Positions 1 through 40,217 of a stretch of 40,217 bases of DNA are shown here, piece by piece (the stretch's first letter is position 1; each line of letters begins with the position of its first letter). A model generated the notes under the pieces. That model was not told where the DNA came from, made no database searches, and saw nothing but the letters and a program-made list of their open reading frames with translations. Location of the stretch: assembly GCA_900320545.1 (NCBI GenBank), contig ONSU01000020.1:1-40217 (forward strand), given 5' to 3'. The translations under genes were made by a program, and so were the position numbers. Source of the DNA: an uncultured Bacteroidales bacterium. GTDB taxonomy: Bacteria; Bacteroidota; Bacteroidia; Bacteroidales; UBA932.

Positions 1-1
1 A

Positions 2-769
2 CGGCTTATGGCGGATTTCGGAGACGTGACGGTGGTCGCGCCGAAACACCACCAGAGCGCGATGAGTATGGCTGTTTCGCTGGGTGTGAGGCGGCTGGCC
101 TACAAGGACCTGCCGCAACTCGGGCCTGGGAACTGGCATTATCTGGACGCCACACCGGCTTCCTGCGTCAAATTCGGCCTCGAATATTTCTACGAGCACC
201 GCAATCCCGACCTCGTCATCACCGGCATCAACCACGGCACCAACGCGGCCACGGCGGCCAACTATTCCGCCACCCTCGGCGCGGCGGAGGAAGGCGCGCT
301 CAACGGCTGCAAATCCATCGGCGTGTCGCTCTGCAACTTCCGCCCCGATGCGGATTTCACCGTGGTGGAGCATTTCCTCCCCGGGATTCTCCGCGACCTG
401 CTGGCCAACTGGCCCGAGGGGCATTACGGCCTCTTCTACAACATCAATTTCCCCGACATTCCGCCGGAGGAGGTCAAGGGCGTCAAATACACCCGCCAGG
501 GAAGGGGACACTGGGTCCGCGAATTCCAGGAGTGGGATATAAACCGGCTCTCCAAATACGAGGCGTCGGGCTTCAACCGCGCCGGGGTTGCCGGTGAGAA
601 TGCCCTGGATCCCGGTGAGCGCGCCTATATGATGATCGGCGATTTCGTGGATGACGATCCGGGCGCGCCGGATGCCGACCACGTGCAGAACGAGGCGGGC
701 TGGATTACCATCACCCCCTGCACGCTGGATCATACGGATTACGCGGAACTGGAGCGGCTTACCCGATGA
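2..769 (+). CDS. surE: 5'/3'-nucleotidase SurE, 5' end cut by window edge
   Basis: SurE is a metal-dependent phosphatase that dephosphorylates nucleoside monophosphates, mostly in stationary-phase or stress metabolism. The reading frame is already open at base 2, and the first visible residues lead into VVAP, so the N-terminal metal-binding NDDG segment lies outside the window. Visible family marks are the ITGINHGTN motif followed by YSATLGAAEEGAL, which forms part of the metal and substrate site, and a following SIGVSL strand. The C-terminal TDYAEL segment is also typical of the family. Its stop codon overlaps the lpxB start (ATGA), which suggests translational coupling of the two genes. The ATG at 8 is an internal methionine, not the start. 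Confidence 0.93.
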   Translation, partial: RLMADFGDVTVVAPKHHQSAMSMAVSLGVRRLAYKDLPQLGPGNWHYLDATPASCVKFGLEYFYEHRNPDLVITGINHGTNAATAANYSATLGAAEEGALNGCKSIGVSLCNFRPDADFTVVEHFLPGILRDLLANWPEGHYGLFYNINFPDIPPEEVKGVKYTRQGRGHWVREFQEWDINRLSKYEASGFNRAGVAGENALDPGERAYMMIGDFVDDDPGAPDADHVQNEAGWITITPCTLDHTDYAELERLTR

Positions 770-1914
770 AATTCTACCTCATAGCGGGCGAGGCGTCGGG
801 CGACCTGCACGGGTCCAACCTGATGCGGGGGCTCTTCGCCGAAGATCCCGCCGCGCAGATGCGCTACTGGGGCGGACCGCTGATGGATGCCGTCTGCCGC
901 TCGGCGACCGGGGAGTCGGGCCTTGTGCACGACTATTCGGAAGGGGCGGTGATGGGCTTTTTCGAACTTCTGCCCAAACTTCGCCGGATCCTGGGGAATC
1001 TCCGTTCCTGCAAGGAGGATATCCTTGCGTGGAAGCCGGATGTCGTGATCCTGATCGATTATCCCGGTTTCAATTTCCGCATCGCGGAATTCGCGCATAA
1101 GCACGGCATCAAGGTGTTCTACTACATCGCACCCAAGGTATGGGCCTCACGGGAGCGTCGCATAAAAAAGCTGAAGGCGTATGTCGACCGGCTCTTCATC
1201 GTATTCCCGTTCGAGAAAGAATATTTCGACAGGAAGGGCGTATCCTATATCTATAAGGGCAATCCGCTGATCGATGCGGTGGACGGGGCGGTCCTGGAGC
1301 CGCGGACCTCGCTGCTCTCGTCGCTCGGCTGGCAGGACGGCCCCTATGTGGCCCTGCTGGCCGGATCCCGTGCCTCGGAGGTGTCGTCGATGATGAAGGT
1401 GCTGGTGGAGTTCGCCGACCGTCTCCGCTCCGTTCCCGGCTATGAGGGATACCGGTTTATCGTCGCCGGCGCTCCGCGCCGCTCAGAGGCGGATTATGCG
1501 CCTTACATCGGCGGAAGGGACTACATCCGCGTGGTTTTCGGCAAGACTTACTCCATCCTTTCCAGCGCCGAGGCGGCGGTCATCAATTCCGGCACGGCGT
1601 CGCTGGAGGCGGTCCTTCTCGGAACGCCCCAGGTGGTGGGGTATGTCTCCTCGCCGCTGACATTCCCGCTGATCCTGGCGGTGGTTCGCGTCAGGCATAT
1701 CAGTCTCGGCAATCTGATTGTCGGCCGCACGGTGTTCCGCGAACTGATCCAGGATAATTATACCCCCGAGAATGTGCTGGCGGAAGTCCGCCATATCCTG
1801 GAGGACAAGGGTTATCGCGAACGGATGCTTGCGGGGTATGAGGAAATCCGCACGCTGCTCGGCGGCAAGGGCGCCTCGGCGGCCACCGCCCGGGCGATGA
1901 TTGAGAATCTATGA
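766..1914 (+). CDS. lpxB: lipid-A-disaccharide synthase
   Basis: LpxB is a GT19 glycosyltransferase that joins UDP-2,3-diacylglucosamine to lipid X, giving the disaccharide of lipid A at the cytoplasmic face of the inner membrane. The 382-residue length is normal. Visible marks are the N-terminal IAGEASGDLHG motif, the PDVVILIDYPGFNFR segment, YYIAPKVWAS, LLAGSRASEV, and the C-terminal NSGTASLEAVLLGTPQVVGY donor-binding region. It overlaps surE by four bases at its 5' end, and its stop overlaps the start of the next gene by four bases, so the three genes are probably one transcript. Presence of lpxB shows a Gram-negative, lipid-A-making organism. Confidence 0.97.
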   Translation: MKFYLIAGEASGDLHGSNLMRGLFAEDPAAQMRYWGGPLMDAVCRSATGESGLVHDYSEGAVMGFFELLPKLRRILGNLRSCKEDILAWKPDVVILIDYPGFNFRIAEFAHKHGIKVFYYIAPKVWASRERRIKKLKAYVDRLFIVFPFEKEYFDRKGVSYIYKGNPLIDAVDGAVLEPRTSLLSSLGWQDGPYVALLAGSRASEVSSMMKVLVEFADRLRSVPGYEGYRFIVAGAPRRSEADYAPYIGGRDYIRVVFGKTYSILSSAEAAVINSGTASLEAVLLGTPQVVGYVSSPLTFPLILAVVRVRHISLGNLIVGRTVFRELIQDNYTPENVLAEVRHILEDKGYRERMLAGYEEIRTLLGGKGASAATARAMIENL

Positions 1915-3446
1915 GTGTAACGCCCGAAATATCAGGTACTTCCCGGCGCATCGCCCGCAATACGGTGGTGCTCTATGTCCGGATGTTCGTCCTGATGCTT
2001 GTCGGGTTCTATACCTCCCGGGTCGTATTGCGCGACCTCGGCGTCGACAATTACGGCATCTATGGCGTAGTGGGCGAGGCGGTGGCGCTTTTCTCGATCC
2101 TGACGACCTCGCTGTCCTCCGCCATCAGCCGGTATCTGACCTACGAACTGGGACGCGGAGACCGGGAGCGGCTGCGCCTTGTATTCTCCACTTCGGTCAG
2201 CGTCCTCCTGCTGTTCTCGGTCGGCATCATCCTGCTAGCCGAGCCGCTCTGCCTGTGGTTTATCCAGCGGAAGATGGAAATTCCGCCGGACCGCCTCCAG
2301 GCCGCGTTCTGGGTCCTTCAGTTCTCCATCGCCTCCTTTGTGGTGCAACTGGTGAGCGTCCCGTATAATGCGCTCGTGGTGGCGCACGAGCACCTCGGGG
2401 CTTACGCCTGGATCAGCATATTCGAAGGCGTGGGCAAGCTGGGGCTGGCGCTTCTGATCGCTTCCGCACCCTTTGACCGGCTCATCTTCTTTGCGGGCGG
2501 AATGCTGCTGCTTACGCTCCTGGTGCGGTTGCTGTACGGGGTGTATTGCCGCGTGCGTTTTGCCGAGGAAAGCCGCTATCGGCTGATCCTGGACCGGCCG
2601 CTCTTCCGGGAAATGTTCTCTTTCGCCGGGTGGAGCATGTTCGGGAGCGGGGCCTCCATCCTGCGGGACTACGGCGCCAATCTGCTCCTTAATCTGTTCT
2701 TCGGCCTGGCGGTGAACGCGGCCCGGACACTGTCGATGCAGGTCGCCGGCTATGTCCGCAAATTTGTCACGAGTTTTATCACGGCCATCAATCCGCAGAT
2801 CACCAAGTCGTATGCCTCCGGCGACCGCGACTATATGATGACGCTGACTTTCCGGGGTTCCCGGCTGGCCTTCCAGCTGCTTCTGCTGCTCTCTTATCCG
2901 ATTCTTTTCAATACGCCTTTCCTGCTGGACCTCTGGCTGAAGGACGTGCCGCAGCATACGGTCGTGTTTGTGCAGCTCGTGGTGATTCTGTCGCTGGTTG
3001 AGGCGGTTTCGTATACGCTTTCCACGGCGGCCGCGGCGACGGGCCGGATCCGCACCTATCAGCTTGTCATCGGCGGTCTGCAGCTGCTGAATCTGCCCCT
3101 GGACTATCTCCTGCTGCGGCTCGGATGCGGGCCTTCCGTCGTGTTTACGGTGGCCATCGCCCTGGGGCTTGCTTGCCTTGTGGCGCGGCTGTTCCTGCTC
3201 CGGTCGATGGTGGGGCTCCGTATCGGCGCATTCTGCCGGGAGGTGCTGCTGCGGGACCTGCTGGTGGCCGTCGCGGGTGCCGTGCTGCCTTTGCCGATCT
3301 TTCTTTTCGCTCCGTCCGGCACGTGGCTGTGGACGGTTCTTTCCTGTGGATTCTCCGTTCTTGGAGTCTCCGCTGCTATCTATGCCTTCGGACTTACCTC
3401 CGGCGAACGCGCCTATGTGCGCAGCCGGCTGACCCGCTCAGCATAA
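1911..3446 (+). CDS. Wzx-like polysaccharide flippase (MATE/MOP superfamily)
   Basis: A 511-residue integral membrane protein of the polysaccharide-export branch of the MOP superfamily. The N-terminus carries RRIARNTVVLYVRMFVLML and YTSRVVLRDLGVDNYGIYG, typical of O-antigen or teichuronic-acid flippases, followed by many hydrophobic stretches consistent with 12-14 membrane helices. Such proteins move undecaprenyl-linked oligosaccharides across the inner membrane. It starts within the lpxB stop (ATGA overlap), which fits a role in surface-glycan assembly beside lipid A synthesis. It runs convergent to the next gene with only six bases between the stops and no clear terminator. The substrate cannot be told from the sequence. 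Confidence 0.88.
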   Translation: MSVTPEISGTSRRIARNTVVLYVRMFVLMLVGFYTSRVVLRDLGVDNYGIYGVVGEAVALFSILTTSLSSAISRYLTYELGRGDRERLRLVFSTSVSVLLLFSVGIILLAEPLCLWFIQRKMEIPPDRLQAAFWVLQFSIASFVVQLVSVPYNALVVAHEHLGAYAWISIFEGVGKLGLALLIASAPFDRLIFFAGGMLLLTLLVRLLYGVYCRVRFAEESRYRLILDRPLFREMFSFAGWSMFGSGASILRDYGANLLLNLFFGLAVNAARTLSMQVAGYVRKFVTSFITAINPQITKSYASGDRDYMMTLTFRGSRLAFQLLLLLSYPILFNTPFLLDLWLKDVPQHTVVFVQLVVILSLVEAVSYTLSTAAAATGRIRTYQLVIGGLQLLNLPLDYLLLRLGCGPSVVFTVAIALGLACLVARLFLLRSMVGLRIGAFCREVLLRDLLVAVAGAVLPLPIFLFAPSGTWLWTVLSCGFSVLGVSAAIYAFGLTSGERAYVRSRLTRSA

Positions 3447-3452
3447 CGTGTT

Positions 3453-4514
3453 TTAGTGGCGCCGAAGGAGGATGTGCGCCCAGTGGTGGAGAGTGCGGTA
3501 GAGCGGGGTGCCGCGGAGGATTTCGCCGCGCATCGTACGGCGGATGGCCCGGGCGAAGCCGAGACGGGGGAGTTCTTGTAGGAATGTTTCCCGGAGCGGA
3601 TGGCGTTGCGTCGGCTCCAGAATGGAGGGACGGTAGGCAAGGCGTTCATCCAGGGGGCGTCCGACGCTCCGGAAAGCGGGATTCGCCTTGCAGAACGCTT
3701 CGTAGATCCGAATCCCTGAAGGGGTGTTGAGACTGATGTAGGATACATTGTGGCCTTCGGCCTTGAACCCGTCCGCGGCACCGAGTCCGATGAAGTCGCC
3801 GAGGGTGATGTCGCCGATCCTTTCGGGGGAGGCGAAGGGGCATTGATAGCAGCCCTCCATCAGCGTGACGCCGCGAAGCATCGCCAGGAGATAGGGCTGC
3901 CTGCGGGCCTCCACGCTGTAGAGGCAATCATCTCCGTTCCAGATGCTCAGATGGAAGTCGTGCCCGTCGTTGCCGCGGAAGCGGACGTCGGTATAGGGCC
4001 GCCCGCCGATAAGATGCCGGATTTCGGCATCCAGATATTCTTTCGGCGGCGTCCCATGGCACAGCAGGTCCACGCACAGCAGACTCCCTTCCGTCCTGTC
4101 GTCTGCACCTTCCGTCATTCCGTTTGACTCTCCCGTCATTCCGGATTTGTTCCGGAATCTCTCCCAGCGGCTCCTTACTCCCGCCACCTGGCAGGGCGTC
4201 CCTACAAAAAGAACGTCTTTCCCGGCCTGGAGATCCGCTAGAAGCGCCTCGTATAATTCCGCCGGGAATGTGCCCCGTACATAGCGGGAACCCTTGGTGG
4301 TCTCCAATTCCCGGAGGGTGGTGGCCCGGATGACGCGGACGTCGGCGTCGGCCGTGAAAGCCGTGGCGTAAACCACGCCGCCGAGCGCTTCGATATAATA
4401 TTTCCCGAGCAGCCAGGCCGTTCCGCCGGAAGCGCATTTCCGGCTTTCCGGCAGGTTGGTGTTCCATCCCGCGAATACTTGCAGGGCCGTATGTCGGTTT
4501 GCTTTCACTGTCAT
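3453..4514 (-). CDS. Coenzyme F420 hydrogenase/dehydrogenase beta-subunit-like protein, short form with repeat insertion
   Basis: The 353-residue protein matches the FrhB-like family often paired with polysaccharide pyruvyl transferases. Marks are CASGGTAWLLGKYY near the N-terminus, VGTPCQVAG, LLCHGTPP, VRFRGNDG, and GCYQCPFASPERIGDITLGDF, whose cysteines fit the family's Fe-S and flavin site. Most such proteins begin with a two-cluster ferredoxin domain. That is absent here, because an in-frame TGA lies directly before the ATG. Between CQVAG and VDLLCHG there are about 21 extra residues, including heptads GMTGESN and GMTEGAD, encoded by a palindromic/tandem DNA repeat at 4093-4159. The physiological reaction in glycan synthesis is not known to me. 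It probably shares a transcript with the pyruvyl transferase upstream. Confidence 0.85.
   Translation of the reverse strand: MTVKANRHTALQVFAGWNTNLPESRKCASGGTAWLLGKYYIEALGGVVYATAFTADADVRVIRATTLRELETTKGSRYVRGTFPAELYEALLADLQAGKDVLFVGTPCQVAGVRSRWERFRNKSGMTGESNGMTEGADDRTEGSLLCVDLLCHGTPPKEYLDAEIRHLIGGRPYTDVRFRGNDGHDFHLSIWNGDDCLYSVEARRQPYLLAMLRGVTLMEGCYQCPFASPERIGDITLGDFIGLGAADGFKAEGHNVSYISLNTPSGIRIYEAFCKANPAFRSVGRPLDERLAYRPSILEPTQRHPLRETFLQELPRLGFARAIRRTMRGEILRGTPLYRTLHHWAHILLRRH
4093..4159 (-). repeat. GGAATGACGG-type element inside the F420-beta-like gene
   Basis: On the plus strand three units begin with GTCCTGTC (4093), GTCATTCC (4114) and GTCATTCC (4135), exactly 21 bp apart. The last ends in a palindrome CCGGA-TTTGT-TCCGG (4141-4155), a diverged copy of the hairpin at 6631. 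In protein this yields two heptads, GMTGESN and GMTEGAD, then DRTEGS. Confidence 0.78.
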
Positions 4515-5609
4515 TCAGTCTGCGAGGGCTTTTTCCAGATAAGCGGCGCTCTCTTTCCGAAGGATTTCCAGTCTTGCCCTTACAGGGGCGTAATCGATCG
4601 GCGCGGGCATTTCTCCCTGCCAGGTCCTGTCGTCGATTCCGAGCCGGTCCAGCAGGTCCTTCAGGCGGATGTTCTGCGAGGCGATATCACTGTCGGAGAA
4701 GCGTTTAAGGTTGATGAATTGACGTTCAAGAGCAATTGCGAGCGCCGTTCCGTGGAAGGAATCCGTGACGACGAGGGACGCGCCGCGCACGAGCGCGACG
4801 AACTCACGAAGCCCGGCGTCCGGAACGATGGTCGCGCCGGGGAGGGTGAAATCCGGATTCTCGCCGGAGGGAATGATGACGGCTTTCCTCCTGTCATCCC
4901 GAGGCAGAGAATAGGCCGAAGGGATCTTCTTTAAGATGTAATACAGTACATACCCTTCCGGAATTGCGGGCATCTGTCGGGCGGAGCCGGAGAAACTTTC
5001 CCAAAATTCCCGGTCCTGCAGGAGAACGGGATCCAGCACCGTGGCGATATCATCCCGTCCGGTCACCTCCGCAATACTTGAAGCGCCGCTTTGCTCACGC
5101 AGGCTTATATATTGGAAATCAGAGAGGTATTCTTTGACTTTTTCCTTGTATTCGTCCGGGATTTCCGCCGTGCCGATACTGGTGGCGTAGGAGATTTTCT
5201 TCTTGCCGGCGGCGAATTCCAGAAACTCGAATCCGCGGAAATGGTCGCGGCAGTTCCAGAGCTGGTCGCTGCCGGCGACGAAGAGATCCGTGCTCTCCAG
5301 AAGTCGGTGGACGTCGCCGGGCGTGTAGATGTCGGCGATCTGCATTTCCCTGCGGCAGAAGGAACGGATGCGGCGCGTCTTGGCGGGGAACCGGTCGCGG
5401 CCGTACTTCCAGAAGCGGCGGATCCCGTGGGCGTAGAAGAAGTTATCCTTGATGTTTTTGAGATTGAACGGCTCTTTGAATCTTCTGATAATCTTTACAT
5501 TGCAATCTCTTTCCTCAAGTGCTTTATAAAGTGCGTACGCCTGCAGGTTCGTGCCGTAGTTCGGAGTCCCGAACCACGTGACGAGCCCGATATTTTTCTT
5601 TGCGGCCAT
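4515..5609 (-). CDS. polysaccharide pyruvyl transferase family protein
   Basis: Members of this family (CsaB/WcaK-like) transfer pyruvyl ketals from phosphoenolpyruvate to sugars of surface polysaccharides. The N-terminus has IGLVTWFGTPNYGTNLQAYALYKAL, and later come DLFVAGSDQLWN, ISYATSIG, ISLREQSG and VVTDSFHGTALAIALERQF, the family's conserved C-terminal motif. I place the start at 5609 (MAAKKN) rather than the open ATG at 5630, because a promoter -7 element overlaps the latter region (5618-5625). The protein is then 364 residues. Its TGA stop is followed at once and in the same frame by the ATG of the F420-beta-like gene. A piece encoding IPSAYSLPRDDRRK near 4884-4925 looks like a second repeat family inside the gene. 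Confidence 0.9.
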   Translation of the reverse strand: MAAKKNIGLVTWFGTPNYGTNLQAYALYKALEERDCNVKIIRRFKEPFNLKNIKDNFFYAHGIRRFWKYGRDRFPAKTRRIRSFCRREMQIADIYTPGDVHRLLESTDLFVAGSDQLWNCRDHFRGFEFLEFAAGKKKISYATSIGTAEIPDEYKEKVKEYLSDFQYISLREQSGASSIAEVTGRDDIATVLDPVLLQDREFWESFSGSARQMPAIPEGYVLYYILKKIPSAYSLPRDDRRKAVIIPSGENPDFTLPGATIVPDAGLREFVALVRGASLVVTDSFHGTALAIALERQFINLKRFSDSDIASQNIRLKDLLDRLGIDDRTWQGEMPAPIDYAPVRARLEILRKESAAYLEKALAD

Positions 5610-5617
5610 TATAAATG

Positions 5618-5648
5618 CAAAAGTAACCAACTTCCGGAAGATTTACAA
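5618..5648 (-). promoter_or_regulatory. promoter of the pyruvyl transferase gene
   Basis: On the minus strand TTG (5646-5648), a 20-nt spacer and TACTTTTG (5618-5625) fit the Bacteroidetes consensus TTG-N19/20-TAnnTTTG. Transcription would begin only a few bases before the ATG at 5609, giving a very short leader. It is back-to-back with the promoter of the glycosyltransferase. Confidence 0.65.
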
Positions 5649-5656
5649 GAAGGGGA

Positions 5657-5687
5657 TTGCTTGAAAAAAGATTTTTGGTTAACTTTG
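5657..5687 (+). promoter_or_regulatory. promoter of the family 2 glycosyltransferase gene
   Basis: TTG (5657-5659), a 20-nt spacer and TAACTTTG (5680-5687) match the Bacteroidetes consensus. The ATG at 5695 follows by seven bases, so the transcript would be leaderless or nearly so. It overlaps no gene and diverges from the promoter at 5618-5648. Confidence 0.7.
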
Positions 5688-5694
5688 GACTGCC

Positions 5695-6522
5695 ATGCGA
5701 ATCCTTGCCGTCACAGTAGTTTATGAGCCCGATCCGGACCTTCTGCTCCGGAGCATCGCCTCGTATCTGGACGATGTCGAGAAAGTGCTGGTCTGGCGCA
5801 ATTCTCCGCTGCCGGAGGGGCTGGAAAGTGCCCTGACGGCCCTGGGTGACAAAATCGCTTTGTGCGGCGACCGGACCAATGCGGGCATCTCCGTGGCCCT
5901 CAATGCGGCCTGGAGGATAGCGACGGAGTCCGGTGCCGATGCGTTATTGACGATGGATCAGGACAGTATATGGATTCACTTCAAGGAGTTTCTTGATACC
6001 GTGACGGGTCCTGACGCCCCGGAGGGGTTCTATGCCCCTCAAGTCAACGGCACGGGGAAAGAAGGGGAGCCGCGTTTTCTTCCTTTTGACACGGCTTTCA
6101 CCTCCGGGATGCTGATTCCGATTCCGGTGATCGACAGGGTGGGAGGATGGTGCGAGGATTTCCTCGTGGACGGTGTGGACAATGAGTTCTGCCTGCACGC
6201 CGGATCGCTCGGAATCCAGGGATACCGGACGGCTGCCGGCCGGCTCGAACACGCGCTCGGAAAGATGGAATTCCGCACCCTTTTCGGACTCCGTTTCCGG
6301 ACTTATAATTACCCCCCGGAACGCCTCTTCGGAATCTATCGGAACAACCTCATCGCGATCCGAAAATACCCCTCGGTTTCGGGCCGGTTCCGCCGTAAAT
6401 TTTATCGGACCTGGTTCTGGAAACGACCCGTCCGGATGCTCCTCGGCGAACGGAATCTGAAGGAGAAATTCGCCGCCATCTGGCGCGGCATCCGAGCCGC
6501 CCGCTCGGCCGAAATCCGATAA
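5695..6522 (+). CDS. family 2 glycosyltransferase, rhamnosyltransferase-like
   Basis: A 275-residue GT-A glycosyltransferase, likely adding a sugar from a nucleotide-sugar donor to a lipid-linked surface glycan at the inner membrane. It begins with ILAVTVVYEPDPDLL, the usual first strand of GT2 enzymes. It carries NAGISVALNAAW and the metal-binding LTMDQDS at residues 85-91, where the rhamnosyltransferase subfamily has DQD. Later come FTSGMLIP and DFLVDGVDNEFC, fitting the acceptor-site region. The C-terminus holds NYPPERLFGIYRNNL, as in RfbN/WbbL-like proteins. Its own promoter directly precedes it. The sugar cannot be named from sequence alone. Confidence 0.88.
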   Translation: MRILAVTVVYEPDPDLLLRSIASYLDDVEKVLVWRNSPLPEGLESALTALGDKIALCGDRTNAGISVALNAAWRIATESGADALLTMDQDSIWIHFKEFLDTVTGPDAPEGFYAPQVNGTGKEGEPRFLPFDTAFTSGMLIPIPVIDRVGGWCEDFLVDGVDNEFCLHAGSLGIQGYRTAAGRLEHALGKMEFRTLFGLRFRTYNYPPERLFGIYRNNLIAIRKYPSVSGRFRRKFYRTWFWKRPVRMLLGERNLKEKFAAIWRGIRAARSAEIR

Positions 6523-6844
6523 AAGATCAGCGTCTAAAATTATCGTAAAACGATATTAACAAAAATGTTTCTACTCAAAACATCTTTGTTTCCTTTCCTT
6601 ATTTTCAATAAGATAGTATATTTTTGACGGATTCCCGGATCAAGTCCGGGAATGATGGAAAAACAAGCCCGGAATGACGAAAATTTACGCTCGGAATGAC
6701 GGGAAAACAGGCCCGGACTGACAGGAAAAAGAGGTCCGGATTGACGGAAAATCGGGGCGAAAACACTGAGAAAACAAGCTGGAAATTGACGCGATATCCC
6801 GCTCTCGAAAGGCGGACAAAACGGGTGTGGCGGGGCGTAAAAAA
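6523..6844. other. non-coding stretch between the glycosyltransferase and queE
   Basis: 322 bases without a credible gene. The first 100 are AT-rich and hold a small perfect hairpin, TATCGT (6541-6546) with ACGATA (6550-6555). The rest is an array of GGAATGACGG-type repeats described as a separate feature. The open frames here have no similarity I recognise and are built largely of the repeat. I see no clear terminator for either neighbour. Confidence 0.7.
6631..6750 (+). repeat. palindrome plus five tandem GGAATGACGG-type units
   Basis: A perfect 9-bp inverted repeat, ATTCCCGGA (6631-6639) and TCCGGGAAT (6645-6653), separated by TCAAG, opens the array. The core CGGAATGA then recurs in degenerate form at about 6647, 6670, 6692, 6714 and 6737, giving a spacing of 22-23 bases. 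The purine-rich filler between cores (GGAAAAACAAG, GGAAAACAG, GGAAAAAGAG) is also alike. Related elements lie inside coding genes at 4093-4159, 23980-24024 and 27797-27845. Confidence 0.85.
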
Positions 6845-7501
6845 TCAGGCGATGCCGAGGATTTTGTGGGTCTGGAGGGAGAGTCTCCAGCGGGGGTGGG
6901 AGAGGATGTAACGGAGGGTCGCGGAGACCGTGTCGACGGACTCGGAAGGACGGAAATCGCCGCCGTCGGCCGGGCAGATTTCACCCGGATCGCAGGGCTG
7001 GAGGAAGAAGTGGCGGGCCGGGAAAGACAGCCATTTTTCGGGGTCGTTGCCGCCGGTGTAGACGAGCTTCAGTTCATCGGCGTGGGGAAGGACAACGTCG
7101 GCGCGCGGGTGTCCGTCGCCTTTAGCGGGCCCGGAAAGACAAAAATCCTCCTTGGGGCTGATCGTGACCCAGTCTATGCCCGCCGGGATGGGGCGTGTGC
7201 CGTTGGTTTCCAGATGGATCGTGTAGTTTGCCTGATGCAGGGCTTCAATAAGGGGGGCGTCCAGTTGCAGGGCGGGCTCCCCGCCGGTGATGCAGATGCG
7301 GCGGGAGCCCGGAAGGGAGGGATGGGCGGCGTCGAGCGCTTCGATGATCTCCGGGGCTGTCATTTCTCGCGAAGCGGAGAAGTCCGTATCGCAGAACGGG
7401 CACCTGAGGTTGCAGCCGGCAAGGCGCAGGAATACCATCGGCGTGCCTGTCCAAAACCCCTCTCCCTGAAGGGAATAGAATATATCATTTACACGATACA
7501 T
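6845..7501 (-). CDS. queE: 7-carboxy-7-deazaguanine synthase
   Basis: QueE is a radical SAM enzyme that contracts 6-carboxytetrahydropterin to 7-carboxy-7-deazaguanine in the queuosine/preQ0 pathway. The 218-residue protein begins YRVNDIFYSLQGEGFWTGTPMVF, with the FeS/SAM motif AGCNLRCPFCDTDFS (Cys 30, 34, 37). It continues with ITGGEPALQLD and HLETNGTRPIP, both standard for QueE, and DWVTISPK. It is the last gene of the queC-queD-queE operon and starts seven bases after queD. A stretch around 7367-7392 gives FARND in another frame and might be repeat-derived, but the protein shows no obvious extra residues there. Confidence 0.96.
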   Translation of the reverse strand: MYRVNDIFYSLQGEGFWTGTPMVFLRLAGCNLRCPFCDTDFSASREMTAPEIIEALDAAHPSLPGSRRICITGGEPALQLDAPLIEALHQANYTIHLETNGTRPIPAGIDWVTISPKEDFCLSGPAKGDGHPRADVVLPHADELKLVYTGGNDPEKWLSFPARHFFLQPCDPGEICPADGGDFRPSESVDTVSATLRYILSHPRWRLSLQTHKILGIA

Positions 7502-7508
7502 TCAGATT

Positions 7509-7838
7509 CTACTTCTCGTAGGCGGCCATATTGTTTTCGGATTCCCAGACCTCGACGCGGTAGGCGTTGTCGACATTGTCGCATACCCAGCGGGCGATGT
7601 TCTCGGCCGTCGGATTGAAGGGAAGGACGTTGTTGAGATTCTTGTGGTCGAGGGCCTCTTCGATCTTCCGTTTGATCACGGTAAAGTCGGTGACCATCCC
7701 GTCAAAATTGAGCCGTTCGCTCTTGCAGTGGATTTTCAGGATAAAATTATGTCCGTGCGTTTCTTCACATTTGCTTTCGTAGGAGAGCATCAGGCTGTGT
7801 GCGGCCGATATTTCGAGTCTTTTAACAACGTAGTACAT
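7509..7838 (-). CDS. queD: 6-carboxy-5,6,7,8-tetrahydropterin synthase
   Basis: QueD converts 7,8-dihydroneopterin triphosphate to 6-carboxytetrahydropterin, the step before QueE. The 109-residue protein is normal in length for the short QueD form. It has the zinc-binding histidines in AAHSLML and THGHNF, the catalytic cysteine in KCEETHGHN, and the conserved VTDFTVIKRKIEEALDHKNLN block followed by PTAENIARW. A glutamate near the C-terminus (VEVWESENN) fits the pterin-binding residue. It sits 27 bases after queC and seven before queE, in one operon. Confidence 0.96.
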   Translation of the reverse strand: MYYVVKRLEISAAHSLMLSYESKCEETHGHNFILKIHCKSERLNFDGMVTDFTVIKRKIEEALDHKNLNNVLPFNPTAENIARWVCDNVDNAYRVEVWESENNMAAYEK

Positions 7839-7865
7839 AATGAGATATGGAAAATATTTAAAGTT

Positions 7866-8513
7866 TTAATCAATATGTTCGTATTCGGTGGGATCGAAGC
7901 CCTCCAGGGCTTCCTTCCGTTCGACGCAGGTTCCGCACTTGCCGCAGTGCTTTTCACCGCCCTTGTAGCAGGAATAGGTGAGACTGAAGTCGACGCCGAA
8001 CTCGCGTCCGCGGAGGGCTATATCCCGCTTGGTGATGTTGCAGTAGGGGGAAACGAGGCGGACGCCGTTGAAAGTCCCGTTCCGGGCGGCATTGTCCATC
8101 GCTTCGATGAATTCGGGACGGCAGTCGGGGTAAATAGTGTGGTCGCCGGCGTGGTTGGCGATGAGGACGGTATCTAAATCGTTGCTTTCAGCAAGACCGA
8201 TGGCGATGCTGAGCATGATGCCGTTACGGAAGGGAACTACGGTCGATTTCATATTATCTTCGGCATAGTGTCCTTCGGGAATGTCCCCGCCGCTCAGGAG
8301 CAGGTCGCTCTTGAAGTGATCCCGGATGAAATCGAGGGAGATGACGCGGTGGGGGATGCTCAGTCGCCGGCAGTTTTCCCGGGCGAACCCGATTTCGCGG
8401 GCGTTGTGCTTGGATCCGTAGTCGAATGTAAGGGCCAGCGCAATGCTGTCCCTGTATTCGTACAGGAGCGTGGTGCTGTCCAGGCCGCCGGAGTAGATGA
8501 GTATCGCTTTCAT
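7866..8513 (-). CDS. queC: 7-cyano-7-deazaguanine synthase
   Basis: QueC uses ATP and ammonia to turn 7-carboxy-7-deazaguanine into preQ0. The PP-loop SGGLDST lies at residues 8-14, and the zinc site is the C-terminal CYKGGEKHCGKCGTC cluster of four cysteines. VVPFRNGIMLSIAIGLAE and NHAGDHTIYPDCRPEFIEAM are also typical. At 215 residues it is a normal QueC. It leads the operon queC-queD-queE and is preceded by a good promoter. No queF, tgt or queA is in the window, so whether the product goes to tRNA queuosine or elsewhere is not shown here. Confidence 0.97.
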   Translation of the reverse strand: MKAILIYSGGLDSTTLLYEYRDSIALALTFDYGSKHNAREIGFARENCRRLSIPHRVISLDFIRDHFKSDLLLSGGDIPEGHYAEDNMKSTVVPFRNGIMLSIAIGLAESNDLDTVLIANHAGDHTIYPDCRPEFIEAMDNAARNGTFNGVRLVSPYCNITKRDIALRGREFGVDFSLTYSCYKGGEKHCGKCGTCVERKEALEGFDPTEYEHID

Positions 8514-8520
8514 GGCGGTA

Positions 8521-8551
8521 CAAAATTAACCAATTTCGACCAATTCTGCAA
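8521..8551 (-). promoter_or_regulatory. promoter of queCDE
   Basis: On the minus strand TTG (8549-8551), 20 nt, TAATTTTG (8521-8528) match the Bacteroidetes consensus. The queC ATG at 8513 follows at once. I see no convincing preQ1 riboswitch in the 100 bases shared with the divergent nfnA gene, and the leader looks too short to hold one. Confidence 0.65.
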
Positions 8552-8585
8552 CTCGGAGAAATTTTCAAATTCGACGGAAAATGCT

Positions 8586-8593
8586 TATATTTG
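8586..8593 (+). promoter_or_regulatory. -7 element for nfnAB
   Basis: TATATTTG matches TAnnTTTG and lies 21 bases before the ATG at 8615. No TTG is found at the normal -33 distance. This supports placing the nfnA start at 8615 rather than at the upstream ATG at 8591, which would lie inside the promoter. Confidence 0.5.
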
Positions 8594-8614
8594 ATGGTTT
8601 CAAACTCTAAACCA

Positions 8615-9451
8615 ATGTTCAAGATCCTTGAAAAGAAGATGCTGAACCCGACCATCTGCAAGCTGGTGGTCGAGGCGCCCCGCATCGCGGCGGCCGCGCA
8701 GCCCGGCCAGTTCCTGATGGTGAGGGCCGACGAGCCGGGGGAGCGGATTCCCCTGACAATCAGTGATTACGATCGTGAAAAGGGGACGGTGACGCTCGCC
8801 ATCCAGCCCATCGGGGCCTCCACCCGGAGCATGGTGAACGATTTCGCCGAAGGCGACAGTTTCGCCGACGTGGCCGGCCCGCTCGGCAATCCTTCCGACT
8901 TCGTGAAGATGTCCCCGGAGGAGCTCGCCGGGGAGCGCGTGGTGTTCATCGCCGGCGGTCTGGGTACGGCACCCGTCTATCCCCAGGCCAAGTGGCTGCA
9001 CGAGCACGGCGTTCCGGTCGACGTCATCATCGGCGCCCGCACGAAAGACCTTCTGATCTACGAAGAGGAATTCAAATCCGTCGCGGACAATCTCTATATG
9101 TGCACCGATGACGGTTCCTACGGCTTCAAGGGTGTGGGTACCGCCCGCCTGGAGGCGCTGGTCGCCGAGGGAAAGAGTTACACCCGCGCCGTCGCCATCG
9201 GTCCGATGATCATGATGAAATTCGCGACCCTGACCTGCAAGAAACTGGGCATTCCCATCCAGGTCAGTATGAACACCCTGATGGTCGACGGGACCGGAAT
9301 GTGCGGTGCCTGCCGCGTCAGCGTAGGCGGGGTGACGAAGTTCGCGTGTGTGGACGGCCCCGAGTTTGACGGTTATCTTGTAGATTTCGACGAAGCGATG
9401 CGTCGCTCCGCCCAGTATAAGGCCGAGGAGGGCCTCGCAAATGGCAAATAG
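8615..9451 (+). CDS. nfnA: NADH-dependent ferredoxin:NADP+ oxidoreductase, subunit A
   Basis: NfnA carries FAD and a [2Fe-2S] cluster and, with NfnB, couples NADH and reduced ferredoxin oxidation to NADP+ reduction (flavin-based bifurcation in the reverse direction). The protein starts MFKILEKKML and has the ferredoxin-reductase-type QPGQFLMVR and RIPLTI motifs for FAD. VVFIAGGLGTAPVYP binds NAD, and the C-terminal block GTGMCGACRVSV followed by KFACVDGPEFDG holds the cluster cysteines. The chosen start gives 278 residues, close to known NfnA proteins. It overlaps nfnB by 11 bases. A sulfide dehydrogenase-like role (SudB) is the main alternative, since the families are very similar. Confidence 0.88.
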   Translation: MFKILEKKMLNPTICKLVVEAPRIAAAAQPGQFLMVRADEPGERIPLTISDYDREKGTVTLAIQPIGASTRSMVNDFAEGDSFADVAGPLGNPSDFVKMSPEELAGERVVFIAGGLGTAPVYPQAKWLHEHGVPVDVIIGARTKDLLIYEEEFKSVADNLYMCTDDGSYGFKGVGTARLEALVAEGKSYTRAVAIGPMIMMKFATLTCKKLGIPIQVSMNTLMVDGTGMCGACRVSVGGVTKFACVDGPEFDGYLVDFDEAMRRSAQYKAEEGLANGK

Positions 9452-10829
9452 GATTCCCCGTGTCCCTGTCCGTGAACAGGATCCCAAAGTAAGGGCGCAC
9501 AATTTCGATGAAGTGTGCTACGGTTACAATCTGGAAGAAGCGATGCTGGAGGCCTCGCGCTGCCTGCACTGCAAGAATCCCCGCTGCGTGACGGCCTGTC
9601 CCGTCGGCGTGAAGATTCCGGATTTCATCGCTTATGTGGCTGCCGGAGATATCGCCGGCGCGAGCGCGAAGATTGCGGAGGATTCATCCCTTCCCGCCGT
9701 CTGCGGCCGCGTCTGCCCGCAGGAGTCGCAGTGCGAAGGGTCCTGCGTGCTCGGTGTCAGGGGAGAGCCGGTCAGCATCGGCAAACTGGAGCGTTTCGTG
9801 GCGGATTATAGCGCCTCGGAAGGCCCTGCCGCAGAGGTGAAGACCGCTCCGGAAGGCGCCCGCAAGGTGGCCGTGATCGGATCCGGCCCGGCCGGCCTCG
9901 CCTGCGCGACCGACCTCGCCAAGGCCGGCTATGCCGTCACCATCTTCGAAGCCCTGCACAAGGCCGGCGGCGTGCTGGAGTACGGCATCCCCGAATTCCG
10001 CCTTCCCAAGGAGAAGGTGCTGAAGCGGGAACTGGATGCGGTCCGCGCCCTCGGCGTAAAGATCGAACTCGACGTCATCATCGGCCGCACCGTCACCATC
10101 GATTCCCTGATGGACAAGGAAGGATTCGAGGCCGTGTTCATCGGTACCGGCGCCGGACTTCCCAAATTCATGGGCATCCCTGGCGAGAATCTCAACGGCG
10201 TATTCTCCGCCAACGAATTCCTGACCCGCAACAATCTGATGAAGGCGTTCCGCGACGATTACCGGACGCCCATCCACGCGGGGGCGAAAGTCTGCGTCGT
10301 CGGAGGCGGCAACGTGGCGATGGACGCCGCCCGTACGGCCCTTCGCCTGGGTGCCGAAACCACCATCGTCTACCGCCGTACCGAAGTGGAACTTCCTGCC
10401 CGCAAGGAGGAAGTCCATCACGCCAAGGAGGAGGGGATCGACTTCCGGATGCTGACCAATCCCGTCGAGATTCTCGGAGACGAACGCGGATGGGTGCGTG
10501 CCCTGAAATGCGTCCGGATGGAGCTCGGCGAACCGGACGAAAGCGGCCGCCGCCGCCCGGTGGAAGTTCCCGGCAGCGAGTTCGAGATCCCCACGGAGAC
10601 CGTCATCATGGCGCTCGGCACCTCGCCGAACCCGCTTGTGGCCCGCACGACGCCCGGCCTGGAGACCACCCGCCGCGGCGGTCTGGTCGCCGATGACGCC
10701 GGCGCCACCACCCGTCCCGGCGTTTTCGCGGGAGGCGATGCCGTTACCGGCGCCGCGACCGTGATTCTCGCGATGGGTGCCGGCCGCAAAGCCGCCGCCG
10801 CCATCGACGCCTATCTCCGCAGCAAGTAA
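9441..10829 (+). CDS. nfnB: NADH-dependent ferredoxin:NADP+ oxidoreductase, subunit B (GltD-like)
   Basis: The large Nfn subunit, related to the small subunit of glutamate synthase, holds two [4Fe-4S] clusters, the bifurcating FAD and the NADP site. Cysteines for the clusters appear in CLHCKNPRCVTACPVG and CGRVCPQESQCEGSC within the first 110 residues. VAVIGSGPAGLACATDLA is the FAD dinucleotide fold, and VCVVGGGNVAMDAARTALRLG the NADP fold. GGLVADDAGATTRPGVFAGGDAVTGAATV is the usual C-terminal FAD segment. The 462-residue length fits. No large GltB subunit is adjacent, and nfnA is, so Nfn is the better name than glutamate synthase. It is convergent with rnpB. Confidence 0.9.
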   Translation: MANRIPRVPVREQDPKVRAHNFDEVCYGYNLEEAMLEASRCLHCKNPRCVTACPVGVKIPDFIAYVAAGDIAGASAKIAEDSSLPAVCGRVCPQESQCEGSCVLGVRGEPVSIGKLERFVADYSASEGPAAEVKTAPEGARKVAVIGSGPAGLACATDLAKAGYAVTIFEALHKAGGVLEYGIPEFRLPKEKVLKRELDAVRALGVKIELDVIIGRTVTIDSLMDKEGFEAVFIGTGAGLPKFMGIPGENLNGVFSANEFLTRNNLMKAFRDDYRTPIHAGAKVCVVGGGNVAMDAARTALRLGAETTIVYRRTEVELPARKEEVHHAKEEGIDFRMLTNPVEILGDERGWVRALKCVRMELGEPDESGRRRPVEVPGSEFEIPTETVIMALGTSPNPLVARTTPGLETTRRGGLVADDAGATTRPGVFAGGDAVTGAATVILAMGAGRKAAAAIDAYLRSK

Positions 10830-10843
10830 AAACTTAGCCCCCG

Positions 10844-10874
10844 AAAAAAACGAAGCGCCCGCGAGGGCGCTTCG
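10844..10874 (-). terminator. intrinsic terminator of rnpB
   Basis: A perfect 10-bp stem, CGAAGCGCCC (10851-10860) with GGGCGCTTCG (10865-10874) and a GCGA loop, is followed on the minus strand by seven T residues (10844-10850). This is a textbook rho-independent terminator for the RNase P RNA transcript. On the plus strand it lacks a T tract, so it would not stop nfnAB efficiently. Confidence 0.9.
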
Positions 10875-11199
10875 GGTGGGGCCGTAAGCCGGTTTCTGTT
10901 TTTAAATCTGCCATTTATCTTCGCAACCTACCCCCCGGCATCGGACGGGCCGTCCTCATTTGCCGGTATATTTGGTCTTGCAGGCCCGTCGCCGTACCCG
11001 GCGGATGTCGCCATACGCCGTCGTGGGCTCTTACCCCGCGTTTTCACCCTTGCCGAATCCCGCAGCACGTGCGGGAACGGCGGTTGTTTTCTGTTACGGT
11101 CGAAGAAGATCGCTCCCCTCTGTGCTTTCCACAGCCGGGTGCCCTTTCCTGTCCGGACTTTCCTCAGCGCCGGAGCGCCGCGGCAGATCGTCCCACCAG
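10875..11199 (-). ncRNA. rnpB: RNase P RNA
   Basis: The catalytic RNA of RNase P, which trims the 5' leader of tRNA precursors. On the minus strand the conserved GAGGAAAGTCCGGAC lies at 11151-11165 near the 5' end, and ACAGAAACCGGCTTAC lies near the 3' end (about 10885-10900). The 5' segment GGTGGG can pair with the 3' segment CCCACC to form helix P1, which sets the boundaries at about 11199 and 10875. The length of about 325 nt is normal for a bacterial type A molecule. A TATCTTTG promoter element lies just upstream and a strong terminator just downstream. The exact ends are estimates to within a few bases. Confidence 0.95.
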
Positions 11200-11203
11200 G
11201 GCG

Positions 11204-11211
11204 CAAAGATA
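11204..11211 (-). promoter_or_regulatory. -7 element for rnpB
   Basis: Minus-strand TATCTTTG matches TAnnTTTG and lies a few bases before the estimated RNase P RNA 5' end, as expected for a directly transcribed stable RNA. No TTG is seen at the -33 position, so the upstream part of this promoter is degenerate. Confidence 0.55.
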
Positions 11212-11252
11212 ACGAAAAATTTTATATGTTGGGGCTGGGTTCCGGACCGGAT

Positions 11253-11283
11253 TTGCGAATTCGCCGAATTATCCCTATCTTTG
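11253..11283 (+). promoter_or_regulatory. promoter of the NlpC/P60 gene
   Basis: TTG (11253-11255), 20 nt, TATCTTTG (11276-11283) match the Bacteroidetes consensus. The GTG start at 11291 follows by seven bases, giving a nearly leaderless transcript. Confidence 0.65.
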
Positions 11284-11290
11284 CAGCCCT

Positions 11291-11914
11291 GTGAAAAAAT
11301 TGATTTATAAAATATTGCTCGCCGCGGGCCTTTCTTTCCTGTTCGCCGTATGGACGGGAAAGACGGTTTATTCCGGTGAGGGCCATTTCTCCGGATTCGT
11401 TCCGTCGGCGGATACGACACAGCTGCATTATCCCGGGATCGACCTTGATTCCCTGGCGCTGTGGGGGGATGAATTCTCCCGCGGAATGACGGTGGATTCG
11501 GCCTGGACGCTGGTGAATTTCGCCAAGAATTACATCGGCTGCCGCTACGTCTACGCGACGCACGGACCGCATACTTTCGATTGTTCCGGCTTTACGGGAT
11601 TTGTCTACAACAGTTGCTACAACATCAATCTCTCGTATTCTTCCCGCTACCAGAGCACGCTGGGACGCCCTGTCGAGGCCGGTCTGGAGAATCTGCAGAC
11701 GGGGGATCTGGTGTTCTTCGGTTCCCGCCGCAATCCCGCCGTGCTGGGGCACGTGGGAATGGTGGTGGAGCCGCATCCGGAGGAGGGATACTTCACCTTC
11801 ATCCATGCTTCCGTCAACAACGGTATCGAGATTCAGCGTTCGGACATGTCCTACTACAAGATCCGCTTCCATTTCGCCAGGAGGATCCTGCAGGATTTCG
11901 TCGGTTCGGAATAA
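11291..11914 (+). CDS. NlpC/P60 family peptidoglycan endopeptidase
   Basis: The 207-residue protein starts with GTG and an N-terminal hydrophobic stretch (KLIYKILLAAGLSFLFAVW) that is a signal peptide or anchor, so it acts in the periplasm. The NlpC/P60 (C40) domain occupies roughly residues 70-205. It has the catalytic cysteine 98 in FDCSGF, histidine 154 in LGHVGMV, and a third polar residue, His 172, in FIHAS. TGDLVFFGSR between them is typical. Such enzymes cut the D-iso-glutamyl/diaminopimelate bond in peptide stems. A rubredoxin gene follows 18 bases later, but they need not be functionally linked. Confidence 0.9.
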   Translation: MKKLIYKILLAAGLSFLFAVWTGKTVYSGEGHFSGFVPSADTTQLHYPGIDLDSLALWGDEFSRGMTVDSAWTLVNFAKNYIGCRYVYATHGPHTFDCSGFTGFVYNSCYNINLSYSSRYQSTLGRPVEAGLENLQTGDLVFFGSRRNPAVLGHVGMVVEPHPEEGYFTFIHASVNNGIEIQRSDMSYYKIRFHFARRILQDFVGSE

Positions 11915-11932
11915 CCTTTAACACCTGATATT

Positions 11933-12091
11933 ATGGCCAAGTACATCTGCAACATCTGCGGCTACGAGTATGATCCCGCAGTCGGCGACCCGGACAACGG
12001 CATCGCCCCCGGCACCGCTTTCGAAGATCTTCCCGAGGACTGGACCTGCCCGCTCTGCGGCGTCGGCAAGGAAGATTTTACCGAAGCGTAA
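11933..12091 (+). CDS. rubredoxin
   Basis: A 52-residue one-iron electron carrier. The four iron-binding cysteines are at 6, 9, 39 and 42, in [12 protein letters not shown] and [13 protein letters not shown]. The central [15 protein letters not shown] is characteristic of rubredoxins. In anaerobes it passes electrons from NAD(P)H oxidoreductases to rubrerythrin or other oxygen- and peroxide-reducing proteins. A rubrerythrin gene lies 200 bases downstream on the other strand, separated by tRNA-Ala. The start ATG at 11933 gives a complete protein of the usual length. Confidence 0.97.
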
Positions 12092-12112
12092 AAGAACTTC
12101 TTCAGAAATATT

Positions 12113-12142
12113 TTGCAATTTAGCGGAAGATTGCTAACTTTG
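12113..12142 (+). promoter_or_regulatory. promoter of tRNA-Ala
   Basis: TTG (12113-12115), 19 nt and TAACTTTG (12135-12142) are an exact match to the Bacteroidetes consensus, ending 10 bases before the tRNA 5' end. This is the best promoter in the window. Confidence 0.8.
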
Positions 12143-12152
12143 CAGTCCCGAT

Positions 12153-12225
12153 GGGGTACTAGCTCAGTTGGTAGAGCGTTAGGTTCGCAATCTAAAGGTC
12201 AGGGGTTCGATCCCCCTGTGCTCCA
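12153..12225 (+). tRNA. tRNA-Ala (anticodon CGC)
   Basis: A full 73-nt cloverleaf can be folded. The acceptor is GGGGTAC with GTGCTCC, the D stem GCTC/GAGC, the anticodon stem TTAGG/TCTAA around loop TTCGCAA, and the T stem AGGGG/CCCCT with loop TTCGATC. The anticodon at 12186-12188 is CGC, reading the alanine codon GCG. Base pair 3-70 is G-U, the identity element for alanyl-tRNA synthetase, which supports the call. The 3' CCA is not encoded. Reading GCG with its own tRNA fits a GC-rich genome. Confidence 0.95.
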
Positions 12226-12227
12226 CG

Positions 12228-12262
12228 AAAAAAGGTTCGGCTTGGTTGCCGAACCTTTTTTT
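12228..12262 (+). terminator. intrinsic terminator of tRNA-Ala, extended hairpin
   Basis: AAAAAAGGTTCGGC and GCCGAACCTTTTTT pair around the loop TTGGTT, ending in a T tract. The pairing continues outward without a gap: 12218-12227, which is the last eight bases of the tRNA plus two, pairs with 12262-12271. The whole stem is 24 bp with one G-T pair. Confidence 0.88.
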
Positions 12263-12271
12263 GTGGAGCAC

Positions 12272-12293
12272 GCTACGTGCTACGGCACGTAGC
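12272..12293. repeat. perfect hairpin downstream of rubrerythrin
   Basis: GCTACGTGC (12272-12280) and GCACGTAGC (12285-12293) form a perfect 9-bp stem with loop TACG just after the rubrerythrin stop. Neither strand has a T tract after it, so it may protect the 3' end of the mRNA rather than terminate. Confidence 0.6.
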
Positions 12294-12297
12294 TCAT

Positions 12298-12852
12298 TTA
12301 TTTTCCGAAATAGCGCTTGAAAAGGCCGTAGAAACCGGCACCGTGACGGGCCTCGTCGCGGGCCATCTCGTGGATGGAGTCGTGGATGGCGTCGTAGCCC
12401 AGTTCCTTGGCGCGTTTGGCGATGGCGAGTTTGCCTTCGCAGGCGCCCGCCTCGGCTTCGTAGCGCTTCTTGAGATTGGTCTTCGTGTCCCAGACGACTT
12501 CACCGAGGAGTTCGGCGATGCGGGCGGCGTGATCGGCCTCCTCGAGGGCGTAGCGGCGGAAGGCCTCGGCCACCTCGGGATAGCCCTCCCGGTGCGCCTG
12601 GCGGCTCATCGCGAGGTACATGCCCACTTCCGAACATTCTCCGGCGAAGTGCTCCCGGAGCCCGGCGAGAACCTCCGGATCGCATCCTTTGGCGACGCCG
12701 AGGTCGTGTTCGCAAGCCCATTGCGGCTCTTCACCGGCCTCTTTGACTTCGACGAATTTTTCTGCCTTGGCGTGGCAGACGGGACATTCTGCGGGCGGAT
12801 TTTCGCCTTCATAGACGTATCCGCAGACGAGACATCTGAATTTCTTTTTCAT
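12298..12852 (-). CDS. rubrerythrin, N-terminal-rubredoxin (reverse) type
   Basis: A 184-residue non-haem di-iron peroxidase that reduces hydrogen peroxide, protecting anaerobes from oxidative stress. Unlike classical rubrerythrin the rubredoxin domain comes first: Cys 7, 10, 23 and 26 in [10 protein letters not shown] and ECPVCHAK. The ferritin-like four-helix domain follows. Its iron ligands are likely in [37 protein letters not shown] and [12 protein letters not shown], which show the expected E and ExxH pattern. Upstream on the same strand the alpha-galactosidase gene ends only 13 bases away, so it may be partly co-transcribed, though a functional link is unlikely. Rubredoxin at 11933 is a plausible partner. 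Confidence 0.93.
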
Positions 12853-12865
12853 AGGGTATCAAAAT

Positions 12866-15094
12866 TTAAAGGGTTGTCAGCAGGAAAACGGCCGAGGCGT
12901 GTGGCTTGCGGAGACTGGGATTGAATCCGCCGGAGGCGAGGAATTCGCCCGTAAAGGCCTTCCCGTCACCCCACCAGCAGGATTTGTCCACATTCAGCTC
13001 GGTCACCTTGTAGCGGCGGGCGGGGTCGAGGCCCTGGAGTTTATATTCCGCCGCGAATTTGTCGCGGTTGCGGAAGGCGAGGTTGAACACGAAGACCACG
13101 GCGCGGGATTTATCTTCCGACACATACATCAGAGCGTAGTCGTCGCCCTCGTAGGGGGAGGCGAGGCGGTAGAGGTCGCCGTTGAAGACGAGGTCGCGAT
13201 AGCCCTTGTAGGACTTGATGCAGCGGTCGGCGAAGGCCCGTTCCGCGGGCGTGAGCGTCTTCGGCTGCAGTTCCATGCCGAGGCGGCCGGTGCAGGCCAG
13301 GTCGAAGCGGAACTTGAGCGGGGTGATGCTGCCGGTCTGGTGGTTGGGCACGACGGAAACGTGGTCGCCCATGATGCAGGCGGGGTAGATCAGGGATGTG
13401 GCGTACTGGATGCCGATGCGTGAATCGGCGTCGGTGTTGTCGCTCGTCCAGACTTCGTTGAAATAGCGGAGCTGCCCGTAGTCGACCCGGGCGCCGCCGC
13501 TGGAGCAGCACTGGATGATGGTGTCGGGGTATTTCGCCCGGACGCGATCAAGGACGCTGTAGAGGCCCTGGATGTAGCCGATGAAGAAGCGGTCCTGCTC
13601 CGTCCCGAGATAAGGGCTTCCGAAGGAGGTGATGCTGCGGTTGCAGTCCCATTTGATGTAGTCGATCCGGGGAGATAGCGACATCGTCCGGTCGAAGACG
13701 CCGAAGACGAAGTCCTGCACCGCCGGATTGCTCAGGTCGAGCGTCCACTGGTTGCGGATCTGTTCCCGCTCGCGGCCCGGACTCTGGACGATCCAGTCGG
13801 GGTGCTGACGGGCCAGGTTGGAGGCGGGATTGACCATTTCCGGTTCGATCCAGATGCCGAATTTAAGCCCTTTGGCGTGGGCGTAGGAGGCCAGGTGGTC
13901 GATGCCCTCGGGCAGTTTCTTCTCGTTCAGTTCCCAGTCGCCGAGGCCGGCCCTGTCGTCGTTGCGGGGGAATTCGTTGCCGAACCAGCCGTCGTCCAGG
14001 ACGAACATTTCCAGCCCCATCGCGGCGGCGTCGTCGATGATGCCCTTGAGGAGCTGTGCATTGAAGTCGAAGTAGGTGCCCTCCCAGTTGTTCAGCAGGG
14101 TAGGCGTAATCCTTCCCCCGGCGTTGATCTGCCGCTTGCGGGCCCAGCGGTGCAGGTTGCGGGAGGCCTGCCCGGCGCCGGAACCGGACCAGGTCCAGAT
14201 CATATCGGGCGTCGTGAAGGTTTCCCCGGGCTTGAGGGGCCAGGCGGAGGCGTACGGGTTGATGCCGCCGATGATCCGCATCTGCCCGTTCTCGGGCTCC
14301 TCGAAACTGATGCGCCAGTTGCCGCTCCAGGCGAGGGCTCCGGCGATGACTTCCCCGGATGTCTCGCTCCACTCGGCCGTGTCGAGACTCAGGAAGAAGG
14401 AGGGATTGCCGCACTGGGAAGTCTGGATGCCGCGGCGGCTTTCGAGCACCTTGGTTCCGTGTCCGAGCGGTTCGCGGTCGATCTGCATTTCTTCGGCCCA
14501 GGTGCCGTGGAAATGAGTGAGGAAGTATTTCCGGGCGGAAACCGTCAGGGAGGAGGAGGCGAAATCCGTCAGGGTGACCGCCTTGCTTCCGCCGTTACGG
14601 ATGACGGAACGGGCGACGATGACATCCGCCTCGGGGCAGCATTCATATACGAGGTCGACCTCCATCGCGGTGACGTAATCCTTCAGGTGCAGGACGGTCC
14701 TGTCGCCGGAAGTCTCGTGCGAAGTATAGTGGAGCTCGGTGTTGCGCGTGCCGTCGGCGTACAGTACGCTGAGAGCGGGATTGCCGACAAAGCGACCCCC
14801 GGCGGCGGGATAGTTGAGCGAGCCCGGATCCAGATCGCGGTAATACCTGGGGTCGAACCGGAGGAACTGCCCGGGATCGGCGATTCTGTTGCCATAATGG
14901 ACGGTCCGCACGACACCCTTTTCGTCCACCTGCAGGATGAGGGCCGAGTGCGCGGTTTCCACGGCGATGACCTGCGGGGTCACGGCCGGAATCTCGACGG
15001 TCTCATGGGTGAACTGGGCTTTCTTGGGCTGTTTGCGCGCCTCTGCGCCTATGCTTGCGAGGAAGATAAGCGCGATCGGGAGGATTTTCTTCAT
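12866..15094 (-). CDS. secreted alpha-galactosidase, glycoside hydrolase family 36
   Basis: The 742-residue enzyme releases terminal alpha-1,6-galactose from raffinose-type sugars or galactomannan. A signal peptide (KKILPIALIFLASIGAEA) points to periplasmic export. The GH36 barrel shows LDDGWFGNEFPRNDD, GLKFGIWIEPEMV, and the nucleophile aspartate in DYIKWDCNR. It also has CSSGGARVDYG and the acid/base aspartate in WTSDNTDADSRIGIQYATS. The N-terminal beta-sandwich and C-terminal beta-domain are present, and the length is full. Upstream lies nrdG, 48 bases away and functionally unrelated. No susCD pair is in the window, so this is not part of a visible polysaccharide utilization locus. A promoter-like TATCTTAG with one mismatch precedes it. 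Confidence 0.93.
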   Translation of the reverse strand: MKKILPIALIFLASIGAEARKQPKKAQFTHETVEIPAVTPQVIAVETAHSALILQVDEKGVVRTVHYGNRIADPGQFLRFDPRYYRDLDPGSLNYPAAGGRFVGNPALSVLYADGTRNTELHYTSHETSGDRTVLHLKDYVTAMEVDLVYECCPEADVIVARSVIRNGGSKAVTLTDFASSSLTVSARKYFLTHFHGTWAEEMQIDREPLGHGTKVLESRRGIQTSQCGNPSFFLSLDTAEWSETSGEVIAGALAWSGNWRISFEEPENGQMRIIGGINPYASAWPLKPGETFTTPDMIWTWSGSGAGQASRNLHRWARKRQINAGGRITPTLLNNWEGTYFDFNAQLLKGIIDDAAAMGLEMFVLDDGWFGNEFPRNDDRAGLGDWELNEKKLPEGIDHLASYAHAKGLKFGIWIEPEMVNPASNLARQHPDWIVQSPGREREQIRNQWTLDLSNPAVQDFVFGVFDRTMSLSPRIDYIKWDCNRSITSFGSPYLGTEQDRFFIGYIQGLYSVLDRVRAKYPDTIIQCCSSGGARVDYGQLRYFNEVWTSDNTDADSRIGIQYATSLIYPACIMGDHVSVVPNHQTGSITPLKFRFDLACTGRLGMELQPKTLTPAERAFADRCIKSYKGYRDLVFNGDLYRLASPYEGDDYALMYVSEDKSRAVVFVFNLAFRNRDKFAAEYKLQGLDPARRYKVTELNVDKSCWWGDGKAFTGEFLASGGFNPSLRKPHASAVFLLTTL

Positions 15095-15142
15095 TTCAGT
15101 GTTATTTTAATTTCGCTAAGATAGTGAAAAATAATGAAAAAA

Positions 15143-15667
15143 CTACCTGTTCGGATCAATGCCGCGACGCCAGAATCGGGCGGTGATGTCGAGGAAGGTG
15201 CGTCCGGAGCGGGAGAGGGTGGGGGCGTCTTCGGGGGGCGTTTCGCCCGGGAGGAGCGCCCGGTAGAGGCGCTGGTTTGTGGCGGGGTTGTCGAGCGGGC
15301 CGCATTCCGGGATGTAGGGACCGACTTTGACATAGTCGAAGGCGCTCCAGACGGCGTCTTCCACCTCGCTGCGGCCGCTGTAGAGGGCCGGGGCGAGGCC
15401 GAGGGAACGGATGTGGCCGGCAAGGCGCAGGAGGGCCTCCGGATCCCGGCCTTCGCCGAGCAGGAGGAAGCAGTCCACGCCGAAATTCGCCCGGACGAGC
15501 CCGGAAATCACTTCCTCGGTAAGCGGCTCGCCGATGTCCTCCTTCAGGAAAGGGGAGTGGCATCCGACGCATTGACCCCGGCAGTTCGAGATGTCGACTG
15601 CCAGGGTCACGCGGTCAGGGATTTCCTCCATCACGACGGAGGTCATTCCCGGGACATACTTAAGCAT
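15143..15667 (-). CDS. nrdG: anaerobic ribonucleotide reductase activating enzyme
   Basis: NrdG is a radical SAM protein that makes the glycyl radical on NrdD. The 174-residue protein has the SAM-cluster motif NCRGQCVGCHSPFL with Cys 29, 33 and 36, preceded by RVTLAVDIS. YVKVGPYIPECGPLD follows later, as in Bacteroidetes NrdG. Its start lies inside the end of nrdD (eight-base overlap), showing translational coupling. The motif spacing CxxxCxxC is intact, so the protein should be active. It is the downstream gene of a nrdD-nrdG operon. Confidence 0.95.
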   Translation of the reverse strand: MLKYVPGMTSVVMEEIPDRVTLAVDISNCRGQCVGCHSPFLKEDIGEPLTEEVISGLVRANFGVDCFLLLGEGRDPEALLRLAGHIRSLGLAPALYSGRSEVEDAVWSAFDYVKVGPYIPECGPLDNPATNQRLYRALLPGETPPEDAPTLSRSGRTFLDITARFWRRGIDPNR

Positions 15668-17843
15668 CGATGTAGAACCTGTGCGCCGCTTCCTCCTGCC
15701 GCATCTCGCTGAACGAGGATACCCGCTTGAGGTACCCGATGACGCGGGTGAGGTAGTCGAGGTTCTCGCTGCCGCACTTGGGGCACTTCGCGAGCGTATC
15801 CTTGCTCATGTAGCCGCAGTCGTTGCAGACGGTGTTGCGGCAGTTGAAGGTGAAGTAGTTGGTGCCGTAGTGGGCCGCGGTGTTCAGCAGCTTGCGGTAC
15901 TGCTCCTTCGACAGGTGCTCCGCGATGTTCATGTGGAGGGCGCTGCCGCCGTCGAGATACTTCACGAAGTCTTCGCCGTGGAGTTTGAATTTGTCGATCA
16001 TCGAGAGACTTTCGTCCTCCGGATTGTAGAAGTAGGAACTGTACATGTTGTGCTTCGGGGAGACGAAGTAGCCGTCCTTGCGGTCCCACTTGTAGTTCTT
16101 GCCGGAGAGGTTCTCGCCCGGAACGAATTCGGTGTTGAACATCGTGTCGCGGGTGCGGTCCTTGCGGTTGCAGACGTTGATGGTCTCGAGGATGTTGTTG
16201 ACGAATTCGCGGTATTCCGCGTTCGGGCTGATCTTGAGGCCGAGGAATTCGGCGGCGTCGGTGAGACCGTTGACGCCCACGGTAAGGTACTGCTTCCGCA
16301 TGTCGATGAAGCCGGCCTTGTAGACATCCAGCATATCGGCCTTGAGGAAGTCCTTGATGATCTCGTTAAAAGCGGTCTGGTATTTATGCACGCGCGTCGT
16401 CTGCTCGGTGAGGGCCTCGCTGATGTAGCGGTAAAGGACGTCTTTGTCGTAGTCGGTCTTCCTGAGGGGAAGATCCTCGGCGATGGCCTCGCCCTTCTCC
16501 TGTTTGAAGTACTTGCGGGCGGCGTCCTGGATGAGGCGGTTGAGGTTGATGGTCATCACGCTCTTGGAACCGGTCGCCACCGAGGCGGTGCCCATCGAGT
16601 ACTGGTGGGTGGTATGGTTGTGCGCGTCGTCGTCCTCGAGGTCCTTGAGCGAATTGCGGAGACGGCAGCAGCTGGAGAGACTGTCGGGGCTGTTGGACAG
16701 GTAGCAGAAGAAACTGTGCCCTTTCGCCCACATCTCGGCGGTGAAGTCGGCGTACTCCTTGTCGGCGAAGTCGTCGCCCCCGTCGGTCAGCAGGGCCATC
16801 GTCTCCACCGGGAAAGTGAGGATGTAGTGGTTGCGTTCTTCGTTGAACCACTGCATGAAGTGCTTCTGGAGCCAGGAAAGGGTCTCCCATTTCGGGGAGG
16901 AGCCGTCGGGGAAGGTGAATTCGCCGAAGACGCCCTCGAAGTACGGCTTGTCGAAGTAGCCGATGTTCCAGAACACGGTCTGGTAGCCGCGGTTGCCGGC
17001 GGGCATGTTCATCGAGTGGACGACCTGCTGGAAGCAGTTGTCGATGACCTTGAGTAGGGTACGCTGCTTGGTGTTGACCTCCACCACCTCGTTCAGGCGG
17101 TCGAGATAGTTGTCGCCGTAGTCCTTACGGATGAAGTAGTCGAGGTACATCAGGAATTCCGGCGTGGCGACGGCGCCCATGAACTGGGAGCTGATGGAGT
17201 ACACGAGGTTGATGAATTCGCCGCAGAAACTCTTGAGGTCGGTGGGGGCGATGGAGACGCCGCCGAGCTCGCGGAGACCGCTCACGAGGAAGGGATACAT
17301 CGTGATGGCGACGCAGTACGGATAGCCCGGGGTGCCGCTCTCGTCGTGCTTGTAGAGGACGTGGGACTCCAGGTCGGCGATGTACTGGTGGGCGAGGCTG
17401 CGGCCGTACAGGGACTTGATCTTGTCCTGCATGATGTAGCGGTTCTGCTTGATGTTGTTCTCCTTGTAGAGTTCGTTGCCCAGGGTCACGATGTTCTTGT
17501 GCGTGATGTTGGCGTTGGAGTCGAACTTGGAACCGGTCGCGGCGTTGGAGGCCTTGATGTAGTCCTTGATGAAGTCGTTTTTCTTGCGGAGGTCCATCCC
17601 GCGGTCGAAGGTCTCGATGTATTCGAGGGCGACCTTCTTGTTGATGGACATCAGCGATTCGACGACCTGCCGGCGGATCTCCTGGCTGGAGATTTTGTCA
17701 TATATATAAAGGTTGTCGGCGATGGATACGACGACGTCTTCGGGGCAGGGCTGCCCGGAGTGTACGTAGGCGAGCCGGATGCCGTTCATCAACTTCTCAC
17801 GGTCAAATTCTTCAAAGGCGCCTGTGGTTTTGCGTACTTCCAT
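15660..17843 (-). CDS. nrdD: anaerobic ribonucleoside-triphosphate reductase (class III)
   Basis: NrdD reduces ribonucleoside triphosphates to deoxy forms without oxygen, using a glycyl radical. The 727-residue protein opens with an ATP-cone (VRKTTGAFEEFDREKLMNGI) that binds the allosteric nucleotides. The catalytic barrel follows. Near the C-terminus are the zinc-site cysteines in VCNDCGYMS and CPKCGSEN, then the radical loop RVIGYLKR, where Gly 703 is the likely radical carrier. The gene starts at 17843 after a promoter and a leader of about 110 nt with a hairpin. A 488-codon frame on the opposite strand is a shadow of its GC-rich codons. Confidence 0.97.
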   Translation of the reverse strand: MEVRKTTGAFEEFDREKLMNGIRLAYVHSGQPCPEDVVVSIADNLYIYDKISSQEIRRQVVESLMSINKKVALEYIETFDRGMDLRKKNDFIKDYIKASNAATGSKFDSNANITHKNIVTLGNELYKENNIKQNRYIMQDKIKSLYGRSLAHQYIADLESHVLYKHDESGTPGYPYCVAITMYPFLVSGLRELGGVSIAPTDLKSFCGEFINLVYSISSQFMGAVATPEFLMYLDYFIRKDYGDNYLDRLNEVVEVNTKQRTLLKVIDNCFQQVVHSMNMPAGNRGYQTVFWNIGYFDKPYFEGVFGEFTFPDGSSPKWETLSWLQKHFMQWFNEERNHYILTFPVETMALLTDGGDDFADKEYADFTAEMWAKGHSFFCYLSNSPDSLSSCCRLRNSLKDLEDDDAHNHTTHQYSMGTASVATGSKSVMTINLNRLIQDAARKYFKQEKGEAIAEDLPLRKTDYDKDVLYRYISEALTEQTTRVHKYQTAFNEIIKDFLKADMLDVYKAGFIDMRKQYLTVGVNGLTDAAEFLGLKISPNAEYREFVNNILETINVCNRKDRTRDTMFNTEFVPGENLSGKNYKWDRKDGYFVSPKHNMYSSYFYNPEDESLSMIDKFKLHGEDFVKYLDGGSALHMNIAEHLSKEQYRKLLNTAAHYGTNYFTFNCRNTVCNDCGYMSKDTLAKCPKCGSENLDYLTRVIGYLKRVSSFSEMRQEEAAHRFYIDA

Positions 17844-18061
17844 AAATAATTGAATATAAGTTAGTTAGTTAAACTTTATAATCGTTCTCCCGTCCGATTG
17901 GGGCCAAAATACACGGACTGTCACGGAGACAATCCGTCCTTGCACGAGAGATTTGCGACTACAAAATTAGAGTGTCTGCGGGGGCGAAACAATGCTCCGC
18001 CGTGAAAGTTATCAACAAACTTTTTAACGACCCCGTGGGAAACGGAAGACTTTCCGGGGGA
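17844..18061. promoter_or_regulatory. nrdD upstream region: promoter and leader hairpin
   Basis: On the minus strand TTG (17990-17992), 20 nt and TAATTTTG (17962-17969) form a good Bacteroidetes promoter for nrdD. The resulting leader of about 110 nt contains a 10-bp stem between 17913-17922 and 17928-17937 (one G-U pair in the RNA), with a five-base loop. I could not identify a known riboswitch or a clear NrdR box. The rest, 17993-18061, shows no feature. Confidence 0.55.
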
Positions 18062-19435
18062 CTACTCCTTGCAGCAGCGGACGGAGTAACCGCAGGCGCG
18101 GGAAGAGGATTCTCCGTTTAGGGTGACAATTTCGTAACTGCTGTTGATGTTGAGGCAGTATACAATGCTACTGCTTCCGACAGGCGTACAGGTCCAATAG
18201 AGGCCGCGGATACCGACATTGAAGATGTCGCCGCTTGAGGCACCCAAGTTTCCTGCGGCGGGATACCAGTCGGAACCCGTGCAGTGGAAACTGTCGGAAA
18301 GATCCATCCCTTTGTTGGTGGAGTCCCAGCTGTGGTCAAAAAACCGCTTTCCGGTTGTCTTGATCCATATTCCATCATCCCCTCCGGTCGGGACTCTCCA
18401 TCCCGGAGGACAGGGGTCGTACACGGTCTTGGTTGATTGCCATCTGGTGTTGTCGATGAGGGTGCTTCCGGTGTAATACCAGTCATCGGAGTGTGACAGG
18501 TAGGTGGTAGGATTCTTCGTGACAAAGTTAATCGTACCCGTGCTGCTGTTGGCCTCCATTGGGGCCGGCCAGGTGCCCGTCGCGCGGCTGAACTTGTTTT
18601 GTGCGATCTCGCAGGCGCCCGGGAACGGATCCTTCCGGCCCCACTGGTACAGCAGGCCGAGCGCCCCGACATCGCCGGGCGTGGCGGAAAGGGCGCCCAG
18701 GTTGCGGTCCATCATCGTGCCGGTGATCGTTCCGTTGTAGTTCTTGTATTCCTGGGCGGTGGCGGAGGGGTCGTAGTCCTTGCAGACCCAGATGTGCCAC
18801 GACCAGAGGATGTTGCCGGAGGCGTCTTTTGCGGCGATGACCGCGTTGCCGTCCTTCAGGGGAGTGGGGGTAAGGATTCCGATGCAGTTGTCCGGCTCCG
18901 ATTCATAGAATACGGCGCCCGGGATCACCGACCCCTTGGCCGGAGCCGTCGGGGTGCCGGTGGATTCCCACAGCACTTCCACCTTGCTGATGCCCGAGAT
19001 GCCCAGCGTGCCTGTCCCCTTGGCCGCCTTGAAATAATACAGGCCGCTCTTGGGAATGATGTAGCAGTTGGATGTCCCTTCCCGGGAAAGGCAGAAATTG
19101 ACGTAGATCGTGCACTCGGCGCTCTTGTCCCCGGCCCTGGCGGTAATGGTGACCGTTCCGGCCGAGAGGATGTGGACCCATCCGTCCTGCTCGACGGTGG
19201 CGATCGTCTCGTCGGAGGAGGACCACTTGACGGGAACATCCGCCGGATCGACCGTGGCCGTCAGCTGGCGGTCGGAACTGAAGAGGTGGATGGAGGTCTC
19301 ATCGAGCGTGATGGAATTCACCTCGACGACGGGCTCGCCCGGATCTTCGATCGGGTGGCCGGGGGGTATTTTTTCGCAGGAGATGACGCAGAGCGACAGG
19401 ATTGCCGGGATGGAGAGAAAGAGCAGTTTCTTCAT
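18062..19435 (-). CDS. lipoprotein with Big2 Ig-like domain and FISUMP-like C-terminal domain
   Basis: The start at 19435 gives MKKLLFLSIPAILSLCVISC, a lipoprotein signal with the lipidated cysteine at residue 20, so the upstream in-frame ATG at 19483 is unlikely to be used. Residues about 38-110 (ITLDETSIHLF, TATVDPADVPVKWSSSDETIATV, AGTVTITARAG) are a bacterial Ig-like Big2 domain. The rest, with YQWGRKDPFPGA, YDPCPPGWRVPTGGDDG and GYSVRCCKE, resembles the Fibrobacter succinogenes major paralogous (FISUMP) domain common in Bacteroidetes surface proteins. The function is unknown; such proteins are probably displayed on the cell surface. It stands alone, with its own TAACTTTG -7 element. Confidence 0.82.
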   Translation of the reverse strand: MKKLLFLSIPAILSLCVISCEKIPPGHPIEDPGEPVVEVNSITLDETSIHLFSSDRQLTATVDPADVPVKWSSSDETIATVEQDGWVHILSAGTVTITARAGDKSAECTIYVNFCLSREGTSNCYIIPKSGLYYFKAAKGTGTLGISGISKVEVLWESTGTPTAPAKGSVIPGAVFYESEPDNCIGILTPTPLKDGNAVIAAKDASGNILWSWHIWVCKDYDPSATAQEYKNYNGTITGTMMDRNLGALSATPGDVGALGLLYQWGRKDPFPGACEIAQNKFSRATGTWPAPMEANSSTGTINFVTKNPTTYLSHSDDWYYTGSTLIDNTRWQSTKTVYDPCPPGWRVPTGGDDGIWIKTTGKRFFDHSWDSTNKGMDLSDSFHCTGSDWYPAAGNLGASSGDIFNVGIRGLYWTCTPVGSSSIVYCLNINSSYEIVTLNGESSSRACGYSVRCCKE

Positions 19436-19458
19436 TTCAGTGATGTCTTCTATTTCCG

Positions 19459-19466
19459 CAAAGTTA
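19459..19466 (-). promoter_or_regulatory. -7 element for the FISUMP-like lipoprotein
   Basis: Minus-strand TAACTTTG lies 24 bases before the ATG at 19435 and fixes the start choice, since the longer frame begins upstream of the promoter. No TTG at -33. Confidence 0.55.
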
Positions 19467-19570
19467 GTATTTTTTTCTGTCATGGGCCGCGGAGGAGGAG
19501 GAATCTTCCTGATTCATTATAAATTGGTAGAAAAAGTAGGATTTCAGAAGGGAATTTCACTAAAAATTGC

Positions 19571-19578
19571 TATTTTTG
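19571..19578 (+). promoter_or_regulatory. -7 element for hydBAC
   Basis: TATTTTTG matches TAnnTTTG 33 bases before the hydB ATG at 19611. No TTG is found 19-21 nt upstream. It explains why the long open frame beginning at 19110 should not be read as part of the protein. Confidence 0.5.
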
Positions 19579-19610
19579 CAGGCTATTTTATAACAAATCG
19601 ATTTATTATA

Positions 19611-21515
19611 ATGAAAATCAATTCTTCTGATGCTCTTGCAAGCATCCGGCAGGAAGCCCTCAAGGCGCTTTCCGTCAGGGAGCAGAGCAATGAAACCGTA
19701 TCGGAGGAGGCGGCGGGACTCGAGAAGGGGACACCCCGGATGCAGATCCTATGCTGCGGCGGTACCGGCTGCAAGGCCTCCGAGAGTGCCAGAATCGTCG
19801 AGAATTTCCGTGCTTCGCTCCAGGAAAAAGGCATCGCCGACAAGGTGGACGTCGTCGTTCCCGGCTGCTTCGGATTCTGCGAGAAAGGCCCCATCGTCAA
19901 GATTATCCCGGACAACACGTTCTATACGTCGGTCCGTCCCGCGGACGTGGAGGAGATTGTCACCTCCCACATCATCGGCGGACGGAAGGTCGAACGCCTC
20001 CTCTATAAGGATCCCGGCACCGGAGAGCATATCAGCGACTCCAAGCATATGAATTTCTACCGCAAGCAGATGCGTATCGCGCTTCGTAACTGCGGTTTCA
20101 TCAATCCCGAGGATATCCGCGAGTATATCGCCCGCGACGGCTACAAGGCCCTGGCCGACAGCCTGCAGCGCGACAGTCTCGAGGTACTCGCCGACATCAA
20201 GGCCAGCGGTCTCCGCGGCCGCGGCGGCGCCGGATTCCCCACGGGGATCAAGTGGGAGATCGCCCGCAAGTTCGACGCCCCCGACAAGTATGTCGTGTGC
20301 AACGCCGACGAGGGTGACCCGGGCGCCTTCATGGACCGTTCCATCATGGAAGGCGACCCCAACTCCGTCATCGAGGCAATGATGATCTGCGGCTACTGCA
20401 TCAATGCCAACCACGGACTGATCTACATCCGCGCGGAGTACCCGCTTGCCGTCGAGCGCCTCAAGATCGCCATCGCCCAGGCCCGTGAATACGGCCTGCT
20501 CGGCGAGCATATTCTCGGCACTGACTTTAATTTCGACATAGAGATTCGATATGGCGCCGGCGCGTTCGTCTGCGGCGAGGAGACGGCCCTCATCCATTCG
20601 ATGGAAGGGAAGCGCGGCGAACCCACGCTCAAGCCGCCGTTCCCGGCCGAATCCGGCTATTTCGGCCATCCGACCAACGTCAACAACGTCGAGACCCTCG
20701 CCAACGTCCCGGTGATCCTTACCAAGGGACCGGCCTGGTTCTCCTCAATCGGCACCGAGAAATCCAAGGGTACCAAGGTCTTCGCCCTCGCGGGCAAGAT
20801 CAACAACGTCGGCCTCATCGAGGTTCCGATGGGCACCACCCTCCGGGAGATCATCTACGACATCGGCGGCGGCGTGAAGAACGGCAAGAAGTTCAAGGCG
20901 GTGCAGACCGGCGGTCCTTCCGGCGGCTGCCTCACCGAGAAGCACCTCGACATTCCCATCGACTATGAGAGTCTGGCTGCGGCCGGTTCGATGATGGGTT
21001 CTGGCGGTATGATCGTGATGGACGAAGACGACTGCATGGTGTCCGTGGCGAAATTCTTCCTCGAATTCACCGTGGACGAGTCCTGCGGAAAGTGTACGCC
21101 CTGCCGCATCGGCAACCGCCGGATGCTGGAGATCCTGACCCGCATCACGGACGGCCGCGGCAAACCGGAGGATATCGAGAAGCTCGAGACTCTCGCGAAG
21201 GTCATCAAGGACACCGCTCTCTGCGGCCTGGGCCAGACCTCCCCGAACCCCGTGCTTTCGACCCTCGCCAACTTCCGCGAGGAATACATCGAACACGTGA
21301 AGGACCACGTCTGCCGCGCCCATAAGTGCAAGGCCCTCCTTACCTACAGCATCGACCCGGTGCTCTGCAAGGGATGCAGCGCCTGCGCCCGCGGCTGCCC
21401 GGCCGAGGCCATCGTCGGAGAAGTCCGCAAGCCGTTCGTCATCAACCCCGAGAAGTGCATCCGCTGCGGAATGTGCCTGTCGCGCTGCAAGTTCGGAGCC
21501 ATCAAAGTCATCTAA
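19611..21515 (+). CDS. hydB: NADH-linked [FeFe] hydrogenase subunit B (NuoF-like)
   Basis: HydB is the flavoprotein of trimeric [FeFe] hydrogenases and exchanges electrons with NAD(H). The 634-residue protein has three parts. First comes a thioredoxin-like [2Fe-2S] domain with cysteines in ILCCGGTGCKAS and VPGCFGFCEKGP. Next is the NuoF core with the FMN/NADH motif GRGGAGFPTGIKWE, CNADEGDPGAFMDR, and cluster ligands in ESCGKCTPCRIGNRR and TALCGLGQTSPNPV. Last is a C-terminal ferredoxin with two [4Fe-4S] motifs, CKGCSACARGCP and CIRCGMCLSRCK. I start it at 19611 (MKINSSD), after the promoter. It is followed 15 bases later by hydA, then hydC. Confidence 0.93.
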   Translation: MKINSSDALASIRQEALKALSVREQSNETVSEEAAGLEKGTPRMQILCCGGTGCKASESARIVENFRASLQEKGIADKVDVVVPGCFGFCEKGPIVKIIPDNTFYTSVRPADVEEIVTSHIIGGRKVERLLYKDPGTGEHISDSKHMNFYRKQMRIALRNCGFINPEDIREYIARDGYKALADSLQRDSLEVLADIKASGLRGRGGAGFPTGIKWEIARKFDAPDKYVVCNADEGDPGAFMDRSIMEGDPNSVIEAMMICGYCINANHGLIYIRAEYPLAVERLKIAIAQAREYGLLGEHILGTDFNFDIEIRYGAGAFVCGEETALIHSMEGKRGEPTLKPPFPAESGYFGHPTNVNNVETLANVPVILTKGPAWFSSIGTEKSKGTKVFALAGKINNVGLIEVPMGTTLREIIYDIGGGVKNGKKFKAVQTGGPSGGCLTEKHLDIPIDYESLAAAGSMMGSGGMIVMDEDDCMVSVAKFFLEFTVDESCGKCTPCRIGNRRMLEILTRITDGRGKPEDIEKLETLAKVIKDTALCGLGQTSPNPVLSTLANFREEYIEHVKDHVCRAHKCKALLTYSIDPVLCKGCSACARGCPAEAIVGEVRKPFVINPEKCIRCGMCLSRCKFGAIKVI

Positions 21516-21520
21516 AGGAG
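21515..21520 (+). promoter_or_regulatory. clear Shine-Dalgarno site of hydA
   Basis: AAGGAG, beginning on the last base of the hydB stop, lies 10 bases before the hydA ATG at 21531. Strong Shine-Dalgarno sites are uncommon in this phylum and absent from most genes here, so hydA may be translated more efficiently than its neighbours. Confidence 0.55.
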
Positions 21521-21530
21521 AGAGCACATT

Positions 21531-23291
21531 ATGGAAAATATGATCAATCTTACCATAGACAACCGTCCCGTCAGCGTGCCCAGGGGTACGACGGTCCTGG
21601 ATGCGGCCGCTTCCGTGGGAATCGACATCCCTGCGCTCTGCCACCTCGACCTGAAGGGAACCTGTGTCAAGAACGCCCCGGCCTCGTGCCGGATCTGCGT
21701 GGTGGAGGTGGAGGGCCGCCGCAACCTGGCCCCTTCCTGCGCCACCCAGTGTATGGAGGGTATGGTGGTGCACACCAATTCCGCCCGCGTCATCCGCGCC
21801 CGGAAGACCGTGGCCGAACTGATCCTCTCCGACCACCCCAACGACTGTCTGACCTGCGCCAAATGCGGCGAGTGCGAACTGCAGGCGCTCGTGATGCGCT
21901 TCAACATCCGCGAAATGCCGTACAAGGGCGAGCAGTCGAGCCGGAAGCACGAGCAGACGGTCTCCATCACCCGCAACATGGACAAGTGCATTCTCTGCCG
22001 CCGCTGCGAAAGCGTCTGCAACAACGTGCAGACCGTCGGCGTCCTGGGTGCCGTCCGCCGCGGATTCGACACCACGATCGCCCCGACCTTCGACAAGATG
22101 TTCGTCGACTCGGACTGCACCTACTGCGGCCAGTGCGTCGCGGTGTGCCCGACCGGCGCCCTCACCGAGCGTGACAATACCGACCGTCTCCTGGACGACA
22201 TCTGCAATCCCGACAAGATCGTCATCGCGCAGCCCGCACCCGCGGTCCGCGTGGCCCTCGGCGAGGAGTTCGGGATGGAGCCCGGCACCATCGTCACCGG
22301 CAAGCTGGCGACCTCGCTGCGCCGTCTCGGCTTCGACTATGTATTCGACACCGACTTCGGCGCCGACCTCACCATCATGGAGGAGGGGGCCGAGATCCTG
22401 CACCGGCTCAAGGCCTTCCTCGGCGGCGACAAGAGCGTAAAACTTCCGATCATGACGTCCTGCTGCCCCGCCTGGGTCAATTTCTTCGAGCACAACTATC
22501 CCGACCTGCTGGAGTATCCTTCTTCGGCGAAGTCTCCCGCTCAGATGTTCGGCGCCATCGCCAAGACCTACTGGGCCCAGAAGATGGGGATTCCGCGCGA
22601 GAAGCTGGTGGTCGTCTCGATCATGCCCTGCCTCGCGAAGAAGTACGAATGCGAGCGGCCCGAATTCTCCGTGGACGGCAATCCGGATGTGGATTACAGC
22701 ATCTCCACGCGTGAACTCGGACGCCTCATCAAGCGCTCCAACATCGACTTCAAATCGCTGCCCGACAGCGATTTCGACAAGCCGATGGGCGAATCCTCCG
22801 GTGCGGCCGCCATCTTCGGCGCCACCGGCGGCGTGATGGAGGCGGCCCTGCGTACGGTCTACGAAGTGTATACCGGCAAGACGCTGCCGCGTCTGGAATT
22901 CACTGCGGTCCGCGGTCTCGACGGCATCAAGGAGGCGACGATCGACCTCGCCGGCTTCCCGCTCAAGATTTGCGTGGCCCATACCCTCGGCAACGCCCGT
23001 ATCCTGATGGACAAGCTCCGCAAGGGCGAGCTCGACTACCACGTCGTGGAAGTGATGGCCTGCCCGGGCGGCTGCATCGACGGCGGCGGACAGCCCTACC
23101 ATCACGGCGATGTGGAGGTCATCAAGGCCCGTGCCGCCGCGATCTACCGCGAGGATGAGGGCAAGCCGGTCCGCAAGAGCCACGAGAATCCCGACATCCA
23201 GAAACTGTACAAGGATTTCCTGGGCGAGCCGCTGGGCGAACGCTCCGAGAAACTCCTCCATACCCGTTATTTCGATAAATCCGTCAAATAG
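21531..23291 (+). CDS. hydA: [FeFe] hydrogenase catalytic subunit, trimeric NAD-linked type (group A3-like)
   Basis: HydA makes or oxidises H2 at the H-cluster. The 586-residue protein begins with a [2Fe-2S] domain (CHLDLKGTC, CRICVVEVEG). The His-ligated cluster DHPNDCLTCAKCGEC follows, then two [4Fe-4S] motifs, CILCRRCESVCN and CTYCGQCVAVCP. All three H-cluster signatures are intact: TSCCPAW (L1), MPCLAKKYE (L2) and EVMACPGGCIDGGGQP (L3). The C-terminal small-subunit-like tail is present. With NuoF-like HydB and NuoE-like HydC, the complex probably couples NADH and ferredoxin to H2, possibly by electron bifurcation. Maturation genes lie opposite it. An 838-codon frame on the other strand is a codon-usage shadow. 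Confidence 0.96.
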   Translation: MENMINLTIDNRPVSVPRGTTVLDAAASVGIDIPALCHLDLKGTCVKNAPASCRICVVEVEGRRNLAPSCATQCMEGMVVHTNSARVIRARKTVAELILSDHPNDCLTCAKCGECELQALVMRFNIREMPYKGEQSSRKHEQTVSITRNMDKCILCRRCESVCNNVQTVGVLGAVRRGFDTTIAPTFDKMFVDSDCTYCGQCVAVCPTGALTERDNTDRLLDDICNPDKIVIAQPAPAVRVALGEEFGMEPGTIVTGKLATSLRRLGFDYVFDTDFGADLTIMEEGAEILHRLKAFLGGDKSVKLPIMTSCCPAWVNFFEHNYPDLLEYPSSAKSPAQMFGAIAKTYWAQKMGIPREKLVVVSIMPCLAKKYECERPEFSVDGNPDVDYSISTRELGRLIKRSNIDFKSLPDSDFDKPMGESSGAAAIFGATGGVMEAALRTVYEVYTGKTLPRLEFTAVRGLDGIKEATIDLAGFPLKICVAHTLGNARILMDKLRKGELDYHVVEVMACPGGCIDGGGQPYHHGDVEVIKARAAAIYREDEGKPVRKSHENPDIQKLYKDFLGEPLGERSEKLLHTRYFDKSVK

Positions 23292-23293
23292 TT

Positions 23294-23773
23294 ATGGCTG
23301 AATTGAAAATATCCTGCGAGGCTATCCGCCAGGTGGAGGAGACTTGCGAAAAATTCCATAATGATCCCGGTGAACTGATCTCGATCCTGCACGAGGTGCA
23401 GGGCCGCCTCGGCTATCTGCCCGAGCCCGTCCAGCGCGTCATTGCCGACAAGCTCGGCATTCCCGCGCAGAAGGTCTACGGCGTCGTGACGTTCTACTCG
23501 TTCTTTACGATGACCCCGAAAGGCCGGATTCCGATCTCGGTCTGTCTCGGTACGGCCTGCTATGTGCGCGGCGCCGACAAACTCCTCGAGGAGTTCAAGC
23601 GCGTCCTCGGCATCGAAGTCGGCGAGACGACCCCCGACGGCAAGTTCTCCCTGGACTGCCTGCGCTGCGTGGGCGCCTGCGGCCTTGCCCCGGTGGCCAC
23701 CATCGGTGAGAAGGTCTACGGACGTCTCAATCCTTCCGACATCCGCAAGATCGTCGACGAGATTCCGGACTAA
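23294..23773 (+). CDS. hydC: NADH-linked [FeFe] hydrogenase subunit C (NuoE-like)
   Basis: HydC carries one [2Fe-2S] cluster in a thioredoxin fold and takes part in electron transfer between HydB and HydA. The 159-residue protein has LISILHEVQGRLGYLPEPVQRVIADKLG at the N-terminus and GVVTFYSFFTMTPKG. The four cluster cysteines are in CLGTACYVRGA and CLRCVGACGLAP. It begins two bases after the hydA stop, so the three subunits are one operon in the order B-A-C. Its stop codon is interlocked with that of hydF on the opposite strand. Confidence 0.95.
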   Translation: MAELKISCEAIRQVEETCEKFHNDPGELISILHEVQGRLGYLPEPVQRVIADKLGIPAQKVYGVVTFYSFFTMTPKGRIPISVCLGTACYVRGADKLLEEFKRVLGIEVGETTPDGKFSLDCLRCVGACGLAPVATIGEKVYGRLNPSDIRKIVDEIPD

Positions 23774-24903
23774 GGCAGTGAAATACGGCTCAGGATGCCC
23801 TGAAGATGGGCGATAGCGAGCCCGTAGTTGGTGATAGGCACTCCCGCAAGGAGTGCCTTTCTCGTGCGGGCGCGAACGAGCGACGCCGTAGCCACGCACG
23901 CCCCGCAGTGGATGATCAGGTTGTACGCTGAAAGGTCTTCCGGGAAGTCGTTCCCCGCCGCGATATCAATTTTCAGACCGTCCTCCTGCACCTCATGCCC
24001 GTCATTCCGGACCTGATCCGGAATCTGTGCGACTCTCCGCCGCAACAGCGCCGGGATCTTCACCCGGCCGATGTCCTCCGTGTCGGGGACGTGGGTGCAG
24101 GCCTCGGCGATGAGGACGCGGTCGCCGGGACGGAGCCGGTCGATGGCCCGGGCACCTTCGACAAAGACGCGGATGTCGCCCTTGGCCGCCGCGAGCAGCA
24201 CGGAGAAGGAGGTGAGGGGACATTCCGATGAAATGGCCGCATCGACGGCCTTGAAGACCTGCGAGTCGGTGATGACGAGATCCGGCAGTTTCCGGAGTCC
24301 GTCCAGGGCCGCCTGCAGGCCGGAAGGCTGGCAGCAGACAGGAATGCAGCCCGCGTCGAGCAACGCGCGGATGACCTGCACCTGCGGCAGGATGAGACGG
24401 CCCTTGGGGGCCTCGCTGTCCTGCGGCATGACAAGGACGACGGTGTCGCCGGGCCGCACGAGGGAGCCGAGAAGGGAGCGCTCTTCCGCATCGGGACGGG
24501 CGGATTGGAGCCGGCTCAGGAGCAGGGCAAGGCTGTCGTCGTCTATGGTGCCGCCGGAAGGAATTTCCACCACCGGGACGTCGGCTTTGCGGAGCATTTC
24601 AGCCCATCGGTCGTCCTCGGGATGGCCGGAGCGCAGCAGCACGGCGATGTCGGTGCTGTCGATGACGCGCTCCGTGAGACGCCGCCGCTCCTCGCCGAGC
24701 GGGCTCCTGTCGTCGTAGCCGGCCGTATCGACCAGCACGCAGGGGCCCAGCCCCGGAAGCTCGATGCGCTTCCGGACCGGGTCGGTCGTCGTGCCGGGCA
24801 TCGGGCTCACCAGCGAGACTTCCTGCCCCGCCAGCGCGTTGACCAGCGTGGACTTCCCGCTGTTGGCAGCCCCGAAAAAGGCGATTTGAAGCGGCCCTGT
24901 CAC
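23770..24903 (-). CDS. hydF: [FeFe] hydrogenase maturation GTPase HydF, with repeat insertion
   Basis: HydF is the GTPase scaffold that receives the diiron subcluster from HydE and HydG and hands it to HydA. The N-terminal GTPase domain has the P-loop GAANSGKS (residues 11-18) and DTAGYDD. The C-terminal cluster site is EACTHVP and HCGAC, matching the family's CxH...HCxxC pattern. Between these two there are 60 residues, against about 46-53 remembered for the family. The extra loop (IPDQVRNDGHEVQED) is encoded by a palindromic repeat at 23980-24024. It starts with GTG overlapping the stop of the DUF6440 gene (TAGTG). At 377 residues it is otherwise a little short for HydF. Confidence 0.94.
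   Translation of the reverse strand: MTGPLQIAFFGAANSGKSTLVNALAGQEVSLVSPMPGTTTDPVRKRIELPGLGPCVLVDTAGYDDRSPLGEERRRLTERVIDSTDIAVLLRSGHPEDDRWAEMLRKADVPVVEIPSGGTIDDDSLALLLSRLQSARPDAEERSLLGSLVRPGDTVVLVMPQDSEAPKGRLILPQVQVIRALLDAGCIPVCCQPSGLQAALDGLRKLPDLVITDSQVFKAVDAAISSECPLTSFSVLLAAAKGDIRVFVEGARAIDRLRPGDRVLIAEACTHVPDTEDIGRVKIPALLRRRVAQIPDQVRNDGHEVQEDGLKIDIAAGNDFPEDLSAYNLIIHCGACVATASLVRARTRKALLAGVPITNYGLAIAHLQGILSRISLP
23980..24024 (-). repeat. GGAATGACGG-type element inside hydF
   Basis: A perfect 8-bp inverted repeat ATTCCGGA (24004-24011) and TCCGGAAT (24017-24024) with CCTGA between. A degenerate tandem unit follows on the minus strand, GTCCTCC at 23980 against GTCATTCC at 24001, 21 bp apart. 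It encodes IPDQVRNDG and the following residues in HydF. Confidence 0.8.
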
Positions 24904-25082
24904 TACTGTACTTTTGTAACGATGGGTTTGCCGTCGGCGTCGATCAGGGGAGTGAGGCCCCCGCCGTAGCCGCGGCAGACATACAGGTAGTTGACGCCGG
25001 TCTCTTTGTCGATGATGACGACGGCGTCGGTCATCAGGCTCAGGCCTTCCCGTTCCTTGATGTCAAATCTGTCTTTTTTCAT
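24903..25082 (-). CDS. small DUF6440-like protein in the hydrogenase maturation operon
   Basis: A 59-residue protein beginning MKKDRFDIKE. It contains SLMTDAVVIIDKETGVNYLYVCRG-type sequence followed by YGGGLTPLIDADGKP, which I recognise as the DUF6440 family of very short proteins. The molecular function is unknown. It has no signal peptide and no membrane segment, so it is cytosolic. It starts six bases after the hydG coding region ends on the transcribed strand's downstream side. Its TAG stop overlaps the GTG of hydF by one base, so translation of hydF probably depends on it. This placement suggests a link with hydrogenase maturation, but a passenger role cannot be excluded. Confidence 0.78.
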   Translation of the reverse strand: MKKDRFDIKEREGLSLMTDAVVIIDKETGVNYLYVCRGYGGGLTPLIDADGKPIVTKVQ

Positions 25083-25088
25083 ATTCCA

Positions 25089-26504
25089 TTAAAATCTAAA
25101 GTCCCTTTCGCCGGCTTCGATGCGGGCGAGACGCTCGACGGTGACGTCGCGGACGCGTCCTTCCGGAATGTCCCCCAGAGAGGCGGCAATCATCCGTTCG
25201 CCTTCCGCCCGGGTCGCCGGTGAGGCGTAGTCCATTAAATATTCTTTCAGCGTCATCAGGGCGTTGGGCGTGCAGCAGAGACTGATCTTGCCGCTCTTGC
25301 AGAGCGACATGAAACGGTCGCCCGTGCGTCCTTCGCGGTAGCAGGCCGTGCAGAAGGAGGGGATATGGTCCTGCTCCAGCAGCCAGCGGACCACGTCATC
25401 CAGCGGCCGCGTATCCGAGACGTCGAACTGCGCCGTCTCGTTGTGCCGTTCCTCCGTCGTATAGCCGCCGACGCTGGTGCGCGACCCGCCGCTGATCTGC
25501 GAAACGCCGCAGTGCAGGAGCTGTTCCCGCATCCGGGCCGATTCCCGCGTGGACACGATCATTCCCGTATAGGGCACCGCGACCCGGAGCACGGCCACCA
25601 GTTTGCGGAAGATGTGGTCCGGCAGGGCGTCCGGGAAATCCTCCGTCGAGATGTCGTCGGCCGGGCAGATGCGCGGGACACTGATCGTGTGCGGCCCCAC
25701 GCCGAACCGGGCTTCCAGATGCTCCGCGTGCATCAGCAGTCCGACGAGTTCGTAACGGTATCCGCTAAGTCCGAACAGGACGCCGATCCCGACGTCGTCG
25801 CAGCCGCCTTCCTGGGCCCGGTCCATCGCCTCGGTATGCCAGGCGTAGTTGCTCTTGGGACCGGTGGGGTGCAGCCGCTCATAATTGGCGCGGTCGTAGG
25901 TTTCCTGGAAGAGGATGTAGGTGCCGATACCGGCAGCCTTGAGCTTGCGGTAGGATTCGACGTCGGTGGCCGCGATGTTGACATTGACGCGGCGGATGCC
26001 GTTGCCTCCCTCCCGGACGGAATAGATGGTCTTGATGGAGTCGAGAATGTATTCCAGCGGATTGTGGCGGGGGTCTTCACCGGCCTCTACCGCGAGGCGT
26101 TTGTGTCCGATGCGGATCAGCGCCCGGACTTCTTCGGCAATCTCCTCCTGGGAGAGTTTCCGCCGGGGGATGGTACGGTTCTTGGCGTGATACGGGCAGT
26201 AGACGCATCCGTTGATGCAATAGTTCGAAAGGTACAGCGGGGCAAACAGGACGATCCGGTTGCCGTAGAAACGCCGCTTGATGTCGGAGGCCAGGGCGTA
26301 AATCTTTTCTTCCAGATCGGGGTCGTCGCAGTCCATCAGGATGGCGGCTTCACGGTGGGTAAGCCCTTTGCAAAGGGCCGCCTTCTCCAGGATGGCCGTG
26401 ACACGGGCCCGGTTGCCGCTTTCGGCGGCTGCTTCTTCGAGGGTCGCCAGCACTTCGGCGTGGTCGATAAACTCCTCGGCGTGAGGTGATGAGGGATTAT
26501 ACAT
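25089..26504 (-). CDS. hydG: [FeFe] hydrogenase H-cluster maturase HydG
   Basis: HydG is a radical SAM enzyme that cleaves tyrosine to deliver CO and cyanide on iron for the H-cluster. The 471-residue protein has the SAM-cluster motif NYCINGCVYCPYHAKN (Cys 96, 100, 103). The C-terminal auxiliary-cluster cysteines are in FCTACYREGRTGDRFMSLCKSG, in the CxxC...C arrangement of HydG. EETYDRANYERLHPTGPKSNYAWHTEAMDRA and QISGGSRTSVGGY are family-specific. Its start overlaps the end of hydE by eight bases, so hydE-hydG-DUF6440-hydF form one operon. Confidence 0.97.
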   Translation of the reverse strand: MYNPSSPHAEEFIDHAEVLATLEEAAAESGNRARVTAILEKAALCKGLTHREAAILMDCDDPDLEEKIYALASDIKRRFYGNRIVLFAPLYLSNYCINGCVYCPYHAKNRTIPRRKLSQEEIAEEVRALIRIGHKRLAVEAGEDPRHNPLEYILDSIKTIYSVREGGNGIRRVNVNIAATDVESYRKLKAAGIGTYILFQETYDRANYERLHPTGPKSNYAWHTEAMDRAQEGGCDDVGIGVLFGLSGYRYELVGLLMHAEHLEARFGVGPHTISVPRICPADDISTEDFPDALPDHIFRKLVAVLRVAVPYTGMIVSTRESARMREQLLHCGVSQISGGSRTSVGGYTTEERHNETAQFDVSDTRPLDDVVRWLLEQDHIPSFCTACYREGRTGDRFMSLCKSGKISLCCTPNALMTLKEYLMDYASPATRAEGERMIAASLGDIPEGRVRDVTVERLARIEAGERDFRF

Positions 26505-27531
26505 AGCGTTTGTAGTCGCCGCGGGAGGAGGTGACCTCGAACCCGGCGGCGGAAAGATCTTTCAGGAGATTTTGGATTTGGCCGGCCGACTCCACACGGG
26601 GAGCGTTCTTGCCGTCGTACAGCGTATAGGCCTCCCGGTAAGGGGCCGGGGTGAAGTTGGGCATGATGACGTTGGCGCCGGCGCGAAGCCCTGCGATGCG
26701 GCCGCCGGGAAGCAGGGTGGACAGGGCGGTCGTCGAGGGAATGTTGGCTGACGGGAAGATCAGCCGCAGGATGCTGTAGAGGCGAAGTGTCGTCTCCGCA
26801 CTGCCGGGTGCCCGGTCGGCGAAAGGCGTATCCCGCTGGGGAATGAACGGGCCGATCCCGATCATTTCGGGCCGGAAGGCCTGCATCAGGCGGATGTCGG
26901 CGATGAGGTGCTCCGTGGTCTGCCCCGGACTTCCGACCATCATCCCCATTCCGGTCTGGAAGCCGAGGTCCCGGAGGTCCTGCAGGCAGTCCAGGCGGGT
27001 CTGCAGCCGCATTTCGGCGGGATGAAGGGATGCGTAATGGGCCGGCGTGGCGGTTTCGTGGCGGAGAAGGTAGCGGTCGGCTCCGGCCTCCCGGAGGAGG
27101 CGGAGGGTCTCACGCGGAAGTTCCCCGAGCGAGAGCGTGATGGCTGCTTCGGGCCAGGCGGAGCGGATGGCGGCCACGGTATCGGCGAGCCGGAGCGCGG
27201 CCGCGGGATTTTCGCCGCCCTGCAGCACGAAGGTCCTCAGTCCCGTCGCCCAGGCCCGTTCGCAGCAGGAAAGGATCTCCTCCCGGGACAGGGAGTAACG
27301 CCGGATACGTGCGTTGGACCGCCGGATGCCGCAGTAGAGGCAGTCGTTCCGGCAGACGTTGCTCCACTCGATGAGCGCGCGGAGCCAGACCCTGCCGCCG
27401 AAGACCGCCCGGGAAACCCGCCGGGCGGCTACCGCGAGCGGCTCCGTCGTGTCCGGATCCGTCAGCAGCGCCCGGAGGCCTTCGTCCGGAAGGTCGCGTT
27501 CCCGTCCGAGTATTTCGACAAGGTCGTCCAT
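26497..27531 (-). CDS. hydE: [FeFe] hydrogenase H-cluster maturase HydE
   Basis: HydE is a radical SAM enzyme working on the HydG product to build the diiron subcluster. The 344-residue protein has the cluster motif SNVCRNDCLYCGIRRSN (Cys 60, 64, 67), then TFVLQGGENP, DRYLLRHETATPAHYASLHP and GMMVGSPGQT, all typical. It ends with ANVIMPNFTPAPYREAYTLYDGK. It is the first gene of the maturation operon, facing the hydBAC operon, and has a good promoter directly upstream. Confidence 0.96.
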   Translation of the reverse strand: MDDLVEILGRERDLPDEGLRALLTDPDTTEPLAVAARRVSRAVFGGRVWLRALIEWSNVCRNDCLYCGIRRSNARIRRYSLSREEILSCCERAWATGLRTFVLQGGENPAAALRLADTVAAIRSAWPEAAITLSLGELPRETLRLLREAGADRYLLRHETATPAHYASLHPAEMRLQTRLDCLQDLRDLGFQTGMGMMVGSPGQTTEHLIADIRLMQAFRPEMIGIGPFIPQRDTPFADRAPGSAETTLRLYSILRLIFPSANIPSTTALSTLLPGGRIAGLRAGANVIMPNFTPAPYREAYTLYDGKNAPRVESAGQIQNLLKDLSAAGFEVTSSRGDYKRYV

Positions 27532-27548
27532 CGCTCTGAAATATCTTT

Positions 27549-27578
27549 CAAATTTACCGAATTTTGTCGTGATATCAA
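27549..27578 (-). promoter_or_regulatory. promoter of hydE-hydG-hydF
   Basis: On the minus strand TTG (27576-27578), 19 nt, TAAATTTG (27549-27556) match the Bacteroidetes consensus exactly, 18 bases before the hydE ATG at 27531. Confidence 0.7.
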
Positions 27579-27599
27579 ACGGGTTTCAAAATTTGTGTG

Positions 27600-27607
27600 T
27601 ATTTTTG
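27600..27607 (+). promoter_or_regulatory. -7 element for trmO
   Basis: TATTTTTG matches TAnnTTTG six bases before the trmO ATG at 27613, and rules out the very long upstream open frame as coding. It is divergent from the hydE promoter. No TTG at -33. Confidence 0.5.
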
Positions 27608-27612
27608 TGAGT

Positions 27613-28302
27613 ATGGAAATCAAGCCGGTCGCATACTATCGGGGCCCGTTCGGGAGCAAGTTCGGCATTCCGCGGCAGAGCGGGGTGGTGGAGGGACTCC
27701 GCGGCGAGATCGTCTTCGAGCCCGCTTTCCGCAGCCCGGACGCCGTCCGGGGGCTGGAGGGCTTCGGACGCGTGTGGCTGCTCTGGGGGTTTGAAGATTC
27801 CAGGGACAAAGCCCGGAATGACGCCGGGCAAAGTCCGGTGTCCCTGACGGTGCGGCCGCCGCGGCTCGGCGGGAACCGGCGCGTGGGCGTTTTCGCCAGC
27901 CGGTCACCCTTCCGGCCCAATCCCCTCGGACTGAGTTGCGTCACGCTCGAATCCATTACGGACGGGCCCGTGTTGCACGTCCTGGGCGCAGACCTGATGG
28001 ACGGCACGCCCATTTACGACATCAAGCCATACATCCCGTACGCCGACGCTTTCCCGGAGGCGCGGGCCGGATTCGCCCCCGCGGCGCCTGCTCCCGTACT
28101 GGAAGTCGCTGAAGGGCCGCATTGGCGCAGTCCGTTCGACGAGCGGGATACGGCGACGCTCAAGGAGATTCTCTCCCTGGATCCCCGTCCGGCATTCCAT
28201 AACGACCCCGACCGGGTGTACGGTCTTCCTTTCGGCGGTTACGACGTGCGATTCCGCGTGGAGGGGGAGAGACTGATCCTGCTGGAGGCGGTCAGGGCAT
28301 AA
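27613..28302 (+). CDS. trmO: tRNA t6A37 N6-methyltransferase TrmO, with repeat-derived loop
   Basis: TrmO (TsaA/YaeB family) methylates N6-threonylcarbamoyl-adenosine 37 in tRNA-Thr to m6t6A. The 229-residue protein has the family motifs FGIPRQSG, TVRPPRLGGNRRVGVFASRSPFRPNPLGLS and LMDGTPIYDIKPYIPYAD, and a C-terminal domain with DPRPAFH and YDVRF. Between GF and TVRPP it has EDSRDKARNDAGQSPVSL, about eight residues more than the E. coli protein as I remember it. The DNA there is a GGAATGACG-type palindromic repeat (27797-27845). It stands alone between hydE and the polyphosphate module. Confidence 0.9.
   Translation: MEIKPVAYYRGPFGSKFGIPRQSGVVEGLRGEIVFEPAFRSPDAVRGLEGFGRVWLLWGFEDSRDKARNDAGQSPVSLTVRPPRLGGNRRVGVFASRSPFRPNPLGLSCVTLESITDGPVLHVLGADLMDGTPIYDIKPYIPYADAFPEARAGFAPAAPAPVLEVAEGPHWRSPFDERDTATLKEILSLDPRPAFHNDPDRVYGLPFGGYDVRFRVEGERLILLEAVRA
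27797..27845 (+). repeat. GGAATGACG-type element inside trmO
   Basis: ATTCC-A-GGG (27797-27805) pairs with CCCGGAAT (27812-27819), with one bulged A. A second hairpin CCGGG-CAAAG-TCCGG follows, and the CAAAG loops are 22 bp apart. It encodes SRDKARNDAGQSP in TrmO. Confidence 0.65.
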
Positions 28303-28305
28303 TTT

Positions 28306-28336
28306 TTGGAATTCTCCCCGGAAATCATTAAACTTG
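28306..28336 (+). promoter_or_regulatory. probable promoter of the polyphosphate polymerase cluster
   Basis: TTG (28306-28308), 20 nt, TAAACTTG (28329-28336) fit the Bacteroidetes pattern with one mismatch in the -7 box. The next start, ATG 28358, is 21 bases downstream. Confidence 0.45.
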
Positions 28337-28357
28337 CAGAATTCAACGAGATAACGA

Positions 28358-28756
28358 ATGAAACGCTTTCTGATATTAGCTCTGCTCCTTGCCGCGACGC
28401 TTTCCGTCTCCGGGCAGCCCAATCCCGCCAAGAAGAACCTTGTCCTGAAGGAATGGAACACCGACGCCCGCGGTGCGGGGAAGCGGCTCGACCATATCAC
28501 GACTTACAACGCCGACGGCAAGAAGATCGAGGAGATCGAATACACCGCCACGGGTCAGAAATGGCGCAAGCGCTACGAGTATAGCGGTACCAAATGCATC
28601 AAGGAACTGGTCTACGACGAGCGCAACCGCCTTGTCTCCATCAAGAAATACGAGTATGACGCCCTGGGCCGCAAGAAGACCCAGTACAACTACGATGCAA
28701 AGGGGAAACTCCTCACTATCAAGACCTTCGAGTACCTCACTTCGAATGCTGACTGA
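28358..28756 (+). CDS. small secreted protein with YD/RHS-like repeats
   Basis: A 132-residue protein with a signal peptide (MKRFLILALLLAATLSVSG). The mature part is made of short repeats of the type TYNADGKKIEEIEYTATG, YEYSGTKCIKELVYDERN, KYEYDALGRKKTQYNYDAKG, each about 20 residues. They resemble the YD or toxin-repeat beta-hairpins seen in secreted Bacteroidetes proteins. I do not recognise a named family. It is charged and lysine-rich, so after export it could bind a polyanion, though this is inference. Its end overlaps the start of the VTC-domain gene by 11 bases, so the two are translated together. Confidence 0.8.
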   Translation: MKRFLILALLLAATLSVSGQPNPAKKNLVLKEWNTDARGAGKRLDHITTYNADGKKIEEIEYTATGQKWRKRYEYSGTKCIKELVYDERNRLVSIKKYEYDALGRKKTQYNYDAKGKLLTIKTFEYLTSNAD

Positions 28757-29510
28757 CACGCTTGCCGCCCTGGAGCCCATCACGCTGGCGGAAATGGATA
28801 CCGTCACCCTGATGAACCGGATCGACACCAAGTATGTGACGACGGTGCCGGTCCTGGAGAAACTGCTTCAGCATGCGGCGGCCCTCGGCTACCGGGTCCT
28901 CGAGACCGAAGGCGCGCGGCTCTGCGGATACGATTCCGTCTACTATGACACGCCCGATCTGAAGATGTTTACCGACCATCGCAACCGCAAACTCGTCCGC
29001 CAGAAAGTCCGCACCCGCGTCTATCTCACCTCCGGCTCCACTTTTCTGGAAATCAAGCGCAAGAACAATCACGGCCGCACCCGCAAGAAACGGACGCCCG
29101 TTCCCGGAGAGGCCTTCCGGGACTTTCGCGGATTCCCAGACGCCGCGGCTTACCTGGCCGTCAAGTCGGATTATACCGCCGCGCAGATTTCCCCGGCGAT
29201 GGAAACACGCTTCGACCGCATCACCCTGGTCAATGCCGCCAGGACCGAACGGATGACCCTCGACACGGCCCTCCGATTCACCAACCTCCGGAACGGTGCT
29301 GCTGCCGAACTTCCCGGCGCCGTCATCATTGAGCTCAAGCAGGACGGCCGCGTCCTGAGCGATATGAAGCGGATTCTCCGCTCCCTCCGCGTCAAGGAAC
29401 TCCGTGTCAGCAAATACTGCATCGGAACGGCCCTCACCGACCCCGCCTGCCGCCCCGGCCGTTTCAAGCTCAAAATCAGGTCTATATTGAAAGTAATTAA
29501 ATCCAATTAA
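28746..29510 (+). CDS. VTC-domain polyphosphate polymerase-like protein
   Basis: The 254-residue protein matches the VTC domain that makes polyphosphate from ATP inside a tunnel lined with basic residues. Visible marks are MNRIDTKYVT near the N-terminus, YYDTPDLKMFTDHRNRKLVRQKVRTRVY, FLEIKRKNNHGRTRKKR, and VIIELKQDGR followed by KELRVSKY. The RxDxKY, KxRxR, ExK and C-terminal E/K patterns fit the metal- and phosphate-binding residues of yeast Vtc4. It has no membrane segment. I start it at ATG 28746, which overlaps the preceding gene. DUF4956 genes are frequent companions of VTC-domain genes in bacteria, as found next here. Confidence 0.85.
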   Translation: MLTDTLAALEPITLAEMDTVTLMNRIDTKYVTTVPVLEKLLQHAAALGYRVLETEGARLCGYDSVYYDTPDLKMFTDHRNRKLVRQKVRTRVYLTSGSTFLEIKRKNNHGRTRKKRTPVPGEAFRDFRGFPDAAAYLAVKSDYTAAQISPAMETRFDRITLVNAARTERMTLDTALRFTNLRNGAAAELPGAVIIELKQDGRVLSDMKRILRSLRVKELRVSKYCIGTALTDPACRPGRFKLKIRSILKVIKSN

Positions 29511-29514
29511 ATCA

Positions 29515-29622
29515 ATAATATGTTGTATCAGTGGATAAAACCGTGGCCGCCCGTGGCCTCGTGAACAGGAGGGATGGAGGAGCGAAGCTCCGGAAGTTTT
29601 AGGAACTGATACAACATATTAT
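29515..29622. mobile_element. MITE-like element with 18-bp perfect terminal inverted repeats
   Basis: ATAATATGTTGTATCAGT (29515-29532) is an exact reverse complement of ACTGATACAACATATTAT (29605-29622). The 72-bp interior has a tandem 10-bp repeat starting CCGTGGCC (29541 and 29551) and a perfect inner hairpin GGAGC-GAA-GCTCC (29579-29591). There is no coding capacity. No unambiguous target duplication is visible because the ends are AT-rich. It lies in the 126-base gap between the VTC and DUF4956 genes. It may equally be a structured RNA in the leader of the second gene. Confidence 0.65.
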
Positions 29623-29636
29623 AAATACAATGCAAA

Positions 29637-30488
29637 ATGTTTAAGAGAATCACAGTTTTGATCCTGTCGTCCGTGCTGATGCTCGCGGGAGCGTCGGCGG
29701 CCCTTGCGCAGGACAGCCTCGCGGTCGACGAAACGGCCATCGACGCCGAGAATCCCGTCATCGACGACAACTTCATCGACGCGGCGACCATCCTCGACGC
29801 CCAGATGACCACCTCGCAGGAATTGCAGGAACTCTGCATCCGCTTCTTCCTCAACCTCATCGCCTGCTGGATCGTCGTTCACTTCTTCTACTACAGGAAG
29901 AGCCGCCGGAGAGACTACTACTTCACCTTTATGGTATTCTCCTCCGCGATGCTGATGCTCCTCTATATGATGGGCAACGTCGAGGTCGGCGTCGGCCTTA
30001 CGCTCGGCCTGTTCGCCATCTTCGGTGTCATCCGCTACCGTACCGAGACCGTTCCCATCCGGGAGATGACCTATCTCTTCGTCATCATCGCCCTTGCAGC
30101 CATGAACGGCCTGGCGCCTCTGTTCGCCATCCATGGGGCGCAGGGAGCGCATCCCGCCTATGCCCTGATCTATGGCAACGTGGGCGTGATGGCCCTCGCC
30201 AACGCCCTCGTCATTCTCCTCATCTGGATTCTCGAGAGTGAGCGCCTGGTCAAGCACACTTCCACCAAACTGGTGCTCTACGACCGCATCGACCTGATCG
30301 TTCCGGAGCGTCGCGCCGAGCTCGTCGAAGACCTCGAGAAACGCGTCGGCGTCAAGGTCGACAGCCTCGAGATCGGTCACGTCGACTTCCTTCGCGACGC
30401 CGCCTACATCAAGATTTATTACACCCTCGGGAAAGGGGAGTCCAACAGCATCGATACCCTGACCCGTGCAAAAGATTTCGTTCAATGA
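29637..30488 (+). CDS. DUF4956 inner-membrane protein
   Basis: A 283-residue protein with an N-terminal signal peptide (FKRITVLILSSVLMLAGASAALA). Several membrane helices lie between residues about 68 and 205, and a soluble C-terminal domain follows (from about residue 215). The segment VGLTLGLFAIFGVIRYRTETVPIREMTYLF contains the hallmark GLFAIFGVIRYR of DUF4956. The family is of unknown function but is often encoded beside VTC-domain polymerases, so it may help move or anchor polyphosphate at the inner membrane. It overlaps the next gene by four bases (ATGA). Confidence 0.88.
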   Translation: MFKRITVLILSSVLMLAGASAALAQDSLAVDETAIDAENPVIDDNFIDAATILDAQMTTSQELQELCIRFFLNLIACWIVVHFFYYRKSRRRDYYFTFMVFSSAMLMLLYMMGNVEVGVGLTLGLFAIFGVIRYRTETVPIREMTYLFVIIALAAMNGLAPLFAIHGAQGAHPAYALIYGNVGVMALANALVILLIWILESERLVKHTSTKLVLYDRIDLIVPERRAELVEDLEKRVGVKVDSLEIGHVDFLRDAAYIKIYYTLGKGESNSIDTLTRAKDFVQ

Positions 30489-31267
30489 AAAAAGCGCTGT
30501 TGCTGACTGTCCTCCTCGTCACCGCCTGGACCGCCCGGGCCGGGGATGACGTCTCCGATTTCCGCGGTCGCGTCTCCGTCGGCGTCGAAGGGAAACTGGT
30601 CAGGGGCCTTACCCTGTCCGTCGAGGAGGAATTCCGCTTCAGCAACAAGTGGACGACCTTCGACCGCATCCATTCCACCCTGGGGCTGCAGTACAAGGTC
30701 TGTCCGTATTTCTATGTCGGGGCCGGATTCACGATGATCAACAACTTCAAGCCGGCCACGCGGACCTGGGTCCACAAGGAGCGGGTATACCTCGATCTGA
30801 CCGGTCGCTACAAGGTCGGCATCGCCACCTTTACCCTCCGGGAACGCCTGCAGATGACGCATCGCAACGGCAACTACAACCGCACCGAAACCACGCCGAA
30901 CCTTCTCGCGCTCAAGTCCCGCTTCAAGGTCAAACTGGATTTCGGAGCCCTGGAGCCTTACGCCGCATTCGAGGTCCGCAACATCTTCAACGGTCCCACA
31001 GGCACGGTGGGTGACTTCGACGAAGAGGAGGGAATGTACTCCTATGTTCACACCGGCTACACCAACAAGTATTTCGACCGCTTCCGCGCCAACGCCGGCC
31101 TCGTCTGGAAGATCACGAAACATCACGCCCTCGACCTGTATTTCATCGGCGATTACGTCCAGTACGTGACGATCGATACCGACAGGACGCAGCAGTTTCT
31201 GAAATCCCGCACCGTCGACCGCGGCTTCATCTCCACCCTCGGCCTGGGATATACGTTCCGGTTCTAG
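30485..31267 (+). CDS. DUF2490-like outer-membrane beta-barrel protein
   Basis: The 260-residue protein has a signal peptide (KKALLLTVLLVTAWTARA) and alternating beta-strands typical of outer-membrane barrels. DVSDFRGRVSVGVEGKLVRGLTLSVEEEFRFSN and YKVCPYFYVGAGFTMINNF fit DUF2490, and it ends in TLGLGYTFRF with a terminal aromatic, the usual outer-membrane sorting signal. It overlaps DUF4956 by four bases, completing a set of secreted, cytosolic, inner-membrane and outer-membrane proteins. Its TAG stop is interlocked with that of the convergent DUF5686 gene. Confidence 0.83.
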   Translation: MKKALLLTVLLVTAWTARAGDDVSDFRGRVSVGVEGKLVRGLTLSVEEEFRFSNKWTTFDRIHSTLGLQYKVCPYFYVGAGFTMINNFKPATRTWVHKERVYLDLTGRYKVGIATFTLRERLQMTHRNGNYNRTETTPNLLALKSRFKVKLDFGALEPYAAFEVRNIFNGPTGTVGDFDEEEGMYSYVHTGYTNKYFDRFRANAGLVWKITKHHALDLYFIGDYVQYVTIDTDRTQQFLKSRTVDRGFISTLGLGYTFRF

Positions 31268-33744
31268 AATTTGAGGTCGACGCCGAAGTTGAAGGCGAAC
31301 TTGAATCCGTGCGTCAGGCGGAAGAAGCAGTCGACGCGGAACATCCTGAGAATATTCGTAACACCAGCCCCTACCTCGACGTAGGGGTATTTCAATTCGT
31401 GCAGGCCGTCGGGGAACCGCATCATCATTCCGTCGCGGTTCTTGGGGGAGAGATATCCGTAGGTGGTCCTGAGGGTGAAGACTTCCTGGAGCTGCAACTT
31501 CTTGATACCGGGGATCTTCCCGAGGAAGAAGCCGCCGAAATTGTGCTCCCAGAAGAGGGTGACCCAGCTGTCGGAGACAAATTCGTAGGGCAGCATGCAG
31601 GAGAAGGAATTCCCGTCGTAGAACCAGTTGCCGTTGCCCTCGTGCAGTTTGAGCATCAGGTAGGGGAGCCGGCCCTGGATGTGTCCGCCGTTGAGGCGGA
31701 TCTTGGAGATGCCGACCGGGGGAAGCCGCAGCTTCCAGTCCATCGTGGCCTCGGTGGTGAAGAAACTGTAGTCGCGGGGGGTGATGCCTTTGAACGCCCC
31801 GATCAGGTCGAGGGTGACGACGGGGTATTTGCTGTAGAAGTTGTTCTTGTCGAAGACGCCCCGCGTGAAGGTTTCACCCCAGGACATCCGCGCCTGGAGG
31901 TGGAGCCGGTTGGCCGATACGTTGCGGAGGTTCCGCCCGTCGGGCAGGATCAGCGGGACGTGCTTGTTGGAATAATAGGTGAAGTGCTCGAGACTGACGT
32001 TGCCGGTGAATCCTTCGGTGAATTCGTGGGAATAATTGGCCTCCGCCCGGAAGACGGGGCTGTATTTTCGCCGGCCGGCGATCTCGAACAGAGAGTTGAA
32101 CAGGTTGCTTCCGTTCTCGGCGATGAGGCCGCCGCCCTTGCCGAGCTGCGCCATGTCGTACCCCGCGTCGACGGTGAGTTTCCGGAAGGGCTGATTGTCG
32201 AACATCACCTCCATCATACCGCCGCCTTTCCACTGATGGTCGCGGAAACCGTAGGCCGTATAGCCGGACAGACGGATTTTCCGGCTCGTCTCCTTGGTCG
32301 TGCGGAATCCGAGGCGCAGTCGTACGCCTTCCACGTCATTGAAGGAGATGAGTTTGAAATACGGCCCGAATCCAACGTATTTGGCGTCGAGGTAACCGGT
32401 GGCGAACATGTTGATGAGTTTGTACATCACCTTGTAGGTCGGGGAACGCTGCACGGAATCGATCATCGTGTAGATCCCTTTTTCCCGTTCGGAAAGGGAG
32501 AAAGGCCTTTCCTTTTCCCAGAAAGCGTTGCTGTGGAATCCGGCGTCTTCCTCGACGGCGACCTTGAATTTCCGGCTCTCCCTTGTGCTGGTGGTGTCGA
32601 TCATCGCGATGGCATCTTCCCCGAGGACGGGGTCGGTATAGGCGATCTCGCGCCGGCCCAGTAGCGCGATCATCTTGGAGGAATCCCGCAGCGAGATGCT
32701 GAAGTCGGCATACATTTTTTCGTGGCTGTGGAACCAGGTGCTGTCGCCGAGCCGCCGATGCTCGACATCCAGCACGATGTCGCGGATCCAGTTGACCTTG
32801 CCCTCTTTCTTCATCTTGGCGTGGATCTCCCGGAGCGCCCATTCTTCCGCGTCGATGAGCATTTCACCGTCGAAAGCGGGGGAGGAGATGCCGTTCTTGG
32901 GGTGGAAGCGGATCCGGTAGGTCTTGCGGGCGTCTACCTGCAGACTGTCGATGAGGAAGTAATTGTAGAACAGCGTGCCGCCGGTAGCGATCGGCGAGGG
33001 GAATTCGGCATCGAAAGCGTTGATGAAATTCTCGTAGAAATTGATCTTGAGCGGGAGCGAGCCGGTGTACTGCTTGAGGGTGTTGGTCGGGTTGAGGCCG
33101 GAGATGCGGCTGGCCTCAATGATCTCGCTGGTCTTTTCGGGACGGGTGGTGTGGTAGCGTCGCGCGGTGCTTTCGGCGATCAGGCCCGGAAGGTAGGTTT
33201 TCCCCGTGACGGCGGAGGTGTCGGTATAGTCGTAGACGAAGTGGAAGGCCTTGGGCAGCAGGGCTTTGAATACGCGGTCCTTCGGGTTGGCGAGGTCGAG
33301 TTCGATCTTCGTGTAGGTCTTGCAGGTGTAGGTGGATTTCCTGTCGGGATTGTTGCGGTCGCGGGCTTCGTCGATGCATTTGAGGATCCGCTTCATGTAG
33401 CGGTTGTCGGGCTTGACGACGGCGGCCTTGAGTTCGTTCTCGATGAGTCTGAGTTTGAAGTCGATCTCCGAGAAACTGCCGGGGACGATGACGAAGGACC
33501 GGGACTCGTAGCCCAGCAAGGAGGCGGTGAGGATGTTGGAGGACAGGTCGCGGGTCTCGAAGGAATAGTAGCCGTCGAGGTCGCTGGTAACGCCGACGGT
33601 GGTGCCTTCGAGGTATACGGCGACGAAGGGAATCCCTTCTCCGGTATCCTTGTCCGTGACCCGCCCTTTCACCCGGGTGAGCTGCGCGAGCGCCACGGAC
33701 GCCGATACCGTCATCAGCAGTATGACCGCGATCCATTTCTTCAT
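31264..33744 (-). CDS. DUF5686 outer-membrane protein with carboxypeptidase-like regulatory domain
   Basis: A large 826-residue envelope protein. A signal peptide (KKWIAVILLMTVSASVALA) is followed by a CarboxypepD_reg-like domain (VKGRVTDKDTGEGIPFVAVYLEGTTVGVTSDLDGYYSFET). A long DUF5686 region follows, ending as a beta-barrel with VGAGVTNILRMFRVDCFFRLTH and FAFNFGVDLKF, whose last residue is aromatic. Members are widespread in Bacteroidetes; the role is unknown but they are thought to lie in the outer membrane. It runs divergent from the DUF5715 gene, with a TAACTTTG -7 element at 33752-33759. Confidence 0.88.
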   Translation of the reverse strand: MKKWIAVILLMTVSASVALAQLTRVKGRVTDKDTGEGIPFVAVYLEGTTVGVTSDLDGYYSFETRDLSSNILTASLLGYESRSFVIVPGSFSEIDFKLRLIENELKAAVVKPDNRYMKRILKCIDEARDRNNPDRKSTYTCKTYTKIELDLANPKDRVFKALLPKAFHFVYDYTDTSAVTGKTYLPGLIAESTARRYHTTRPEKTSEIIEASRISGLNPTNTLKQYTGSLPLKINFYENFINAFDAEFPSPIATGGTLFYNYFLIDSLQVDARKTYRIRFHPKNGISSPAFDGEMLIDAEEWALREIHAKMKKEGKVNWIRDIVLDVEHRRLGDSTWFHSHEKMYADFSISLRDSSKMIALLGRREIAYTDPVLGEDAIAMIDTTSTRESRKFKVAVEEDAGFHSNAFWEKERPFSLSEREKGIYTMIDSVQRSPTYKVMYKLINMFATGYLDAKYVGFGPYFKLISFNDVEGVRLRLGFRTTKETSRKIRLSGYTAYGFRDHQWKGGGMMEVMFDNQPFRKLTVDAGYDMAQLGKGGGLIAENGSNLFNSLFEIAGRRKYSPVFRAEANYSHEFTEGFTGNVSLEHFTYYSNKHVPLILPDGRNLRNVSANRLHLQARMSWGETFTRGVFDKNNFYSKYPVVTLDLIGAFKGITPRDYSFFTTEATMDWKLRLPPVGISKIRLNGGHIQGRLPYLMLKLHEGNGNWFYDGNSFSCMLPYEFVSDSWVTLFWEHNFGGFFLGKIPGIKKLQLQEVFTLRTTYGYLSPKNRDGMMMRFPDGLHELKYPYVEVGAGVTNILRMFRVDCFFRLTHGFKFAFNFGVDLKF

Positions 33745-33751
33745 AAACTTT

Positions 33752-33759
33752 CAAAGTTA
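33752..33759 (-). promoter_or_regulatory. -7 element for the DUF5686 gene
   Basis: Minus-strand TAACTTTG matches TAnnTTTG eight bases before the ATG at 33744. A TTG at -33 is missing. Confidence 0.55.
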
Positions 33760-33780
33760 ATCATTTTATCCTATTATATG

Positions 33781-33813
33781 AAAATTAGTTGCATCCGCGA
33801 TGCAACTAATTTT
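33781..33813. promoter_or_regulatory. perfect 15-bp palindrome between divergent promoters
   Basis: AAAATTAGTTGCATC (33781-33795) and GATGCAACTAATTTT (33799-33813) form a perfect stem around CGC. It lies just upstream of the TATATTTG element at 33818-33825 and in the -33 region of both divergent genes, so an operator is likely. A terminator is an alternative, because T residues follow on the plus strand, but no gene ends nearby. A second imperfect repeat, AGGTTGTT (33831-33838) with AACAACCT (33858-33865), follows. Confidence 0.6.
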
Positions 33814-33817
33814 TTTG

Positions 33818-33825
33818 TATATTTG
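33818..33825 (+). promoter_or_regulatory. -7 element for the DUF5715 gene
   Basis: TATATTTG fits TAnnTTTG, about 73 bases before the ATG at 33898. It directly abuts the perfect palindrome at 33781-33813, which occupies the place of the -33 box. Confidence 0.5.
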
Positions 33826-33897
33826 CAAATAGGTTGTTTAAGTTTCGCATTTGTACGAACAACCTTATTTAAAGCCTGAGAGGGCGACCGGTAAATA

Positions 33898-34635
33898 ATG
33901 AAAGTAAAACGCGTTCTCAAGACCAAATACCGCAGGATCCTGCAGGGGATAGGGATTGTCACCCTTCTTTTTATCATCGGGATCATTCTGGAAAAGGCCT
34001 GCGTGCAGCGCCCGAAGAAGGGCTCCCGGAAAGGGGAGGAGCCGATCGAGGTCGTCATCGGACACAATAAGATCGTCGGTGTCGCCTCCTGCCGGAAAGA
34101 GTTCGATGACTCCAACAACGTGCAGCTCGTCGCGGCGGAGCGGTACGGCGTCAAGCCCGTGCAGAACCGGCACGAGGCCGATTCCCTCAAGGATGTCCTG
34201 ATCCTGCTGGAAGACAGCGGGGTGTATGTCATCGACTCGCTGACGCATTCGATCCCGTATCTTACTTTCGGCGCCAAGGAGGTGCTCGACAAGATTGCGG
34301 TGAATTTCCGCGATTCGCTTTATTCGAAGGGCTGCATGCCGTGCCGGCTCGTGGTGACTTCCGTGCTCCGTACGAAGGATGATGTCGCCGTTCTCCGTCG
34401 CCGCAATGTCAACGCGACGTCCAATTCTACGCACTGCTACGGCACTACGTTCGACATCGCCTACGGGCGGTACGAGACCTCACCCGCGCCGAAACCCGAA
34501 GGGCTCCGCGCACTGGAGCCCTGGGAGATGAAGAAGGTGCTGTCCGAAGTGCTGCGAGACCTCCGCAACGAGGGCTATTGCTACGTCAAATACGAATTCA
34601 AGCAGCCCTGCTTCCACATTACCGCCCGCCGGTAA
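33898..34635 (+). CDS. DUF5715 family protein, M15-peptidase-like
   Basis: The 245-residue protein has a single N-terminal membrane segment (ILQGIGIVTLLFIIGIIL), so it is probably anchored and faces the periplasm. The C-terminal half has RLVVTSVLRTKDDVAVLRRRN, NSTHCYGTTFDIAYGRYE and, at the very end, CFHITAR. These give a histidine, an aspartate and a second histidine arranged as in D-Ala-D-Ala carboxypeptidases of the M15 family. A role in peptidoglycan trimming is therefore possible, although it has not been shown for DUF5715. It is followed 44 bases later by a small outer-membrane protein gene. Confidence 0.85.
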   Translation: MKVKRVLKTKYRRILQGIGIVTLLFIIGIILEKACVQRPKKGSRKGEEPIEVVIGHNKIVGVASCRKEFDDSNNVQLVAAERYGVKPVQNRHEADSLKDVLILLEDSGVYVIDSLTHSIPYLTFGAKEVLDKIAVNFRDSLYSKGCMPCRLVVTSVLRTKDDVAVLRRRNVNATSNSTHCYGTTFDIAYGRYETSPAPKPEGLRALEPWEMKKVLSEVLRDLRNEGYCYVKYEFKQPCFHITARR

Positions 34636-34679
34636 TTAGGAGAGGGAAATAGATTTCAACTCTTAAAGTGTATACGTCT

Positions 34680-35267
34680 ATGAAAAAAACAATTCTACTT
34701 CTGCTGGCCGCATTGGCCTTTTGCGTTTCTTCCCGGGCGCAGGAATCCGTTTCTCAGGATGTCCGTTCGAAGCGCCCCGTTTTTCTGGGGGTAAACGGTG
34801 CCGTATCGGCTCCGATCGGTCTCGTCGAGAATAGGGGCGGACTGGTCTTCGGGACCGGTTTGAAAGCGGGGCTCGACTTCGCCTATCCCATTTCTGACAA
34901 TTTTGCGATGGGGGCGTATCTCAATCTCGGAGGGGGACCGGCTTTTTCTCTGGGCATGAACCATCAGGCCGGGATCTCCCCGGGGCCTTTTCTTGATGTC
35001 AAAGCCGGTCTCCTGATGTTGGCCGGCGATCTTAGAAATCGTCCGTACATCATCGGAATCGCCCCGTTTACCGGAATCGGTATTTGCGGTAAAAAAGCGA
35101 GTGATCATCTTCTGCCTTATCTGCCGGCAGAAGTCCGTTTTGGCCGTGTCCTTAGCGACAATCTTTACATTACCGGCAACCTGAATATAGGCGTGTCGGG
35201 TCTTGTCTTAATGTTCGAGCCCGGCATCAGTATCGGTTACAATTTCGGGCATAGACTCAAAAAGTGA
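34680..35267 (+). CDS. small outer-membrane beta-barrel-like protein
   Basis: I start the gene at ATG 34680, giving a 195-residue protein with a clean signal peptide (KKTILLLLAALAFCVSSRAQ). The mature part alternates hydrophobic and polar residues: FLGVNGAVSAPIGLV, LDFAYPISDNFAMGAYLNLG, SDNLYITGNLNIGVSG, SIGYNFGHRLKK. This suggests a small outer-membrane barrel or porin-like protein. No named family is recognised. An AGGAGAGGG stretch lies about 40 bases upstream. It may be co-transcribed with the DUF5715 gene. It is convergent with the MFS transporter gene, seven bases between the stops. Confidence 0.75.
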   Translation: MKKTILLLLAALAFCVSSRAQESVSQDVRSKRPVFLGVNGAVSAPIGLVENRGGLVFGTGLKAGLDFAYPISDNFAMGAYLNLGGGPAFSLGMNHQAGISPGPFLDVKAGLLMLAGDLRNRPYIIGIAPFTGIGICGKKASDHLLPYLPAEVRFGRVLSDNLYITGNLNIGVSGLVLMFEPGISIGYNFGHRLKK

Positions 35268-35274
35268 GGAAGTA

Positions 35275-36654
35275 TTAAATCACCTGCTGCTTCCGTCTCC
35301 AGTTCAACACCGGGAGGAGGAAGGAGATGATCGCGGCGCCGAGCCAGAACCAGCTCACGTAGGTGTAGTCGTGCGTGCCGGCCGCCGTGATGTGGTTGTC
35401 GAGCAGGAGACCCGTTACGACGTTCTGCAGACCCGCCGCGGCGTAGGAGGCCATGCCGACGATGCCGAGGGCGGCGCCGGTCGCCTGACGGGGAACGAGA
35501 TCCACGGCCATCAGACCGCCGAGGAAGCTGATCAGCACGCCGATGGCGATGCCGAAGAGCACCATTGCGAGGATGTTGACCCATTTGGCCGGTCCGCCGA
35601 AGAGGAACAAGGCCAGCGCGATGGCTTCCAGGATACCCGATACGAATGCGGGATACTTGCGGTCGCCCTTGAAGACGAAATCGGACAGCCATCCGGAGAC
35701 CACGGTGCCGATGATGCCGAAGATCGGGTTGATGCCGATGATCGTGGCCGCCTCCGCCAGGGAATATCCCTTGGCTTCCTGGAGGAAGATGGTGCCCCAT
35801 TCATTGATGGCGTAGCGGCTCATATACATGAACGCGCTCGCCAGGGCGAGGATCCAGACGCCGGGATTCTTGATGACGGCCTTCTGCATCAGTTTGGTCT
35901 GACGGCGCTTCTCCTCCGCGGAGAGGGCCGCTTCTTCCTTCATCTCGCCGGCAAGCACTTCGATGGGCGGCAGGCCCTTGCTCTCCGGGGTGTCGTGCAG
36001 GAAGAAGAGGATGATCAGGACGCCGAGGGCACCGGCCAGGGCGGCTCCGAAGAAGCCCCACTTCCAGCCGAAGGCGGCGACGAGCATTCCGACGAAGACG
36101 AACGAAAGGCCTTCACCGATGTTGTGCGAGGAACTGAAGAAGCCGTAGAACGTGCCGCGTATCTTGAGCGGGAACCAGCGGCTCAGGCCGATGATGGCGG
36201 GCGGGGCGCCCATCGACTGCGCCCAGCCGTTGATGGCCCAGCAGATGGCGAAGCTCACGAACAGGATGGAGGTGAAAAATCCACCCTTGAGCGCGCTGAC
36301 GCCGAGGATGCCCATGATGAAGTTCATCGCCACGGAAACGATGAGGCCGCTCGCCATGAAACGCTTGATGTTGGAGCCGTCGCAGAGGAATCCGTTGACG
36401 AACTTGCCGCAGGCGTAGGCCCAGTAGAGGCAGGCGCCGATGATACCGAGCTGGGTGGCGTTCAGCAGGCCCGCATCGATAAGCGGCTGCTTCATCACGC
36501 CCATCGACAGGCGGCACACATAGTAAAGCGCGTATCCGAACGTTCCGGCGAGGAATGTCTGGAACCGGAGGCTCTTGTACTTCTTCTGTACTTTTTCGGC
36601 CGGGACCGCCACCGCGGACGGTTCACTTACCTTGAAAAAATCTAAAATTGCCAT
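35275..36654 (-). CDS. MFS transporter, organophosphate:phosphate antiporter type (GlpT/UhpT-like)
   Basis: A 459-residue inner-membrane transporter with about 12 hydrophobic helices. I start it at ATG 36654 (MAILDFFKV); the longer open frame passes through the promoter at 36686. The N-terminal YALYYVCRLSMGVMKQPLI and YACGKFVNGFLCDGSNIKRFM match the GlpT/UhpT/UhpC branch of the major facilitator superfamily. This branch exchanges sugar phosphates or glycerol-3-phosphate for inorganic phosphate. WGTIFLQEAKGYSLAEAATIIGINPIFGIIG is typical of the second half. The substrate is not evident, and a sensor-type UhpC role is unlikely as no kinase gene is near. Confidence 0.88.
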   Translation of the reverse strand: MAILDFFKVSEPSAVAVPAEKVQKKYKSLRFQTFLAGTFGYALYYVCRLSMGVMKQPLIDAGLLNATQLGIIGACLYWAYACGKFVNGFLCDGSNIKRFMASGLIVSVAMNFIMGILGVSALKGGFFTSILFVSFAICWAINGWAQSMGAPPAIIGLSRWFPLKIRGTFYGFFSSSHNIGEGLSFVFVGMLVAAFGWKWGFFGAALAGALGVLIILFFLHDTPESKGLPPIEVLAGEMKEEAALSAEEKRRQTKLMQKAVIKNPGVWILALASAFMYMSRYAINEWGTIFLQEAKGYSLAEAATIIGINPIFGIIGTVVSGWLSDFVFKGDRKYPAFVSGILEAIALALFLFGGPAKWVNILAMVLFGIAIGVLISFLGGLMAVDLVPRQATGAALGIVGMASYAAAGLQNVVTGLLLDNHITAAGTHDYTYVSWFWLGAAIISFLLPVLNWRRKQQVI

Positions 36655-36685
36655 ATAATTCTTGAAACCTTTATTCCAAATCATA

Positions 36686-36693
36686 CAAATATA
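36686..36693 (-). promoter_or_regulatory. -7 element for the MFS transporter gene
   Basis: Minus-strand TATATTTG fits TAnnTTTG 32 bases before the ATG at 36654 and argues against the start at 36726. Confidence 0.5.
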
Positions 36694-36737
36694 GCAATTC
36701 TTCTTGAGAATCTCTCCTTTTGTCATCCGATTTTGAC

Positions 36738-36745
36738 TATCTTTG
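36738..36745 (+). promoter_or_regulatory. -7 element for the BamA/TamA-like gene
   Basis: TATCTTTG fits TAnnTTTG five bases before the GTG at 36750. It decides that start over the upstream in-frame ATG at 36720, which would lie before the promoter. Confidence 0.55.
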
Positions 36746-36749
36746 CGTC

Positions 36750-38066
36750 GTGAAAGATTTTCGTGTGATTGTGGCAGCGTGTCTGCTGTGTGTCCTGTCG
36801 ACCGGCCTGCCGGCGCAGGAGATGAGGTCCGATACGGTCCGTGTCCGGAAGAAAGCGGTTCAAAAGCAGGGCTGGTCGGTGATTCCTTTCCCCAACGTGG
36901 GGTATACGACCGATGCCGGACTCAACCTGGGCGTTCTGCTCAATCTGTACGATTATGGCCGCGGAGCCGACAATATCTATCCGCTCCGGCATCAGCACCT
37001 CTGTATTTCCGGCGTCTATACGACAAAGGGCGCCTGGTATCTGCACGCCTATTACGATACCAGGAAACTGATCCCGGGAGTCCGGATGACGGGCGCGGCG
37101 ACCTATAAGCAGGCCGTAGCCAGCAATTTCTATGGATACAACGGTATCGCATCTCCCTATCATCCCGAATGGGACATCAACAAGAAGCATCCGGAGGCTT
37201 TCTATTCGATCCGTCGCAGGACGGGCCGCGTCGCCGTCAACTTCCAGGGAGAGATTGTCGGCGGGCTCAAATGGCTCGCCGGGGCGACCTATCGCTATTT
37301 CGGGATGGAGGATTACCGGCGGAAGTCCTATGTCGAGGAGAACACGCTTTACCGGCTGTATCAGGATGCCGGTCTGATCCGTCCGGACGAGGCGTCGGGC
37401 GGTATGCTGCTGGAGGCGCGCGCGGGAATCGTCTTCGATACGCGGAACAACGACGAAGCGCCGACGCGGGGCATGTACGGCGAATTCTATATCCTCGGCA
37501 ATGCGGATCTGCTGACGAAATACTATCATTACGGGAAGATCGTCGCCCACTGGCGGCATTATATCCCGTTATGGGGAGATCGCCTGATTCTTGCCTACCA
37601 CATCGGATATCAGGGACTCTTCGCGGGGAGGCAGCCTTTCTATATGCTGCAGGATATCTCGACGCTCTATCCCATCGACTGCGACCTGGAGGGAATGGGC
37701 AGTTATCGGACGCTGCGCGGGACGATGTTCAACCGGATCCTCGCCGACAGTTACGCCTGGGCCAATCTGGAACTGCGCATCAAACTGTTCCAGTTCAACT
37801 TCCTGCGGCAGCATTTCGACGTGTATGTCAATCCTTTCGCGGACGCGGGCGCCATCACGGACCCGTTCCGGCTGGAAAAGCAGCGCTCGGCGGGGAATGA
37901 TCTGATCTACAGCGGCAAGGAGGCCTGGGTGCACGGCAGCGCCGGCCTCGGTCTGAAGGTGCACGTCAACCAGTCGATGGTCATTTCTTTCGAGGTCGCC
38001 CGCGCCTTCAATCCCGCCCTCGTCAAGGGCGTCGGCATCGCAGTGACCACAGGGTATATCTTCTAG
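36750..38066 (+). CDS. BamA/TamA-family outer-membrane barrel without POTRA domains
   Basis: Starting at GTG 36750, the 438-residue protein has a signal peptide (KDFRVIVAACLLCVLSTGLPAQ). A beta-barrel of the bacterial surface antigen (D15) type follows. VIPFPNVGYTTDAGLNLGVLLNLYDYG, AYYDTRKLI and GIVFDTRNNDEAPTRGMYGEF are typical strands. LEGMGSYRTLRGTMFNRI is the GxRG-like barrel motif, and the end GIAVTTGYIF carries a terminal phenylalanine. At this length no room is left for POTRA repeats, unlike BamA itself, so it is not the essential insertase. Its job is unknown. Confidence 0.85.
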   Translation: MKDFRVIVAACLLCVLSTGLPAQEMRSDTVRVRKKAVQKQGWSVIPFPNVGYTTDAGLNLGVLLNLYDYGRGADNIYPLRHQHLCISGVYTTKGAWYLHAYYDTRKLIPGVRMTGAATYKQAVASNFYGYNGIASPYHPEWDINKKHPEAFYSIRRRTGRVAVNFQGEIVGGLKWLAGATYRYFGMEDYRRKSYVEENTLYRLYQDAGLIRPDEASGGMLLEARAGIVFDTRNNDEAPTRGMYGEFYILGNADLLTKYYHYGKIVAHWRHYIPLWGDRLILAYHIGYQGLFAGRQPFYMLQDISTLYPIDCDLEGMGSYRTLRGTMFNRILADSYAWANLELRIKLFQFNFLRQHFDVYVNPFADAGAITDPFRLEKQRSAGNDLIYSGKEAWVHGSAGLGLKVHVNQSMVISFEVARAFNPALVKGVGIAVTTGYIF

Positions 38067-38080
38067 GGAACATCCCGTCG

Positions 38081-38833
38081 CTAAGGACGGCAGAGGGAGA
38101 GGATGCGGGTGAAGAGGAGGTTGAACGCGGCGGAGTCGAGGCGTTCCGGGTGGAACTGGACTCCGGCGACGGGCAGGGTGGAGGATTCGATGCCCTCGAT
38201 GATGCCGTCGGGAGCCGTGGCGCTTACCCGGAAGCCGGGCGCAAGGTCTTTGACGGCCTGGTGATGGGAGGAATTGACGCCGAGAGAATCCACCCCGAGC
38301 ACGGCCTTGAGACGCGATCCCGGCGCAAGTCCGACGGTGTGGACGATTTCCGTAATCCGCGGCCCGCCGCATTTGTGCTCGAGCGCCGACTCGTATTGGG
38401 TGGGAATATCCTGATACAGCGTCCCGCCGAAGTGGACATTGATCATCTGAAGCCCGCGGCAGATGCCGAAGACCGGCTTCCCGAGGCGTACGGCCTCGTC
38501 CAGCAGCGCGGATTCGAAGCGGTCCCGCTCCGGCTCGGTCTCCCCGCATTCCGGGAGGGGCTCCTCGCCGTAGCGCCCGGGCTCGATGTCGTCACCGCCG
38601 ATCAGCAGCAGGAGATCCACCTTTGCCAGCAGGGATGTGGCCGTGGGACTGTCCGGAATCACGAGTGGCGTATGCCCGCCGCGCACGACGGCGTCGATAT
38701 AGGTGCGCCCGACGGAAACGCTGCCTTCCCGGCAGGTCTCGGCGATGCCGACGGTCAACGGACCGTCCTTCCCGCCGCAGGAGGAGAGTAGGGGAATAAC
38801 GAGCATCAGAACGTATATAAATTTTTGTCTCAT
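38081..38833 (-). CDS. exported lipoprotein of the class-I glutamine amidotransferase (peptidase C26) family
   Basis: The 250-residue protein looks like gamma-glutamyl-gamma-aminobutyrate hydrolase (PuuD-like). It has LLLLIGGDDIEPGRYGEE, the nucleophile Cys 125 in FGICRGLQMINVHFGGTLYQD, and NSSHHQAVKDLAPG. The histidine and glutamate of the triad are in VQFHPE (His 228, Glu 230). Unusually for this family it starts with a lipoprotein signal (KFIYVLMLVIPLLSSC, lipidated Cys 19). The mature enzyme is therefore likely attached to the envelope and acts on gamma-glutamyl compounds outside the cytosol. The start region contains a six-base palindrome. Confidence 0.88.
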   Translation of the reverse strand: MRQKFIYVLMLVIPLLSSCGGKDGPLTVGIAETCREGSVSVGRTYIDAVVRGGHTPLVIPDSPTATSLLAKVDLLLLIGGDDIEPGRYGEEPLPECGETEPERDRFESALLDEAVRLGKPVFGICRGLQMINVHFGGTLYQDIPTQYESALEHKCGGPRITEIVHTVGLAPGSRLKAVLGVDSLGVNSSHHQAVKDLAPGFRVSATAPDGIIEGIESSTLPVAGVQFHPERLDSAAFNLLFTRILSLCRP

Positions 38834-38880
38834 AGCGAGTCGCTATCTTGAATTATACAAAATTAGTAAGTTTTGTATAG
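38833..38880 (-). promoter_or_regulatory. promoter region of the C26 lipoprotein with two inverted repeats
   Basis: Minus-strand TAATTTTG (38858-38865) is the -7 element. It overlaps a perfect 9-bp inverted repeat, TATACAAAA (38854-38862) with TTTTGTATA (38871-38879). TAGCGA-G-TCGCTA (38833-38845) just before the ATG can form a hairpin over the ribosome-binding region. Confidence 0.5.
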
Positions 38881-38886
38881 AGATGC

Positions 38887-38916
38887 AAAAAAAAGAGCGA
38901 CACCGGGGTGCCGCTC
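38887..38916 (-). terminator. intrinsic terminator of the surface protein gene
   Basis: GAGCGACACC (38895-38904) and GGTGCCGCTC (38907-38916) pair with one mismatch, and on the minus strand eight T residues (38887-38894) follow. It lies just after the stop codon at 38924-38926. Confidence 0.85.
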
Positions 38917-38923
38917 GAAAAGG

Positions 38924-40217
38924 CTATCGATAGAACAACTTCAACATATTGATCGTAGCGTATGGCCCCGCCAGTTCATATGTACTTTCGATGAATATCT
39001 GACAGTTGGACGGCGTGAATGTCCCGTTCCCGGTCAGGTTGTCGAAACTTTGTTCCTTGTCGCTTTTCTCCGGGCTTCCCCGGGAAATGACGGTCGATCC
39101 TGCGAGTTTGATATTCAGAGTCGTCTTAACGTATATCAGGCCGGCCTTAAGGGTCTTTAACGACCCGTAAGCGGAAACGCTGACGGGAATGTTCTCCGGG
39201 ATATTAAACTGAGTTTTGGACGTGATGTTGGCATCTCCGGATCCCATGACTCCGCCGATTTTGACGTATGTTGACCGGAAATCCACATTCCACGAACCTT
39301 TTTCCCAGGTGTCTTCCGTAAATGAAGTCGTCATCCAAGGCAACCCGGTCAGAATCCAGTTACGCTGAGCCGTGGCCTCGACACCGTCGAACGTGAAGGA
39401 GCATCTGAAGGTGTGGCTGCTCCAGCTCTGGCCGGTATAATCGGGTAAACTGAGCATACGGGAGCCGCTTGCGAAGTCGAAGGCGGTTTCTGCGGACGTG
39501 TCGTATTGGTACTTCTGGCTATGGGAGTATTTACTGTCCTGCAGAAGGGCGGGCGCCACATTGACCGTCACGGACGGATCGTAGATTGTAGAGCCGTCCT
39601 TGGTATTGGCGGTTGCCGTGCTGGCGCTCTGACCGTTGGTGCCTTTATAGCAATCGTAACTCGTGTAGCCGCCCGGAGTCACCGAGATGGACGGAGCGGG
39701 GGACACAGTCGTGCCCGAACCCTGTCTGGTCTTGATGGAAGAGCCGTTGGTGAGATTGCAGGTGGCGCTTACCGTGTATGTTCCTTGCGGAAGATAGGTA
39801 TAGCCGTTTTCGACAGTCATTATGCCGGAGGCGGCATCCAGGCTCCGTACCACGACGTCGTCGCCGTTTTTGAGCTGTACGCTCCAGGTTCCCAGTTCGG
39901 CCGCTGCACCGGCGAGGCCGGGAATGGTGAGTTCGGCCTTCGTGCCCGTAAGGACACCGGCGTCATAGGTATGCGTCAGACTGACCGTCGGGGTGAAGTC
40001 CGCCAGAGAGAGTCCGACGGTTCCAAGCATGTAAATCTCCCCGGCTTCGGCCGTGAGGGTTCTGGTCGTCTGTGCCGTGTATACGTTTCCGTCTTTTGTC
40101 GTGACGGTAAAGGTAAATCCGTTGGTGTACGTTCCCGGTGCGATTACGACGAAGAATGTCGAATTCTTGGGAAGCGCACTCGTGCCGAGTGTGACGCTCG
40201 ATGCTCCGCTGACGGAG
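38924..40217 (-). CDS. fimbrillin-like surface protein, 5' part beyond the window
   Basis: The frame stays open to the right edge, giving at least 431 residues; the methionine at 40030 is internal. The visible N-terminal part, with FFVVIAPGTYTNGFTFTV, KDGNVYTAQTTRTLTAEAGEIYMLGT and VSLADFTPTVSLTH, resembles the end of a fimbrillin-like domain of Bacteroidales surface proteins. Next comes a region with TGTKAELTIPGLAGAAAELGTWSVQLKNGDDVVVRS and YTYLPQGTYTVSATCNL. The C-terminal 150 residues have no recognised domain. Probably a cell-surface or fimbrial lipoprotein whose signal peptide is out of view. A clear terminator follows. Confidence 0.68.
   Translation of the reverse strand, partial: SVSGASSVTLGTSALPKNSTFFVVIAPGTYTNGFTFTVTTKDGNVYTAQTTRTLTAEAGEIYMLGTVGLSLADFTPTVSLTHTYDAGVLTGTKAELTIPGLAGAAAELGTWSVQLKNGDDVVVRSLDAASGIMTVENGYTYLPQGTYTVSATCNLTNGSSIKTRQGSGTTVSPAPSISVTPGGYTSYDCYKGTNGQSASTATANTKDGSTIYDPSVTVNVAPALLQDSKYSHSQKYQYDTSAETAFDFASGSRMLSLPDYTGQSWSSHTFRCSFTFDGVEATAQRNWILTGLPWMTTSFTEDTWEKGSWNVDFRSTYVKIGGVMGSGDANITSKTQFNIPENIPVSVSAYGSLKTLKAGLIYVKTTLNIKLAGSTVISRGSPEKSDKEQSFDNLTGNGTFTPSNCQIFIESTYELAGPYATINMLKLFYR

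What the first reader, a model, noticed from the sequence alone, without database searches (positions are those of the whole stretch)
4093..4159. Palindromic/tandem repeat inserted in frame in an F420-hydrogenase-beta-like gene
Three units exactly 21 bp apart encode two 7-residue repeats (GMTGESN, GMTEGAD) and the start of a third (DRTEGS), next to a hairpin like the intergenic one at 6631. From memory the family has about 14 residues between CQVAG and VD..CHG; here there are 35, an excess of about 21 residues or three units. This suggests a repeat that invades genes and is kept where its length preserves the frame.
Basis: partly seen in the sequence, partly recalled or inferred. Interest (0 to 1): 0.75.

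Follow-up and report, generated by a model that had tools for sequence, protein, structure and literature searches.

The report
In-frame REP hairpin with copied tail
A short DNA hairpin scattered through this bacterium's genome also sits, in frame, inside genes, where it adds what looks like a floppy loop to the protein and carries a tail of copies of its own right arm; gene-invading hairpins of this class were known, but the copied tail and the change of hairpins at the same spot between species look new.

Summary
On the minus strand, ORF 3453-4514 (FrhB_FdhB_C) carries a perfect 8-bp hairpin (4138-4158), a CGTC tag and right-arm copies 21 bp apart, the third degenerate. The hairpin motif has 76 matches in this genome, the reversed control 0. 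By tag, stem and loop it belongs to the published CGTC-tagged REPs, known inside genes. Fifteen parsed homologs lack the segment (11-14 residues); this species and two relatives have it (34-37), so the insertion is old. The relatives keep a hairpin at the same site, one with different, still paired arms. Hairpins also lie inside Pfam spans of HydF, ArgS, an FGGY kinase and others. New here: a polar tail that looks like tandem duplication of the hairpin's own right arm plus about 11 bp of flank; spacing is a multiple of three in 20 of 22 genic and 12 of 29 other arrays. What moves the hairpin is unknown; RAYT counts do not track it. Verdict: new variant of a known kind.

The parts
3453..4514 (-). 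Host gene: F420 hydrogenase/dehydrogenase beta-subunit-like protein (FrhB_FdhB_C), 353 aa
   Evidence: ORF, Pfam PF04432 E 7.7e-11 at residues 99-276
4138..4158 (-). Hairpin core ATTCCGGAACAAATCCGGAAT, 8-bp stem, 5-nt loop
4134..4137 (+). Unpaired CGTC tag at one end of the hairpin (GACG when read with the gene)
   Evidence: tag definition from PMC3733652
4114..4121 (-). First tail copy of the right arm (GGAATGAC), 21 bp from the hairpin's own
4093..4100 (-). Second, degenerate tail copy (GACAGGAC), another 21 bp on
4089..4160 (-). Segment foreign to the family: residues about 119-142; 20 residues net over the closest homolog without it (L098)
   Evidence: residues 129-142 are the only stretch of the model with pLDDT below 50
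6630..6745 (+). Intergenic sister element: 9-bp-stem hairpin plus a tail of at least four units, about 22-bp spacing, arms less exact with distance
24002..24024 (-). Sister hairpin in frame inside HydF (HydF_tetramer domain)
27797..27821 (+). Sister hairpin with imperfect stem (5 outer pairs) in frame inside a TrmO-like gene
4894..4925 (-). Variant CGTC-like repeat (ATCCC...GGGAT-GAC), recognised by eye, in the neighbouring PS_pyruv_trans gene, where species G188 has a hairpin plus 21-bp copies in the other orientation

Best explanation
It is a CGTC-tagged REP (a 21-25 nt palindromic repeat) that entered this gene before this species and two relatives split and has stayed in frame since, as a probably unstructured loop between a helix and the strand that leads into VDLLCHG. 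After insertion two local processes act on it. (1) The right arm plus about 11 bp of downstream flank (in some copies loop plus right arm plus about 7 bp) is tandemly duplicated on the CGTC side, giving a polar tail of mostly 18-24 bp units; inside genes, units that keep the frame survive. (2) Both hairpin arms can change together between species, most likely because one REP variant replaces another (gene conversion or re-insertion at an occupied site) or because replication template switching re-copies one arm from the other. Shown: identity of the repeat, in-frame presence, same-site occupancy in relatives, polarity of the tail, match of tail arms to their own hairpin, frame bias. Inferred: slippage or template switching as the agent, and selective neutrality of the loop. 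Unknown: what first moved the hairpin.
For: Copies: 76 pattern matches against 0 control; 61 distinct hairpins with a stem of 7 or more in the DNA fetched around them; stems 8-9 bp in 55 of 61, loop 4-5 nt in 47 of 61, GACG after the arm in 42 of 61. Insertion: 15 parsed homologs with 11-14 residues against 34, 34 and 37 in three species (4 further homologs were not parsed by the motif). HydF: 27 of 29 other orthologs examined lack the segment. Relatives: same FrhB site filled with arms CCGGA/TCCGG, CCCGG/CCGGG and CCGGA/TCCGG, tail steps of 21, 18 and 21 bp, all open. Tail: half-sites within one mismatch, downstream direct 33 against 3.7 in shuffles (maximum 9); upstream direct 4, inverted 1 downstream and 5 upstream; 23 of 61 elements have one within 130 nt, 19 of 61 at 18-27 bp. 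Tail arm 5-mer equals its own hairpin's in 32 of 56, 10.0 expected by permutation (maximum 21); the 8 nt after the arm match 4.32 against 2.38 permuted. Species-specific tails: G350 two units where this genome has none; G188 four near-exact 21-bp units. Structure: mean pLDDT 86.7; only residues 129-142 below 50.
Against: Spacers in older tails (6631) have diverged while arms stay alike, which plain duplication does not explain. Only 5 of 29 same-orientation orthologous pairs show changes on both sides of the stem, and one-sided changes could not be counted because the search demanded an intact stem; the ArgS copy of G350 has a decayed right arm. Some sites hold the hairpin in opposite orientation in relatives (FAD-dependent protein gene), which local turnover alone cannot produce. 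ArgS here shows no net insertion; the hairpin stands in place of a variable linker. Tail arms differ from their hairpin's 5-mer in 24 of 56. Low pLDDT of the loop may reflect that only 3 of 22 aligned proteins cover it.
Confidence: 0.75

Rival explanations
1. RAYT-driven REP: a Y1 (HUH) transposase of the REP-associated kind excises and inserts the hairpin and its units, and lengthens the tail by repeated insertion behind GAC.
For: Four Y1_Tnp matches in this genome, three over Pfam's cut-off, and matches in 47 of 61 genomes of the genus sample, own included; the four own genes have tandem repeats beside them, 52-bp steps in three and 228-bp steps downstream in the fourth, and an imperfect CGTC-like hairpin ends the array of L087. 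3 hairpins (2 of this family, 1 variant stem) in 105 kb of RAYT loci against 0 in 197 kb of loci around FrhB and ArgS homologs (not a matched control).
Against: No significant relation of RAYT count with tail count (rho 0.13, p 0.33) or hairpin count (rho 0.23, p 0.07) over 61 genomes; G107 (98% complete) has no RAYT candidate but 7 tail pairs. None of the four own RAYT loci holds a hairpin with a stem of 7 or more. PMC3733652 likewise reports no transposase association for CGTC REPs.
Confidence: 0.2
2. Repeated independent insertion at a few permissive sites: the relatives did not inherit the same insertion; each gained its own REP in the same tolerant loop.
For: Opposite orientations at the same site in relatives (FAD gene); different REP kinds, recognised by eye, in the same HydF loop in G000, G293 and G149; different arms at the FrhB site.
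Against: At the FrhB site the flank up to AGATTCC and the start of the spacer are similar in all three species and the reading frame of the hairpin is the same; at C37:34944 the spacer CGCGAAGGGTG is shared with G188 although hairpin and tail arms differ together.
Confidence: 0.3
3. Selected nucleic-acid function: the hairpin is kept for a role as DNA or RNA (protein binding every two helical turns, mRNA stability, attenuation), and the coding use is secondary.
For: Modal 21-bp spacing outside genes too (8 of 29, p 0.003 against an even spread over 18-28), arms conserved while spacers drift (6631), paired changes.
Against: Elements lie in either orientation and in several reading frames in unrelated genes; empty sites in relatives, such as C37:46296 in G188.
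Confidence: 0.2
4. A conserved protein loop of the FrhB family that happens to look repetitive.
For: Three species share the loop.
Against: 15 of 15 other parsed homologs lack it, and the DNA is the genome-wide repeat.
Confidence: 0.02

Closest known systems
CGTC-tagged REPs (Di Nocera, De Gregorio and Rocco 2013, PMC3733652; parts 1-2 of 8 of the text, the genome distribution section and part 1 of 2 of the discussion read, other passages by search; its figures and additional files not seen)
   Same: CGTC tag, 8-9 bp stem beginning with AT, 4-5 nt loop, occurrence in Bacteroidetes, intragenic copies including tRNA synthetase genes, no transposase tie
   Different: Opposite unpaired end is mostly AG before ATTCC (CT when read the paper's way) rather than CCA; there head-tail dimers are negligible and clusters rare, here 19 of 61 carry a head-tail half-unit 18-27 bp downstream
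Rickettsia palindromic elements (RPE-4 and RPE-6 are CGTC REPs; passages of the review PMC10969869)
   Same: Palindromic repeat in frame inside unrelated genes, tolerated by the protein
   Different: RPEs as reviewed are about 150 bp with a conserved peptide; here 21-25 bp cores plus a variable tail, several reading frames
REPINs and RAYT systems (search listing; passages of PMC6006769)
   Same: Short palindromes with a tag, many copies per genome
   Different: GT[AG]G-type tag and REPs beside the RAYT gene; here CGTC tag and no RAYT correlation
BrickBuilt MITE of Porphyromonas gingivalis (PMC4596501, parts 1-2 of 9 read)
   Same: Bacteroidales repeat with a tandem 23-nt minisatellite and a leader
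   Different: Different consensus, small inverted-repeat ends, always intergenic
Template-switch maintenance of hairpins (PMC8794818, PMC8604942; abstracts and outlines)
   Same: Arms homogenised, multi-base compensatory changes, loop inversion
   Different: Described there for RNA genes and for yeast coding repeats; here only 1 hairpin in 203 shows an inverted loop (L062)

Membership tests
CGTC-tagged REP superfamily | Unpaired CGTC (or TGTC/CCTC) at one end | tested here: met
   GACG follows the arm in 42 of 61, GACA in 9 of 61; this copy has CGTC
CGTC-tagged REP superfamily | Stem 8-9 bp | tested here: met
   55 of 61 (34 of 8 bp, 21 of 9 bp), 6 of 7 bp; stems under 7 were excluded beforehand
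CGTC-tagged REP superfamily | Loop 4-5 nt | tested here: met
   47 of 61
CGTC-tagged REP superfamily | Short unpaired end opposite the tag, most fitting CCA (described as usual, not strict) | tested here: not met
   NAG precedes ATTCC in 51 of 61, i.e. CTN instead of CCA
CGTC-tagged REP superfamily | Head-head dimers prevail, head-tail negligible, clusters rare (descriptive) | tested here: not met
   Head-tail half-units 18-27 bp downstream in 19 of 61; these are half-units, not whole REPs; head-head pairs were not counted
CGTC-tagged REP superfamily | No associated transposase gene | tested here: met
   No significant association of counts over 61 genomes; against it, 3 hairpins in RAYT loci and 0 in an unmatched control
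RAYT/REPIN system | GTAG-type tag and REPs flanking the RAYT gene | tested here: not met
   Tag is CGTC; 0 hairpins of stem 7 or more in the own RAYT loci, 3 in 29 congeneric loci; RAYT flanks were not searched for GTAG REPs
Rickettsia palindromic elements | In-frame insertion into genes for known proteins | tested here: met
   Inside Pfam spans of FrhB, HydF, ArgS, GH2, FGGY kinase and FAD-dependent proteins, and of a GAF match just under its cut-off
Rickettsia palindromic elements | Sequence families RPE-1 to RPE-10 | not tested
   No Rickettsia sequence was compared
BrickBuilt MITE | 23-nt unit with its published consensus, inverted-repeat ends, intergenic only | tested here: not met
   The consensus read does not resemble the unit here by eye; copies lie in genes

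The most novel reading that the evidence does not exclude
A CGTC REP is a self-copying seed: the hairpin makes replication stall and duplicate its own right arm in steps of two helical turns (21 bp), and arm-to-arm and arm-to-tail copying keeps the copies at a site alike while their sequence drifts. In genes, the coincidence that two turns are seven codons lets the tail grow without breaking the frame, so that these hairpins act as a steady source of new disordered loops in essential enzymes, without any transposase.
Probability: 0.25. Interest if true: 0.7.

Novelty: new variant of a known kind. Interest (0 to 1): 0.5.

Why it matters
How CGTC REPs spread is left open in the abstract of PMC3733652, and why they stay palindromic is not settled by what I read. 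Here is a large Bacteroidales genus in which the same sites can be compared filled, empty, inverted and re-tailed between related species, including genes usually essential (ArgS, CoaE, IleS-like; essentiality from general knowledge). That makes two questions testable by sequence alone: whether hairpins copy their arms locally, and whether they feed new loops to proteins.

Tried and rejected
RAYT as the mover: searched own genome and a 61-genome sample; counts do not support it, though RAYT loci held 3 hairpins against 0 in an unmatched control. Strict 22-bp unit: rejected, first spacings run 18-28 (searched 16-28) with a mode of 21. 21 bp as a sign of frame selection: rejected, it is the mode outside genes as well. 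Loop inversion as a frequent mark of template switching: 1 of 203 hairpins (159 forward, 43 neither). Compensatory count as proof of selection: rejected, since one-sided changes are excluded by the way hairpins were found. Tail spacer as a plain copy of the loop: true only for a few (9-nt identity 4.21 against 3.35 permuted); flank copying fits better. ORF-based gene calls favour multiples of three because the half-site contains TGA; allowed for. The coding scores printed were mislabelled by my format string; one search replaced them. Literature: the listings (10-20 papers shown of up to thousands) showed no report of right-arm tails on CGTC REPs or of such elements in this genus; only open-licence PMC papers are held, so this is weak. 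Spread in the order: 13 of 197 other genomes match a strict pattern, patchy.

Full report
What is there. ORF 3453-4514 on the minus strand codes for a 353-residue FrhB_FdhB_C protein. Read with the gene, it contains GAG ATTCCGGA ACAAA TCCGGAAT GACGG, a perfect 8-bp stem with a 5-nt loop at 4138-4158, followed by right-arm half-sites 21 bp apart, the third one degenerate. The reversed pattern gave no hit in the genome, the pattern itself 76, 40 forward and 36 reverse. In the DNA fetched around them 75 distinct matches were printed, of which 61 have a stem of at least 7 bp; the others, with shorter stems, were dropped before the counts that follow.

What family. Tag, stem and loop fit the CGTC-tagged REPs of PMC3733652: GACG or GACA after the arm in 51 of 61, stem 8-9 in 55 of 61, loop 4-5 in 47 of 61. 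That paper lists Bacteroidetes among the hosts, reports copies inside genes, tRNA synthetases among them, and finds no transposase tie. Two descriptive features differ: the other end reads NAG before ATTCC in 51 of 61 instead of the CCA type, and head-tail arrangement, negligible there, is common here as half-units.

In genes. I scanned 20 own-genome ORFs that span or adjoin hairpins with Pfam (1 of the 3 proteins, 10, 9). Hairpins lie inside the span of a Pfam match in FrhB, HydF, ArgS (anticodon domain), GH2, FGGY kinase and a FAD-dependent protein, and in a GAF match just under its cut-off; in CoaE the best match stretch ends at residue 157 and the hairpin is at 184; a TrmO-like gene (inside the match) and a TsaB-like gene (outside it, Pfam TsaD) carry hairpins with weaker stems. 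In the other ORFs the hairpin is outside the Pfam span, or there was no Pfam match (L034, L067). Peptides differ because frame and orientation differ (for example IPDQVRNDG, FRNKSGMT, HSGLDPES).

Insertion, and how old. Fifteen homologs whose motifs could be parsed have 11-14 residues between CQVA and VDLLCHG, four could not be parsed, and three species have 34, 34 and 37 (L096 and L097 are identical over this segment to L094 and L095 and are counted once). In those three the site, the preceding AGATTCC, the beginning of the spacer and the reading frame are alike, but arms or tail differ: 21-bp, 18-bp and exact 21-bp steps. So I infer that the insertion predates their split. HydF tells a similar story: 27 of 29 other orthologs lack the segment; G293 and G149 have what look by eye like other REP variants in the same loop, and G188 has a related hairpin there. 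ArgS is different: no net gain, the hairpin stands in place of a variable linker, is decayed in G350 and absent in G188.

Turnover between relatives. G188 and G350 are the closest matches by ArgS (94% and 93% identity). I compared hairpin sites of the three genomes, using only DNA fetched around hairpins (52 and 37 extra stretches plus search loci). G188 is 73% complete, and the listing of G350's 71 matches was cut, so sites are missed and empty sites are under-counted. Among 29 same-orientation orthologous pairs 7 hairpins are identical and 5 have two-sided stem changes, 9 base pairs in all; in a few of the 29 the aligned flank ends more than 100 nt from the hairpin. One-sided changes cannot appear in this sample. 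At some sites the hairpin is inverted in the relative, including one inside the FAD-dependent protein gene in both relatives, and some sites are empty, such as C37:46296 in G188. At C37:34944 this genome has CTGG in hairpin and tail, and G188 has CCGG in both (tail TCCGGGATGA), with the same spacer: arms and tail changed together. This is one example.

The tail. Half-sites within one mismatch lie downstream in direct orientation 33 times in 61 elements (shuffles 3.7, maximum 9), against 4 upstream direct, 1 downstream inverted and 5 upstream inverted; 23 of 61 elements have one within 130 nt and 19 of 61 at 18-27 bp. Across 203 hairpins from all fetched loci, 56 have a first tail site 16-28 bp on (58 under a slightly different filter). 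The tail arm's 5-mer equals its own hairpin's in 32 of 56 (10.0 by permutation, maximum 21), and the flank after the arm tends to be repeated as well (4.32 of 8 against 2.38; at least 6 of 8 alike in 18 of 56). Hence I read the unit as a local tandem copy of right arm plus about 11 bp, sometimes with the loop (L031, L083/G350). Units are exact or nearly so and present in one species only in several places (G350 at L324, G188 in the neighbouring PS_pyruv_trans gene), so the process is recent or continuing.

Frame. Spacing is a multiple of three in 20 of 22 arrays spanned by an open frame with at least 80 codons on either side, 12 of 29 outside, 3 of 5 unclear. Because the half-site holds TGA, an open frame favours multiples of three about two to one; against that expectation p is 0.001. 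With a Pfam match 16 of 18 hold, p 0.006; among the 18, the DUF349 match is just under its cut-off and the L095 copy is counted by its homology to the window protein, not by a scan; the other four of the 22 were unmatched (L067, L273, L283) or not scanned (L274). Some arrays are orthologous to each other (FrhB twice, IleS-like perhaps twice, L067/L273), so the number of independent events is lower. The commonest spacing is 21 bp inside (13 of 22) and outside genes (8 of 29).

Protein. An AlphaFold model on 22 homologs has mean pLDDT 86.7 and a single stretch below 50, residues 129-142, between helix 107-123 and strand 145-150. This fits a tolerated disordered loop; thin alignment depth there is an alternative reason. 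Against the solved HydF chain 3qq5 the own HydF shows 15 unmatched residues around the hairpin segment.

Mover. Y1_Tnp genes are common in the genus sample (47 of 61 genomes), but their number does not track hairpins or tails, and one nearly complete genome has no candidate at all but has tails. On the other side, 3 hairpins lie in 105 kb of RAYT loci and none in 197 kb of other gene loci. I leave the mover open. Name of the genus: not given by the tools; that it is Cryptobacteroides is my guess from its size and a water-buffalo MAG title.

Judgement. Ordinary in kind (a known REP class known to enter genes), unusual in its polar, self-derived tail and in the changes at orthologous sites.

Noticed in passing
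L087, L088, L089, L090 (G000 C47, C50, C24, C34): The four Y1 (RAYT-like) genes have tandem repeats beside them, each of a different sequence by eye: 52-bp steps in L087, L089 and L090, 228-bp steps downstream in L088.
   Followed up: partly
L065 (C35:23328) and L052 (C22:140237): CGTC hairpins directly followed by units that look like the repeats around the RAYTs of L087 and L089; seen by eye, not tested.
   Followed up: no
window 4894-4925: A variant CGTC-like repeat with a longer loop in the PS_pyruv_trans gene; the relative G188 has a different REP with 21-bp copies there in the other orientation.
   Followed up: partly
G236, several contigs: A second, longer array type with about 40-bp steps (GGAATGACGGTTCAATTGCCGCAGGCGC...), on many contigs.
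   Followed up: no
G187:C14:61927-62304: A long run of right-arm units with mixed 18- and 19-bp spacing, ending in one hairpin (62282-62304).
   Followed up: no
window 12218-12271: Long near-perfect inverted repeat (24-nt arms, 6-nt gap) unlike the REP.
   Followed up: no
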